Position numbers and translations under genes: made by a program. Below, in pieces: positions 1 to 56,221 of a stretch of 56,221 nt of DNA (its first letter is position 1; the number at the start of each line of letters is the position of its first letter). Source of the DNA: Bacteroidales bacterium (GTDB lineage Bacteria; Bacteroidota; Bacteroidia; Bacteroidales; UBA7960); NCBI GenBank assembly GCA_007125585.1, contig SLCY01000039.1, positions 1 through 56,221 of the forward strand, given 5' to 3'. A model generated the notes under the pieces. It saw only the letters and a list, made by a program, of their open reading frames with translations. It searched no databases and had not been told where the DNA came from.

Positions 1-2
1 AA

Positions 3-106
3 CCCTTAAACCCTTAAACCCTTAAACCCTTAAACCCTTAAACCCTTAAACCCTTAAACCCTTAAACCCTTAAACCCTTAAACCCTTAAACCCTTAAACC
101 CTTAAA
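3..106. repeat. Tandem octamer array (CCCTTAAA)x13
   Basis: Thirteen perfect head-to-tail copies of CCCTTAAA run from position 3, followed by about two degenerate units to about 126. The complementary strand reads GGGTTTAA repeated, that is, runs of three G separated by five bases, which fits the usual pattern for a G-quadruplex. The array abuts the left edge, so its full length is unknown. A degenerate inverted relative lies at 41632-41692. There is no spacer variation, so this is not a CRISPR. Confidence 0.95.
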
Positions 107-160
107 CCTGTATACCCTTAAACCTATTTGACCTTTTATTAACAGATAAAAAAAATCATT

Positions 161-168
161 TACCTTTG
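161..168 (+). promoter_or_regulatory. Bacteroidota -7 box (TACCTTTG)
   Basis: TACCTTTG matches the Bacteroidota TAnnTTTG -7 element and predicts a leader of about 28 nt for the DUF4293 gene. No clear TTTG -33 element stands 19-20 nt upstream. Confidence 0.6.
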
Positions 169-200
169 CAACATATCCGTTTAATCAAACGACCAAAACC

Positions 201-668
201 ATGCTACAACGTATTCAGAGTATTTATTTGTTTCTGGTATTTGTCTTTTCCTTTCTGTTTTTTGTCCTTCCTTTGGCGCATTTCCCGGCAGTGGCTCCAG
301 AGATGCCTTTGCGCCTGGTCAGGTATCATGAGTTCTTCACTGCGGTCGACATTGCCGGTACCTGGATGGCTGTTGTGCTGATCCTGTTGTTTGCCCTCGC
401 AGCTATTATCACTGTCTACACTACATTTTTATACAAAAAAAGAATGGCACAGATCCGGTTTGGCAAATACAATATGTTCATCCACGCTGCCATCGTACTG
501 GTCTCGTTTTTTTTCATCGACTCCATCCGCGGCCAGGTTTATGATGCAGGTTTTTCATATGGTGCCGGGATTTTCTTTCCTGTTATCTCACTGATCTTTA
601 TATTGATGGCAAACAGGGCCATCCGGAAGGATGAGAATATTGTGCGTTCGGCCGACCGCATACGTTAA
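201..668 (+). CDS. DUF4293 family membrane protein
   Basis: A 155-residue integral membrane protein with about four hydrophobic segments (roughly residues 5-28, 53-77, 95-112 and 120-140) and a short basic C-terminus. The N-terminus (MLQRIQSIYLF) and length fit the Bacteroidota-specific DUF4293 family, whose function is unknown. The ATG at 201 was chosen because it gives the typical N-terminus and lies just downstream of the TACCTTTG box at 161. It stands alone; the next gene is convergent. Confidence 0.8.
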   Translation: MLQRIQSIYLFLVFVFSFLFFVLPLAHFPAVAPEMPLRLVRYHEFFTAVDIAGTWMAVVLILLFALAAIITVYTTFLYKKRMAQIRFGKYNMFIHAAIVLVSFFFIDSIRGQVYDAGFSYGAGIFFPVISLIFILMANRAIRKDENIVRSADRIR

Positions 669-692
669 ATGGTGGTTGCCTCAAGGAACTGA

Positions 693-1766
693 TTAGTCTT
701 CGAGCCTTTTAATGATGTAGTCGGAGTTGAACAGCCTCAGTGCGCCCATATACTTCAGCTTGAACTTTATAAAGTCACCGACCTTGTACTTTTTGGGGTT
801 CTTGCCCAGGTCGATGACCAGAATATCGGAGCTGGCACCTGCCATCTCCATTTTTTTGTCGACGGGAATCAGGAAGTCAGGGCTTATGTCAAGCAGGCCA
901 ACGTCGAGCAGCGCCCGCCATGATTTTTTTCCGTAGTCTGCAGCATTTATTTCAAATGATTCGCCTGATGGATTTTCTGCCAGCGTCCCCTCGGGCACGA
1001 TCGGCTTTTCTATCAGCTCAATGATCTCGGCCTTGAAGGTGATCACGTCGTCTTTCATGCCCCTGATGGTCTTTCCTGTCCATAAGTTGGCCCCGAAATA
1101 CAGGGTTTCTCCAACCCTGAAATGGTTTAGACCGGGAGGCACCTGTTTTTTCGACAACATCGGAATGGTTACGGAGGTTCCGCCGGACAACAGTTTGACT
1201 GTGCGGTTAAACTTCACTTCCACGATTTGTTTGTACAGACTGAGCTGGATCAACTTATCGCGCGAGGGCATGACACCATAGAGGCAGTTCAGGTTGGTGC
1301 CGAACCCCAGTATCTCGATATTGGGAAGATCAAAAACCTTCGAATAGAAATCGACCAGTTCTTCACCCATAACCCCTTCACGCAGCTCTCCCATCTCTAC
1401 CATGATGATGACCTGGTGTTTTTTCTCCTGTTTCATCGCTTCCCGGGAGATCAGTTTCATGGTTTCAAGGTCAGAGTTCAGGCTCACATCTGCGTATTTT
1501 ACCACGCTCCGGATACTGCGGCGCGGCGGCGGTTTAATATAAACGGTTTTTATATCCGGATCGATGCGTTTGATGGTGCGCAGATTGGATATCCGGGAAT
1601 CCATCAACTCTTTGGCACCAAGACCGATGACCTCTTTAATGAACATCGGGTTGCCACACAGAAGCTTGGTTACAATGCCCCAGTGAATGTTGTGCCTGTC
1701 AAAAAGCCTGTCCAGAAAATCGTAATTGTGCTTCAGCTTCTTGCGGCTGATTGCTATTTCTGCCAT
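693..1766 (-). CDS. PLP-dependent ornithine/alanine racemase-like enzyme
   Basis: A 357-residue fold-III PLP enzyme of the alanine racemase N-domain superfamily. The PLP lysine is in GIVTKLLCGNP near residue 35, and the length and motif order fit the ornithine racemase/YhfX-like branch rather than classical Alr, which has a different C-terminal domain. Family knowledge suggests racemization of ornithine or a related amino acid in the cytoplasm; the substrate cannot be read from sequence. It is the last gene of an operon with a symporter and a GNAT enzyme. The ATG at 1766 follows the GNAT stop by 11 nt and gives the conserved N-terminus (MAEIAISRKKLKHNY); an in-frame ATG at 1790 would overlap the GNAT gene. 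Confidence 0.8.
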   Translation of the reverse strand: MAEIAISRKKLKHNYDFLDRLFDRHNIHWGIVTKLLCGNPMFIKEVIGLGAKELMDSRISNLRTIKRIDPDIKTVYIKPPPRRSIRSVVKYADVSLNSDLETMKLISREAMKQEKKHQVIIMVEMGELREGVMGEELVDFYSKVFDLPNIEILGFGTNLNCLYGVMPSRDKLIQLSLYKQIVEVKFNRTVKLLSGGTSVTIPMLSKKQVPPGLNHFRVGETLYFGANLWTGKTIRGMKDDVITFKAEIIELIEKPIVPEGTLAENPSGESFEINAADYGKKSWRALLDVGLLDISPDFLIPVDKKMEMAGASSDILVIDLGKNPKKYKVGDFIKFKLKYMGALRLFNSDYIIKRLED

Positions 1767-1777
1767 GATCGGTTGCT

Positions 1778-2215
1778 TTAGCGGGTCCACCGCATTTCAA
1801 GGTACTTGCTGGTAAAGCCAAGTTTTTCGTAGAGAAAACGGGCCGGGTTTTCCGGTTCCACATGCAGTTTAATATCTCCTTCTGCCTTGTCAAAGGTTTT
1901 GAGCATCAACTCCTTGCCCAGCCCTTTGCCACGATAGTCCTTGTCTACGGCAATGTAAACAAGGATGTTTTCCGGGATGTAACCTCCCATACCGGTTTTG
2001 TTGATGATTACCGCACCGGTTATCATGCCACCCTCTCTTGAGACCAGGATGAAGCCTCCAAACTTATCCTTGTCGTCAAGGGCGAAATTGATACATTTCA
2101 TGATGTACCGGTGCTCGTCGCCAAACTGATCCAGATGTTCATACAGGAAGTCGGCAATCTCCTTTTTTGTTTCTTCCGAAACCTTGTCAGCGGGAGTGAA
2201 AAATGTGTATTCCAT
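1778..2215 (-). CDS. GNAT family N-acetyltransferase
   Basis: A 145-residue protein with one GNAT domain. The acetyl-CoA-binding motif A is visible as DYRGKGLGKELMLKTFDKA (about residues 94-112), and the C-terminal strand-helix ends in LYEKLGFTSKYLEMRW. It should acetylate an amine using acetyl-CoA. Its start overlaps the symporter stop by one base (TAATG), so the two are translationally coupled. Placement between a Na+/solute symporter and an ornithine/alanine-racemase-like enzyme suggests the substrate is an amino acid or diamine, but this is inference. Confidence 0.85.
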   Translation of the reverse strand: MEYTFFTPADKVSEETKKEIADFLYEHLDQFGDEHRYIMKCINFALDDKDKFGGFILVSREGGMITGAVIINKTGMGGYIPENILVYIAVDKDYRGKGLGKELMLKTFDKAEGDIKLHVEPENPARFLYEKLGFTSKYLEMRWTR

Positions 2216-3657
2216 TACTTTTTGGTTTTGGTATTTTGTGTGAAGTTAATCAATGTAAATGATATAACTGCCAGTGTGATGCCAAAAATATTCGGGTCCA
2301 GCCCCAAAGGCAGTCCCCATTCGCCGATGATCAGGGTAATGGTTGTCCCGCCGCCCAGCAGCATCGCCCAGAAGGCGGCGACCGGATGGGCTTTTTTCAG
2401 AAATAGCGCACCGATCACCGGTATAAAAAGGCCGGATACCATGAAAGCATATGAGTGCAGCATCAGGTCGAGCACGCTGGGCATCACAGATGCCAGCAGC
2501 AGGGCCGTGGTCCCCAGTACCAGTGTGAGGGCCTGGGATACAAGCAGGAAGGACCTGCGGCTTTCGGGGACCTTAAACCACCTTGTCAGAATGTCGGTCA
2601 GGAAATTTCCGCTGGATGCCATCAGGCAGCTGTCTGCCGTTGACATGATGGCTGAGAAATAAGCAGCCATCATCAGACCCATCAACCCAACCGGCAACAC
2701 GGTACGCAGCAGCAAGGGCAGGCCTTGCTCCGAATCGATATCTGCAGCATCAGTAAATCCAAGATATTCAAACATCCCCTGCGCAATGGCTACCCTTGCA
2801 AAAAGGCCAAGCAACACCCCCATGAATGCCATCACAGGCCATTCAAACAACCCGGCGATGTACCATGCCTTTTGTGCCTGCTTTCTGTCGCGCGAGGCAT
2901 AGATCCGCTGATAAAGCGTCATCCCTACAAACCAGATGGGGATGATGGTGACCGCCCAGTTCAGTATTTGCTGCCAGCGGATGTTGGCCAGGCTGAAAAA
3001 TTCGGCGGGCAGCACTTCCCGGATGCTTTCCATGCCTCCCACACTGTAAAATGCGATGGGTATCCCAATGAAGACCAGTCCCGACATGAGGATGATCCAT
3101 TGAATGGTATCGGTATATATCACTGCTTTGATGCCCCCCATTGCGGTATAGACGATCACGATTGCACCCATGATGATCAGGGCCGTTTGCCTGTCAAGAA
3201 GCGGGGTAAAGGTTGCTTCGGCCAATATGGCTCCCGCCAGGATCTGTGAGCTGGTAAACCCCAGATAACCGATGGCGGATATGATGCCTGCAAGGAAAGC
3301 AACCCCCGGACTGTAAAAGCTGCCGAGAAACTGGGGGAAGGTGAAGAAGGTCTTTGTCTCTTCAAGCTTTTTCACCCTGGGAATCAATAAAACAGCACTC
3401 AGCCAGGCCCCGATCAGCCCGGTGAACAACATCCATGAGCCCGCAAGGCCCATCACAAAGCCAAGACCTCCCAGCCCGATGGAAAAACCGCCGCCGACAT
3501 CAGTGGCCACCACCGACAACCCAATGTGTATGCTGCCAATTTTTCGCCCCCCTACGTAAAAATCGTCAACCCCCCTGTTACGGATGAGAAAATAAATGCC
3601 GATACCGATCACCCCCATCATGTACAAGGTGAACACAAGGATGTCTAAAAAGTGCAT
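2215..3657 (-). CDS. Sodium:solute symporter (SSS family)
   Basis: A 480-residue polytopic membrane protein with about 13 hydrophobic segments. Sequence features are typical of the SSS/SLC5 family: an N-terminal segment followed by NRGVDDFYVGGRKIG, the GGGFSIGLGGLGF glycine-rich segment, and YTAMGGIKAVIYTDTIQ in the middle. It should couple Na+ entry to uptake of a small solute. Its place at the head of an operon with a GNAT and an ornithine/alanine-racemase-like enzyme hints at an amino acid, but SSS substrate cannot be told from sequence. The ATG at 3657 lies about 25 nt after a strong promoter (3686-3716). Confidence 0.9.
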   Translation of the reverse strand: MHFLDILVFTLYMMGVIGIGIYFLIRNRGVDDFYVGGRKIGSIHIGLSVVATDVGGGFSIGLGGLGFVMGLAGSWMLFTGLIGAWLSAVLLIPRVKKLEETKTFFTFPQFLGSFYSPGVAFLAGIISAIGYLGFTSSQILAGAILAEATFTPLLDRQTALIIMGAIVIVYTAMGGIKAVIYTDTIQWIILMSGLVFIGIPIAFYSVGGMESIREVLPAEFFSLANIRWQQILNWAVTIIPIWFVGMTLYQRIYASRDRKQAQKAWYIAGLFEWPVMAFMGVLLGLFARVAIAQGMFEYLGFTDAADIDSEQGLPLLLRTVLPVGLMGLMMAAYFSAIMSTADSCLMASSGNFLTDILTRWFKVPESRRSFLLVSQALTLVLGTTALLLASVMPSVLDLMLHSYAFMVSGLFIPVIGALFLKKAHPVAAFWAMLLGGGTTITLIIGEWGLPLGLDPNIFGITLAVISFTLINFTQNTKTKK

Positions 3658-3685
3658 TTGATTGTAACAATGGATTATTATGCGC

Positions 3686-3716
3686 CAAAGTTAGGGATTA
3701 TTTCGCCAAGAGCAAA
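3686..3716 (-). promoter_or_regulatory. Promoter of the symporter-GNAT-racemase operon
   Basis: On the minus strand TAACTTTG (3693-3686) is preceded by TTTG (3716-3713) with 19 nt between them, a complete Bacteroidota -33/-7 pair. It predicts a leader of about 25 nt before the symporter ATG. Confidence 0.8.
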
Positions 3717-3869
3717 ACTGGGGGTATAAAGCTTTGTTAGCAAGAGGATTATAGACACTTGAATCCGGAGAATTTTGTTTCTTTGCAAAACGATCGCTGG
3801 CTGCATGTTTATGGTTCGCCGGCAACACAAAATGCAAACCAACGCAGGAAATTAAAAATCCTTTCTCCA

Positions 3870-4814
3870 ATGTATCCCTGGGGCAACCGCCGCCGTTTTC
3901 ATTCATGGTCTGACGTGGTCCGCGAACGCTTTGGCACACGTTTGCAGAAGCTAACCATCAATGCCGGTTTCAGCTGTCCGAACCGTGATGGCACTGTCGC
4001 GACCGGAGGGTGCACCTTCTGTAATAATGAGGGCTTCAATCCATCGTATTGCGATCCGGAAAAACCCATTCATGAGCAGATAGATGAAGGCTTATCCTTT
4101 ATCAGGCAACGTTATCGAAGGGCTTCCCTTTTTGTGGCATACTTTCAGGCCTATTCAAACACCCATGCGCCCCTGCATGTTTTGAGACAGGTCTATGATG
4201 AAGCATTGCAACATCCGGCCATCTCCGGACTGGTCATTGGAACCCGCCCCGACTGCATAGACGCTGAAAAGCTTGACCATCTTGCCGGCCTTTCTCGAAA
4301 GGTTTTCATTAAAATAGAATATGGCCTGGAATCGTGCTACGATGACACCCTGATGCGAATCAACAGGGGCCATACCTTTAAAGACACACAGGAGGCGATA
4401 CGGTTAACTGCCGGATGCAACCTGTTGACGGGGGTACACATGATTTTCGGGTTGCCCGGCGAAAGCAGGGAACGGATGCTTGCCCAAACAGAGATGATCA
4501 ACGCCTTGCCCGTCAATACAATAAAATTCCATCAGCTGCAAATCGTAAAGGACACTGCCATGGCAGCTGCCTATTTAAAAGATCCGGGAAGTGTTCATCT
4601 TTTTGATCTGGATGAATACATCGACTTTGTGGTGGCCTTTGTGGAGCGTTTGCGGCCCGGCATTGCCATTGACCGTTTTTCAGGGGAGGTGCCACCAAGA
4701 CTTATTGTCGGAAACCGATGGGGGAACGTACGCTCTGATGGTGTGACCCGGATGATAGAGAAGCGGTTGGCTCAAAAAGGCACATTCCAGGGCAGGCTGT
4801 ATCCCCAAATTTAA
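3870..4814 (+). CDS. TIGR01212-type (YhcC-like) radical SAM protein
   Basis: A 314-residue radical SAM protein. The iron-sulfur cysteines lie in [16 protein letters not shown] (Cx11Cx2C), the expanded motif of the TIGR01212/YhcC family, which also shows the MIFGLPGE motif near residue 190. The reaction is not known for most members. An in-frame TTG at 3759 would add 37 residues, but ATG 3870 gives the conserved start ([16 protein letters not shown]) and the normal family length. It is followed after 41 nt by the AbgT transporter gene, possibly co-transcribed. Confidence 0.85.
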
Positions 4815-4855
4815 TTATTTTTGGCCTCATTTTAAGAATAAAATCCTGTTCGTCT

Positions 4856-6418
4856 ATGGAGAATGATAACCGCAACATGGTCTCCCGCATGCTTGGTGCC
4901 ATTGAGCGGGTGGGCAATAAATTGCCTCACCCCGCTACTTTGTTTGCCATCTTTGCTTTTGCCATCATCTTTTTGAGTGGCCTTGCTGCTTTGTTTAATG
5001 TGACGGCCATTCATCCTGGTACGGGTAAAGAGGTAACGGCATTCAATCTATTGAGCAGGGAGGGTTTGCACATGATCATGACCAATATGGTGGTGAACTT
5101 CACCTCTTTTGCCCCCCTGGGAACGGTTTTGGTCGCCCTGCTCGGTATTGGCGTGGCAGAAGCCAGCGGCCTGATGTCGACCGGCTTGCGTTTGCTGGTC
5201 ATCTCCGCACCAAAGAAGCTGCTGACCTTTGCCATTGTGTTCGCCGGCATCCTTTCGAATACAGCCAGCGAGGTGGGATATGTGGTGCTGGTGCCCTTGG
5301 GCGGAATGATCTTCCTGGCAGTAGGCCGTAACCCCATTGCCGGCATCGCTGCGGCTTTCGCCGGGGTGTCGGGCGGCTATTCAGCCAACCTCCTGCTCGG
5401 AACAATCGACCCCTTGCTTGCCGGCTTGTCGGAAGAAGCAGCCAGGATCATTGACCCCATCTACAACGTAAACCCTACGGCTAATTACTACTTCATGTTC
5501 GTGTCTACCTTCTTCATTGCCGTCATCGGCACATGGGTCACCGAAAAGGTGGTGGTTCCCCGCCTGGGAAAATACAAGGGAGACGCCCAACCGGAAGAGA
5601 TAAAGCAGCTTACAGACAATGAAAAGCGTGGCATACGCGCTACTTTCTGGGCACTGATAGGGATTGCATTGTTGTTGGTATGGAGCGCTGTGCCCATGGA
5701 AGGGGGGATATGGTCCTCGATACCGGGATCAGGCTTTATGCGTGATCCGGAGACAGGAGACCTGCTTCGTTCCCCCTTTATGAGCGGTATCGTAGCCATC
5801 ATATTCGTTGTTGCCGCCATATTGGGGATCGTATACGGCATCGCTGCCAAAACACTGAAGAGCAATTACGATGTGATCAATGGCATGGGCAAGTCTATGT
5901 CTACCCTTGGGACCTACATCGTACTGGTGTTTTTCGCTGCCCAGTTTGTGGCCTATTTTAACTGGACGAACCTCGGACTGATCTTTGCCATCCAGGGGGC
6001 AAATTTTATCGGGTCGCTTGGATTTGGACGCATCCCGCTGATGATAGCCCTTGTACTGGTGTCTGCCTTTATCAACCTTGTGGTGGGCAGTGCCAGCGCC
6101 AAATGGGCCATCATGGCACCCGTATTTATCCCCATGTTCATGTTGCTTGGCTATTCGCCCGAATTTACTCAACTGGCCTACCGCGTCGGGGACAGCGTCA
6201 CCAATGTGATCGCCCCCATGATGTCCTATTTTGCCATGATCGTTGCCTTTATGGAACGCTACGATAAAAAAGCCGGCATCGGGACCATCATTGCGACAAT
6301 GCTCCCCTATACGGTTGTTTTTCTGCTGGCCTGGTTGGTAATGCTCATCTTCTGGATACTGATGGGTCTACCAATTGGACCGGGCGCACCATTGTTTTAC
6401 GAGCTGCCCTTATCATAA
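4856..6418 (+). CDS. AbgT family transporter
   Basis: A 520-residue polytopic inner-membrane protein of the AbgT family. The N-terminus ([19 protein letters not shown]) and the late segment [20 protein letters not shown] are family signatures. Characterized members import p-aminobenzoyl-glutamate or export sulfonamides; the substrate here is unknown. No abgA or abgB hydrolase gene is nearby, so a link to folate salvage is not supported by context. A 180-bp gap separates it from the UspA gene. Confidence 0.9.
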
Positions 6419-6599
6419 ACATAGAAAGGCATGCCATACACTGTTGCCACCAACGAGAGGCGCGTACCCCAGCCAAAATATCCTTTATATCATTTGTAAA
6501 TCATTAATAATGAGTGATTCACAAAATATACAACACGATGAATGAACAAAAGTCCGGAAATTTTCATAAATTTATGATGCAAAATTCAATCTGAAAACA

Positions 6600-7523
6600 A
6601 TGGATCCCACGAAGTGCGACGCCATCCTGGTCCCTGTTGACTTTACGCAAGTGGCTGATTATGCCATAGATCATGCTTCGGCCATTGCGCGGATCTTTGG
6701 CTACAGGCTTTATCTTCTCCATGTTATCAGCAAAAGGCAAAAAGGGACCCAAAAGGAAAAGGACGCAGATAAAAAACTGATTAGGATCTCTTCCCGGTTG
6801 TCAAGGGACCATGGCCTGAAGGTGACACACATGATCAGGGTGGGCACTGTGTTCAGAACGATCAGCGGGGTGGCTGAAAGGCTTCGGGCTTCATTTATCG
6901 TTATGGGGGTTCACGGCAAGAAAGGGATCGAGCACCTGGTAGGCAGTTACCCCTACAAGGTGGTATGCAAATCCAGTGTCCCCGTTCTCGTGGTTAAGGA
7001 TAACCATCAGCACGTGGGATTTCATAACATTGTCATCCCTGTCGATTTTTCGAAGCGAAGCACACAAAAGATCACCCAGGCCATTAAGTTCTCAAAGTTT
7101 TTCGGTGCCCGGATCAGGGTTTTCGGGTTTTTATCTTCTGAAAACAAGGCCAAGATCATCAACAAGGAAGCCTTGCTGAAAAGTGTCAACGATGTTTTTG
7201 AGGAGAGTGATGTGCCTGTTACCACCGATCTGGTGATCAATCCGGCCCATGATTGGCCGGAAGCATTGATGGTCTTTGCAGACAAGGTGAATGCCGACCT
7301 GATCATGATCGTAGCTGAACGGGGCGGGCGCATCCAGGAGATCTTCTCTCCCAACTATACTGAGCGTATCCTTGACAAAATAGACGTTCCTGTGCTCACC
7401 ATTATGCCTTGTGCCGAAGACCTGGAGAAGGAAGCAGAATCTGTCAAAAGGGGCCTGGTTACGCCGTTTGTTGATCCTTTTGGTTTGATCGTCAGGCCCA
7501 GCCCGTTGAAAAAAACAAATTAA
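6600..7523 (+). CDS. Tandem universal stress protein (two UspA domains)
   Basis: A 307-residue cytoplasmic protein with two UspA domains, about residues 1-135 and 142-280. The first has a VPVDFTQVADYAIDHA start and the GVHGKKGIEHLVGSYPYKV nucleotide-loop region; the second starts VIPVDFSKRSTQKI and ends in ERILDKIDVPVLTIMP. Family members bind ATP or other nucleotides and respond to stress or energy state. The stop lies 12 nt before the proline dehydrogenase start, so the two are probably one transcript. A second tandem UspA is at 33260-34111. Confidence 0.9.
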   Translation: MDPTKCDAILVPVDFTQVADYAIDHASAIARIFGYRLYLLHVISKRQKGTQKEKDADKKLIRISSRLSRDHGLKVTHMIRVGTVFRTISGVAERLRASFIVMGVHGKKGIEHLVGSYPYKVVCKSSVPVLVVKDNHQHVGFHNIVIPVDFSKRSTQKITQAIKFSKFFGARIRVFGFLSSENKAKIINKEALLKSVNDVFEESDVPVTTDLVINPAHDWPEALMVFADKVNADLIMIVAERGGRIQEIFSPNYTERILDKIDVPVLTIMPCAEDLEKEAESVKRGLVTPFVDPFGLIVRPSPLKKTN

Positions 7524-7535
7524 CCGGTACAGAAG

Positions 7536-8699
7536 ATGCTTGTGTTCGATAATACAGAAGTTGCCTTCCAGGATAAGGGTAAGCATTCATTGAGAAGGGC
7601 CTACTGGATATTCAGGCTGGTGGGCAGTCCAGTCCTCGTAAAAACAGGATCTTTGTTGCTGAAGTGTGCATTATGGATGGGACTGCCTGTTAAATGGGCA
7701 TTGAAACCCACGGTATTCAGACATTTCTGCGGTGGTGAAACCATAAATGATTGCGAAGATACCATTCAGCGTCTTGGGAAAGTCAATGTGCTGACCATCC
7801 TTGACTATTCGGCTGAGGGAAAAGAAACGGAAGAAGATTTTGAGTATACCAAAAGACAAATAATCTCCACCATAGAAAAAGCCGCCGGCGAAAGATTCAT
7901 TCCCTATGCGGTTTTCAAGCCAACGGGTCTGTTGCGTTTTGAATTACTGGAAAAGATGCAGGCAGGACAGGCATTGTCAAATGAAGAGCAGGATGAGTTT
8001 GAAAGGGTAAAGGGCCGTTTTGATGAGATATGTGCCTTTGGGGCAAGCAACAATGTCCCGGTAATGGTTGACTCTGAAGAGAGCTGGATACAGGATGTGG
8101 TTGACGAGATGGTTGAAGATCTTATGTTCCGGTACAACAAAGAGAAACCAATGGTTTTCAATACCCTGCAGATGTATCGCCATGACCGGTTGTCCTATTT
8201 GAAAAAATTTATTTTGCGTGCCCGTCAAAAAGGGGTCTGTTCAGCGTTCAAGCTGGTCCGTGGCGCTTATATGGAAAAGGAGCGGGAGCGTGCGCGCAAA
8301 ATGGGATATCAGTCGCCCATACATCCTGACAAGGAAGCCACAGACAGGGATTTTGACCAGGCCACTGCACTGACACTGGCAAATGTCGAGGATGTTGCAG
8401 TATGTGTTGCAACACATAATGAGATCAGTTGTGCGAAGGCGGCTGATATCATGCAGGGTTTGTCTGTCCCCAACAATCACCCGCACATCTCCTTTGCCCA
8501 ACTGCTGGGAATGAGTGACCATATTTCCTTCAATATGGCCGCAGCGGGGTATAATGTATGCAAGTACTTACCTTATGGCCCGGTTGAAACGGTTGTTCCT
8601 TACCTGATCCGTCGTGCGGAAGAGAACACCTCGGTGGCGGGCCAGACCTCACGTGAGCTGTTTCTCATCAAAAGGGAGATCAGGAGACGAAACGGTTAA
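7536..8699 (+). CDS. Proline dehydrogenase
   Basis: A 387-residue monofunctional FAD-dependent proline dehydrogenase, which oxidizes L-proline to 1-pyrroline-5-carboxylate. The PRODH barrel is seen through FKLVRGAYMEKERERA (about residues 236-251) and the substrate-binding end YNVCKYLPYGPVETVVPYL followed by RRAEENTS. No aldehyde dehydrogenase domain is fused and no P5C dehydrogenase gene is adjacent. It lies 12 nt after the UspA gene. With the ornithine aminotransferase at 41808-43037, which forms the same intermediate, it points to proline/ornithine catabolism. Confidence 0.92.
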   Translation: MLVFDNTEVAFQDKGKHSLRRAYWIFRLVGSPVLVKTGSLLLKCALWMGLPVKWALKPTVFRHFCGGETINDCEDTIQRLGKVNVLTILDYSAEGKETEEDFEYTKRQIISTIEKAAGERFIPYAVFKPTGLLRFELLEKMQAGQALSNEEQDEFERVKGRFDEICAFGASNNVPVMVDSEESWIQDVVDEMVEDLMFRYNKEKPMVFNTLQMYRHDRLSYLKKFILRARQKGVCSAFKLVRGAYMEKERERARKMGYQSPIHPDKEATDRDFDQATALTLANVEDVAVCVATHNEISCAKAADIMQGLSVPNNHPHISFAQLLGMSDHISFNMAAAGYNVCKYLPYGPVETVVPYLIRRAEENTSVAGQTSRELFLIKREIRRRNG

Positions 8700-8722
8700 A
8701 ACAGATGTTGCTTCCGGGACTG

Positions 8723-9568
8723 TTATCTGTCACTGGCCCGGTATCTCTGCCTGATGGCCTCGAAGGTCAGTATCGCCACGGAGGCAGATACATTCAGGGA
8801 GTCAATGGTGCCTGACATGGGAATGCGGATCGTTTGACAGGCAATGTCCCTCCAGGCAGCCGACAACCCCTTGTCCTCAGCTCCGAAAGCCAATATGGAG
8901 GGCCCTGTCATGTCGACCTCAAAATGGTTGACCTTTGTTTGCAATGCGGCAGAGAAAACGTGTGGTTCTTTCCCTTTTTCCCAGTTACCCGGATCGGAGA
9001 TCCAGCCGATGGCCTCATCACTGCTGCATGCGACCACGGGGACCGTGAACACACAGCCCATGCTGGCCCGGATGGTGTTGGGATTGTACACGTCGACCTT
9101 TGATCCGGCCAGAATGAGGGCATCAACACCTGCAGCATCTGCTGTTCGTAATACGGCACCGAGGTTCCCGGGTTTTTCCAGGCCTTCCAGCACCAAAATC
9201 AAAGGGGTCTCCGGCAGGTGCAACTGGCTGAGCCCAGGCAATCGTTGTTTGCCCACCAGCATAACCCCCTCAGCGTCTTTACGGTATGCCAGTTTGTTGT
9301 ATACCAAACGGCTCACAGGAACCATTGGATGCTTGCCATCTTCTTTAAGGGCAACGGGATAGGCATCATCGTTTTCAAAGATCCCTTCGCAAAACAAAAG
9401 ATGTTCCGGCTCAACTCCCTGTGACAAAGCCAGCGATACCTCCCGGCGCCCTTCCGCGACAAACAACCCTGATCTGGCGCGTTCGGCCGACTTCTGCTGC
9501 AGCTTGATGATCTTTTTTACTAACGGGTTCTGAAGACTGGTGATGGGTTCTTTCATGGTTGGGTTCAT
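8723..9568 (-). CDS. TrmH/SpoU family RNA 2'-O-methyltransferase
   Basis: A 281-residue SPOUT methyltransferase. The N-terminal substrate-binding domain starts ITSLQNPLVKKIIKLQ; the trefoil-knot motifs are PGNLGAVLRTADAAG, AFGAEDKGL and IPMSGTIDSLNVSASVAIL. It probably 2'-O-methylates rRNA (RlmB-like), but could act on tRNA. An upstream ATG at 9655 would add 29 unlike residues; ATG 9568, after an A/T-rich stretch, is preferred, and 9556 is also possible. It is convergent with the proline dehydrogenase gene. Confidence 0.85.
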   Translation of the reverse strand: MNPTMKEPITSLQNPLVKKIIKLQQKSAERARSGLFVAEGRREVSLALSQGVEPEHLLFCEGIFENDDAYPVALKEDGKHPMVPVSRLVYNKLAYRKDAEGVMLVGKQRLPGLSQLHLPETPLILVLEGLEKPGNLGAVLRTADAAGVDALILAGSKVDVYNPNTIRASMGCVFTVPVVACSSDEAIGWISDPGNWEKGKEPHVFSAALQTKVNHFEVDMTGPSILAFGAEDKGLSAAWRDIACQTIRIPMSGTIDSLNVSASVAILTFEAIRQRYRASDR

Positions 9569-9686
9569 ATTTTTAAAGTATGCCGGGTTCCACGTATGGT
9601 TGTAGCTCATGTTGCCTGCTCCAGGGTTCAGGGTCACCGGTGAACCTTCCTGCATTCATGCATGCAGGACCCTGGGAGCGAATAGT

Positions 9687-12128
9687 TTATGGCCCGGCTG
9701 CCACCTCCCCCGTGTGTTGCCGGAAAAACCACCTGTGCAGGACAAAAACGGCGAAAGCAATTGTGTAGCAAACCACCGCGACGGACATAACTGCCATGAA
9801 ACCCGCTTCTACAGCGATAAGCATGGCGAGTGACGTGCTGATCACGGAGAAAGAGCCGTTAATACCCCAGGCCCAGGGTGTCTGGCCTGGGTCGTAGCTT
9901 GCGAGATAACGTATGCCGAGGGGAAACATAAATCCTTTGAAAAAGGAAGGTATGCCGATGAGCATCAGGCTGATAATGATCTTGAGCGGCAAGGCACTTG
10001 CGATACTCCATTGCAGAACCGGTGTCAGGAAAAAGGTATAAAAGAGCAGCATAAAGGTGATGATCAGTCCCATGACGGCCGGTGAACGCGGAACGGCAGG
10101 TATTTTCCCTGATGTCAGGCTCCCCACACCACTGGCAATAAGCATGGTGCTGATCACCGCCGACAAGGCGTATACCGGATGCCCGAAATACAATACAAAG
10201 CGTTGTATTAGGATTATCTCCACAAACATATACCCCACACCGAGGGCCCCAAAATACAACAGTGTCCCCCCTTTGCGGCGGTGACTTTTGCGCAGCCTGA
10301 ACAACGGCAGGATAATGAACAGTAAGGCAAGTATGGTGCTTTGTACCAGCGTTACCACCACAATGAGGTATCCCAGTTCAAGGAAAGGCACCTGGTCTCC
10401 GCCAAAGATCCTTGATAGTTCGCGTACATTGCCCAATTTGAGAAACTGGGAAAAATAGGGCCTGTCGTCTGTCGCCGGGTGGATCATGAATCCGTAACCC
10501 TCAAGAAATTTACGGTCTCCTGACATGATCTTGTCCACATAGGTAAAGAAGTCGTCGTCTCCAACCATGTTATACCGTTGCCTTTCTTCGGGCAGGATAT
10601 CCGGCAGCAGCAAAGGGTCAAAAAAGAGCTCCTGTGCATATTGACGGATCTTCTTTGTTTCAAGGTCTGTGAGGGGCGTTTTTTTCAGAACAAAGGTGAT
10701 CGTGCCCCATGACCGAACGGCTGCGATATGCTCTTCGGGAGTGCCAATGCCCTTGTTATGCGCGGTATGTGCCAGTGTGGCCAGAAGTTTCAGCGTGGTT
10801 CTTGCCGGATAGTCTGTCCAGGCAGAAACGGAAATCATGCCGTCGGCCCCCAGGTTGTCCCACATCAGCCCGAAGGATTCCAGGGTCATGGTATAGTTCT
10901 CCTGCAGCGCGTTGATGCCTGCGGTACCGCCGAAGGCATCCTGCTGTGGCAGGACAATAAGGTCGTAGCCGCCCCCTGTGATGGATGCCAGGTAGTTCCT
11001 CGCCTCTACCGTATGTATCTCCAGGTTGTCATGCAGGAAAAGGTGCCCCGATTCTTCTGCAAACACCTTTTGCATCATCCTTACCACCCCGCCATTGGCA
11101 ATCACAGCATCAACGTGTTGTGGCTTTTGAGTGAAGGCATGGGCAAGCGGGGCCCCTTCCCCGGCATTGATCATGAGTACCCTGTCATTGTGCCTGATGG
11201 CCCAGGGAAGATGCCGGGTGGTATAATCCATAATGTGTGAGGTTTGACCTCTTTGATACCTTGGAATGACACCATAGAAGTCACCGTTGACATAGATGTT
11301 GTCCTTGACCGGAATGGCTCCGGAATAGGATAGGCTCAGGGCCGGTGCAAAGCGCAAAGCCGGGGATGATGCCACCTCAATCAGTCCGTGGATGTCGGGC
11401 TTGCTGTATATCACCTCCGCTTCAGGCAGGTTCATTGTTTGTGCAAGGCTTTTGTATTGTGAGATGGGGATATCGCCAGGCTCGCGGATCAGGTAAATGG
11501 CGGCGAGCACTGATATTGCCCCCACGGCAAGGTGCACTTTGTAATACTTTTTGCCCATGCTGAGCAAACCGGCAGAAACAGACAGAAGGCCTACAAGGGG
11601 TGGCACCTGCTGGGGGAAGATGTTCCCAAAAATAAACAATACAAACAGTCCGCCAATGCCCGAGCCCAGCAGGTTGGAAAAATAGTAGGTGCCGATGTGC
11701 CGGGCATGTTTGATGAAAAGGATGCCGATGGCCAGCGCACCCGTAAAAAAGGGCATGAAAAATATCAGGTAGTTTGCTGCCAAAACCGGAAACTGGGAAC
11801 GTTCGACGAACAAGAGGTAAACATCAAACTGAAAGATGTCCAGCCGGGTGATGTGAAAGGCAACCATCATGCAGACGCCGCTGATTGTCATGAGCAGTGG
11901 GACAAACCAGCCGGATATTCTCAGGAGCTTTTCTCTTGCCAGGGCAAGCAGTGTGCCGCTGGCCCCGAAGCCGAGCATCGCAATGGAGATGATCATATAG
12001 GCAAAATGGTGCCACTGCACGATTGAGATCAGTTGCATCAGTGCAAGCTGGAAGGCGATAACGGCAGCGGAATGCAGCCCCAGGCTGATGATCAATCTTG
12101 TGCTTCCATTGTTCAACGAGGTGTTCAT
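9687..12128 (-). CDS. Membrane-anchored spermidine-synthase-like protein
   Basis: An 813-residue protein with about seven hydrophobic segments in the first 220 residues, a central soluble region (about 230-570) with a Rossmann methyltransferase/spermidine-synthase-like core, and about seven further membrane segments (about 590-813). This is the layout of the 'fused MFS/spermidine synthase' family. The core reads INAGEGAPLAHAF where real synthases have a GGGDG-type motif, and LPQQDAFGGTAG at the usual catalytic-Asp site, so aminopropyl transfer is doubtful. The ATG at 12128 is preferred over 12161 because it starts directly before the first membrane segment. Confidence 0.75.
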   Translation of the reverse strand: MNTSLNNGSTRLIISLGLHSAAVIAFQLALMQLISIVQWHHFAYMIISIAMLGFGASGTLLALAREKLLRISGWFVPLLMTISGVCMMVAFHITRLDIFQFDVYLLFVERSQFPVLAANYLIFFMPFFTGALAIGILFIKHARHIGTYYFSNLLGSGIGGLFVLFIFGNIFPQQVPPLVGLLSVSAGLLSMGKKYYKVHLAVGAISVLAAIYLIREPGDIPISQYKSLAQTMNLPEAEVIYSKPDIHGLIEVASSPALRFAPALSLSYSGAIPVKDNIYVNGDFYGVIPRYQRGQTSHIMDYTTRHLPWAIRHNDRVLMINAGEGAPLAHAFTQKPQHVDAVIANGGVVRMMQKVFAEESGHLFLHDNLEIHTVEARNYLASITGGGYDLIVLPQQDAFGGTAGINALQENYTMTLESFGLMWDNLGADGMISVSAWTDYPARTTLKLLATLAHTAHNKGIGTPEEHIAAVRSWGTITFVLKKTPLTDLETKKIRQYAQELFFDPLLLPDILPEERQRYNMVGDDDFFTYVDKIMSGDRKFLEGYGFMIHPATDDRPYFSQFLKLGNVRELSRIFGGDQVPFLELGYLIVVVTLVQSTILALLFIILPLFRLRKSHRRKGGTLLYFGALGVGYMFVEIILIQRFVLYFGHPVYALSAVISTMLIASGVGSLTSGKIPAVPRSPAVMGLIITFMLLFYTFFLTPVLQWSIASALPLKIIISLMLIGIPSFFKGFMFPLGIRYLASYDPGQTPWAWGINGSFSVISTSLAMLIAVEAGFMAVMSVAVVCYTIAFAVFVLHRWFFRQHTGEVAAGP

Positions 12129-12212
12129 ACGATCTGAGATGGCTTCCCGGATTGGTTGCAAATTTTTGGCTTTGCCGGATGCTGCCCGATGTCCGGCGTT
12201 TTTGGTTGCGGA

Positions 12213-12908
12213 TTATTCTCCTCTTTCAAAAGGGACAAACCGCACCGGCATGAGACTGCGTGTGGTGATCTCTCCATCGCCTTTTTTTTCCACCAGCATC
12301 AGGAGTTGCATTTGAAATGGTGAGCCTACGGGAATAATCATCCTGCCGCCATCTTTAAGCTGTTCAACCAGGGGTGGGGGGATGTATTCGGCTGCAGCGG
12401 TCACCACGATGGCATCAAACGGAGCGTGTTTCTCCCAGCCGTGGTAGCCATCGGCGATCTTTACATGTACGTTGCCGTATTGTGCTTTCAGTTTCCGGCG
12501 TGCCTGTTCACCGAGGGGTCTGACAATTTCTATGGTGTATACCTGGTCTACGATCTCAGCCAGCACCGCTGCCTGGTAGCCCGAGCCGGTGCCGATCTCA
12601 AGGACCTTGCTGTTTTCGTCGGGCCTTATGATCTCCGTCATATAGGCAACAATGTAGGGTTGGGAAATGGTTTGACCATAACCAATGGGCAGCGGCCTGT
12701 CCTGGTAAGCATAGCGGCGTTGTACCGCAGGTACGTAAAGATGCCTGGGTACATTGCGCATGGCTTCAAGGGTGGCGTTGTCGCGAATGCCCCTGGCCCT
12801 TATCTGGCTGCGAACCATATTGCGACGATCCCTTTCGAATTCGTCGGCAAAAGCCAGCCAGGGGATGAAAAGCAGCGCAAGAAGGAAAAACACAATGGCT
12901 CGGTTCAT
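12213..12908 (-). CDS. pcm: Exported protein-L-isoaspartate O-methyltransferase
   Basis: A 231-residue PCMT that methylates L-isoaspartyl residues using SAM to start repair of aged proteins. The SAM motif is VLEIGTGSGYQAAVLAEI, and PLPIGYGQTISQPYIVA is the family's substrate region. The first 20 residues form a signal peptide (MNRAIVFFLLALLFIPWLAF, cleavage near ADEF), so this copy probably acts in the periplasm, as is seen in a subgroup of bacterial PCMTs. A canonical promoter lies about 150 nt upstream. Confidence 0.9.
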   Translation of the reverse strand: MNRAIVFFLLALLFIPWLAFADEFERDRRNMVRSQIRARGIRDNATLEAMRNVPRHLYVPAVQRRYAYQDRPLPIGYGQTISQPYIVAYMTEIIRPDENSKVLEIGTGSGYQAAVLAEIVDQVYTIEIVRPLGEQARRKLKAQYGNVHVKIADGYHGWEKHAPFDAIVVTAAAEYIPPPLVEQLKDGGRMIIPVGSPFQMQLLMLVEKKGDGEITTRSLMPVRFVPFERGE

Positions 12909-13068
12909 CTGTTTGTATTTTGGTTTGACAGGTAAAGTCCGGTCAGTGCATGTTGTGATGCAATGGGTGTCGGGTCCCGGTCATTGCCCGGCCAGCCACG
13001 TTGTCAGAAAATCCGCGCAGTGATCCTGTAGTGGTTGCATAGCCAGCCCTTTTCGGAACCAGAGGAAA

Positions 13069-13100
13069 CAAAAATACACGTTTGCAGTTTCAATTCCAAA
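13069..13100 (-). promoter_or_regulatory. Promoter of exported pcm
   Basis: On the minus strand TTTG (13100-13097) and TATTTTTG (13076-13069) are separated by exactly 20 nt, an ideal Bacteroidota promoter. The predicted start near 13064 leaves an untranslated leader of about 150 nt before the pcm ATG; I see no known RNA motif in it. Confidence 0.75.
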
Positions 13101-13109
13101 TGTCCGGAT

Positions 13110-14195
13110 TCACGAAAGGTTCAGCAAAAACGTCATCGTATCGGTTCCGTCGGCATAGTCGCACAAACCAGGTTGCTGTGTTTTACCAAACGGTATTGTA
13201 TCGAAACCCTCTGTTTGAAAACTTTTCCCTGCAACCACGCATTGCAGTTGATGGCGGTGATCCCTGATAAAACCCTCTGCTTCCGTCAGCTCTTTGTAAA
13301 AGGAATAATGTACAACCGAAACGGGTGATGCAATGCTACTGCTTTCAAGCAGCAAGCAACAGCCGGCATCGGTGAAGGGGGTTTCGCTAACGGTATAGGT
13401 TGCTTTTCTGTGCTGATAGTTATGGTGGTATTTCCGGTTGTTCAACACCCTGTCAAAAGGCTTCCAGGCTTTGGTCAAAATGGAGGGGTCATAACCATCC
13501 GGGACCATGACATGCGACACATTGCGACAGCCCAGCCCAAAATAGGAAAACACATCTTCGCCAAGAAGCTCCAGTTCTTTGTTGGTCTCCTTACCGGTCA
13601 GAAGGGCCGTTGCATTGCGGTTTTTCCTGATGATATGCGGTTGCCTGCCATAGAGGTATTCAAAATACCTTGCCGTATTGTCGCTGCCGGTCGCTATGAC
13701 GGCATCAACCCCTCTGATGGTATCTTTGGTGAGTTGGATCCTGCCCTCCAGCTTCCTGTCGACGGTTGTTAACAGTTTTGCTGTCGCTGCAGGCAGAATG
13801 TCGTCCTGTGATGACAGCTTTCCCACGAAGCGGTGGCCTGACATAAGAACGCACAAGAGGTCGTGAAAGCCGACAAGGGGAATGTTCCCCGCCATGATCA
13901 CCCCGATGGTCTTCGGTTCCTCTACCCTGTTGTCCAGCGATGGATAATGCTGAACCCAGTGCCTGAGGTTGTCAGCCTGCAACATCTCGGAACAGGCGCC
14001 GACTGCCCTGGCAATCTCTTCGGTGCTGAACCATTGGTTCTTTGAAGGGCATTTCAGGGCTTCCTCATAGAAGAACTGAGATGGCGGGGGAATGGTTGTG
14101 TTTGCCTCATCCCCCCTGAGGGCGCTGGCCACCTGTCGCAGGTGGTTGCCCAGGGAGGAGAAAACCCCGACGCGATGCTGAATATCAGGATGCAT
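13110..14195 (-). CDS. LuxC-type acyl-CoA reductase
   Basis: A 361-residue protein of the LuxC acyl-CoA reductase family (aldehyde-dehydrogenase-like fold), which reduces acyl-CoA to the aldehyde with NADPH. Family marks are GVIMAGNIPLVGFHDLLCVL (about residues 98-117), VIATGSDNTARYFEYLYG, and YFGLGCRNVSHVMVP with the likely catalytic Cys. There is no luxD, luxE or luciferase gene, so light production is excluded. In many Bacteroidota the gene sits next to serC and serA, as here, for reasons unknown. A TATCTTTA box on the minus strand at 14329-14322 may serve it. Confidence 0.85.
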   Translation of the reverse strand: MHPDIQHRVGVFSSLGNHLRQVASALRGDEANTTIPPPSQFFYEEALKCPSKNQWFSTEEIARAVGACSEMLQADNLRHWVQHYPSLDNRVEEPKTIGVIMAGNIPLVGFHDLLCVLMSGHRFVGKLSSQDDILPAATAKLLTTVDRKLEGRIQLTKDTIRGVDAVIATGSDNTARYFEYLYGRQPHIIRKNRNATALLTGKETNKELELLGEDVFSYFGLGCRNVSHVMVPDGYDPSILTKAWKPFDRVLNNRKYHHNYQHRKATYTVSETPFTDAGCCLLLESSSIASPVSVVHYSFYKELTEAEGFIRDHRHQLQCVVAGKSFQTEGFDTIPFGKTQQPGLCDYADGTDTMTFLLNLS

Positions 14196-14230
14196 GGCGG
14201 TTGGTGTTTGTGTCGATCAGCGATATATAA

Positions 14231-14238
14231 TATCTTTG
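14231..14238 (+). promoter_or_regulatory. Candidate -7 box (TATCTTTG) in divergent spacer
   Basis: TATCTTTG on the plus strand matches the -7 consensus and points at the exported protein gene, leaving a leader of about 155 nt. No good -33 element is seen. An opposed TATCTTTA box (minus, 14329-14322) could drive the acyl-CoA reductase gene; the two transcripts would then overlap. Confidence 0.4.
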
Positions 14239-14395
14239 CATGCAGGTTCCGATGTTCTTTTCATGCGGTCAAGCCAGCCAATAACCGGTTAGGAAAAGTC
14301 CCCGCTGTGTTATTGGCAATGTAAAGATACATGATCTGACAAAGAATGGAATAATATTTTTCCTCCTTTTAGCGTATAATCAACAAACAAGCGCT

Positions 14396-15271
14396 ATGAC
14401 CTTCAGCATACGGTGTTTGGTTCTGCTTTGCCTGCTAATGCCTGTCAGGGTTTCTGCCGAAAATACCGACACTTTGTATTTCCGGCAGGCGGAGGATACG
14501 CTGGTGGCCATGGCTGGTCGCATCATAGAGCCTGCAGATGACTACGGCCGGTTGAAAATGAATGAAGCATTTTATGTTTTTTTTGAAAAGGTCCTCCTCA
14601 GGGAAGGCTCTTTCCGTTACCCTTTTGATTCACTGGGTACGGTGTCGCTGCTTTTCTCTCCCGACAGGAGGTTCCGGGTCATTACATGGTATGTTCCCCT
14701 GTCGGGGCAACAATTCAAATATTTTGGTTTTATTCAGACGGCAGGATGCGGCCTTTTGGAGAAGGCGCTGTTCGCACTGGAGGATGCAACCGGCAGTGTC
14801 TGTTGGCGTCAGGATCAGGAACTGTACGAAGACCAATGGTATGGTGCCTTTTATTATGAGCTGATACATCACCAGCACGCCGGCGATGATCTGTATACGT
14901 TGTTGGGGTGGAAAGGGGACAATCCGCTTACCAGGAAAAGGGTCATTGAGCCATTGGTCTTTGAGGGAGGCAGGCCTGTCTTTGGGAAGCCTGTTTTTGA
15001 TCATCCCTACGGGGAGGGTTGGCGTGTTGTTTTTGAATACTCGGCCAGGGTCTCTATGAGTTTGCTGTATGAGCATGATTTTTATCATACCGGCGACAGC
15101 CTGGTCCCCATGATTGTTTTTGACAGACTGGCACCGGCAAGTGAAAACCTGGTTGGTCATCGTCAATTCTATAAGCCGGAGGTCAATATTTTTGATGGGA
15201 TGTATTTTGACAAGGGCAGGTGGGTGTTTGTCGAGGATGTGGATGCCCGGATGCCTCGTACGGGTGACTGA
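14396..15271 (+). CDS. Exported protein of unknown function
   Basis: A 291-residue protein with a signal peptide (about residues 1-21, cleavage near VSA-EN). The mature part is rich in aromatic residues and predicted strands, without membrane segments, lipobox or a motif I recognise. The passage RFRVITWYVPLSGQQFKYFGF and the repeated Y/F-rich strands suggest a beta-rich periplasmic or surface protein. It sits between the divergent acyl-CoA reductase gene and serC, about 200 bp from each, and shows no frameshift. I cannot assign a function. Confidence 0.7.
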   Translation: MTFSIRCLVLLCLLMPVRVSAENTDTLYFRQAEDTLVAMAGRIIEPADDYGRLKMNEAFYVFFEKVLLREGSFRYPFDSLGTVSLLFSPDRRFRVITWYVPLSGQQFKYFGFIQTAGCGLLEKALFALEDATGSVCWRQDQELYEDQWYGAFYYELIHHQHAGDDLYTLLGWKGDNPLTRKRVIEPLVFEGGRPVFGKPVFDHPYGEGWRVVFEYSARVSMSLLYEHDFYHTGDSLVPMIVFDRLAPASENLVGHRQFYKPEVNIFDGMYFDKGRWVFVEDVDARMPRTGD

Positions 15272-15468
15272 CCGATCCGGCCCAAACCAGGCACCCTGGA
15301 CCATTATAAAACATGCTGCCTGTTGTCCACTACTCGATGCATGCCTGAACAGAGTACCATCGCGAAATAATTTCTCCGCTTTTCTTTTGATAATGGTTTT
15401 ATTTTGCCATATTTGTAGCAAATCAGGGAAAACACATACCATCTATTCACCATAAAACACCAAAACCC

Positions 15469-16542
15469 ATGAAAAAATATAATTTTAGTGCCGGTCCGTC
15501 TATTTTAGCCCAGGAAGTGATTGAGAACACTGCAAAGGCAGTGCTTGACCTGAATGGCAAAGGTTTGTCAGTCATGGAGATATCTCATCGAAGTAGTGAT
15601 TTTCAAGCAGTTATGGATGAGTCAGTGGCACTGTTCAGGGAATTGCTGGAGATCCCTGCCAATTACCATGTGCTTTTCCTTGGGGGGGGCGCCAGTTTAC
15701 AGTTTTGTATGGTGCCATACAACCTGATGCGCAAAAAAGCCGCTTACCTGGAAACGGGCACCTGGGCCAAGAAAGCCATCAAGGAAGCCAAGGGGTTTGG
15801 CGAAGTTGATGTGGTTGCATCATCGTCCGACAAGAACTTCAATTACATTCCCAAAGGTTTTACCATCCCTGAAGATGCGGATTATTTTCATATTACCACC
15901 AACAACACCATCTTTGGTACGGAGATCCTGGAAGACTATGACTCTCCGGTCCCCATGGCGGCAGATATGAGTTCGGACATATTCAGCCGGCCGGTTGACG
16001 TATCAAAATACGCCATCATTTACGGAGGTGCGCAGAAGAATCTCGGTCCTGCAGGTGCTACCTTCGTGATCATCCGTGACGATATCCTTGGCAAAGTTGA
16101 CCGGTACATTCCCACGATGCTGGATTACAATACGCATATAGACAAAGGTTCGATGTTCAATACGCCACCGTGTCTCCCCATATATACCTGTCTTGAAACC
16201 CTGCGCTGGTTGAAAAAGCTCGGCGGCGTGAAGGTGATGCATAGGATGAACCAGGAGAAGGCCGGTCTGCTCTATGATGAGATTGAGCGCAATCCGCTGT
16301 TTGTCGGGACTGCTGAGCCGGACAGCCGGTCTGTCATGAATATCTGCTTTGTGATGCAGGACGAATACCAGGAACTGGAAAAAGGGTTCCTGGAGTTTGC
16401 CACTTCCAAAGGCATGGTGGGCATCAAAGGACACCGGTCTGTTGGCGGGTTCAGGGCTTCTGTGTACAATGCCATGCCCAAAGAAAGCGTTGTTGCGCTG
16501 ATAGAAGCTATGCAGGGGTTTGAAAAGATGCATGTTAAGTAG
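15469..16542 (+). CDS. serC: Phosphoserine aminotransferase
   Basis: A 357-residue class-V PLP aminotransferase that converts 3-phosphohydroxypyruvate plus glutamate to phosphoserine, the second step of serine synthesis. The start ([18 protein letters not shown]) and the PLP lysine region [13 protein letters not shown] are diagnostic, and the length is normal. serA follows after 137 bp that contain a strong hairpin (16616-16653). Confidence 0.95.
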
Positions 16543-16615
16543 AACCTGCACCCTGTAAAAGCAATGTTTTCTCCCGGAGAGAGAGCAGACAATGTAATCC
16601 TTTATTTGAAGAGTG

Positions 16616-16653
16616 ATCCTTTCCCCACTAGCCTAAGGCAGCTGGGAAAGGAT
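16616..16653 (+). other. Perfect hairpin in serC-serA spacer
   Basis: ATCCTTTCCC (16616-16625) is the exact reverse complement of GGGAAAGGAT (16644-16653). Inside, GCC-TAA-GGC (16631-16639) can form a second short stem. No T-run follows, so it is not a standard intrinsic terminator. It lies 26 nt before the serA start and could be a processing or attenuation structure. Confidence 0.6.
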
Positions 16654-16679
16654 TTATATAAACCCCAAAAAAGTGTGTC

Positions 16680-17600
16680 ATGAAAAAAGTATTGGTAGCA
16701 ACCGAAAAGCCTTTTGCACCTGCAGCCGTCGATGGCATCAGGGAAGTTCTGGAGAAGGCGGGTTACACGTTAATCTTATTGGAAAAATACGAATCTGCTG
16801 AAGAGTGGAAGCGGGCAGCCGCCGACGTGGATGCCATGATTATCCGCAGTGACAAGGCTACGGCGGAGATTATCGGGGCTGCCCCGAACCTTAAAGTCAT
16901 TGTCAGGGCCGGTGCAGGCTACGACAATGTGGACCTGGAGGCCTGCAATTTCAAAGGGGTGGTGGCAATGAACACGCCCGGTCAAAATTCAAATGCCGTT
17001 GCTGAGCTTGCTTTCGGCATGATGCTTTATCACTACAGAAAAGGTTTTGACGGCAGTTCCGGCAGCGAGTTGCGCGGTAAGAAGCTGGGCATTCACGCTT
17101 ACGGGAATGTGGGCAAGTACGTGGCAAAGATCGCCAAAGGCTTTGGCATGGAACTATATGCCTTTGATCCCTTTGTCGACAATGCAGTCATCGAAAAAGA
17201 CGGGGTCAGGGTCGTTGAAAAGGAAAAAGACCTTTACCGTACCTGTGATTTCGTTTCGTTGCATATCCCCTCCAACGATCAGACAAAGAAGTCGATCGGT
17301 TATGAATTGCTTTCCCTGATGCCTTCGAAAGGGACACTAATCAATACCGCGAGAAAAGAGGTCATTGACGAAGATGGGTTGATGAAGCTCATGGAAGAAC
17401 GAAACGACTTCAACTACTTGTCAGATGTGGCCCCTGATTGTCGCCAGGCGATCGAAAGCAAATTTCCCGGCCGGTATGTGTTCACAGCAAAGAAAATGGG
17501 TGCACAAACGGCCGAAGCAAATATCAATGCCGGGATCGCAGCCGCCACACAGATCGTGAACTTCCTGGAAAAGGGAGACACTACCTTTCAGGTGAATTAG
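16680..17600 (+). CDS. serA: D-3-phosphoglycerate dehydrogenase (short form)
   Basis: A 306-residue D-2-hydroxyacid dehydrogenase without the C-terminal ACT domain found in long SerA proteins. The NAD-binding motif is HAYGNVG in KLGIHAYGNVGKYVAKIA (about residues 136-153) and the substrate arginine is in NTARKEVIDEDG. Where most family members have the catalytic His in a TPH-x-G motif, this protein reads TAKKMGAQTAEAN; this replacement is common to short Bacteroidota SerA proteins as far as I recall. Linkage to serC supports the oxidation of 3-phosphoglycerate. Feedback by serine through an ACT domain is not possible. Confidence 0.88.
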   Translation: MKKVLVATEKPFAPAAVDGIREVLEKAGYTLILLEKYESAEEWKRAAADVDAMIIRSDKATAEIIGAAPNLKVIVRAGAGYDNVDLEACNFKGVVAMNTPGQNSNAVAELAFGMMLYHYRKGFDGSSGSELRGKKLGIHAYGNVGKYVAKIAKGFGMELYAFDPFVDNAVIEKDGVRVVEKEKDLYRTCDFVSLHIPSNDQTKKSIGYELLSLMPSKGTLINTARKEVIDEDGLMKLMEERNDFNYLSDVAPDCRQAIESKFPGRYVFTAKKMGAQTAEANINAGIAAATQIVNFLEKGDTTFQVN

Positions 17601-17715
17601 TCATACGGATTGACAGGATCTGCAAAAAATCCCTGAAAGCATGTTCAGAAACCTGAAATACCAACAACCTGTTACATCAATATTTAATAGAAGCATTTAA
17701 ATATAATTCCCAATC

Positions 17716-18960
17716 ATGGCAACATTAAAACCATTCAGGGGGTACCGGCCTCCCAAAGAGATCGTGAAGGATTTGGCTTCCAGGCCTTATGATGTGTTGA
17801 ACTCGGAAGAAGCGCGTCAGGAGGCAGGAGACAACCCCTACAGTTTTTTGAGGGTTGTAAAACCTGAGATTGAGTTACCCCGGGAGACAGACCTGTATTC
17901 ACCGCAGGTTTACGACAAGGCCAGGGAGAACTTTCTTAAATTCATTGATAAAGGATTCCTGGTAAGGGATGAAAACCCCAATTATTATGTGTATGCCCAA
18001 ACCTGGGGAGAGAAAACCCAGTATGGTGTTGTGGGTTGTGCAGCCGTTGAGGATTACCTCAGCGATATGATCAGGAAGCATGAGCTGACGCGTCCCGACA
18101 AGGAAAAGGACCGCATGAATCATGTGCGCATCACCAACGCCAATGCTGAGCCGGTGTTTTTCACTTATCAGAAGGCGGCCGCAATCGACGAGATTGTGTC
18201 TGAAGTGGTCAAAGCGTCGCCTGTTTATGACTTCGTGGCTGATGATGGCTTTGGACACCATTTTTGGGTGATAGACGACCGGCAACTGATCATCAGGCTC
18301 GAGGCCCTCTTTGCAGGGGTTGACTATTTTTATGTTGCTGATGGCCATCACCGTACCGCGGCGGCAGCACTGGTTGGAAAAGAAAAGAAGGACAACAACC
18401 CGGGGCACACCGGCGATGAGCCTTACAATTACTTCATGGCTGTGCTGTTCCCTGATGACCAGCTTACCATCATTGACTACAACCGTGTGGTGAGCGATCT
18501 GAATGGTTTGAGCAAGCAGGCTTTCCTGGAAAAGCTGCAGGATGATTTTAAGATCGAGGAGAAGGGGGAGACAGAATTCAAGCCACCCTCATTGCATACC
18601 ATGGGCATGTACCTGGATGGCAAATGGTATTCGATGGAAGCCAAGCCGCAATCATACGATGATGATGATCCCATTGGGGTACTGGACGTGACCATTTTGT
18701 CGAGATCGGTGCTGGAGCCGATACTGGGTATCAGGAACCTGCGTACCGATAAGCGCATCGATTTTGTGGGGGGCATTCGTGGTTTGGGGGAGTTGAAACG
18801 CAGGGTAGACAGCGGGGAGATGCAAGTGGCGTTTGCCCTGTATCCTGTAAGCATGAAACAGCTCATGGATATTGCCGATTCGGGCAACATCATGCCACCC
18901 AAGACAACCTGGTTTGAACCTAAACTGCGGAGCGGTCTGGTGGTCAATGTGCTTGAATAA
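17716..18960 (+). CDS. DUF1015 family protein
   Basis: A 414-residue soluble protein of the DUF1015 family. The start (LKPFRGYRPPKEIVKDLASR) and the central YVADGHHRTAAA motif (about residues 209-220) are family marks. The biochemical role is unknown; the gene usually follows serC-serA in Bacteroidota, as here, with a 115-bp spacer, which suggests a link to serine or C3 metabolism. It is complete. Confidence 0.88.
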   Translation: MATLKPFRGYRPPKEIVKDLASRPYDVLNSEEARQEAGDNPYSFLRVVKPEIELPRETDLYSPQVYDKARENFLKFIDKGFLVRDENPNYYVYAQTWGEKTQYGVVGCAAVEDYLSDMIRKHELTRPDKEKDRMNHVRITNANAEPVFFTYQKAAAIDEIVSEVVKASPVYDFVADDGFGHHFWVIDDRQLIIRLEALFAGVDYFYVADGHHRTAAAALVGKEKKDNNPGHTGDEPYNYFMAVLFPDDQLTIIDYNRVVSDLNGLSKQAFLEKLQDDFKIEEKGETEFKPPSLHTMGMYLDGKWYSMEAKPQSYDDDDPIGVLDVTILSRSVLEPILGIRNLRTDKRIDFVGGIRGLGELKRRVDSGEMQVAFALYPVSMKQLMDIADSGNIMPPKTTWFEPKLRSGLVVNVLE

Positions 18961-19000
18961 AACTTCGGTGCAAAAAACTTTCTCATTAATTTTTTTTTAT

Positions 19001-19008
19001 TATCTTTG
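19001..19008 (+). promoter_or_regulatory. Bacteroidota -7 box (TATCTTTG) of rpmE2
   Basis: TATCTTTG followed by CAGTC is a textbook -7 element in a T-rich stretch. It predicts a leader of about 90 nt before the L31 start. Confidence 0.7.
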
Positions 19009-19102
19009 CAGTCTTTTAAAACAGGATTCAACAAACAGTGTTTTTAAAGCCTTGCAAACAACGGTGTACTGGCTGATTAACCAATAAAAAACAAACATTC
19101 TG

Positions 19103-19366
19103 ATGAAGAAAGATATCCATCCCAAAAACTATCGCTACGTTGTCTTCAAAGACCTGTCGAACGAATACAGTTTTCTTACCCGGTCAACAGCCACCAGTAA
19201 AGAAACCGTTACCTGGGAAGACGGTAAAGAGTACCCCCTGGTCAAACTGGAAATTTCACACACGTCCCATCCGTTTTATACTGGCAAGCAACAACTTGTT
19301 GACACTGCCGGACGCGTGGACAAATTCAGGACAAAATACCAGAAACACCTGAAGAAGGACAAATAA
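19103..19366 (+). CDS. rpmE2: 50S ribosomal protein L31, type B
   Basis: An 87-residue L31. [20 protein letters not shown] and the closing [13 protein letters not shown] are typical. The zinc-binding cysteines of the type A protein are absent, so it is the zinc-independent type B. It is a single-gene transcript with its own -7 box and a strong terminator (19391-19419). Confidence 0.96.
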
Positions 19367-19390
19367 GCGTTTTTATTGAAAAAAATATTC

Positions 19391-19419
19391 AAAAAGCCCT
19401 TCCTGAAGGGCTTTTTTTG
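19391..19419 (+). terminator. Intrinsic terminator after rpmE2
   Basis: AAAGCCCTT-CCTG-AAGGGCTTT stem-loop followed by a run of T, 25 nt after the L31 stop. The A-run on its left side would let it work in both directions. Confidence 0.9.
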
Positions 19420-19478
19420 TTTACTTTTATATAGTGAAATAAGCCGGTTAAACGATTTTAATCAATAATCAAGCGACA

Positions 19479-20669
19479 ATGAACCATATACTATTTGGCG
19501 CACAGGCGCGGGATCATTTGCTCCCTTTCACCTTTATCCGTCCGCTGGCAGATATCAGGGTGGGTATGTTGACCATGAGGGAAAAATGGGAGGCGTTTCT
19601 GCAAAGGGAAACATCTACATTGACCGAGCCTTATCTTTCGGTGAAGTATCCGTTGGTCAAAGAGGCAGACAACATCCTGATCAACGCCAGTGTCGTGCCA
19701 AATGATCTCTTACTGGAGGAGATTGGTTGTTTAAAGCCTAACCAGACTTTGATATCGGGCAATATCCTGATTGCCCACAGGTTGCGTGCCGAGGATATTG
19801 ACAACATGGCCCATGAACTTCTGGAGGATGTTTCGCCCATGCATACCCAAAGCGATATCAACAAACTGTATAACCTTTGGGACGTTGTGGTGCTCAATGA
19901 GAAGCAGATCGAGGCCGATTATGCGTTGATCACCAGGGGCAGGGAAAGTCAACCCATCCCTGTTCATGCCAAGGTCATTGCGCCTGAGAATGTGTTTATC
20001 GAGGCAGGGGCCAGGGTGGATATGGCCCTGCTCAATGCTTCGGAGGGCCCCATTTACATAGGCAAAGACGCCCATGTGATGGACGGGGCAATGCTGAGAG
20101 GCCCTGTCGGGCTGGGTGAAGGAGCCATTGTACGAATGGGGGCAAAAATATACGGTGGTTCCTCTATTGGCCCTTACAGCAAAGTGGGGGGTGAAATGCA
20201 GTCGTCGGTCATCTTTGGTTATTCCAACAAGGCACACGAAGGGTTCCTCGGACATAGCGTTATCGGTGAGTGGTGCAATATTGGCGCCGGCACAAATACA
20301 AGCAACCTGAAGATCAATTATGACGAAATCAGGCTCTGGGACTATGCCGAAGGAAGCTTTATCAACTCCGGCATGACCTTTTGCGGGACCTTTATGGGAG
20401 ACCATTCAAAATGTGGTATCGACACCATGTTTAATACAGGTACCGTGGTAGGGGTCAATGCACAGGTGTTTGGCACGGGCTTCATGCGGAACTTCATCCC
20501 ATCCTTCTCGTGGGGAGGCCCGTCCGGTTTTTCCACATACAACTTTGAGAAAGCCGTGGATGTTGCGAAAAGAGTATACGCAAGAAGAGACAGGGAATTT
20601 ACCACAATCGATGAAAACATCCTGAAAAGCGTCTTTGAACATACGATGGGTTACCGTAAGATCGTGTAA
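19479..20669 (+). CDS. GlmU-like protein with left-handed beta-helix
   Basis: A 396-residue protein. The first ~170 residues (MNHILFGAQARDHLLPFTFIRPL..) resemble a reduced nucleotidyltransferase half but lack the canonical G-G-x-G-T-R nucleotide loop. The second half (about 175-350) has hexapeptide repeats of a left-handed beta-helix, e.g. IGEWCNIGAGTNTSNLKINY, which closely resembles the acetyltransferase part of GlmU. NCBI-style names for such Bacteroidota proteins are 'GlmU family' or 'putative sugar nucleotidyltransferase'. The real reaction is not known. It has its own terminator. Confidence 0.75.
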   Translation: MNHILFGAQARDHLLPFTFIRPLADIRVGMLTMREKWEAFLQRETSTLTEPYLSVKYPLVKEADNILINASVVPNDLLLEEIGCLKPNQTLISGNILIAHRLRAEDIDNMAHELLEDVSPMHTQSDINKLYNLWDVVVLNEKQIEADYALITRGRESQPIPVHAKVIAPENVFIEAGARVDMALLNASEGPIYIGKDAHVMDGAMLRGPVGLGEGAIVRMGAKIYGGSSIGPYSKVGGEMQSSVIFGYSNKAHEGFLGHSVIGEWCNIGAGTNTSNLKINYDEIRLWDYAEGSFINSGMTFCGTFMGDHSKCGIDTMFNTGTVVGVNAQVFGTGFMRNFIPSFSWGGPSGFSTYNFEKAVDVAKRVYARRDREFTTIDENILKSVFEHTMGYRKIV

Positions 20670-20699
20670 ACAGGGTGTTGGTGTTCTTTTTCAGATTGG

Positions 20700-20736
20700 A
20701 GGTGTTTTGTGACAAGGCAAAGCACCTTTTTTTTTT
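20700..20736 (+). terminator. Intrinsic terminator after the GlmU-like gene
   Basis: AGGTGTTTTG (20700-20709) pairs with CAAAGCACCT (20718-20727) over ten pairs with one wobble, followed by nine T. It separates this gene from lon. Confidence 0.85.
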
Positions 20737-20929
20737 GACAACAATCAATGGCACGTTGGTTGCATGGTATAATGGGTGCAGATCCACTGATCGGTGAAAA
20801 GAAAGGGCTTCGTCGTTTAAACGCGTGTAAACAGGGCCTCTAAAGATTTTACCAATGGATCTCACCATAGACAGCAATGGCCAAATTGGCCTCTTTAAAA
20901 GAATTAATGACAAATTGACGCAATTTTGT

Positions 20930-23389
20930 ATGGGAACTTTGTTTGATAAAGACCTTTTTATTTCTCAGGATGGTGCGGACGCCGACAGTGAATATATCCC
21001 TCTTCTTTCGACAGAAGAGGAGCAGCAGATGGCCATGGAGGATATTCCGGAAGAACTGGCCATACTGCCCTTGAAAAATACGGTCCTGTTTCCTGGCGTG
21101 GTGATCCCCATTACTGTAAGCAGGGACAAGTCCATCAAGCTGGTGCGGGAGGTATACAAGCAATCGCGGATTATCGGGGTGGTATCCCAGAAAGATGTAT
21201 CGGTAGAGGACCCTGATTTCGAAGACCTTAACCGTATTGGTACCGCTGCCCAGATAGTCAAAGTATTGCAGATGCCTGACGGCAGCACTACTGTCATCAT
21301 TCAGGGTAAAAAGCGTTTTGAGTTGCTGGAGATGGTTCAGGTTGACCCATATTTCGTTGCCAGGGTCAAGGCTTTTGAATCGACCGACAGTCCCAGGCGC
21401 AGTGAGCCTTTCAAGGCACTTATCTCGACGATCAAGGACATGGCCATCCAGATTGTGAAGCTTTCTCCGAATGTGCCGAGTGAAGCGGCATTTGCCCTGA
21501 AGAACATTGAAAGCCCTGTTTTTCTGGTCAACTTCATCTCCTCCAACCTGAATATTGAGGTGCTTGAAAAGCAGAAGCTGCTGGAGGTCCCTGACGTGGA
21601 GACCCGTGCCAATGTTGTACTCAGGCATCTTAAACGGGAGCTGCAGGTGGTGGAGCTTAAGAACCAGATACAGTCGAAGGTGAAGGTTGACATCGACAAG
21701 CAGCAGAGGGATTATATCCTTGGACAGCAGTTGAAGACCATTCAGGAAGAGTTGGGCGGCAGTCCCCATGAACAGCAGATCGAAAGTCTGAAAGAAAAGG
21801 CAAAGAAAAAGAAGTGGACGCAACAGGTTGAAGATGTGTTTGAGAAAGAGTTGGCCAGGTTACAACGTATGAACCCTGCTGCCATGGAATACACCGTACA
21901 CATGAATTACCTGGAGACCATGGTGGAGCTTCCCTGGAATGAGTTTACCCCTGACAACTTCGATTTGAAAAAAGCCCAACGCATCCTTGACAGGGATCAT
22001 TACGGGCTGGAAAAAATCAAAGAGCGGATCATCGAGTATCTGGCTGTTTTGAAGCTCAAGGGGGACATGAAGTCGCCCATCCTTTGCTTTGTCGGTCCGC
22101 CAGGGGTCGGGAAAACCTCGTTGGGCAGGTCTATTGCACGTGCCATTGGCCGAAAGTACATCCGCATGTCGTTGGGCGGCTTACGCGACGAGGCTGAGAT
22201 CCGCGGTCACCGTAAGACTTATGTGGGGGCCATGCCCGGCCGTATAGTCCAGAACCTCAAAAAAGCCGGGTCATCCAACCCGGTGTTTGTCCTGGATGAA
22301 GTTGACAAGGTCGGTTACAAAACCTTTAGCGGAGATCCCTCATCCGCCCTGCTTGAAGTGCTGGACCCTGAACAGAACAACACCTTTTATGACAATTACC
22401 TGGAGCTGGAATATGATCTGTCGAATATCATGTTCATTGCCACGGCAAATACCCTGGCCGGCATACAGCCGGCATTGCACGACCGCATGGAGGTGATCGA
22501 CCTGAGCGGATATATCGTGGAGGAGAAACAGGAGATAGCACGCAGGCATTTAATCCCCAAGCAACTGGATGCCCACGGATTGAAGAAGGGACAGTTGAGA
22601 TTCAGTAAAAAAGTGCTGGAGAAGATCATTCAGGATTACACCCGTGAGTCGGGTGTGCGTAGCCTCGAAAAGGTGATCGCCAAGATCATCAGGGCACGGG
22701 CCAGGGATATTGTGCTGGGAGATCCGGGTGACCCGGGACTTAAACTAAAGGATCTGAAAGGCATCCTTGGTGCGCCAAAATATACGCGCGACCAGACCAT
22801 CCTTAAAGACCTGGCAGGGGTGATGACGGGGCTGGCATGGACCTTTTCCGGCGGAGAGGTGCTGTTTGTCGAAGTAAGCCTCAGCAAAGGGAAAGGCAAA
22901 CTCACGCTGACAGGCAACCTGGGTGAGGTGATGAAGGAATCTGCAACCCTTGCCTATGAATACCTTAAAGCCCATGCAAACACCCTCGCGATCGATCCCG
23001 TTGTTTTCCAAACCCATAATGTGCATATGCATGTCCCCGAAGGTGCCACCCCGAAAGACGGGCCGTCGGCAGGGATCACCATGTTTGCCGCACTGGCTTC
23101 GGCATTTACACAACGTAAGATCCGTCCGGGCGTGGCCATGACAGGTGAAATCACCCTCAGGGGCAAGGTACTGCCCGTAGGAGGGATCAAAGAAAAAATC
23201 CTGGCAGCAAAACGGGCCGGCATCCATAAGATCATCCTCTCTGAAGAGAACAGGAAAAATGTAGAGGAGATCAAACCGATTTACCTTAAAGGAGTTGATT
23301 TTGAGTATATTACTTATATGATAGAGGCCGTTGACCTCAGCATGCTCAAGGAAAAAGTGGATCAGCCAGTGGCCTTTGAAACAACATAA
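20930..23389 (+). CDS. lon: ATP-dependent protease La
   Basis: An 819-residue LonA protease that degrades misfolded and regulatory proteins in the cytoplasm. The N-terminal LAN domain starts at LAILPLKNTVLFPGVVIPI; the AAA+ module has Walker A GPPGVGKTS (about residue 388) and Walker B FVLDEVDKV; the protease domain has the catalytic Ser in PKDGPSAGITM (about 711) and the Lys in GGIKEKILAAKRAG (about 752). An in-frame ATG at 20855 would add 25 residues with no family support; ATG 20930 gives a normal length. It is complete and monocistronic. Confidence 0.95.
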   Translation: MGTLFDKDLFISQDGADADSEYIPLLSTEEEQQMAMEDIPEELAILPLKNTVLFPGVVIPITVSRDKSIKLVREVYKQSRIIGVVSQKDVSVEDPDFEDLNRIGTAAQIVKVLQMPDGSTTVIIQGKKRFELLEMVQVDPYFVARVKAFESTDSPRRSEPFKALISTIKDMAIQIVKLSPNVPSEAAFALKNIESPVFLVNFISSNLNIEVLEKQKLLEVPDVETRANVVLRHLKRELQVVELKNQIQSKVKVDIDKQQRDYILGQQLKTIQEELGGSPHEQQIESLKEKAKKKKWTQQVEDVFEKELARLQRMNPAAMEYTVHMNYLETMVELPWNEFTPDNFDLKKAQRILDRDHYGLEKIKERIIEYLAVLKLKGDMKSPILCFVGPPGVGKTSLGRSIARAIGRKYIRMSLGGLRDEAEIRGHRKTYVGAMPGRIVQNLKKAGSSNPVFVLDEVDKVGYKTFSGDPSSALLEVLDPEQNNTFYDNYLELEYDLSNIMFIATANTLAGIQPALHDRMEVIDLSGYIVEEKQEIARRHLIPKQLDAHGLKKGQLRFSKKVLEKIIQDYTRESGVRSLEKVIAKIIRARARDIVLGDPGDPGLKLKDLKGILGAPKYTRDQTILKDLAGVMTGLAWTFSGGEVLFVEVSLSKGKGKLTLTGNLGEVMKESATLAYEYLKAHANTLAIDPVVFQTHNVHMHVPEGATPKDGPSAGITMFAALASAFTQRKIRPGVAMTGEITLRGKVLPVGGIKEKILAAKRAGIHKIILSEENRKNVEEIKPIYLKGVDFEYITYMIEAVDLSMLKEKVDQPVAFETT

Positions 23390-23435
23390 AAAGCTTAAAT
23401 GCTGATTTATAGTTTTCTGTTTCCCATATTTTTTC

Positions 23436-23443
23436 TAATTTTG
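23436..23443 (+). promoter_or_regulatory. Bacteroidota -7 box (TAATTTTG) of rpsA
   Basis: TAATTTTG followed by CAGTC matches the -7 consensus. The predicted leader is about 140 nt long. Confidence 0.7.
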
Positions 23444-23449
23444 CAGTCC

Positions 23450-23588
23450 CGTTTGCGGGCCCTGTAATCATATTGTTAAACCAGGTTATCCGGAAGATTT
23501 AAGTGAAGATCCGTTGCAGGTTGCTTGGCCACTCTGCGTTTTAATTTCCGGGTTATCTCCCGGCTAACCACAGCAGCAAAGAATTTTA
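23450..23588 (+). promoter_or_regulatory. Structured rpsA leader
   Basis: The untranslated leader holds a CCCG-TTTG-CGGG hairpin near its 5' end (about 23448-23460) and a CCGGG-TTATCT-CCCGG hairpin at 23548-23563, 25 nt before the S1 start. S1 is autoregulated on its own leader in other bacteria, so these stems could be the target, but no described motif is recognised. Confidence 0.4.
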
Positions 23589-26129
23589 ATGTCAGAAGAA
23601 CAAAAACAATCCGGTACGCCGGAAGAAAAGCCGGTCATCAAAACCACTGATCAGGCTGAAGAACCAAAAGCCAATATGGAAGAGGTAAGTATCGAAGATC
23701 CACAGAAGCCCATTGGCAGTGAAGATCTCCCGGTACAAAAGAAATCCGCTTACCCGGAACAGGTGCCCGGTGAATTTGACTGGGATGCCGTAGACAAAAA
23801 ACAGGAGTTGTATTCGGAGTCCGAGCGGAAACGCATGGCAGACATGTACGAGGAGACCCTGAGGTCTATTGGTGAGGGTGAGGTGATTGATGGCACGGTC
23901 GTGTCAATAACCCCCCGTGAAATTGTTGTTAACATTGGCTTTAAGTCAGACGGCGTCATCCCTGCAGCAGAGCTTCGTTATAATCCCGATCTGAAAAATG
24001 GGGATACCATTGAGGTGTACGTGGAGAGTCAGGAGGACAGTACCGGACAGTTGGTGCTTTCGCACAAGAAAGCCCGCACCCTGCGTTCCTGGGAACGCAT
24101 CAACCAGGCAAAAGACAATGACGAGATCATCCAGGGCTTTGTGAAATGCCGTACCAAAGGTGGTCTGATCGTCGATGTCTTTGGCATTGAAGCCTTCCTG
24201 CCCGGTTCCCAGATCGACGTGAAGCCGATCCGCGACTACGATATCTACGTGGGCAAGACCATGGACTTCAAAGTGGTCAAGATCAATCATGAGTATAAGA
24301 ACGTGGTTGTTTCACATAAAGCCCTCATTGAAGCAGAGCTGGAGATCCAGAAGGCTGAGATCATCGCCAAACTTGAAAAAGGACAGATCCTGGAAGGCAC
24401 CGTGAAAAATATCACTTCGTATGGCGTGTTTGTAGATCTGGGAGGCGTTGATGGCCTGATCCATATTACAGACCTTTCATGGGGACGGATTAACCATCCG
24501 GAGGAAATCGTCAAGCTGGACGAGAAGATCAATGTGGTCATCCTTGACTTTGATGAAAACAAGAAGCGTATTGCACTTGGTTTGAAACAGCTGACACCCC
24601 ATCCGTGGGACTCCCTCGATCCGAACCTCAAAGTGGGCGATAAGGTCAAAGGAAAAGTTGTTGTGATCGCTGACTATGGAGCGTTCATTGAAATTGCGTC
24701 CGGCGTTGAAGGCCTTATCCACGTTTCCGAGATGTCGTGGTCACAGCATCTGCGTACCGCACAGGACTTCCTGAAAGTGGGTGATGAGATCGAAGCAGTG
24801 ATACTGACACTCGATCGCGAAGAAAGAAAAATGTCTCTGGGTATCAAGCAGCTGATCCCCGATCCGTGGGAAAATATTCATGAGAAATACGCTGTGGGCT
24901 CTAAAACCACGGCCACCGTCCGTAATTTTACCAACTTCGGCATCTTCGTCGAGTTGGAAGAAGGTGTTGACGGGCTGATCCACATCAGCGACCTTTCATG
25001 GAGCAAGAAGATCAAACACCCTGCAGAGTTCACCAAGATCGGTGAAAGCATCGAAGTGGTGGTCCTCGATGTCGACAAGGAAAACCGCCGCCTGAGCCTT
25101 GGCCACAAGCAACTGGAAGAGAACCCGTGGGATGTGTTTGAATCAGTGTTCACCATCGATTCAGTGCACCAGGGTACCATCGTCGGCACCTCTGACAAGG
25201 GGGTGATCGTAGCCCTGCCTTATGGCGTGGAAGGGTTTGCACCCACACGACATATCGTTAAAGAGGACGGTACCACGGCAAAGATGGATGAAACCCTTGA
25301 CTTTAAAGTTATTGAGTTCAATAAAGAGAGCAAAAAAATTGTGGTCTCCCATACCAAGGTGTATCAGGATGTGAAATATGCTGAAAGAGCATCTGATGCT
25401 GCAGCAAGGAAAACCAGGGAAACAAGTGCCAAAAGGACAGTGAAAAAGATGAAGGATAGCCTTGAGAAAACCACCCTTGGTGACCTTGATGTTCTGGCCA
25501 ACCTGAAATCACAGATTGAAAAGACAGAAAAGACAGAACGGTCTGCCAGGAAAGAGGAGGCCGTCAGGAAACTGGAAACCAAAGCCGAAGAAGAGAAGAA
25601 GAAAAAGGAAGACAAAAAGGACGCTCCGGAAAAAGCCCAAAAAGAGGACATCCCTGTAAAAGATGACACGGAGGAAAAAGAGCAGGCGTCAAAGACGGCG
25701 GCCAAAAAGGCAAAGGCCAAAGCTGCAGAGAAGGAAGAAACTGCTGATGAGAAAAAAGAGGATGCGGAAAAGAAAACTGTAAAAGCTGAAACGGAAAAAG
25801 AACCGGCCGCGAAGGAAGAGAAGAAAGAGAAGAAGGAAGAAAAAATGGAGAAGGAAGAGAAGGAAGAAAAAATGGAGAAGGAAGAGAAGAAAGAAAAAAA
25901 GGAGAAGGAAGAGAAGGAAGAGAAGAAAGAGAAGGAAGAGAAGGAAGAGAAGAAAGAGAAGGAAGAGAAGAAAGGAAAAGCGGGGAAGAAGGACGAGGAG
26001 GACGAAAAAGGGGCTGAAGAGAAAAAGGGAACGAAGGCGAAAAAAGGATCCGCGAAGAAAGGGGAGAAAAAAGAAGAGGAGAAGGCTGAGGGATCCGGAA
26101 AAAAACCGGAAGAGAAGAAGGAGAAGTGA
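23589..26129 (+). CDS. rpsA: 30S ribosomal protein S1 with long K/E-rich tail
   Basis: An 846-residue S1. Six S1 (OB-fold) domains span about residues 95-600; the third to fifth carry the classic GVFVDLGGVDGLIHITDLSW-type signature. S1 binds mRNA on the small subunit and helps initiation, which matters in a phylum without Shine-Dalgarno sites. After TTLGDLDVLANLK (from residue 628), where phylum members usually end soon, about 200 residues of almost only Lys, Glu, Ala and Asp follow, with tandem KEKEEKEEKK-type units. The reading frame is open to a normal TGA and a terminator follows, so this is not a frameshift. Confidence 0.95.
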   Translation: MSEEQKQSGTPEEKPVIKTTDQAEEPKANMEEVSIEDPQKPIGSEDLPVQKKSAYPEQVPGEFDWDAVDKKQELYSESERKRMADMYEETLRSIGEGEVIDGTVVSITPREIVVNIGFKSDGVIPAAELRYNPDLKNGDTIEVYVESQEDSTGQLVLSHKKARTLRSWERINQAKDNDEIIQGFVKCRTKGGLIVDVFGIEAFLPGSQIDVKPIRDYDIYVGKTMDFKVVKINHEYKNVVVSHKALIEAELEIQKAEIIAKLEKGQILEGTVKNITSYGVFVDLGGVDGLIHITDLSWGRINHPEEIVKLDEKINVVILDFDENKKRIALGLKQLTPHPWDSLDPNLKVGDKVKGKVVVIADYGAFIEIASGVEGLIHVSEMSWSQHLRTAQDFLKVGDEIEAVILTLDREERKMSLGIKQLIPDPWENIHEKYAVGSKTTATVRNFTNFGIFVELEEGVDGLIHISDLSWSKKIKHPAEFTKIGESIEVVVLDVDKENRRLSLGHKQLEENPWDVFESVFTIDSVHQGTIVGTSDKGVIVALPYGVEGFAPTRHIVKEDGTTAKMDETLDFKVIEFNKESKKIVVSHTKVYQDVKYAERASDAAARKTRETSAKRTVKKMKDSLEKTTLGDLDVLANLKSQIEKTEKTERSARKEEAVRKLETKAEEEKKKKEDKKDAPEKAQKEDIPVKDDTEEKEQASKTAAKKAKAKAAEKEETADEKKEDAEKKTVKAETEKEPAAKEEKKEKKEEKMEKEEKEEKMEKEEKKEKKEKEEKEEKKEKEEKEEKKEKEEKKGKAGKKDEEDEKGAEEKKGTKAKKGSAKKGEKKEEEKAEGSGKKPEEKKEK

Positions 26130-26183
26130 TAAGGGAACCGGATATCCCGGATCTTATGACCGGCAGTGAAGGTACCACTATAC

Positions 26184-26212
26184 AAGGGTTGACATACCAG
26201 TCAACCCTTTTT
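26184..26212 (+). terminator. Intrinsic terminator after rpsA
   Basis: AAGGGTTGAC (26184-26193) and GTCAACCCTT (26200-26209) form a perfect ten-pair stem with a six-base loop and a T-run. It overlaps the last codon and stop of the convergent oxidoreductase gene. Confidence 0.88.
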
Positions 26213-29149
26213 CTGTGTGCCGGCCGGCAGTTTCAGCGACCGGAACAACACCTCTGCCGGATGGAATGCCCTCCGTCCGGTACCGTCGAGTATCTGCTGC
26301 CTGCAGCTTGTGCCGGCTGCCACGATGATGGCATCCCGGTCCGCCCGGCGAATGGCAGGAAACCGTGAAAGCTCGCCGATCTGCATGCTGAGGCCATAAT
26401 GGCCTTTTTCATAACCAAAGGCGCCTGCCATCCCGCAGCAACCGCATTCTATCTCTTCTATATCATGATTTACCGGGATCGACAACATTCTTACGGTGTG
26501 ATCAACTGAAGACAATGCTTTTTGATGGCAGTGGCCATGCATGTAGATCTTTCTTTTTTGCGCATCAAAAAGGGAGGCGTCGATGTTCCCGCCGGCATGT
26601 TCTGAGGCGATAAACTCCTCTATGGTATGGCAGTGCTTTGACAGCTTGATGGCCGCATCTTCCATCTCTTTGCCTGCAAGTTCCGGATATTCGTCACGAA
26701 AACACAAGACAGCCGAAGGTTCAATGCCTATCAGGGGTGTTTTTTCATTGACGTGTGGTGCAAGCAGTTCAATGTTTTTCGATGCTATTGCAGCTGCTTT
26801 TTTCAAAAGGCCTTTCGACAGATATGCCCGTCCACTTTCCACGTGTTTCGGGATGAGTATGCGGTAGCCCAGCTGGTTCAATAAAAGACAGGCCTGAATG
26901 CCCGTTTCAGGTTCATTGAAATTGGTGAACTCATCGCAAAACAGGTATACGCTCTTGTTCAATCCAGGCTTTTGGTTGATCAGGGGTAGCTGTTTTTTTG
27001 CCCATGAGCGAAGGCTTTGTTTCCTGATGAGCGGAAGCTCCCTTTCTTTTGCAAAGCCGAGCATTTGTTTCAGCAATGATGAGGTCAGCTTGTTTTTTGC
27101 CATAAAGTTGAACACTGAAGGTGCAATGCTGCCGGCCTTGAAGAGCTTCGAATATGCACCGGTGATCCTGACGCTGAATGGCGTGCCTGTTCCGTCATAA
27201 TGGTGTTGTAACACTTCGGCCTTGTATTTGCCCATATCAACGCTTGATGGGCACTCTGCCTTACAACCTTTACATGAGAGGCACAGGTCGAGTATCTCGA
27301 TCAGTTCTTTATGGAGAAAGGGATTATTCTTCGATGAGTGGGTGATCATTTCGCGCAGCAGGTTGGCCCTGCCCCGGGTGCTGCTGAATTCATCAAGTGT
27401 AGCGTGATAGGATGGGCACATCACACCACCTGCGGCGTGGTTCTTCCTGCAATCGCCCGAACCATTGCATTGCTCGACAGCCCTTAAGAATCCAAGGGTT
27501 TTTTCGTAGTTGAAATAGGTTTTGATCTTTTTCTCCGGTTGTCCCGGTGTGTACCGGAGGGAGGTTTTCACGGAGGGGGTGTTGACAATCTTTCCGGGGT
27601 TCAGGATGTTTTGAGGGTCCCAGGTGGTCTTTACCTGATGCAACAGATCAAGGCATTTGTCACCCAGTACGATGGGAATAAAACCTCCGCGCAGCCGCCC
27701 GTCGCCATGTTCACCGCTCAGCGAGCCCCTGTATTTTTTGACCAGTTTTGCCATCCCCTCTGCGACTTCCTGGAAACGCTCCACGTCGGTACGGCTTTTC
27801 AGATTCAACAACGGACGCAGGTGCAACTCCCCGGAACCTATATGGGCATAAAAGACACACTGTAGTCCGAGCTGGTTCAATAGGGCCTGCACCTCCCTGA
27901 TAAAACCGGGCAGCGCCGTAACATGTACTGCCGTGTCCTCGATGACGGCTACCGGTTTAGCATCTCCGGGAATATTCGACAGCAACCCCAGGCCTGCTTT
28001 CCGCAAAGCCCAGACCTTACTGATATCTTGGTCGAAAAGTGCCGGATAGTGATAACCCAGACCGCTTTTACGCATCCGGGCTTCCAGTTCCCTGGCTTTC
28101 TCCCTGGCCTCTTTGCGTGTGTTACAGGCAAACTCCACCAGCAGTATGGCACCCGGGGACCCTTTCACAAAAAAGCGGTTTTTTGCCTGATGGATGTTTG
28201 ACCGGGTACAGTCAAGGACATGCTTATCGATCAGCTCTATGGCGACCGGCTGATGCTCCAGGGCCACCAGGTTTGCCTGAAGGGCTTCATCAATGGTTTC
28301 TGTATGTACGCATACCAGTGTTTTTTCCGGTGGCGGCAACGGCACCAGGTTCAACCTGATCTCCGTATACAGGGCCAGGGTGCCCTCTGCGCCACATAGC
28401 AGCTTGCAGGCGTTGAACGTCTCCTCCCCGCCAAAAAGCGAAGCGTTGAGGAGCATATCCAGGGCATATCCCGTATTTCGCCTATTGATGCGGGGATCAG
28501 GGAAATTGGCCCTGATTGCTTCCTGGAGTTCCTTTTCTGAAAGCATCTCAAACAGCTGGCTGTAGATCGTGTTTTCCAGCTTGCTGCCCACGCACTTGTT
28601 TCGGAAAGCTTCATTGTTGAGGGGGCCAAACGTCGCAAGGGTGCCATCGGAGAGCAGAGCCTTTATTTCCAGGGTGTGGTCGCGGGTGCTGCCATATACG
28701 AGGGAGTGTGCGCCACAGGCGTTGTTGGCTACCATGCCCCCTATCATACAGCGGTTACCCGTTGACGTTTCGGGCCCGAAAAACAATCCGTGCGGTGCCA
28801 GGAACCGGTTTAAATCGTCGAGGATCACCCCTGGCTGCACCCTTACCCATCTTTCTTCTGTGTTGAGCTCCAGAATCTTGTTCATGTACCGCGAAAAGTC
28901 GGTTACCATTCCGTGGCCAACAACCTGACCGGCAAGGGATGTCCCTGCAGTTCGGGGGATCAGCGGCATATTGTGTTGCCTGCAAAAAGCAAGGATCTCT
29001 TTCAGATCAGCAACATCTGCAGGAAGGCAAACGGCCGCAGGGATCTCCCTGAAAACAGAAGCATCGGTGGCATACAGCAACCGATAACTTAACCCGTCAT
29101 GCAGGTCACCCCGGAGATGCTTCCTGAGTATGTCAAATGATGGTGTCAT
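26201..29149 (-). CDS. FAD/Fe-S oxidoreductase (D-2-hydroxyacid dehydrogenase type)
   Basis: A 982-residue fusion of GlcD-like and GlcF-like parts. From the N-terminus: an FAD-binding PCMH domain (PRTAGTSLAGQVVG and CMIGGMVANNACGAHSL), an FAD-oxidase C domain ending near residue 520 with SGEHGDGRLRGGF, a ferredoxin-like region with CNGSGDCRKN..C and CLSCKGCKAECP (about residue 640), and a CCG-type domain ending CGCCGMAGAFGYEKGHYG. Such proteins oxidize D-lactate, D-2-hydroxyglutarate or glycolate and pass electrons to a carrier. The exact substrate is not readable. Its start overlaps the stop of the upstream EEP gene (ATGA). Confidence 0.88.
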   Translation of the reverse strand: MTPSFDILRKHLRGDLHDGLSYRLLYATDASVFREIPAAVCLPADVADLKEILAFCRQHNMPLIPRTAGTSLAGQVVGHGMVTDFSRYMNKILELNTEERWVRVQPGVILDDLNRFLAPHGLFFGPETSTGNRCMIGGMVANNACGAHSLVYGSTRDHTLEIKALLSDGTLATFGPLNNEAFRNKCVGSKLENTIYSQLFEMLSEKELQEAIRANFPDPRINRRNTGYALDMLLNASLFGGEETFNACKLLCGAEGTLALYTEIRLNLVPLPPPEKTLVCVHTETIDEALQANLVALEHQPVAIELIDKHVLDCTRSNIHQAKNRFFVKGSPGAILLVEFACNTRKEAREKARELEARMRKSGLGYHYPALFDQDISKVWALRKAGLGLLSNIPGDAKPVAVIEDTAVHVTALPGFIREVQALLNQLGLQCVFYAHIGSGELHLRPLLNLKSRTDVERFQEVAEGMAKLVKKYRGSLSGEHGDGRLRGGFIPIVLGDKCLDLLHQVKTTWDPQNILNPGKIVNTPSVKTSLRYTPGQPEKKIKTYFNYEKTLGFLRAVEQCNGSGDCRKNHAAGGVMCPSYHATLDEFSSTRGRANLLREMITHSSKNNPFLHKELIEILDLCLSCKGCKAECPSSVDMGKYKAEVLQHHYDGTGTPFSVRITGAYSKLFKAGSIAPSVFNFMAKNKLTSSLLKQMLGFAKERELPLIRKQSLRSWAKKQLPLINQKPGLNKSVYLFCDEFTNFNEPETGIQACLLLNQLGYRILIPKHVESGRAYLSKGLLKKAAAIASKNIELLAPHVNEKTPLIGIEPSAVLCFRDEYPELAGKEMEDAAIKLSKHCHTIEEFIASEHAGGNIDASLFDAQKRKIYMHGHCHQKALSSVDHTVRMLSIPVNHDIEEIECGCCGMAGAFGYEKGHYGLSMQIGELSRFPAIRRADRDAIIVAAGTSCRQQILDGTGRRAFHPAEVLFRSLKLPAGTQKKG

Positions 29150-30231
29150 CTGCCAATATATTTTGGTGCCGGCAAGGCATGGCCCCCCAATAAACGGAAC
29201 TTTGCCATCACCGGATTGTGGTCAGAATGTTTGAAGTCGAGATGAACACCCTGCACATCAAGGGGTTTGACATTTGGCGACACGATAAAGAAATCAATCA
29301 GGGTGGTGGCGGTGGCGGATGCATGGTAAGGTGCCAGCAACCGCCTGTTGGTAGGCACCGTAGGGTCGTAGACAAAATGCCAGTCAGGAAGGTAATTTCC
29401 GGGGATGTACATTGGGTCTTCCTCATCGAAAACGTTGAAAAAAAACGCTGGTTCAAAGTCTGGCGGACACTGGTTAAAGTCGCCGCCAGCGATCACATAA
29501 TTGCCCTGCTCATATTCCGATGTCAGTACCCCATGCAGGTAGTCCATCTGCAAGGCCCGCAGGTTCCCGTCGTCGAAAGCCGAGTTATGTGTGTTGATGA
29601 TCACCAGTTCTTTGCCATTGGTAAGGGGATAACGGCTGATAAGAAAACATCGCTGCAGGTTGAACAACTTTTCCGGCCATGGATAGTTGCCCGGGTAATT
29701 CACCCTTTTGACCGACCGGGGCTCAGGGTGGCTGGTTGTGACCAGGCCGGAGGTCACCTTGCCCATGGGAGCATACCAAGGTGCCGGGACAAAACGTACA
29801 TGGTAATTTTTCCCAAACGTGTGGTTCGCATCCGGCAATGCTTGCTGGAGGCTGTCGGTCATATCAGTATAATAAGAGCGCCTGGCGTGGAGGTCAACTT
29901 CCTGGAAAAGAAAAAAGTCAGTATCCGCCTTTTTTCTGAGAAACGACAAGATGGCCTGCAGGTTGGAAAGTGTTCGTTCTCGGCTGGTGCGTACCTGCCT
30001 GCCCCCGTCATAAAAAAAATCCATATCGTCACCCAGGCCGGCATAGCCGAGGTTCCAGGTCATCAGGGATATGGTGGCGGTGTCGCTTAAAATGTCCGGA
30101 CGGTCGCTTTCAAACAAGGTTGTGTGTTCCGGGGGGTCATAGAGAGTGATGTGGGAGTAGATGAGGATAACCGCCAGTATAACTGCCAGCGTGAGCAGCA
30201 ACGTTGCAAAGATTCTGATGAGCTTTCGCAT
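29146..30231 (-). CDS. Endonuclease/exonuclease/phosphatase family protein
   Basis: A 361-residue EEP-fold protein with an N-terminal membrane anchor (LIRIFATLLLTLAVILAVILI). Metal-site motifs visible are MTWNLGYAG, FFLFQEVD, VIAGGDFNQCP and FKHSDHNPVMA, so the catalytic Asp and His are present and the enzyme should hydrolyse phosphodiesters outside the cytoplasmic membrane. Substrate (nucleic acid, lipid or inositide) is unknown. The ATG at 30231 is preferred over 30255 because a TACCTTTG -7 box at 30253-30260 would place the transcript start downstream of 30255. Confidence 0.85.
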   Translation of the reverse strand: MRKLIRIFATLLLTLAVILAVILIYSHITLYDPPEHTTLFESDRPDILSDTATISLMTWNLGYAGLGDDMDFFYDGGRQVRTSRERTLSNLQAILSFLRKKADTDFFLFQEVDLHARRSYYTDMTDSLQQALPDANHTFGKNYHVRFVPAPWYAPMGKVTSGLVTTSHPEPRSVKRVNYPGNYPWPEKLFNLQRCFLISRYPLTNGKELVIINTHNSAFDDGNLRALQMDYLHGVLTSEYEQGNYVIAGGDFNQCPPDFEPAFFFNVFDEEDPMYIPGNYLPDWHFVYDPTVPTNRRLLAPYHASATATTLIDFFIVSPNVKPLDVQGVHLDFKHSDHNPVMAKFRLLGGHALPAPKYIGR

Positions 30232-30252
30232 CGGTTCATCCTTTTGACTGAT

Positions 30253-30260
30253 CAAAGGTA
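30253..30260 (-). promoter_or_regulatory. -7 box (TACCTTTG) of the EEP-oxidoreductase pair
   Basis: On the minus strand TACCTTTG lies about 20 nt before ATG 30231. It excludes the longer start at 30255. No clear -33 box. Confidence 0.55.
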
Positions 30261-30371
30261 CATTACATTTTTCGATTCACGGCAGACCGATGAATGATCC
30301 GGGGCAGACATTACCGCATCTTTAGGGGAAAACTCCATTCTGTTTGTTTTCTACTTGTCGTAATGTTATCA

Positions 30372-30379
30372 TAACTTTG
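30372..30379 (+). promoter_or_regulatory. Candidate -7 box (TAACTTTG) of lolD
   Basis: TAACTTTG on the plus strand fits the -7 consensus; the leader would be about 100 nt. Confidence 0.45.
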
Positions 30380-30480
30380 GCTTTTTGCTTATTTTCGTAT
30401 TTTTACCGGATCGTCAGCAAGGGCCGAACATGAGTTCATTAACGGGACCTGCCGGACAGGGAGGGTGTTACTAAACATTA

Positions 30481-33259
<2,779 letters not shown>

Positions 33260-34111
33260 CTATGGGCCACCGATCACCAAGCGGAGTTTTTTGGAGTTGA
33301 TGAACATCACCGGTATTTTTTCCTCATTGTACAACACCCTTTCTTCTTCTTTGTTGAATGGGTTCCAGGTGAGCTTATCGGGGTCGGAGGTGATCATGAT
33401 GGCATCTGCATTCTGTTCACCTGCGAACGCTATTGTCTGGTTGGCAAAAGAGCCCCTGGGACTTGAGAATGTTTTGGTGTAGGGGATATTGTGATAGTCC
33501 ATGATCTCAGTTAACTGTTTCAGGTCAGCCTTAAGCTTTCTGTCGGTGTGATCATCTCCATAGTTCTCTACAAAAATGTCAAATTGAGAGCCGGCAGTAT
33601 TGTACAACTTTTTGGCCCATTTTACCTTTTGCTTGGATCCGGACTGAAGGTCAAGCGGGAAGACAATTTTGCTGTAGTTGATGTTTTCTGCCGGCTTCTG
33701 GATGACAACGACGGGAACCGGCGAACGCTTCACCACTTTCAGGGCAAAGCTGCCAATGATCCATTGAATGCCTTTTTTTCCGTGGGTGCCGAGAAAATGA
33801 AGCAGTGCATTGTGTTTTTTTGCAACGGATGCAATGGCTTTAAAAATATTTCCCTTTTCCACAATAAAGGTCACTTCAATACCGGTTTCTTTTTCTATGT
33901 TGCCGGCAATTTTTTTAAGTTTTTCCCCCACAAAATCTTCGCTTTTTTCTTCTTTTTTCAGCATTCTCCTCGTATAATTGTCGATGATGTGGAGAATAAG
34001 CAGCTTCCCGTTGAGAAGCCTGGCCATCCTTACAGCATTGTCAATGGCAAATTCGCTGATCTCTGTAAAGTCGGTGGTGACAAGGATCAATGGTTTTTCT
34101 CTGGCGTCCAT
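33260..34111 (-). CDS. Tandem universal stress protein (two UspA domains)
   Basis: A 283-residue protein with two UspA domains, about residues 5-145 and 150-280. The first starts PLILVTTDFTEISEFAIDNA and has the LGTHGKKGIQWIIGSFALKV nucleotide loop; the second is less conserved. It resembles the product at 6600-7523 in layout and motifs but the two are clearly diverged. It probably binds nucleotide and acts in stress or energy limitation. A 268-bp gap upstream has no gene; it contains two copies of ATTGTTGAATA and nothing else I recognise. Confidence 0.88.
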   Translation of the reverse strand: MDAREKPLILVTTDFTEISEFAIDNAVRMARLLNGKLLILHIIDNYTRRMLKKEEKSEDFVGEKLKKIAGNIEKETGIEVTFIVEKGNIFKAIASVAKKHNALLHFLGTHGKKGIQWIIGSFALKVVKRSPVPVVVIQKPAENINYSKIVFPLDLQSGSKQKVKWAKKLYNTAGSQFDIFVENYGDDHTDRKLKADLKQLTEIMDYHNIPYTKTFSSPRGSFANQTIAFAGEQNADAIMITSDPDKLTWNPFNKEEERVLYNEEKIPVMFINSKKLRLVIGGP

Positions 34112-34379
34112 ATCGGAGAGGTTTTGATGGTTGATGAGCGAAAGGGGTCAAAGAATCCACAAGTTATGAAAAATTGTTGAATAATTTGATTTTTGGGTCG
34201 CTGAATTGTTGAATAGAATGGCAAGGAGGGCCGCGATGCCTGAGAGCCAGGGGGCAGAAGGGCACAGGACATGTGTTACGGGCAGCTGATTGCAGATGCA
34301 TGGCGCACTGCGAAGAACCCAACATGCAATGCACCCGGGAGTCGATCAGCATTGCCGGAATGATGAAAAGCGCAGGAAG

Positions 34380-35036
34380 CTATCTCAGTGGTATTCGATA
34401 GAGAACATGGTAATGCAGCATCAGGGTCGTGTTGCCGTTTGATTTTCCGTAGCCCCCGATAAAATATGGTTCCATTGCCGGATCTTTGGTGCTGGCGACG
34501 AGCAGGCGCCCGCGCAGGCTCCATCCTATGAATATGTTATGAAACAGTTCCGTTTTGAGTCCCATCCCGGCCTCGATCCAATGCGCACGGTACTTTTCTG
34601 ATGGCAGGGCGGTTTGATGATTTCCCCAGAAAGGATCCGGGATAACAATAAAGGGGGCTTCGTGATCCATGGTGCCATAACCGTATCTGAGAGACAGGAG
34701 CACCAGGTCGTTGGGATTTTCCGGGGTGCGTCCCAGAATGTTGAAGTCTGCACCCAGACGGAAGAAATATCCGCCGGCCTGATACCTGTGTGTTTCTTTC
34801 TTCACGTCTACAGCCATCATGCCGGCTTCCAGCACGGCGAAATAATTTTCTTGCAATTCAACATCAACGGACACTTCTCCGGTAACGGTTTCGGGCTCGA
34901 CAAACTGCCTGGCAAAGCCGGACATATCCAACCCAACCCGCACCGATGGGACGAAAAGGGTGTCATTTTCTGCCTTCAGGCCACAGCTAATTACCATTAA
35001 CGGTATCAGGAAGAAATATCTTAAGATGTTCATCAA
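34380..35036 (-). CDS. DUF6048 family outer-membrane-like protein
   Basis: A 218-residue protein with a signal peptide (about residues 1-21) and a series of short alternating strands with a final aromatic strand (YHVLYRIPLR), suggesting a small outer-membrane beta-barrel. It fits DUF6048, a Bacteroidota family of unknown role that is usually next to DUF6452. Its start overlaps the DUF6452 gene by about 50 nt; an internal start would remove the signal peptide, so the overlap looks real. Confidence 0.72.
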   Translation of the reverse strand: MMNILRYFFLIPLMVISCGLKAENDTLFVPSVRVGLDMSGFARQFVEPETVTGEVSVDVELQENYFAVLEAGMMAVDVKKETHRYQAGGYFFRLGADFNILGRTPENPNDLVLLSLRYGYGTMDHEAPFIVIPDPFWGNHQTALPSEKYRAHWIEAGMGLKTELFHNIFIGWSLRGRLLVASTKDPAMEPYFIGGYGKSNGNTTLMLHYHVLYRIPLR

Positions 35037-35502
35037 GATCGTTTGTTACGTAAGTCATTGGCGCTTCCAGCGAAATGATATGGTGGGTGCTGTATACGGT
35101 TTTTTTGATATCGAAAAACATGGTAAATCCGCATTCAACAGATACCATGTGCGTCTTTCGTTCGTATGTTAACCAAATGGTATCCACCAGATGAAAGAAG
35201 TCGAGCACAAATCCACAACTGTCGGCAGATGGGTTGAGTGGCAGCTCTAATGCAGAAATGAAACGAAGGGTATCATGAATAGGCTGATCTGCTTTCTCCA
35301 CTGCAAACACCCTCAGTGAATCCACCACCGTCCACTGGTCATCTTCCTGGTCAATCATATAAAATCCAATACGCAAGTTGTTGGCAGTTAAATCCTCACA
35401 AATTTCGTCATCCTGGCATGAATGGAACAGAAGAATGGCAAGGGCGGCAGTCATGAGTGTTGTCCGGAAAGCCCGGCCAGGTATCTTACATGGCGATTGC
35501 AT
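34987..35502 (-). CDS. DUF6452 family lipoprotein
   Basis: A 171-residue protein with a signal and likely lipobox (LLFHSC, Cys near residue 29), followed by a small beta-rich domain with CEDLTANNLRIGFY and four further Cys-poor strands. It fits DUF6452. Function unknown. It follows the btuG-like gene by 31 nt, but a TAATTTTG box in that gap (35508-35515) may give it its own promoter. With the box so near, the transcript would have almost no leader. Confidence 0.72.
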   Translation of the reverse strand: MQSPCKIPGRAFRTTLMTAALAILLFHSCQDDEICEDLTANNLRIGFYMIDQEDDQWTVVDSLRVFAVEKADQPIHDTLRFISALELPLNPSADSCGFVLDFFHLVDTIWLTYERKTHMVSVECGFTMFFDIKKTVYSTHHIISLEAPMTYVTNDLDEHLKIFLPDTVNGN

Positions 35503-35507
35503 AAGGG

Positions 35508-35515
35508 CAAAATTA
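35508..35515 (-). promoter_or_regulatory. Candidate -7 box (TAATTTTG) before DUF6452
   Basis: On the minus strand TAATTTTG lies 6 nt before the ATG at 35502, so transcription would begin at or next to the start codon. It may separate the DUF6452-DUF6048 pair from B12 control. Confidence 0.4.
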
Positions 35516-35533
35516 AGAAAAAACGCTGCCCCA

Positions 35534-36577
35534 TCAATAAAAAGTAAAACTGCCGGGTATTATCCCGGTATTCAGGGTGTTCAGCAGCTGACCTTCCTTG
35601 TCGTAGCGCATCATCTTTCCTTTCTGTTCAAAGTCAATGGGGTCGGATAAATAAATATCCCCGTTGAATGGATCCACCGACAGTGCATAGAAGAACCTTC
35701 CTTCTGATGGTATGAATTTTTCCGGTTGCGGGTTGGCGCTGGTGATATTCATGCGGTAAACATTTTCTCCGAGGAAATAAAGTGTCTCCCCTTCGGGGCA
35801 GATGGAGAGGTTGTTGTAGATGAACCCGGGGTCAGGCAGATGGTATTGTTTCTTAATCCCGAAACTGTTTTTTTCCAGTTGATAGAGGGTGGGTTCATTT
35901 TTGAACATGGGGGCGCCGCCCGACAGCACCCAAAGGTGTTCGTTTGAATCCACCACCATCGATACAGGACCTGGTGGCAGGTATAAACTGTCGATCAGCT
36001 GGTCGCCGGCAGGATCGAGCTCGTATACATATCCGGATTGCATCCCGGTGACGTAAACATTGCCCCTCAACTCAACCATTGCTTCTGTCCATCCATTCAG
36101 GGGGATCTCCCCGGTAATCGTTGATGTTTGAAGATCCACGATCCGTATATGGTTCCCAAAAAGATCACTCACATAAGCTTTGTCGTCAGTCACAGGCAAC
36201 ATGTAACGGGGTGAGACCATTCCGGTGATGGTGCTATGGCGATGGCCTGTTTTGGGATCCATCACTTCTATTTTGCCGGAATTGTTGACAACCAGGTAAG
36301 CAAGGCCTTTATGCATGGTTATTGACTGCAGGACATCGCCCGGAGTTTCCCCATTTGCATTTCTGAAATAATCATGATGAATGGTGTCGTTCTTTTTGTC
36401 GTAATAGCTCAATGAGGCATTTCCCCAACCGAAGTTCCCCTCATTGGCCACGAATACACCTTGTCCGGAAGCAATGTCAGGTCGCGTTGCAAGTGGGCCA
36501 TTGTCTTCTTTGCTGCATGAGGCCATGATGATCCCCGCCGCAATGGCCAGGTATTTCCATGTTTTTTTCTTTATCAT
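35534..36577 (-). CDS. btuG: BtuG-like surface lipoprotein, beta-propeller
   Basis: A 347-residue lipoprotein with lipobox IMASC (Cys about residue 21). The rest is a YncE/DUF5074-type beta-propeller with repeated blades such as GKIEVMDPKTG, AYVSDLFGNHIRIVDLQT and NVYVTGMQSGYVYELDPAG. In Bacteroides, BtuG binds cobalamin at the cell surface and hands it to BtuB. The gene follows btuB by 32 nt downstream of a cobalamin riboswitch, which strongly supports the same job. The exact ligand (cobalamin or another corrinoid) is not readable. Confidence 0.85.
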   Translation of the reverse strand: MIKKKTWKYLAIAAGIIMASCSKEDNGPLATRPDIASGQGVFVANEGNFGWGNASLSYYDKKNDTIHHDYFRNANGETPGDVLQSITMHKGLAYLVVNNSGKIEVMDPKTGHRHSTITGMVSPRYMLPVTDDKAYVSDLFGNHIRIVDLQTSTITGEIPLNGWTEAMVELRGNVYVTGMQSGYVYELDPAGDQLIDSLYLPPGPVSMVVDSNEHLWVLSGGAPMFKNEPTLYQLEKNSFGIKKQYHLPDPGFIYNNLSICPEGETLYFLGENVYRMNITSANPQPEKFIPSEGRFFYALSVDPFNGDIYLSDPIDFEQKGKMMRYDKEGQLLNTLNTGIIPGSFTFY

Positions 36578-36609
36578 TGATATTGTTTTGGTTGTTGGTG
36601 CATATTGGT

Positions 36610-38577
36610 TTATTTCCTTTTCTGTTGTGCAAATATTTCCAGTTGGATCCCTGCCCGGAAGTGCCTGAGGGGCATAGGCCGTCCGGCCATTGCCTCATAT
36701 GCCTCATTCCACAGGTTGTTGGCAGCGGCATACACCCTGAAGCTGTGTCCGGCAACATTGTACTGCCATTGCAGACCGATGTTCCCGGTATGATAAGGGT
36801 TGAGCCACTGGTTGTTATCACTGCTTGTATACCTCTTGCCCGTGTAGCTATGGTCAAAAATCAGGGTCAACCTCTCATGACGGATATACCAACTGTAGCC
36901 TGCCGTGTTTTTGGGCACGTAGATAAGTTGTTTGCCTGTTGAGGCATCATTGGGGCTTTTTGCGCGCATGTTTTCTGCCAGGGTAAGATCCCAGCGGGCA
37001 TTGATGCCGATCTGAATGGCACCTGCACTGGCTTTCACTGCGACCCTTGCTTCAAGTCCGTAGCTTCTCACCTCCATGACGTTCCTGGGCGACCAGTGCA
37101 TCATGCCTTCCAGGGGCAGCCAGATGATCCACTGCGATATGTTTCTGTGAAAACCGGTAATGGATGCTTTCTGGAGCCGGACGGGCGACCCGGGATCATT
37201 TGTATTGTCGGAGGATTGCCGGTGTTGTTCTGGGTTGTCGAAGGCAATGGTAAGGTCTCGACTCCAACCTTTTTCCGGTTCAAGATCGGGATTGCCGCCC
37301 GGCGTCCAGTACTTATCGTTGAGTGTTGGGACGCGGTAGTTTTTGCCGGTGTTAGCTTTGATAAACAGCATGGGCATTGCCTGGAAAGAAAGTCCGAATG
37401 CAGGGGCCAGGGGGGCTGCATGGCTGTCAACAAACTCTTGCCTGACGCTTGTAAGCAATTGCAAACGTCCCGGAACGGCTTTCCACTTCAGGGAGCCGAA
37501 AAGGGCAAGACTTTGCTGCTTTTGTTCGGTTTCCCTGTATTCATCGGCCCGGGCTTTGACCCGGCTGGTGTTGATCCCTCCATTGGCAAGCAGCGAAGGG
37601 TGGGGGCTGAACACCGCACCGGCTTCCTGAATGATGGTCTGAGAGCGGGAACGGCTCTCTCCGCTGAGGCTGTCAAAGTATAACAAGGTCTCGTCAAACA
37701 GTCCGCCGCGCCAGCTGATGACACTTTTGTCAAGCGTGGTCTGCCACTGTCCAGTAATACGGAAAGCTCCGTCTTCCTGGTATGCGCCTGCGGTGGATTG
37801 CATCAGGGGGGGAGGGATGTTGCGGTTTGTTTCCTGCCACCACCAGCGGATGTTTAGCCGGTGACGGTTGTGCATGCTGATATAGGTTTCATGCAGGAGT
37901 CCCCTCTGGTAGAGTGCGGCGTGTTCCTGTATTTGAACGGGATGGCCACTCATTGCGGTGTTCCTGTAACTGTAAAGGTTGTCGGAGGTCCGGTTAAAGA
38001 AACGCAACCTGGAGGAGACAGTTTCGCTACCCCATGCAAGCCGGAAGTGTTGTGCCATCTCTCCCACGTCGACAGCTGAAACACCTGCCAGGGCGCTCCA
38101 TCCCTGCTGCATGTCGCGGGTATTGTTTAAATGAATACTGCCTCCCATGTTACCGCTTCCCCACAGTGCGCTGCCACCTCCGTATTGTATGCCTGCTTCG
38201 TCGGCAAAAAAGACCGGGAACAATGCAAGGTCTGTCTGGCCATGCATATAATTTTGCAACGGAAAGCCATTCCAGATGAGGGATGTCTGCGCAGCCGACC
38301 CACCCCGCAGGGAGCTGGTAGACAGTATGCCGGGGCCATAGCGCTTGATGAACATGCCTGTATGGCTGGTCAGCAATTGATCAATGCCCCTGTCATATTG
38401 GTTATGAATGAACAGGTCATCGATCTGATGGAATGAATGCCCGGCAGAAAAAGCATTGTATCGCATGGCCCTTACCTCGGTTTCCCTGAGGGTGATAAGG
38501 GTGTCGGGCGGTTGATCCGTCGCGGCAGACAGCCCAAGGGGTAGCAGCGCGATTACGATTGATGTCCAGCGAAACAT
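36610..38577 (-). CDS. btuB: TonB-dependent corrinoid receptor
   Basis: A 655-residue outer-membrane receptor. It has a signal peptide (to about residue 18), a plug domain (about 30-150, with LRGGSAAQTSLIWNGFPLQN and GGSALWGSGNMGGSIHL) and a 22-stranded-barrel-like remainder. No carboxypeptidase-like N-terminal domain, as in SusC proteins, is present. Its length and position 150 nt behind a cobalamin riboswitch identify it as a B12/corrinoid importer. It is the first gene of the operon with btuG. Confidence 0.9.
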   Translation of the reverse strand: MFRWTSIVIALLPLGLSAATDQPPDTLITLRETEVRAMRYNAFSAGHSFHQIDDLFIHNQYDRGIDQLLTSHTGMFIKRYGPGILSTSSLRGGSAAQTSLIWNGFPLQNYMHGQTDLALFPVFFADEAGIQYGGGSALWGSGNMGGSIHLNNTRDMQQGWSALAGVSAVDVGEMAQHFRLAWGSETVSSRLRFFNRTSDNLYSYRNTAMSGHPVQIQEHAALYQRGLLHETYISMHNRHRLNIRWWWQETNRNIPPPLMQSTAGAYQEDGAFRITGQWQTTLDKSVISWRGGLFDETLLYFDSLSGESRSRSQTIIQEAGAVFSPHPSLLANGGINTSRVKARADEYRETEQKQQSLALFGSLKWKAVPGRLQLLTSVRQEFVDSHAAPLAPAFGLSFQAMPMLFIKANTGKNYRVPTLNDKYWTPGGNPDLEPEKGWSRDLTIAFDNPEQHRQSSDNTNDPGSPVRLQKASITGFHRNISQWIIWLPLEGMMHWSPRNVMEVRSYGLEARVAVKASAGAIQIGINARWDLTLAENMRAKSPNDASTGKQLIYVPKNTAGYSWYIRHERLTLIFDHSYTGKRYTSSDNNQWLNPYHTGNIGLQWQYNVAGHSFRVYAAANNLWNEAYEAMAGRPMPLRHFRAGIQLEIFAQQKRK

Positions 38578-38729
38578 AGAATGGCATTTGCACCGGTTAT
38601 CGTGCCGGTATAGTCAAAACAAACGATTTTTCAATCATTTGTAACAGACGGAGAAATCCTGATGAGAAAAACAGGGCACGCATTTTTCTTCGCTTTTTTC
38701 CCGAAAGCTACAAATTGGGCAATATTACA

Positions 38730-38893
38730 GGCAGGTCTTCTGACTTGTTCCGTGTTTGCCGCCTTCCCACCCGGAAGGGCAGTGGCATTGGGGTGACAAA
38801 CACTTTTAAAGGAACTTACAGCAGCGGGAACTGTCCAGGACTTTCACCTGGTTCCCTTTTCATCCGGCTGTCCCGAAAGGGGGGCGGAACCTG
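38730..38893 (-). ncRNA. Cobalamin riboswitch
   Basis: Read on the minus strand, the element contains the AGGTTCCGCC start, the GGTGAAAGTCCTGGACAG and CCCGCTGCTGTAA core, the B12-box GCCACTG (complement of 38780-38786), and the GTCAGAAGACCTGCC end, in the right order. It is preceded by a TAACTTTG -7 box at 38909-38902 and followed by btuB 152 nt later. It should repress btuB-btuG when cobalamin is plentiful. Confidence 0.95.
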
Positions 38894-38901
38894 TATGGTG
38901 G

Positions 38902-38909
38902 CAAAGTTA
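38902..38909 (-). promoter_or_regulatory. -7 box (TAACTTTG) of the btuB transcript
   Basis: TAACTTTG on the minus strand lies about 10 nt before the first conserved riboswitch base, so the RNA starts with the aptamer. Confidence 0.65.
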
Positions 38910-38948
38910 GGAAAAATATTAACGTGGCGATGAACCGGTGCAGTTTTT

Positions 38949-40256
38949 TTATATTGTTGGGAAATACGCCGCGATGCCCATTCCCAGCAATTCTTTTACC
39001 GGACGGCAGTCTGCTTCATGGATATCCCCTTTGGTATTTTTTGCAACGGCACCACAACCCCCGCCGCAGACAAGCTGAAGGTTGCATTGCCTGCAGGCTT
39101 CTATGGAACGTACGTCGCGTCGCTGCCATGCGTGGACTTTTTCCATGTCGAGACGGATGTCGGGATGGAAGCGCCCCAGCTCTTCTCCGGGTTTGCCCAC
39201 GGTGGCTGTACAGCCGTAGATCACTCCCCTGTGATCAAAGGCCCATTCGCCTTTGCATGCAGGACACGCATCAAAAAGGGGAGGAGGCAGTGATCCGTTG
39301 TCTTTCAGAAACTGCGCCACGGTAAATGCGGGGCGATGAAAAGCAAGAATTTCCGGGTACTTATCAATGAGATGGAAGAGGTCCTTGTACAATGACAGAC
39401 GCGAGTACAGCTTGGCGTGTCCCGGGTGGCATTGATGCAGTTCATAATTTCTCCCCAGCTGAGTTTTAAACAAGGGGGACTCCGTCCATCCTTTATCAAT
39501 GGCATAGCGGGCCAGATCAGGGAGGTTGTTGATGTTCTCCCTGTCGACCACCATCCGGAGGTTCACCTGCAACCCCTGTTCGAGACAGTTGCCGATGGCT
39601 GATACAATGCGGTGAAACGTTGCTTTCCCGCCTTTGAGGGGTCTACGGCGGTTATGTGTCTCTTCGGTCCCGTCGAGTGTGATCTGTATCTCACGGATGC
39701 TAACATCAGAGAACAAGTCCAGGTATTCGTCAAGGTGATACCCGTTGGTGACCACGGCCAGGTCGAGGCGGTGGTCGACACAGCGATTCAGGAAGCAGGC
39801 CATCGTTTCCCTGTATTCTTTTCCCGGCAGCAGTGGCTCGCCACCAAAGAGGGTAACATATTTGGACCGGTGCCCCATATGTTGCTGCAGGTAGGCAAAA
39901 AAAGCGTCGATCACCTGTTTGGAGAGCTTCTCCGGGGCAGAAAGGTATTGGGCCTGGTAACAGTAGTCGCATTCGAAGTTGCAAAGGTAGGTGGGTGCGA
40001 AAAACAGCTGCAATTCCTCCCGGCTGCGTTGTTCCAGAAAGTCGATATAAGCCATCTGGTAACGTTGCTGTTCCTCTTCCGGATCAGCGATATAGCCTTT
40101 GACGATGAAATCCTCCGGGGGTGACGCTCCCGGATGCTTCAGCATGTTTACCTCTTGCCGGGTCAGCAGATCGGCATGGCCGGACAAGCTGTTTACGACA
40201 ATGAACTTGTCGCTGCCACTGACCTCTGAAAGGATATTGTACGGAGAAGGACGCAT
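38949..40256 (-). CDS. Radical SAM/SPASM peptide-maturase-like protein
   Basis: A 435-residue radical SAM enzyme with Cx3Cx2C cysteines at 92, 96 and 99 (LCNFECDYCYQ), the GGEPLL motif near 137, and a C-terminal SPASM domain (about 330-435) with CPACKGE, CRQCNLQLVCGGGC and a final Cys. SPASM proteins bind extra Fe-S clusters and most modify peptides. The N-terminal ~80 residues may bind a leader. The gene starts 12 nt after a 35-codon ORF encoding a Cys-containing peptide, which is its likely substrate. The modification made is not known. No transporter or protease gene is near. Confidence 0.88.
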   Translation of the reverse strand: MRPSPYNILSEVSGSDKFIVVNSLSGHADLLTRQEVNMLKHPGASPPEDFIVKGYIADPEEEQQRYQMAYIDFLEQRSREELQLFFAPTYLCNFECDYCYQAQYLSAPEKLSKQVIDAFFAYLQQHMGHRSKYVTLFGGEPLLPGKEYRETMACFLNRCVDHRLDLAVVTNGYHLDEYLDLFSDVSIREIQITLDGTEETHNRRRPLKGGKATFHRIVSAIGNCLEQGLQVNLRMVVDRENINNLPDLARYAIDKGWTESPLFKTQLGRNYELHQCHPGHAKLYSRLSLYKDLFHLIDKYPEILAFHRPAFTVAQFLKDNGSLPPPLFDACPACKGEWAFDHRGVIYGCTATVGKPGEELGRFHPDIRLDMEKVHAWQRRDVRSIEACRQCNLQLVCGGGCGAVAKNTKGDIHEADCRPVKELLGMGIAAYFPTI

Positions 40257-40268
40257 GGCTTCAACATG

Positions 40269-40376
40269 TTAGTCATGACACCCCGCCTGTGCAACGGATG
40301 TCTTGGCACAACACTGGGCTTGCTTCACCCTGGTCTGCTTTTCCTGCTTTTTCTCTTTTTTAATGAGGCTTTTCAT
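40269..40376 (-). CDS. Putative RiPP precursor peptide, 35 aa
   Basis: A short ORF (ATG 40376, TAA 40269) of 35 residues. The first ~19 are strongly basic and charged (MKSLIKKEKKQEKQTRVK), like a leader; the rest is small-residue rich with three cysteines (QAQCCAKTSVAQAGCHD, Cys22, 23 and 33), like a core. It sits between a methyltransferase gene (88 nt upstream) and a radical SAM/SPASM gene (12 nt downstream) on the same strand, which is the usual RiPP arrangement. No Shine-Dalgarno site, as expected in the phylum. The reading is from codons and context only; I recognise no named family. Confidence 0.65.
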   Translation of the reverse strand: MKSLIKKEKKQEKQTRVKQAQCCAKTSVAQAGCHD

Positions 40377-40388
40377 AATGAATGTTTG

Positions 40389-40423
40389 ATATCTCTGAAA
40401 TGTCTTATATCTCTGAAATGTCT
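40389..40423. repeat. Two 17-bp direct repeats before the peptide ORF
   Basis: ATATCTCTGAAATGTCT occurs at 40389-40405 and again at 40407-40423, an 18-bp period, just upstream of the peptide start. On the minus strand the units lie in frame with the ORF (would read K/Q-TFQRY), but no start codon precedes them after an in-frame TGA, so they are probably untranslated. Confidence 0.85.
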
Positions 40424-40464
40424 GTGATGTTTGACAGGCGGAATGTTGTATTCACATTGTCACA

Positions 40465-41094
40465 TTATTTCTGTCCTTTGACGGTGAAACTGGCCACGGT
40501 GACCCGTCCTTTCTCGTATGGTTCTGATTCTTCCAGTATTTCGATGTTGCGCAGGCCGGCACTGGTGATGTTTTGCAAGTATTTTTCTCTGGTGACGGCG
40601 CCAGCCCAGCATTTGGCGACCATTGCAGGGTCTTTCCGGTATTTTTCAGGCACTGGCACTGTCGCATAAATGTCACTGACCACGAATCGCCCCCCTTTTT
40701 TGAGCATCCTGGCAATCTCTTTCCAAACCCTGTCCTGGCTGAGAGAATGGTTGATGGCACAATTGGAGATGATCACATCGGCAGCATTGTCATCCAGCCT
40801 GATCTTTTCCAGCTGACATTTTATAAAATCAATGTTTTGAATTCCTGTTTTTTCAGCTTGTTGCCGGGCTGTTTCCATCATCCCGTCAGATATGTCAACC
40901 CCATATGCATATCCGCCATCTCCTGCCAGCAGCGCCATGCGTAAAACATCGTGGCCTTTACCGCATCCGAGGTCCACGCATGTATCACCCGGCTTAATTT
41001 CTGCAAATGAGAATGCTCCGCCACATGACAAACAGCATGTTTGCTGCGACAATCCGTCGTATCTCCTGGCAATGCTGTCAGCGTACAGGTCCAT
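40465..41094 (-). CDS. Class I SAM-dependent methyltransferase
   Basis: A 209-residue methyltransferase with SAM motif VDLGCGKGHDVLRMA (about residues 40-54), acidic motif GVDISDGMM and motif IV DVIISNCAINH. The N-terminus has an unusual CCLSCGG cluster (Cys20, 21 and 24). The core resembles UbiE/ArsM-type enzymes, but the C-terminal cysteines of arsenite methyltransferases are not evident. It leads a three-gene unit with the peptide and radical SAM genes, so peptide or cofactor methylation is possible; arsenic or quinone methylation is an alternative. Confidence 0.82.
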   Translation of the reverse strand: MDLYADSIARRYDGLSQQTCCLSCGGAFSFAEIKPGDTCVDLGCGKGHDVLRMALLAGDGGYAYGVDISDGMMETARQQAEKTGIQNIDFIKCQLEKIRLDDNAADVIISNCAINHSLSQDRVWKEIARMLKKGGRFVVSDIYATVPVPEKYRKDPAMVAKCWAGAVTREKYLQNITSAGLRNIEILEESEPYEKGRVTVASFTVKGQK

Positions 41095-41133
41095 GTATTT
41101 AATCTAAAGTATTTATATAATTATATAAGACTG

Positions 41134-41141
41134 CAAAAATA
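41134..41141 (-). promoter_or_regulatory. -7 box (TATTTTTG) of the methyltransferase-peptide-rSAM unit
   Basis: On the minus strand TATTTTTG followed by CAGTC fits the -7 consensus and gives a leader of about 35 nt. No clear -33 box. Confidence 0.6.
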
Positions 41142-41174
41142 AAAAAAATAGTTGTACGGAATGGATCTTTTGTT

Positions 41175-41360
41175 TTATCTCGGTGGAATGACAATAGCCA
41201 GGATAATGTAAAAAAGCAATCCGATCAACCCCATGAAAAATAGTATTACAAACAGGATACGTATCAGCGTGGGGTCTGTTTCAAAATAATCGGCCAGGGC
41301 ACCGCAGACACCAAAGATCATTCTGTCGTCGGTTTTCCTGAGGCGTTTGTAAGATCTCAT
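41175..41360 (-). CDS. PspC domain protein
   Basis: A 61-residue protein with one PspC domain: RLRKTDDRMIFGVCGALADYF, then a hydrophobic segment (IRILFVILFFMGLIGLLFYIILAIVI). Such small proteins sense or stabilize the envelope under stress; function here is unknown. An in-frame ATG at 41408 would add 16 residues, but those are encoded by a dispersed repeat (R1) and the transcript probably starts inside it (TATATTTG, 41392-41385), so ATG 41360 is chosen. Confidence 0.85.
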   Translation of the reverse strand: MRSYKRLRKTDDRMIFGVCGALADYFETDPTLIRILFVILFFMGLIGLLFYIILAIVIPPR

Positions 41361-41381
41361 TCTGCATTCCCGTTTGGTTGT

Positions 41382-41463
41382 ATACAAATATACATGAATT
41401 TTTTTCATGTGAAATTACACACAGACACATGAAAAAAAATCATGTGAAAGCGAAGCGGTTCCT
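41382..41463 (-). repeat. Dispersed hairpin element, copy R1
   Basis: Two 19-nt arms (41393-41411 and 41426-41444) pair at 18 of 19 positions around a 14-nt loop (AAATTACACACAGA). The left flank contains TATATTTG (minus strand, 41392-41385), a -7 box for pspC; the right flank is GAAAGCGAAGCGGTTCCT. The same order is found in R3 before ppdK. Confidence 0.9.
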
Positions 41464-41519
41464 CCTGTACACCAGCATTTTGTAAATTTTAAGACAAAAT
41501 GGTGGTGGTTTTTTACAGG
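41464..41519. other. Inverted repeat between R1 and R2
   Basis: CACCAGCATTTTGT (41470-41483) pairs with ACAAAATGGTGGTG (41494-41507), with an outer CCTGT/ACAGG pair (41464-41468 and 41515-41519). It fills the space between two copies of the hairpin element. Confidence 0.65.
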
Positions 41520-41521
41520 AG

Positions 41522-41572
41522 AAATATACATGAATTTTTTTCATGTGAAATTACACACAGACACATGAAAAA
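41522..41572 (-). repeat. Dispersed hairpin element, partial copy R2
   Basis: Left arm (41529-41547) and loop (41548-41561) are identical to R1, but the right arm stops after 11 nt and the -7 box is changed to TATATTTC. It is probably a truncated copy. Confidence 0.88.
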
Positions 41573-41631
41573 CGTCTCAAGGTCTTTCACCCGGTCGTCG
41601 CTTGTTTATTAATGTTTATCATTTGTCAGAA

Positions 41632-41692
41632 GGTCAAAGAGGTTGAAGGGTTTAAAGGTTTAAAAGTTTAAGGGTATAAGGGTTTAAGGTCT
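41632..41692. repeat. Degenerate GGGTTTAA-type repeat region
   Basis: A run of imperfect TTTAAGGG-like units, inverted relative to the left-end array. Read on the minus strand it contains TATACCCTTAAAC and ends in TTTGACCTT, both of which also occur just inside the left-end array (about 110-135). The rest of 41573-41807 has no gene I can support. Confidence 0.7.
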
Positions 41693-41807
41693 TCATTCGA
41701 TATTTCACACAACGAATGAGATACAGGATAACGCACTTTGCAGGCATTTGCGGGAAAAATGGCAGGATACCTTTGCCGGGTGATCCTGCAAACGTCACGT
41801 TTTCAAA

Positions 41808-43037
41808 TTATTCAAATGAAAGGATGGCTTTTCGGATGATGTCGACGCATTCCATGAGCTGTTCTTCTGTGATGATCAGCGGGGGTGCGAAGCGGATCTT
41901 GTCGCCGTGTGTGGGTTTGGCCAGCAGTCCAAGCTCTGCCATCTTAAGGCACACATCCATGGCTTCCTTATCGCCTTTGGGTTTAATAACGATGGCATTA
42001 AGCAGCCCTTTGCCCCTGACCAGTGTCAGCATTTCAGACTGGATGTTGCGAAGTTCTTTACGCAGGATCTGGCCCAGGTGTTCGGCTCTTTCTGCCAGGT
42101 TTTCTTCTTCTATCACCTGGAGGGCGGCCATGGCCACTTTTGCGGCAACCGGGTTTCCGCCGAAGGTGGATCCGTGTTGTCCGGGCTTGATCACCAGCAT
42201 TACATCATCGTTGGCCAGTACGGCCGATACGGGATACATCCCCCCGCTGATGGCTTTTCCGAGGATGACGACATCGGGCTTGATGTTTTCGTGGTCACAG
42301 GCCAGCATCTTTCCCGTACGGGCAATGCCTGTCTGTACTTCGTCGGCCATATACAGCACGTTATGTTGCTTGCAAAGCTTGTATGTCTGGGTAAGGTAAC
42401 CTTCGTCGGGAACAAAAACGCCCGCCTCACCTTGTATCGGCTCAAAGAGGAAGCCTGCCACGTTTGGATCCTTCAGGGCCTCCTCCAGGGCGTCTGCATC
42501 ATTGTAAGGGATGCGAATGAACCCGGGGGTATAGGGCCCATAGTCACTGTATCCGTCGGGGTCGTTGGAGAACGAAACGATGGTGGTGGTCCGGCCATGG
42601 AAGTTGTTCTCGCACACCACGATCTTTGCCTGGTTCTCAGGGACACCCTTTTTCTGATAAGCCCACTTGCGGCAAAGCTTAATGGCTGTCTCCACAGCTT
42701 CAGCTCCGGTGTTCATGGGCAACACCTTATCGTAACCAAATAATCCGGTGATGTATTTTTCATACTGGCCCAATACATCATTGTGAAAAGCCCTGGAAGT
42801 AAGGGCCAGCTTCTCGGCCTGGTCTATCAGCGCCTGCGTGATCTTAGGGTGACAATGTCCCTGATTTAATGCTGAATAAGCCGAAAGGAAGTCAAAATAA
42901 CGCTTCCCTTCCACATCCCAAACATGAACGCCTTCACCGCGCGATAAAACCACGGGTAAGGGGTGATAGTTATGTGCACCGTACTTTTCCTCCAAGGCAA
43001 TCGCCTGTTGCGACGTGATCTTTTCTGTGGTATTCAT
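41808..43037 (-). CDS. rocD: Ornithine aminotransferase
   Basis: A 409-residue class-III PLP aminotransferase. [22 protein letters not shown] and [20 protein letters not shown] at the N-terminus, the PLP lysine in [20 protein letters not shown] and the C-terminal [18 protein letters not shown] are those of ornithine--oxo-acid transaminases. It converts ornithine and 2-oxoglutarate to glutamate semialdehyde (P5C) and glutamate. It is monocistronic with a -7 box at 43116. Confidence 0.93.
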
Positions 43038-43115
43038 GACGATACTCCTATTTTAAAAATGTGAACGAAAAAGATTATGTATAAAGAAACAACACATATG
43101 TTGTCACGGAAAGCG

Positions 43116-43123
43116 CAAATATA
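43116..43123 (-). promoter_or_regulatory. -7 box (TATATTTG) of rocD
   Basis: TATATTTG on the minus strand gives a leader of about 75 nt. It directly follows the repeat at 43128-43236. Confidence 0.6.
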
Positions 43124-43127
43124 GTAA

Positions 43128-43236
43128 AAGCCTTTTGATAAAAAAATTTAAACCCAAATCAGTTATTGGAAAATCTGTTCCGAGGCCAAAATCCTTCAAT
43201 AAGAGGAAATACGCTTCGTTTGCTTCGTCACCAACC
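43128..43236 (-). repeat. Promoter-proximal repeat, copy B
   Basis: Read on the minus strand, it shares ordered blocks with 49966-50072: GGTTGGTGACGAA, GAAGCG, GGAA(C/T)AGATTTTC, CTGATTTGGG and AAAAGGCTT. Each copy ends next to the -7 box of a gene (rocD here). The remaining bases of 43237-43606 hold no supported gene; a TTG-20-TACCTTTA promoter at 43385-43415 may serve the SRPBCC gene. Confidence 0.75.
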
Positions 43237-43606
43237 TTCGTTATACCTCCTCAGCAACCCCCTTTTCTGTTTAGGCTTTTGACCTGTCATCACGAAGTTC
43301 TAAAATAAAGAAATGAAGCGCGGCAGACTAAAAAAAAGCGGTACACGATGCTGCTTTTTCCCACAGAAAAATACCAAAGGCCGCTTGAAATAGATTCAAA
43401 ACATATGTACCTTTATCCTGCGTTTTTGCAAAAACAATGGTTGAGCCATCCCGATGCGCCGGCTTTTGGAGGCCAGGGCCGTGTCGATTTAAGCATATCC
43501 CATCCTGCCAAACAGGTGGGGGAAGCAGGGGTCCCGGGCGGATTAAAACGTTACATTCCGGTCCGGGGTGCTTTCGTGTCAGGGAAACGACCACGAATCA
43601 TTTTTT

Positions 43607-43984
43607 ATGAAAACAATCAGATTGCAGCGAAAGGTCAAAGGCACGCCCGAGGAGGTATATATCGCGTTGACCAACCCTTTTACCATCGAATTGTGGAGCG
43701 GGGAGCCGGCGGTGATGAGCCTGGAGCCGGGATCGGCTTTTACCATGCTTGATGGTCTAATCGTGGGGGAGAATGTGTCTTTTCAGCCCAACAGGTCCAT
43801 CCGTCAAAAATGGTTTTTCGGGGAAGACCGGTCATCGGATGTTGTCATCGACCTGTATCCGGATAAAGAGCATACGCTTGTCAGGGTAGAGCATTCAGGG
43901 ATCCCGGATGAAGCCTATCGGAATATGCTGGCCGGGTGGAAAGAATCATACCTGGGATCTCTGCAGGACTTTTTCGAGAAGTAG
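43607..43984 (+). CDS. SRPBCC (AHSA1/START-like) domain protein
   Basis: A 125-residue protein with one SRPBCC fold. VKGTPEEVYIALTNPFTIELWSG at the start and the C-terminal helix GWKESYLGSLQDFFEK fit the AHSA1-type group. The family binds hydrophobic ligands or chaperones; role unknown. ATG 43607 matches the family start; an upstream ATG at 43568 would add 13 unlikely residues. Its stop is 12 nt from the convergent ychF stop. Confidence 0.8.
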   Translation: MKTIRLQRKVKGTPEEVYIALTNPFTIELWSGEPAVMSLEPGSAFTMLDGLIVGENVSFQPNRSIRQKWFFGEDRSSDVVIDLYPDKEHTLVRVEHSGIPDEAYRNMLAGWKESYLGSLQDFFEK

Positions 43985-43996
43985 ATTGGCTGGGCT

Positions 43997-45082
43997 TTAC
44001 ACGTTGAAGCGTACGTGAAAGATGTCACCGTCGCGGACGATGTAGTTTTTCCCTTCGATGTGGAATTTGCCGGCTTGTTTGCATGCTTGTTCCGAGCCCA
44101 GTTCAATAAAGTCTGATGATCTCATCACCTCTGCGCGTATAAACCCTCTTTCCATATCTGAGTGAATAATGCCGGCAGCCTGCGGTGCGGGAGTGCCTTC
44201 GCGCAATGTCCATGCCCTGGCCTCTTTCGGGCCAAAGGTAAAGAAGGTTTGTAACCTGAGTGTACGGTATGCCGCACGTATCAACTTGTTTACCGCAGGT
44301 TCTTTCAGCCCGATGTCTCTGAGGAATTCCTGGCGGTCTTCCTCATCTTCGAGGGTGGCTATCTCGGATTCTGCCTGGGCAGCGATGATCAGCAGTTCAC
44401 TGCCTTCCTCTTCAATGGCTGGCCGCACCTTTTCCACATGATGGTTGCCCGCAGCGGCCGAAGCTTCATCCACATTGCATACGTAAATGACAGGCTTTAC
44501 AGTGAGAAGGAAACAGTCGTCGACGTATTTCCTGTCTGTCTCTTGGATGCTGAATGTTCTGGCGGGCTCACCGTTTTCGAAGTGGTCCATCATTGCAGAA
44601 AGCACCTCTGTACCCTTTTTTGCATCCTTGTCACCGACCGCGGCAACCTTCTGCAATCGATCACGCTTCTTTTCCACAGTCACGAGATCGCTGGTGATCA
44701 ACTCCAGGTCGATGATCTCTTTATCCCTCAGCGGATTCACCGAGCCCTCCATGTGGGGCACAGTGACATCATCAAAACAACGCAGCACATGGATGATGGC
44801 ATCGCACTGTCGGATATCGGCAAGGAACTGATTGCCCCCTTTCGTCTTGCTCCCCCCTTTGGTAAGCCCTGGAATATCTACTATCTCTATGGTGGTGGGA
44901 ACCACCCTGGGTGGTTTGGTGATCCCGGCAATTGCTTCCAGGCGGGGATCCGGTACTTCGATCTGACCAAGGTTTGTGCGCCCCGAAACTTGCGCTGCAA
45001 GATTGCGGCCCCGCGACAAGGAATTGAACAGCGTGGTCTTGCCGCAACCTGCAATGCCTACCATTCCGCAGTTTAAAGCCAT
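43997..45082 (-). CDS. ychF: Ribosome-associated ATPase YchF
   Basis: A 361-residue Obg-family P-loop protein that prefers ATP. It has P-loop GIAGCGKTTLFN, G3 DIPGL, NVDE in place of the GTP-specifying NKxD (YVCNVDEASA), and the C-terminal TGS domain (LQTFFTFGPKEARAWT). It acts at the ribosome and in stress responses. ATG 45082 (MALNCGMVGIAG) is chosen; the in-frame ATG at 45106 lies inside the TATCTTTG -7 box and cannot be in the transcript. Confidence 0.95.
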   Translation of the reverse strand: MALNCGMVGIAGCGKTTLFNSLSRGRNLAAQVSGRTNLGQIEVPDPRLEAIAGITKPPRVVPTTIEIVDIPGLTKGGSKTKGGNQFLADIRQCDAIIHVLRCFDDVTVPHMEGSVNPLRDKEIIDLELITSDLVTVEKKRDRLQKVAAVGDKDAKKGTEVLSAMMDHFENGEPARTFSIQETDRKYVDDCFLLTVKPVIYVCNVDEASAAAGNHHVEKVRPAIEEEGSELLIIAAQAESEIATLEDEEDRQEFLRDIGLKEPAVNKLIRAAYRTLRLQTFFTFGPKEARAWTLREGTPAPQAAGIIHSDMERGFIRAEVMRSSDFIELGSEQACKQAGKFHIEGKNYIVRDGDIFHVRFNV

Positions 45083-45104
45083 GATGGTGTTGTTTTTGCA
45101 ATGC

Positions 45105-45112
45105 AAAGATAC
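45105..45112 (-). promoter_or_regulatory. -7 box (TATCTTTG) of ychF
   Basis: TATCTTTG followed by CATTG on the minus strand, about 20 nt before ATG 45082. It settles the ychF start. The 266-bp spacer up to rtcB holds no other feature I can support. Confidence 0.75.
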
Positions 45113-45378
45113 TCAATTGTTCTTTCAACCCATCCTTGTGTGGATCCATATATTGTCTCTGCCTGTTTGGTGTGCTGCGTCGGGGGACTGTCGCAACAGC
45201 GGCGGACCGTGGCGTTCAGGGTTCGGGGTTTTGGGTTCACTGCGGATGGCGTGTTGCCGAAATGGCAGCATCCTCCGTCATCCCTCACCTGTCGGAGCCT
45301 GAGAACGTAAACTGATGCCTGAATTTGCCAAAGTAGATTATTATGCGTTTTTTTGTATTACTGATATAACATACGGCT

Positions 45379-46548
45379 ATGGTAAGAGAACTGAAAACAG
45401 AGAAGTTGCCCATCAAGATGTGGATTGATGAGTTGGAGGCTGGTGCCCTTGAGCAGGCGAAGAACCTGGCCAATTTCCCCTATGCTGTGAAGCACATTGC
45501 CCTGATGCCCGACTGTCATCAGGGTTTCGGCATGCCAATAGGCGGTGTGATGGCCACCAGGGAAGTGATCGTTCCCAATGCGGTGGGTGTGGACATCGGC
45601 TGTGGCATGTGTGCGGTGCAAACGTCTCTCTCCGGCATATCGCAGGCCGAGTTGCGAAAAATCCTGTCTGCCATCAGGTCGCGTATCCCTGTGGGGCATA
45701 AGCACCATAAGCAAAGCCAGGACAGCAGCAGGATGCCCCCGGTAAACGAAGACAAGCCGATGCCTGTGGTAAACCGCGAGTACAGGAGTGCTACCCGCCA
45801 GCTGGGAACCCTCGGTGGCGGCAATCATTTTATTGAGATACAGAACGGCTCGGACGGGCAGGTGTGGATCATGGTCCATTCCGGCAGCCGGAACATCGGC
45901 AAGCAGGTTGCCGACCATTACAACCGGTTGGCTACCAATCTGAACCAGAAATGGGCCAGCCCGGTTCCAAGATCGCATCAGCTGGCCTACCTTCGCCTGG
46001 AAAGCAAAGAAGGCAAGCAGTATATCCGGGAGATGGAATATTGTGTGGATTTTGCCTTTGCCAGTCGTAAGTTAATGATGGATAACACGCTGGGGGTCTT
46101 CAAGTCATATTTTGGCAAAGACTTCCGGTCTGCACCCATGATCAATATTGCCCATAACTATGCTGCTTTTGAGGAGCACTTTGGCATGGACGTGGTTGTT
46201 CACCGGAAGGGAGCCACCAAAGCGGATAAAGATACCGTTGGCATCATTCCAGGCAGCCAGGGTGCCAACAGTTACATAGTCAGGGGCAAGGGCAACAGGG
46301 ACAGTTTTGAAAGTTGTTCTCACGGGGCAGGGCGTACCATGGGCCGCAAAGAGGCCATCCGCAGTCTGAATCTGGCTGACGAGATGAAGAAGCTGGATGA
46401 CAAGGGCATTATTCATGCCATCAGGAGCCAGCGCGATCTGGAAGAGGCCACCAGTGCGTACAAGGATATCTCCATGGTGATGGACCTTCAGCGCGACCTG
46501 GTGGATGTTCTCGTGGAGTTATCGCCGTTGGCTGTCATCAAGGGCTGA
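45379..46548 (+). CDS. rtcB: RNA ligase RtcB
   Basis: A 389-residue RtcB that joins 3'-phosphate (or 2',3'-cyclic phosphate) and 5'-OH RNA ends using GTP and Mn2+. Metal and active-site motifs are MPDCHQGFGMPIGG, VGVDIGCGMC, GTLGGGNHFIEI and the guanylylated His in SCSHGAGRTMGR. Its length is that of the short bacterial RtcB group. No archease or rtcA gene is near, so it probably serves RNA repair. Confidence 0.94.
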   Translation: MVRELKTEKLPIKMWIDELEAGALEQAKNLANFPYAVKHIALMPDCHQGFGMPIGGVMATREVIVPNAVGVDIGCGMCAVQTSLSGISQAELRKILSAIRSRIPVGHKHHKQSQDSSRMPPVNEDKPMPVVNREYRSATRQLGTLGGGNHFIEIQNGSDGQVWIMVHSGSRNIGKQVADHYNRLATNLNQKWASPVPRSHQLAYLRLESKEGKQYIREMEYCVDFAFASRKLMMDNTLGVFKSYFGKDFRSAPMINIAHNYAAFEEHFGMDVVVHRKGATKADKDTVGIIPGSQGANSYIVRGKGNRDSFESCSHGAGRTMGRKEAIRSLNLADEMKKLDDKGIIHAIRSQRDLEEATSAYKDISMVMDLQRDLVDVLVELSPLAVIKG

Positions 46549-46571
46549 TGGGATGTTGTGTCGGCTATCGC

Positions 46572-48602
46572 TTACTTTTCGAGGAGTGACAGGGCATGTG
46601 CATAAACATTTTCAGCCGTATAACCCAATTTTTTATCGAGCTCCCCGGCGGGTGCAGAATATCCGAAGCTTTCCATCCCGAGCACTTTCCCGTTGGGCCC
46701 GACAAGTTTGGCAAGGGTTACCGGCAGGCCTGCTGTAAGTCCGAGCGTGGGCAACCCGGGTGGGATGACTTCATCCTGGTATTCCTGTTCCTGTTCACGG
46801 AACAATCCTTCTGAAATCACCGACACGACCTGTACCTTCAATCCTTTTCTTTCTTTCAGCAGTTGGGCCCCTTCAAACAGTGTAGACACTTCTGATCCGT
46901 TTCCTGCCAGGACAAGGTCAATAAGGCCAAAGTCCTTGTAAACGACATAGCCGCCTTTTTCTGCACCCAGTGCATTCTTGTAGCGGCCCGATTTTCCAGG
47001 CAGGTCGGGGATGTTTTGTCGTGAGAGCAGCAAGGCTGTAGGTGTGGAGGTGTTTTCCAGGGCCATTTTCCATGCCACATTCGTTTCCATGGCATCGGCC
47101 GGCCTCAGCACGAGCATGCTCCTTTCGCCGCTGTGATTCTTCAGCTGTTCCATCAAACGGATCTGTGCTTCCTGCTCCACGGGTTGGTGCGTGGGACCGT
47201 CCTCACCCACACGGAAGGCATCGTGCGTCCATACATACTTCACGGGCAGCTCCATTAACGCGGCAAGACGTACTGCCGGTTTCATATAATCGGAAAAAAC
47301 GAAAAAGGTCCCGCAGACAGGGATCACCCCTCCATGCAAAGCCATTCCACTGGCAATGGCCGCCATGCTCAGTTCCGAAACGCCGGCTTGCAGGAAAGCA
47401 CCACTGAAGTCACCCTTGACAAACTGTTTGGTTTTTTTCAGGAACCCGTCCGTTTTGTCGCTGTTCGAAAGGTCGGCCGATGCGACGATCATGTTTCCGA
47501 CGCGCTCAGCCAGGTATGCCAGCACAGCACCTGAGGCAGCCCGGCTGGCAATATTCTCCTTCTGGGATATGTCAGAAAAGTCTATTTCAGGGACCTCCCC
47601 GGCAAGATAACCATTCAGTTTGGCGGCAAGGCCGGGGTTCTCAGACGCCCAATGTGCATGCACCGCGTTTTTCTCTTGTACGATCCTGCGCTTCCTTTCA
47701 TTGACTTGATCCCAGTATTGTCTGACCTCATCAAACACCATAAATGGATTGTCCGGGTTGCCACCAAGATTTTTGATGGTCTTTTCGAAGGATGCACCGG
47801 CCTTTGACAGTGGCATGCCATGGGTGGATGACTGTCTTTCGAATGAATCACCGTCGTGGGTAACAGCCCCTTTGCCCATGATGGTTTTGCCGATGATGAG
47901 TGTTGGCCTGTTTTCCTCCTCGTTGGCTTGTTTGAGGGCTTGACGTATTCCTTCTGTGTCATGGCCATCAATGGTGATCACATTCCAGCCCCATGCCCTG
48001 TATTTCATGGCGGTATCTTCACGGGTGACGGCGCTGGTCTCGGTAGAGAGCTGGATGTCGTTGGAGTCAAAAAACATGATCAGGTTGTTCAGTCCGAGGT
48101 AACCTGCGATCCTGCCTGCACCCTGGCTGATCTCTTCCTGTATGCCCCCGTCCGAAATGAATGCATAGGTTTTGTGCGCCACTGTCTCTCCGAAGCGAGC
48201 CACCAGGAAACGTTCAGCAATGGCTGCTCCCACAGAGTTGCTGTGCCCCATACCCAGCGGGCCCGAGGTGTTCTCTACCCCTCTCGAAGGGTCCAGCTCC
48301 GGATGTCCCGGCGTGGTGCTCCCCCATTGCCTGAAATTCTCCAGGTCTTCCTGTTGATAGTACCCGGCAAAATACAAGATGGAATAAAGCATCGGTGACA
48401 TATGGCCGGGGTCAAGGAAAAACCTGTCGCGGTGCAGCCACGTCCCGTCATCCGGATCATAATTTAAAAACTCAGAGTACAGAATATTGATAAAATCACT
48501 GCCCCCCATGGCACCTCCGGGATGACCAGACTGGGCTTTCTCTACCATGGCGGCAGACAGAATCCTGATGTTGTCTGCAGATTTTTTGTGTAGGTCTTTC
48601 AT
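46572..48602 (-). CDS. tkt: Transketolase
   Basis: A 676-residue full-length TPP-dependent transketolase of the pentose phosphate pathway. It has the GHPGGAMGGSDF start, the TPP motif DGGIQEEISQGA (D-G-x-x-x-E), the pyrimidine-domain segment VWTHDAFRVGEDGPTHQPVEQ, and the C-terminal domain. Split transketolase halves are not seen. It is convergent with rtcB and follows the NYN gene by 168 bp. Confidence 0.95.
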   Translation of the reverse strand: MKDLHKKSADNIRILSAAMVEKAQSGHPGGAMGGSDFINILYSEFLNYDPDDGTWLHRDRFFLDPGHMSPMLYSILYFAGYYQQEDLENFRQWGSTTPGHPELDPSRGVENTSGPLGMGHSNSVGAAIAERFLVARFGETVAHKTYAFISDGGIQEEISQGAGRIAGYLGLNNLIMFFDSNDIQLSTETSAVTREDTAMKYRAWGWNVITIDGHDTEGIRQALKQANEEENRPTLIIGKTIMGKGAVTHDGDSFERQSSTHGMPLSKAGASFEKTIKNLGGNPDNPFMVFDEVRQYWDQVNERKRRIVQEKNAVHAHWASENPGLAAKLNGYLAGEVPEIDFSDISQKENIASRAASGAVLAYLAERVGNMIVASADLSNSDKTDGFLKKTKQFVKGDFSGAFLQAGVSELSMAAIASGMALHGGVIPVCGTFFVFSDYMKPAVRLAALMELPVKYVWTHDAFRVGEDGPTHQPVEQEAQIRLMEQLKNHSGERSMLVLRPADAMETNVAWKMALENTSTPTALLLSRQNIPDLPGKSGRYKNALGAEKGGYVVYKDFGLIDLVLAGNGSEVSTLFEGAQLLKERKGLKVQVVSVISEGLFREQEQEYQDEVIPPGLPTLGLTAGLPVTLAKLVGPNGKVLGMESFGYSAPAGELDKKLGYTAENVYAHALSLLEK

Positions 48603-48770
48603 AGGATCGTAAATTATTCAGGGTTCTCTCAAAGCAATAAAACAGGAAACGAGATAAAAGATGCGAATATAATGAAATTTCCACAGGCAGGATGAATGAC
48701 CATGCATCATCCCGGTGACAGTCCAAAATGGAGTGCGATGAGTGGGAGATCCTCCCACCGGCCATTATTT

Positions 48771-49670
48771 CTAAACCTTTCTGACATTTCTGGCCACTTC
48801 CTGTCCGTTGTGCTTCCGTTCCGTATCAAATTCAACGGTATCGCCGGTTATCAAATCGTTGAAATCAATATTTACAACATCGGTATAATGAAAAAACAGA
48901 TTGTTGTTCGGGTATTTTATGAAGCCAAAACCATTTTTGAGACTGAGGATCTGTCCTCTTTTCACATTTTCTTTTATTGATTGTGCGCCTTTTTCGTTGT
49001 TATGGGATTCATCCTGGACAAACAAGTTCATGATCAGGGGTTCTGTAAATCCAGAACGGCTGTCGATCAATGCATGCATCTGCAAGGGATAGCTTACCTC
49101 CTTGATCAGTGCCTGGGAGGTGCGGGTGACTGTCTTCTGCCCTTCATCATTGGTGAACTCAAAATCCCAGCATATCAGCATCACCCTGATGCCCATGGCA
49201 TTGATCTTTCTGATCAAAGGAACAAAATCGCTGTCGGAAGCGATCAGCACCATGACGTCCATTTTTCCGCATGTCGCCATGTCGTATGCTTCCAGAGCAA
49301 GATGGACATCTACGTTCTTTTCTTCTTTTTTCCCGTGAAAGCTCTTGATGGGGAAATAATGTGTCACGAGCCCCTCCGACATCAGGATGTCGTCAAATAC
49401 CCGCTCATAATACAGCTGGTTTCCACGTTGTGCTGCTTCCTGGGCACTGATCCTCCCCCTGAAATAATGTGCATCAGTGATACGGCTATGCTGCGGGTCA
49501 AGCCCTTCCTCCAAAGCCACCTGCCGGCAGATAAAATCATGCAGGCCGGCAATGCTCAATCGCTTCTTCAGGGGATGCACATAGTTATAGTAATTGCTTA
49601 CATGAAGGAAATAATTGCCATCATAGAACACCCCAATGCGGGTGAGCCCTTCCGTTTTCTTGGTATGCAT
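48771..49670 (-). CDS. NYN-domain nuclease fused to a cold-shock domain
   Basis: A 299-residue protein. The N-terminal ~210 residues form a NYN/LabA-like PIN-fold domain with its acidic metal residues in GVFYDGNYFLH, EKNVDVHLALEAYDMA and VMVLIASDSDFVPLI; the last ~65 residues form a cold-shock OB fold (RGQILSLKNGFGFIKY..LFFHYTDV). The combination of a predicted RNase and an RNA-binding domain suggests RNA cleavage or processing. Target unknown. A complete promoter lies about 165 nt upstream. Confidence 0.88.
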   Translation of the reverse strand: MHTKKTEGLTRIGVFYDGNYFLHVSNYYNYVHPLKKRLSIAGLHDFICRQVALEEGLDPQHSRITDAHYFRGRISAQEAAQRGNQLYYERVFDDILMSEGLVTHYFPIKSFHGKKEEKNVDVHLALEAYDMATCGKMDVMVLIASDSDFVPLIRKINAMGIRVMLICWDFEFTNDEGQKTVTRTSQALIKEVSYPLQMHALIDSRSGFTEPLIMNLFVQDESHNNEKGAQSIKENVKRGQILSLKNGFGFIKYPNNNLFFHYTDVVNIDFNDLITGDTVEFDTERKHNGQEVARNVRKV

Positions 49671-49840
49671 TGTATGATTATGGTATTATAATTTATAAAA
49701 TATGGATATGGATACTTGAAATAATGTACATCAGATAACAATTACCAGTTACTTTGTTTAATAAAAAGAGCATTTGACCAACCGCGGTCTAGCATAGAAT
49801 TCGCCGGGGTTCTTTTTTTTTGAAAGGCATCAACTGTTTG

Positions 49841-49871
49841 CAAAAATATGTAAGTTTTGTCATAATCCAAA
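49841..49871 (-). promoter_or_regulatory. Promoter of the NYN-cold-shock gene
   Basis: On the minus strand TTTG (49871-49868) and TATTTTTG (49848-49841) are 19 nt apart, a full Bacteroidota promoter. It leaves a leader of about 165 nt before ATG 49670. Confidence 0.7.
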
Positions 49872-49965
49872 CCCCTTTTTGTACTTTATCCAATCATTGG
49901 AACTTATTGATGCGAGGCCAAATATAAATAGGGGGAGGGTATTTCTTTATAGAGGTTTGGCCGGG

Positions 49966-50072
49966 GGTTGGTGACGAAAGCAGAGAAGCGAAATGCTATT
50001 ATACAAAGGAGTTTCGCCCCGGAATAGATTTTCTGATGGCTGATTTGGGATAAGATTAATGGGAAAAGGCTT
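49966..50072 (+). repeat. Promoter-proximal repeat, copy A
   Basis: Shares the ordered blocks listed for the copy at 43128-43236 and runs into the -7 box of hisS. The rest of the 49671-50109 gap contains only the NYN promoter and A/T-rich sequence. Confidence 0.75.
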
Positions 50073-50079
50073 ATTTTTG
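50072..50079 (+). promoter_or_regulatory. -7 box (TATTTTTG) of hisS
   Basis: TATTTTTG followed by CAGG predicts a start near 50084 and a leader of about 25 nt, which excludes the longer ORF start at 50059. Confidence 0.65.
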
Positions 50080-50109
50080 CAGGAAACAGCAATACAAATT
50101 GAACGATTT

Positions 50110-51486
50110 ATGGCAAAAGAAAAACCAGGCATACCGAAGGGCACCAGGGATTTTGATCCGCTGGAGATTTCCCGCAGGGAGCATATTTTTGATACCATCA
50201 GAGAGGTATATCGTTTGCATGGTTTCCGGCCCATTGAGACACCTGCCATGGAGCACCTTTCTACCCTGATGGGCAAATACGGGGAAGAGGGCGACCGCCT
50301 GATCTTCCGTATTTTGAATTCGGGCGATTTCACGTCAAAGGCAGATGATGAGGACTGGAGAGACAAAAACATTGCCAGGTTATCCTCACAGTTGAGTGAA
50401 AAAGCGTTGCGTTATGACCTGACGGTTCCTTTTGCCCGATATGTAGTTCAGCACCAGCACAACATTACATTCCCATTCAAAAGGTATCAGATGCAGCCTG
50501 TCTGGCGTGCCGACCGGCCCCAGAAAGGGCGTTACAGGGAGTTCTTTCAGTGCGATGCAGACGTCATTGGCAGCGATTCCCTGGCCAATGAGGCGGAGTT
50601 CATCCAGATCATCGACAAGGTCTTTACCCAGCTAAACGTTAAAGTGGAGATCCTTTTCAACAACCGAAAGATACTGGCCGGACTGGCAGAACACATTGGC
50701 TTTGCCGACCGTATGCAGGATATTACCCTGGCCATCGACAAGATGGACAGGATCGGGCTGGACAATGTCAATAAGGAGCTCCTTGAAAGGGGGCTCACTA
50801 TGGAGGCCGTGGAGAAGCTCAAACCTGTGTTACAACTTTCCGGATCCAATGCGGAAAAAATTGATGTGCTGACGGGGATGCTGGCTTCATCACCTGTTGG
50901 GATGAAGGGTGTTGCGGAGGTTCGTGAAGTGCTTGATATTCTATCTGTTACACCGCCTCATAATTTATTGAAGCTGGATCTTTGCCTGGCAAGGGGCCTG
51001 GACTATTACACCGGGGCCATCATCGAGGTGAAATCCCAGGATGTGCCCATGGGAAGCATTTGCGGAGGCGGGCGTTATGACGATCTTACAGGGGTCTTCG
51101 GATTGGAAGGGGTGTCGGGTGTCGGTATTTCTTTTGGTGCCGACAGGATATATGACGTGATGCAGGCCCTTGACCGCTTCCCTGATATTACCGGGACCTT
51201 CAGCCAGTTGCTGGCTGTCAACTTCGGACCGAAGGAGAGGGATTACTGTCTGCCTGCCCTGGAAAACCTGCGCTCCGTTGGGATACAGTGCGAGATGTAC
51301 CCGGAACCCGCCAGGGTCAAAAAACAAATGCAGTACGCTGACAAGAACAATATCCCGTTTGTCCTGATGGCCGGTGAAGAGGAAATGAAACAAAGCCTTT
51401 TTTCGCTGAAGGATATGCGGAGCGGTGAGCAACAGCGGTTGATGCTGGAACAGATCAGTGAAATCTTATTGAAGTTTATTGGGTAA
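50110..51486 (+). CDS. hisS: Histidyl-tRNA synthetase
   Basis: A 458-residue class II synthetase. Motif 1 region [10 protein letters not shown], motif 2 [26 protein letters not shown], the histidine-A motif [14 protein letters not shown], motif 3 [11 protein letters not shown], and a C-terminal anticodon-binding domain ([18 protein letters not shown]). ATG 50110 was chosen because the -7 box at 50072 lies inside the longer reading. Complete. Confidence 0.96.
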
Positions 51487-51671
51487 TATCAGATAAAACT
51501 ATAAAACAGGCGGTCATTGAACATCCCTGGAAGATGTCTGGTCGTTGAGTCTGTTCAAGGTAGAGGTTGAAGCAAGAACCAGGATAGTTTTGATTTTTGG
51601 ACGCATTGCATTCATTGTTGAAATGAAAGGTATTTAACCATTATGTTCTCATAATATAGACACCGGTGCCT

Positions 51672-53174
51672 ATGGATACCCATCATGTTTGCTTAAAAGA
51701 GATTGACTTCGATATCGTTCGAAAGATCATGGACAATGGAGTCCGTCTCGTCATTTCAGACGAAGCACGTAAAAAGGTAACCCGTTGCCGTAAGTATCTG
51801 GATGATCTTATAGACAGTCATGATGCGCCCATTTACGGGGTGACCACGGGTTTCGGCTCACTATGCAATCACAGCATATCCCGTGCCGACTTGAGCATTT
51901 TGCAGCGCAATCTGGTCATGTCGCATGCATGTGGAATGGGGGAGGAGGTCCCGGAAGAGATTGTCCGCCTGATGCTTTTTTTAAAGATACAGGCCCTTTC
52001 TCATGGCCATTCGGGCATCCGGCTGGAGACCCTGGAGCGCTTGGTGGATTTTTTCAATCATGGGATCTATCCTGTGGTGTATTCGCAGGGATCATTGGGG
52101 GCATCAGGTGACCTGGCTCCGCTCGCGCATCTGTCTCTGCCTTTGCTGGGACTGGGTGAGGTGGTATACAAGGGAAGAGCCCGTCCTGCCAGGGAAGTGC
52201 TGGCTGAGAAGGGCTGGCAAGATTTGGAGCTGACTGCCAAAGAGGGGCTGGCACTGCTCAACGGAACACAGTTCATGGCGGCCTATGGCGTCCATACGTT
52301 GGTTCGTGCCTTTGATCTGTCACTATGGGCTGACCTGGTCGGGGCCATGTCGCTCGAAGCCTTTATGGGTTGTATGCAGCCGTTCTATGAACAGGTGCAC
52401 CGAATCAGGCACCATCCGGGCCAGGTGGAAACGGCAGCGAATATCCGGAAAATTTTGGATGGCAGCGCGTTGATGAAAGAAAAGAAAAACTATATCCAGG
52501 ACCCGTACTCTTTTCGTTGTATCCCTCAGGTGCATGGGGCTGTCAAAGATACCATCAATCATGTGGCAGGGGTGTTTGCAAACGAGATGAATGCCGTCAC
52601 CGACAATCCCACGCTTTTCCCCGATGATGACCTGATCATTTCTGCCGGCAATTTTCATGGGCAGCCCCTGGCCATGGGGCTTGATTTTTTTGGGATGGCA
52701 CTGGCTGAACTGGCCAACATCTCTGAGCGCAGGGTGTACCGTCTGATCTCGGGAACACGCAACTTGCCTTCATTCCTGGTGGCCAATCCGGGGCTGAACT
52801 CAGGATTTATGATCCCCCAGTACACGGCGGCTTCCATCGTTAGCCAAAACAAGCAGCTGTGCTCACCGGCTTCAGTTGACTCCATCGAATCTTCCCAGGG
52901 ACAGGAGGACCATGTGAGCATGGGTGCCAATGCTGCCGTCAAGACATTAGCCATTCTGAATAACCTGGAAAAGGTTCTGGCCATTGAGCTGATGACGGCA
53001 TCTCAGGCCATGGGTTTCAGGGATGCCGCCAGGACCTCTCCGGTGCTCTCCGCGCTTTTGGAAGCCTTCCGTAAACACGTTGAATTTATCCAGAATGACA
53101 AGGTGATGTATGAGGAGATGAAGAATGCAGCGCTTTTTGTCAGACAAAACCGTCCCTGTCACTTTATTTCCTGA
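51672..53174 (+). CDS. hutH: Histidine ammonia-lyase family enzyme
   Basis: A 500-residue MIO-containing lyase. Ala144-Ser145-Gly146 in GSLGASGDLAPLAHLSLP forms the MIO cofactor; YGVTTGFGSL, QDPYSFRCIPQVHGA and QEDHVSMG are typical of histidine ammonia-lyase, which turns histidine to urocanate. Phenylalanine or tyrosine lyases share the fold, but those HAL motifs favour histidine. No hutU, hutI or hutG gene is near. It follows hisS by 185 bp. An in-frame GTG at 51666 is possible; ATG 51672 is preferred. Confidence 0.85.
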   Translation: MDTHHVCLKEIDFDIVRKIMDNGVRLVISDEARKKVTRCRKYLDDLIDSHDAPIYGVTTGFGSLCNHSISRADLSILQRNLVMSHACGMGEEVPEEIVRLMLFLKIQALSHGHSGIRLETLERLVDFFNHGIYPVVYSQGSLGASGDLAPLAHLSLPLLGLGEVVYKGRARPAREVLAEKGWQDLELTAKEGLALLNGTQFMAAYGVHTLVRAFDLSLWADLVGAMSLEAFMGCMQPFYEQVHRIRHHPGQVETAANIRKILDGSALMKEKKNYIQDPYSFRCIPQVHGAVKDTINHVAGVFANEMNAVTDNPTLFPDDDLIISAGNFHGQPLAMGLDFFGMALAELANISERRVYRLISGTRNLPSFLVANPGLNSGFMIPQYTAASIVSQNKQLCSPASVDSIESSQGQEDHVSMGANAAVKTLAILNNLEKVLAIELMTASQAMGFRDAARTSPVLSALLEAFRKHVEFIQNDKVMYEEMKNAALFVRQNRPCHFIS

Positions 53175-53212
53175 ATGATTGCAGTATTGAGGGTTTAGGG
53201 TTTGAAAAAAGG

Positions 53213-53250
53213 AAAAGCGGCTGTTTGAAGGTTTCAAGCAGCCGCTTTTT
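53213..53250. terminator. Bidirectional terminator between hutH and ppdK
   Basis: AAAAGCGGCTG (53213-53223) pairs with CAGCCGCTTTT (53239-53249), and the inner TTGAA/TTCAA can extend the stem. It carries A- and T-runs, fitting termination of both convergent genes. Confidence 0.92.
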
Positions 53251-53271
53251 GAAGCATGTTCTATGGTTTCA

Positions 53272-56031
53272 TTAGTTGGTGCTATAGGCATGGCCCCCTT
53301 TTTCGTCCATCTTTTCCTTTACCACGGCCTGTGCTGCTGCCAGGCGGGCGATGGGCACACGGAATGGGGAGCAACTCACATAATCCATTCCCACTCTGTG
53401 GCAGAACTCGACAGAGCTGGGTTCACCTCCGTGTTCACCACAAATGCCGATCTTCAGGTCCGGACGGCCTTTACGGCCGCGCTCAATACCCAGTTCCACG
53501 AGCTGTCCCACACCTTCCTGGTCGAGGACCTGGAAAGGATCATGCTTTAGCAATCCTTTATCGATATAAACCTGAAGGAAGTTTCCGGAATCGTCGCGTG
53601 AATAGCCGAACGTCATCTGAGTAAGGTCGTTGGTGCCAAATGAGAAAAACTCGGCATTTTTGGCGATCTTGTCAGCTACCAAAGTGGCGCGTGGGATCTC
53701 TATCATGGTTCCAACAAGGTATTCCACATGGTCGCCGTATTCTTTGAAGACCTCTTCGGCGGTATTGCGGACGATCTCTTCCTGTAATTGATATTCAGGG
53801 TCGGTACCGGTAAGGGGTATCATGATCTCCGGGATGGCCCTGATCCCTTTTTTCTTCAGGTTGAGGGCTGCTTCGATGATTGCCCTGGTCTGCATCTCAG
53901 AGATCTCGGGATAGGTGTTCCCCAGGCGGCAGCCACGGTGTCCCAGCATGGGGTTCATCTCATGCAGGGCATCCACGTTGGCCTTCACTTCTTCTGGTGT
54001 GATGCCCATTTCTTCGGCCATCACTTTCTGGTTGGCCTCTTCGTGGGGGAGGAATTCATGGAGAGGCGGGTCGAGCAGCCGGACGGTCACCGGCAGGTCG
54101 TGCATCGCTTCAAAGATCCCTTCGAAGTCACCGCGCTGTATGGGCAGCAGCTTGTCAAGCGCTTTTCTGCGGCCGGCTTCATCCTTGGCCAGGATCATCT
54201 CGCGCATGGCTTTGATACGCTCTCCTTCAAAAAACATGTGTTCGGTACGGCAAAGGCCAATCCCTTTGGCACCAAACTCGCGGGCAATTGCTGCATCCTT
54301 GGGTGAGTCGGCATTGGTACGTACCGCCATGCGGGTGTGTTTTTCCGCAAGCTCCATCAGCTTGGCAAAATCACCGCTCATCTCAGGATCCATTGTCTTG
54401 ATCTTGCCTTCGAACACTTCGCCGGTGGTGCCGTTGAGACTGATAAAGTCCCCCTCATTGAACACCTTGCCATCGATGCTCATCGTACGGTTTTTATAGT
54501 TGATCTTGATGGCACCCGCACCGGAAACACAGCATTTGCCCATTCCGCGGGCCACCACAGCGGCGTGGGAGGTCATGCCGCCACGGGCTGTGAGGATCCC
54601 TTCAGCGGCATCCATGCCACTCAGGTCTTCGGGTGATGTTTCCACACGAACGAGGATCACCTTTTTCCCTTTTGCCGTCCATTCGGCTGCGTCATCTGCG
54701 AAAAAGACAATCTGTCCGGTGGCAGCTCCGGGTGATGCCGATAACCCCTTGGCCAGCAGTGTGGCCTTTTCAAGCTCTTTGAGATCGAAAACAGGGTGCA
54801 ACAGCTCATCCAGCTTGTCGGGTTCCATACGGAGCAAAGCCTCCTCTTCTTTGATAAGTCCCTCACGCAGCATGTCCATCGCGATTTTCACCATGGCCGG
54901 CCCGGTGCGTTTCCCGTTGCGTGTCTGTAACATCCAGAGTTTGCCTTCCTGTATGGTGAACTCCAGGTCCTGCATGTCAAGATAGTGAAGCTCGAGCTTG
55001 TTCTGCTGTTCATCTAGCTCCTTGTACAGTTCAGGAAAAATCTCCTCGAGCGAAGGATATTCCTTCCTGCGGGCCTCTTCAGAAACTCCCTGTAACTTGG
55101 CCCATCGCAAAGAGCCTTCTTTCGTTATCTGGCGGGGGGTGCGGGTGCCGGCAACCACATCTTCCCCCTGTGCATTTACAAGGTATTCCCCGTTGAAAAT
55201 ATTTTCGCCGGTGGCAGCATCACGTGTGAAAGCCACACCTGTGGCAGACTTTTCGCCCATGTTGCCAAACACCATTGCCTGCACATTGACAGCAGTACCC
55301 CACTCGGCGGGGATGTTGTATTTCTTACGATAATAGGTGGCGCGCGGGTTATTCCACGATTCAAACACAGCGGTTATCGAACCCCAAAGCTGCTCCCAGG
55401 GATCTTCAGGGAAGTCCTTCCCCGTTTTATCCTTCACAGCCTTTTTGAAACGCTTTACCAGTTCTTTCAAATCATCAGTGCTCAGATCCTGGTCGTTCTC
55501 CGCCCCTTTTTCTTCTTTGAGATGCTCCATGATCTCATCAAAAGGACCTTCCTCTTCCTTGCTGGCCGGCTTCATCCCCATCACCACATTACCATACATC
55601 TGGATAAAACGGCGATAAGAGTCCCACACGAATCGCCCGTTGCCGGTCTTTTTTGCCAGGCCCTCCAGCGTTTGCTCATTCAGGCCGAGGTTTAGCACCG
55701 TATCCATCATCCCCGGCATGGAAGCACGGGCACCAGAACGTACGGACATAAGAAGAGGGTTGTCCCGATCCCCAAAACCTGCCTTCATCTCCTTTTCAAC
55801 CTTGCGCATGCTCTCTTTAACCTCCCGCTTGATCTCATTGACTACAAAATCGTGCCCACGCTCATTGAACATGGTGCATGCTTCTGTGGTGATCGTGAAA
55901 CCAGGAGGTACAGGAACACCTATGTTTACCATCTCTGCCAGGTTGGCACCCTTGCCACCCAGCAAATTACGCAATGTCGCATCACCATCGGCTTTTTTTC
56001 CGCCAAAGAAATAAACTTTTTGTTTGCCCAT
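53272..56031 (-). CDS. ppdK: Pyruvate, phosphate dikinase
   Basis: A 919-residue PPDK that interconverts pyruvate + ATP + Pi and PEP + AMP + PPi. Domains in order: ATP-grasp nucleotide domain (LLGGKGANLAEM start), the swivelling phosphohistidine domain (GGMTSHAAVVARGMGKCCVSG) and the PEP/pyruvate barrel (GLCRTEHMFFE.. and GICGEHGGEPSSVEFCHRVG). All key motifs are intact. It allows PPi-linked glycolysis or gluconeogenesis, common in anaerobic Bacteroidota. The upstream hairpin element R3 holds a TATATTTG -7 box about 110 nt before the ATG. Confidence 0.96.
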   Translation of the reverse strand: MGKQKVYFFGGKKADGDATLRNLLGGKGANLAEMVNIGVPVPPGFTITTEACTMFNERGHDFVVNEIKREVKESMRKVEKEMKAGFGDRDNPLLMSVRSGARASMPGMMDTVLNLGLNEQTLEGLAKKTGNGRFVWDSYRRFIQMYGNVVMGMKPASKEEEGPFDEIMEHLKEEKGAENDQDLSTDDLKELVKRFKKAVKDKTGKDFPEDPWEQLWGSITAVFESWNNPRATYYRKKYNIPAEWGTAVNVQAMVFGNMGEKSATGVAFTRDAATGENIFNGEYLVNAQGEDVVAGTRTPRQITKEGSLRWAKLQGVSEEARRKEYPSLEEIFPELYKELDEQQNKLELHYLDMQDLEFTIQEGKLWMLQTRNGKRTGPAMVKIAMDMLREGLIKEEEALLRMEPDKLDELLHPVFDLKELEKATLLAKGLSASPGAATGQIVFFADDAAEWTAKGKKVILVRVETSPEDLSGMDAAEGILTARGGMTSHAAVVARGMGKCCVSGAGAIKINYKNRTMSIDGKVFNEGDFISLNGTTGEVFEGKIKTMDPEMSGDFAKLMELAEKHTRMAVRTNADSPKDAAIAREFGAKGIGLCRTEHMFFEGERIKAMREMILAKDEAGRRKALDKLLPIQRGDFEGIFEAMHDLPVTVRLLDPPLHEFLPHEEANQKVMAEEMGITPEEVKANVDALHEMNPMLGHRGCRLGNTYPEISEMQTRAIIEAALNLKKKGIRAIPEIMIPLTGTDPEYQLQEEIVRNTAEEVFKEYGDHVEYLVGTMIEIPRATLVADKIAKNAEFFSFGTNDLTQMTFGYSRDDSGNFLQVYIDKGLLKHDPFQVLDQEGVGQLVELGIERGRKGRPDLKIGICGEHGGEPSSVEFCHRVGMDYVSCSPFRVPIARLAAAQAVVKEKMDEKGGHAYSTN

Positions 56032-56138
56032 TTTTCTCTTGTTTTATATGACTATCAATAATTGAAGAATGTTTATCTGCTGCTGTTGATGCGACGGAAC
56101 ACATCGAAAAATATGGCCGGCATCAAAAAAAAATAAGA

Positions 56139-56221
56139 TACAAATATACATGATTTTTTTTCGTTCGAAATTACACACAGACGAATGAAAAAAAATCATG
56201 TGAAAGCGAAGCGGTTCCTTC
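56139..56221 (-). repeat. Dispersed hairpin element, copy R3 (at window end)
   Basis: Arms 56149-56167 and 56182-56200 pair over all 19 positions with one G-T pair, around the same 14-nt loop as R1. The tips differ from R1 (CGTTCG/CGAATG versus CATGTG/CACATG) but keep pairing. The left flank has TATATTTG (minus strand, 56148-56141) facing ppdK; the right flank GAAAGCGAAGCGGTTCCT matches R1 and then the window ends. Confidence 0.92.

Follow-up and report, generated by a model that had tools for sequence, protein, structure and literature searches.

The window analysed here, a stretch of 56,221 nucleotides from a Bacteroidales bacterium, contains three closely spaced genes: a methyltransferase ORF, followed after 88 nt by a 35-codon ORF and after a further 12 nt by a radical SAM/SPASM ORF (Table 1). 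A preliminary description of the window had given these coordinates and gaps on the minus strand, together with a peptide carrying Cys22, Cys23 and Cys33 and a basic N-terminal half, and all of this proved correct on re-checking. The gene order methyltransferase, peptide, radical SAM enzyme is kept in all 70 named loci that have an upstream methyltransferase (for L097 and L107 the position of the radical SAM gene was taken from a sequence match, not from an open ORF), and a few loci (L050, L084, L114) contain extra ORFs between the peptide and the radical SAM genes.

Table 1. Position and character of the three genes of the cassette in the window
Feature	Position	Strand	Details
Methyltransferase ORF	41094-40465	minus	209 aa
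35-codon precursor-type peptide gene MKSLIKKEKKQEKQTRVKQAQCCAKTSVAQAGCHD	40376-40269	minus	leader MKSLIKK..., core AQCCAKTSVAQAGCHD up to the stop codon
Radical SAM/SPASM ORF	40256-38949	minus	435 aa; Pfam PF04055, alignments, AF2 model

Conservation of the peptide gene

The ORF of 35 codons is a genuine gene: it recurs across loci, in many anaerobic bacteria, with a conserved core. The preliminary description had proposed a genome search and an alignment of the small ORFs, and had named a missing or unconserved ORF at homologous loci as evidence against a precursor; the search and alignment returned conserved cysteines, a near-invariant core and a conserved leader start. A radical SAM orthologue is present in 33 of 295 genomes of the order, and the peptide ORF in all 32 intact loci among them; in the 33rd genome (G263) the upstream region is missing because the radical SAM piece starts 14 bases from the contig end. 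Among the 80 named loci of the set, 79 were testable, i.e. had upstream sequence, and 78 of these contain the peptide; L123, whose stretch begins at the radical SAM gene, stands outside this count, and no peptide was found in the stretch of L136. A peptide profile of 33 positions, built from the 32 order loci and run against the 295 genomes, matched 33 of them at E < 1e-11 and two more weakly (E 0.001 and 0.006), with one match per genome in all 35 genomes matched.

The last 16 residues of the peptide, AQCCAKxSxxxxGCHD followed by the stop codon (TGA in 17 of 79 peptide genes), hardly vary between loci titled as Bacteroidota, Ignavibacteria, Spirochaetes, Marinimicrobia and Deltaproteobacteria. 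Ser27 is found in 74 of 79 peptides, and its spacings from Cys22 (+5) and Cys23 (+4) presumably match those in known ranthipeptides. In the near clade (n = 11), pN/pS is 0.10 for the core, 0.25 for the leader and 0.53 for the middle; over 79 sequences, with silent sites saturated (pS near 0.84), the core value is 0.19. Purifying selection is thus strongest on the core, weaker on the leader and weakest on the middle, as in a RiPP precursor. Recurrence at order and named loci, the profile matches and purifying selection rule out a chance ORF. As for known NCBIfam precursors, one of 32 peptides matched a bacteriocin-immunity model (E 0.046), and we took this match as chance.

The two enzymes and their relatives

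The radical SAM enzyme has a C92xxxC96xxC99 motif and a seven-Cys SPASM domain (C331, C349, C388, C391, C397, C401, C417). The seven-Cys pattern (CX9-15GX4C, CX2CX5CX3C, C) is present in 107 of 107 rows, drawn from two partly overlapping sets, and CX3CX2C in 104 of them within the scanned stretch; the three misses (L110, L130, L048) are all ORFs extended at the N terminus, and the motif is visible in the alignments of L048 and L130. In the whole-protein AF2 model (mean pLDDT 92.9) the N terminus forms a beta3-alpha3 region that looks RRE-like, and structure alignments with 5wgg and 8vpo begin at residues 4 and 1, respectively; a Pfam PqqD match was not found in the enzyme. Among solved structures, 5wgg/5why, which we take to be the thioether-forming CteB, ranks first by sequence (75 bits), in Foldseek and in VIA, where the model aligned with 5wgg at Z 27.1 (rmsd 3.9, 394 aligned, model residues 4-435).

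The cassette shares with the CteB/CteA system (SCIFF ranthipeptide; TIGR03974) a SPASM maturase with a putative N-terminal RRE-like region, and a short Cys-bearing precursor just upstream of it, as CteA lies just upstream of its own maturase. The enzyme reaches, however, only 78.3 bits against the TIGR03974 cut-off of 425, the precursor has three Cys compared to six in the CteA system, and the cassette adds an ArsM-type methyltransferase and, in most relatives, a thioredoxin/thioredoxin-reductase (Trx-TrxR) fusion. The enzyme passes no NCBIfam cut-off. All 32 members match the PapB ranthipeptide maturase (NF047865), CefB (NF038107) and TIGR04463, and the enzyme of the window lies far under each cut-off (109.6/340, 142.6/600 and 128.6/525, respectively). 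As no family cut-off is passed, the assignment of thioether formation rests on the fold and the nearest relatives, and the products of SPASM enzymes with a similar fold also include C-C links, epimers and formylglycine. In a sample of 395 genomes of the phylum, six, among them that of the window, have the enzyme at 1e-80. Five plasmid-borne records of 25-29% identity were taken as other families. When 76 radical SAM rows were placed in a quick tree, they grouped by phylum (7 label changes against a shuffled mean of 11.8), which is compatible with descent or transfer and settles neither.

The best fold matches of the methyltransferase are ArsM structures (PDB 4fsd, 4kw7), and C72A and C224A mutant entries are named among its structure matches. 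C24, C112 and C162, which are Cys in 50 of 50 methyltransferase rows, align with C72, C174 and C224 of the solved arsenic methyltransferase, presumably the arsenic ligands. By alignment and fold, the enzyme is a paralogue of arsenite methyltransferase that keeps the three arsenic-ligand cysteines, scoring under the cut-off of the ArsM model NF008823 (182.9 bits; cut-off 263). The CCLSCGG cluster, which the preliminary description had singled out as unusual for the fold, is real and conserved in the family, and in the alignment the last of its Cys residues falls on Cys72 of the solved enzyme. The cluster comes from the ArsM family by inheritance and is no oddity of this locus. Cassette-type methyltransferases (309-395 bits) occur in 32 of the 295 order genomes, always on the cassette contig, and the next match has 190 bits, although these 32 loci also supplied the sequences for both profiles, peptide and methyltransferase, so that part of the score gap is built in.

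Neighbouring genes and exceptional loci

A Trx-TrxR fusion is present in 27 of 32 order loci and in 54 of 73 determinable named loci, where it usually follows the cassette outside the window's clade. The window's own clade lacks the Trx-TrxR gene, so that for the window the redox link is indirect. Apart from the cassette and the reductase, ten same-strand neighbour families within 2.5 kb occur in at least 6 of 76 named loci, and none of these ten (seven assigned by Pfam, the others read from sequence or position) resembles an exporter or protease. An ABC ATPase cluster was found in 8 of 76 named loci, but lies within 2.5 kb only in L140.

Several loci depart from the common layout. Five of them (L088, L101, L135, L136 and L140) showed no methyltransferase upstream, and L136 keeps the radical SAM enzyme and Trx-TrxR. 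Counting strong peptide matches, the peptide and the radical SAM enzyme occur together in 32 of 34 genomes having either. In the genome G037 a canonical peptide gene occurs without a radical SAM orthologue (best match 41.9 bits) and beside an unrelated methyltransferase. Hdr/TusA-like genes adjoin this orphan peptide. A link to sulfur trafficking was dropped: of 12 G037 neighbours queried against the ORFs of other loci, only the unrelated methyltransferase matched (23 loci).

Possible products of the cassette

Full-text searches of the literature returned no description of the cassette, nor do passages of a ranthipeptide article (PMC10352776) describe it. It is best read as a new RiPP-type family, and the near-identity of the core across phyla is best read as that of a product other than a diversifying antibiotic. 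With somewhat better than even confidence, we propose that the three genes form a RiPP-type cassette, and that it yields a conserved, cofactor-like peptide with a thiol/redox role inside the cell. The preliminary description had likewise suggested an intracellular redox or metal-binding product, which fits the core, the exporter- and protease-free commonest neighbours and the presence of Trx-TrxR in most relatives outside the window's clade.

The arsenic-ligand cysteines and ArsM-like fold of the methyltransferase would also fit a role in metalloid handling, in which it methylates arsenite (or Sb, Se, Te), the three-Cys peptide replaces glutathione as the thiol carrier presenting the metalloid, and Trx-TrxR resets the enzyme. 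Cassette genomes more often have Acr3 over the cut-off (26/33 compared to 119/262 others; Fisher p 0.0003) and a second, lower-scoring ArsM-like gene (18/33 compared to 66/262; p 0.0009), and a heavy-metal RND control does not differ in this way (23/33, judged from best E, compared to 158/262; p 0.35); these statistics ignore relatedness and habitat. However, Acr3 is no more than about 2 kb away from 15 of the 18 second copies, and therefore the cassette enzyme, tied to the peptide, is a separate paralogue rather than the cell's usual arsenic gene, an identity that is weakened accordingly. At the cassette itself, ars genes were not seen to recur (a single weak match to the ArsC family, in L118), and metalloid handling leaves the need for a SPASM enzyme unexplained; we regard it as unlikely.

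The remaining readings seem less probable still. That the peptide is an unmodified small thiol/metal-binding protein, with the radical SAM enzyme acting on something else, would suit G037, and its three Cys, with His, Asp and Lys, could coordinate metal without any modification; the co-occurrence of peptide and radical SAM enzyme and the RRE-like N terminus and full SPASM domain of the latter make this improbable. Hardly more credit, and if anything slightly less, goes to a secreted antimicrobial or signalling RiPP. Sactipeptide and ranthipeptide clusters usually have a small cationic precursor beside a SPASM maturase, as is found here, and in L140 the FtsX/MacB-type ABC transporter unit directly upstream would suit an exported product; yet exporters and proteases are absent from the commonest close neighbours, and the core is near-invariant across phyla, unlike in diversifying bacteriocins. 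The preliminary description had also pointed to selenobiotic (sbt) loci, which have a similar general layout and whose target peptide is defined by selenocysteine (in-frame TGA). It was right that the window's peptide has no in-frame TGA (checked in this peptide, as the search pattern for the other peptide genes excludes internal stops), but the relation itself found no backing: there is no sbt model among the 25 of 81 NCBIfam matches listed, a paper search for "selenobiotic" found no papers, and we consider kinship with sbt loci extremely improbable.

What the sequences themselves show is the gene unit, with its conservation, its domains and the co-occurrence of its members. For the cofactor-like peptide that we favour, the radical SAM/SPASM enzyme would bind the leader through its RRE-like N-terminal domain and modify the C-terminal core. 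The most likely change would be a thioether of the CteB/ranthipeptide type, in which the sulfur of one Cys is bonded to a carbon atom of a residue close by. The dedicated ArsM paralogue would act next, and its substrate may be either the peptide itself or a soft metal or metalloid bound as a ligand by those thiols that remain. The Trx-TrxR fusion would keep the thiols reduced at the cost of NADPH in most relatives beyond the window's clade; within that clade a general thioredoxin system would have to reduce them. More tentatively, and with considerable doubt, the product might be a redox cofactor of anaerobes that is derived from a peptide and new to science, i.e. a crosslinked, possibly methylated CCAKxSxxxxGCHD fragment that carries electrons, or binds a soft metal or metalloid, and that the dedicated NADPH-driven Trx-TrxR fusion recycles. 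For mycofactocin and PQQ, a SPASM enzyme acts on a short peptide, and the cofactor is built from a conserved part of it whose core varies little between taxa. The cassette resembles them in its conserved short-peptide core and SPASM enzyme, but the core residues are different, and neither further cofactor-building genes nor a client dehydrogenase were recognised at the cassette.

Many SPASM-matured peptides are variable antibiotics or orphans. Here, a near-fixed 16-residue core in several phyla, tied to an ArsM paralogue and, in most relatives, to Trx-TrxR, suggests a housekeeping molecule, which makes the locus a small and concrete target in the search for new cofactors or metalloid ligands derived from peptides. 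A peptide system has apparently recruited part of the ArsM family, and not every ArsM-like gene should be called an arsenic gene. If the cofactor reading is true, the CCAKxSxxxxGCHD-derived molecule would be comparable in rank to mycofactocin.

The peptide gene and its occurrence

The cassette lies on the minus strand of the window, with the methyltransferase gene first in reading order and the gene of the radical SAM/SPASM enzyme (rSAM) last; the 35-codon ORF follows the former after 88 nt and precedes the latter by 12 nt. On re-reading the window DNA, the coordinates and residues reported for the cassette in the preliminary description proved right. A PspC-domain gene is found upstream, and directly downstream are a cobalamin riboswitch and, behind it, a TonB-type receptor gene whose product is similar to the B12 receptor family but scores far under the cut-off (60.4/599.7); the two probably serve B12 uptake as a unit of their own, with no relation to the cassette. 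Within the 88-nt gap the 16-nt sequence gacatttcagagatat was seen by eye to occur twice, 2 nt apart.

Coordinates of the cassette, its surroundings and single loci discussed in the text
Sequence	Feature	Coordinates	Strand
Window	methyltransferase, 209 aa	41094-40465	minus
Window	16-nt repeat pair	40389-40422	minus
Window	35-codon ORF	40376-40269	minus
Window	radical SAM/SPASM enzyme, 435 aa	40256-38949	minus
Window	cobalamin riboswitch RF00174, 112 bits	38909-38713	minus
Window	TonB-type receptor gene	36610-38577	minus
Order genome G037	peptide gene, within L160	G037:C3:120298-120393	minus
Order genome G037	locus L160	G037:C3:112000-128000	
Order genome G262	short ArsM-like methyltransferase	G262:C86:19985-20581	
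Named locus L136	rSAM and Trx-TrxR genes	5264-8671	
Named locus L140	ABC transporter genes	1875-5111	

The earlier proposal that the 35-codon ORF is a real gene is borne out by its occurrence elsewhere. Among 295 sampled genomes of the order, 33 contain an rSAM orthologue (E at most 1e-40), and a same-family ORF of 31-38 aa was found around the rSAM gene in all 32 loci read in DNA (the window and 31 larger stretches; G263, a contig-edge fragment only, was left out); a narrower first scan, up to 600 nt upstream of the rSAM gene, gave 29 of 30. A peptide profile, which does not need exact letters, found 33 strong and 2 weak matches in the 295 genomes, 32 of the strong ones in rSAM genomes and the remaining one in G037. 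The corresponding table (32, 1, 1, 261; Fisher p about 1.5e-40) should be read as descriptive and not as a clean test, because kinship is ignored and the profile was made from the tested loci. The named genome collection has 403 stretches that code for an rSAM relative, and we examined the best 80 of these (by title 60 Bacteroidota, 6 Ignavibacteria, 6 Spirochaetes, 1 Marinimicrobium, 1 deltaproteobacterium and 6 unassigned). Of these best 80 of 403, 78 have the peptide; the L123 stretch starts with the rSAM gene, and L136, with rSAM and thioredoxin/thioredoxin-reductase fusion (Trx-TrxR) genes but no peptide or methyltransferase found in the stretch, is the sole such case among 79 testable loci. 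Since the named records are almost all metagenome bins, single-locus phylum labels (e.g. that of L140) may be wrong; the two sets overlap in several genomes, so their counts are not additive. One or more extra ORFs lie between the peptide and rSAM genes in L084, L114 and L050, thus their adjacency is not absolute.

Genome G037 (99% complete) carries a canonical peptide gene and lacks both an rSAM orthologue (best radical SAM match distant, 41.9 bits) and a methyltransferase of the cassette type; the single match to the arsenite methyltransferase (ArsM) type (173 bits) is on another contig. The peptide gene here adjoins an unrelated methyltransferase and what we take, from the sequences, to be a Fur-like regulator, a peroxiredoxin and Hdr/TusA-like genes.

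Peptide core and predicted maturase

Over 32 peptide sequences M1, A20, C22, C23, A24, K25, G32, C33, H34 and D35 are invariant and L4, K7, Q21 and S27 nearly so. In 79 sequences the fixed core places vary only by a single Q-to-L change, a single change of the final D to N (in L102) and the replacement of S27 by T or A in five; the invariance of CC, A, K, G, C and H in this larger set is partly by construction, because the search pattern demands them. Synonymous positions have reached saturation (pS about 0.84 for core and leader), and near-clade pN, from equal-length pairs only, rises from 0.08 (core) through 0.22 (leader) to 0.41 (middle). The peptide has the form of a RiPP precursor: its start is conserved, its middle varies freely and its end, closing at the stop codon, is fixed. 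Ser27 (74 of 79 peptides) stands at +4 from C23 and +5 from C22, spacings known from ranthipeptides.

A radical SAM domain was detected in the window enzyme with Pfam, and the CX3CX2C motif and seven SPASM cysteines are conserved in the alignments. It reaches no NCBIfam cut-off (CefB 142.6/600 as best, TIGR04463 128.6/525, PapB 109.6/340, SCIFF maturase 78.3/425); all 32 order-set members match the CefB, TIGR04463, PapB, Clo7bot and DynA models. In the AF2 model (mean pLDDT 92.9) the N terminus forms three strands followed by helices, like the leader-binding RRE domain. The best solved structure is 5wgg (Foldseek E 2.6e-18; VIA Z 27.1, rmsd 3.9, 394 residues aligned, spanning 4-435), the thioether-forming ranthipeptide maturase CteB; anaerobic sulfatase maturase, ChlB and SuiB come next. 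From the model and the CteB match we infer that the leader would be bound through the N terminus and a thioether formed in the core.

Methyltransferase and gene neighbourhood

The closest relatives of the cassette methyltransferase are arsenite methyltransferases (NCBIfam, PDB sequence, PDB fold). Its C24, C112 and C162, cysteines in 50/50 aligned rows, align with C72, C174 and C224 of a solved arsenic methyltransferase; the cassette enzyme is shorter than ArsM and stays under the ArsM cut-off (182.9/263). Its profile matches 98 of the 295 order genomes at E 1e-30, and the scores fall into two distinct groups. The first, with 309-395 bits, is found in 32 genomes, always on the cassette contig (the profile was built from these 32); the second, with at most 190 bits and frames mostly of about 265-290 residues (range 197-410), we regard as ordinary ArsM. 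Low-score copies occur in 18/33 cassette genomes, and in 15 of those 18 the copy is about 2 kb or less from the Acr3 gene. As these copies form a distinct group, mostly near Acr3, the cassette enzyme is a separate paralogue of ArsM. One short ArsM-like methyltransferase away from the cassette (G262; 214 residues, 153 bits) has cassette-like length and falls in the low-score group. Many relatives' methyltransferases end in a short Cys-rich tail (e.g. CSCC) that partly tracks the Trx-TrxR gene; the window and its genus mates are without it.

The gene order methyltransferase, peptide, rSAM holds in 70/70 named loci with an upstream methyltransferase, which was not seen in 5 of 75 determinable loci (L088, L101, L135, L136 and L140; the contig restricts what can be seen in L135, and in L101 a methyltransferase labelled by BLAST lies further downstream). 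Trx-TrxR is present in 27/32 order loci (absent from the window, from its two genus mates and from L045 and L054) and downstream in 54 of 73 named loci with enough downstream sequence (missing in the window's close relatives, L101, L132 and L140); the Trx motif, sought in the first 60 residues, reads CPPC in 42 cases and CAPC in 6, and was not detected in another 6. Recurring in the 32 order stretches (4.7-20 kb) are a separate thioredoxin (18), DUF6132 (13), DUF302 (10), a Crp-type regulator (8) and DUF1847 (7). Besides cassette and reductase, ten families occur on the same strand at a distance of up to 2.5 kb in at least six of 76 named loci: thioredoxin, DUF1847, DUF6132, DUF6452, DUF6048, DUF456, one without Pfam match, and a TonB-type receptor, an aminotransferase and a PspC-like gene (the last three assigned from sequence, position and likeness to window genes). 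No exporter or protease was recognised among these ten. An ABC ATPase family occurs in 8/76 named stretches, close to the cassette only in L140, the sole locus titled deltaproteobacterium, where FtsX/MacB-type permease and ABC-ATPase-family genes lie directly upstream of the peptide. Nine loci (L093, L096, L099, L100, L104, L108, L111, L116, L131), several titled Prolixibacteraceae, have an upstream, opposite-strand contractile-injection-type cluster of phage-tail-like genes, with a Pvc16_N domain, a tail sheath family in most and a tail tube family in five of the 76 loci.

Possible roles of the cassette

We favour a conserved thiol/redox cofactor-like peptide whose maturation would involve thioether-type chemistry; the ArsM paralogue would act on this peptide or on a soft ligand held by it. 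Against this reading we count the peptide of G037 without its usual enzymes, the rSAM and Trx-TrxR genes kept without peptide or methyltransferase in L136, the ABC transporter unit in L140, and the lack of a Trx-TrxR gene in the window's own clade. The main rival is a metalloid-methylating module in which the peptide serves as thiol carrier. Acr3 is commoner in cassette genomes (26/33 vs 119/262 others, p 0.0003), as is a second ArsM-like gene (18/33 vs 66/262, p 0.0009); both associations lend weak support to a metalloid role, because neither relatedness nor habitat enters the tests. For a heavy-metal RND pump no clear excess is seen (23/33, judged from best E, vs 158/262, p 0.35).

No NCBIfam model names the peptide, and full-text literature searches, with subscription papers mostly outside their reach, found no description of the cassette; radical SAM atlases, e.g. 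those cited in PMC10352776, could contain the cluster unnamed. We regard the cassette as a new SPASM RiPP family whose set of partners is unusual. Taken together, the fixed core across phyla, the single copy, the lack of a regular export gene and the paired reductase in most relatives make its product look like a molecule that the cell makes for itself.
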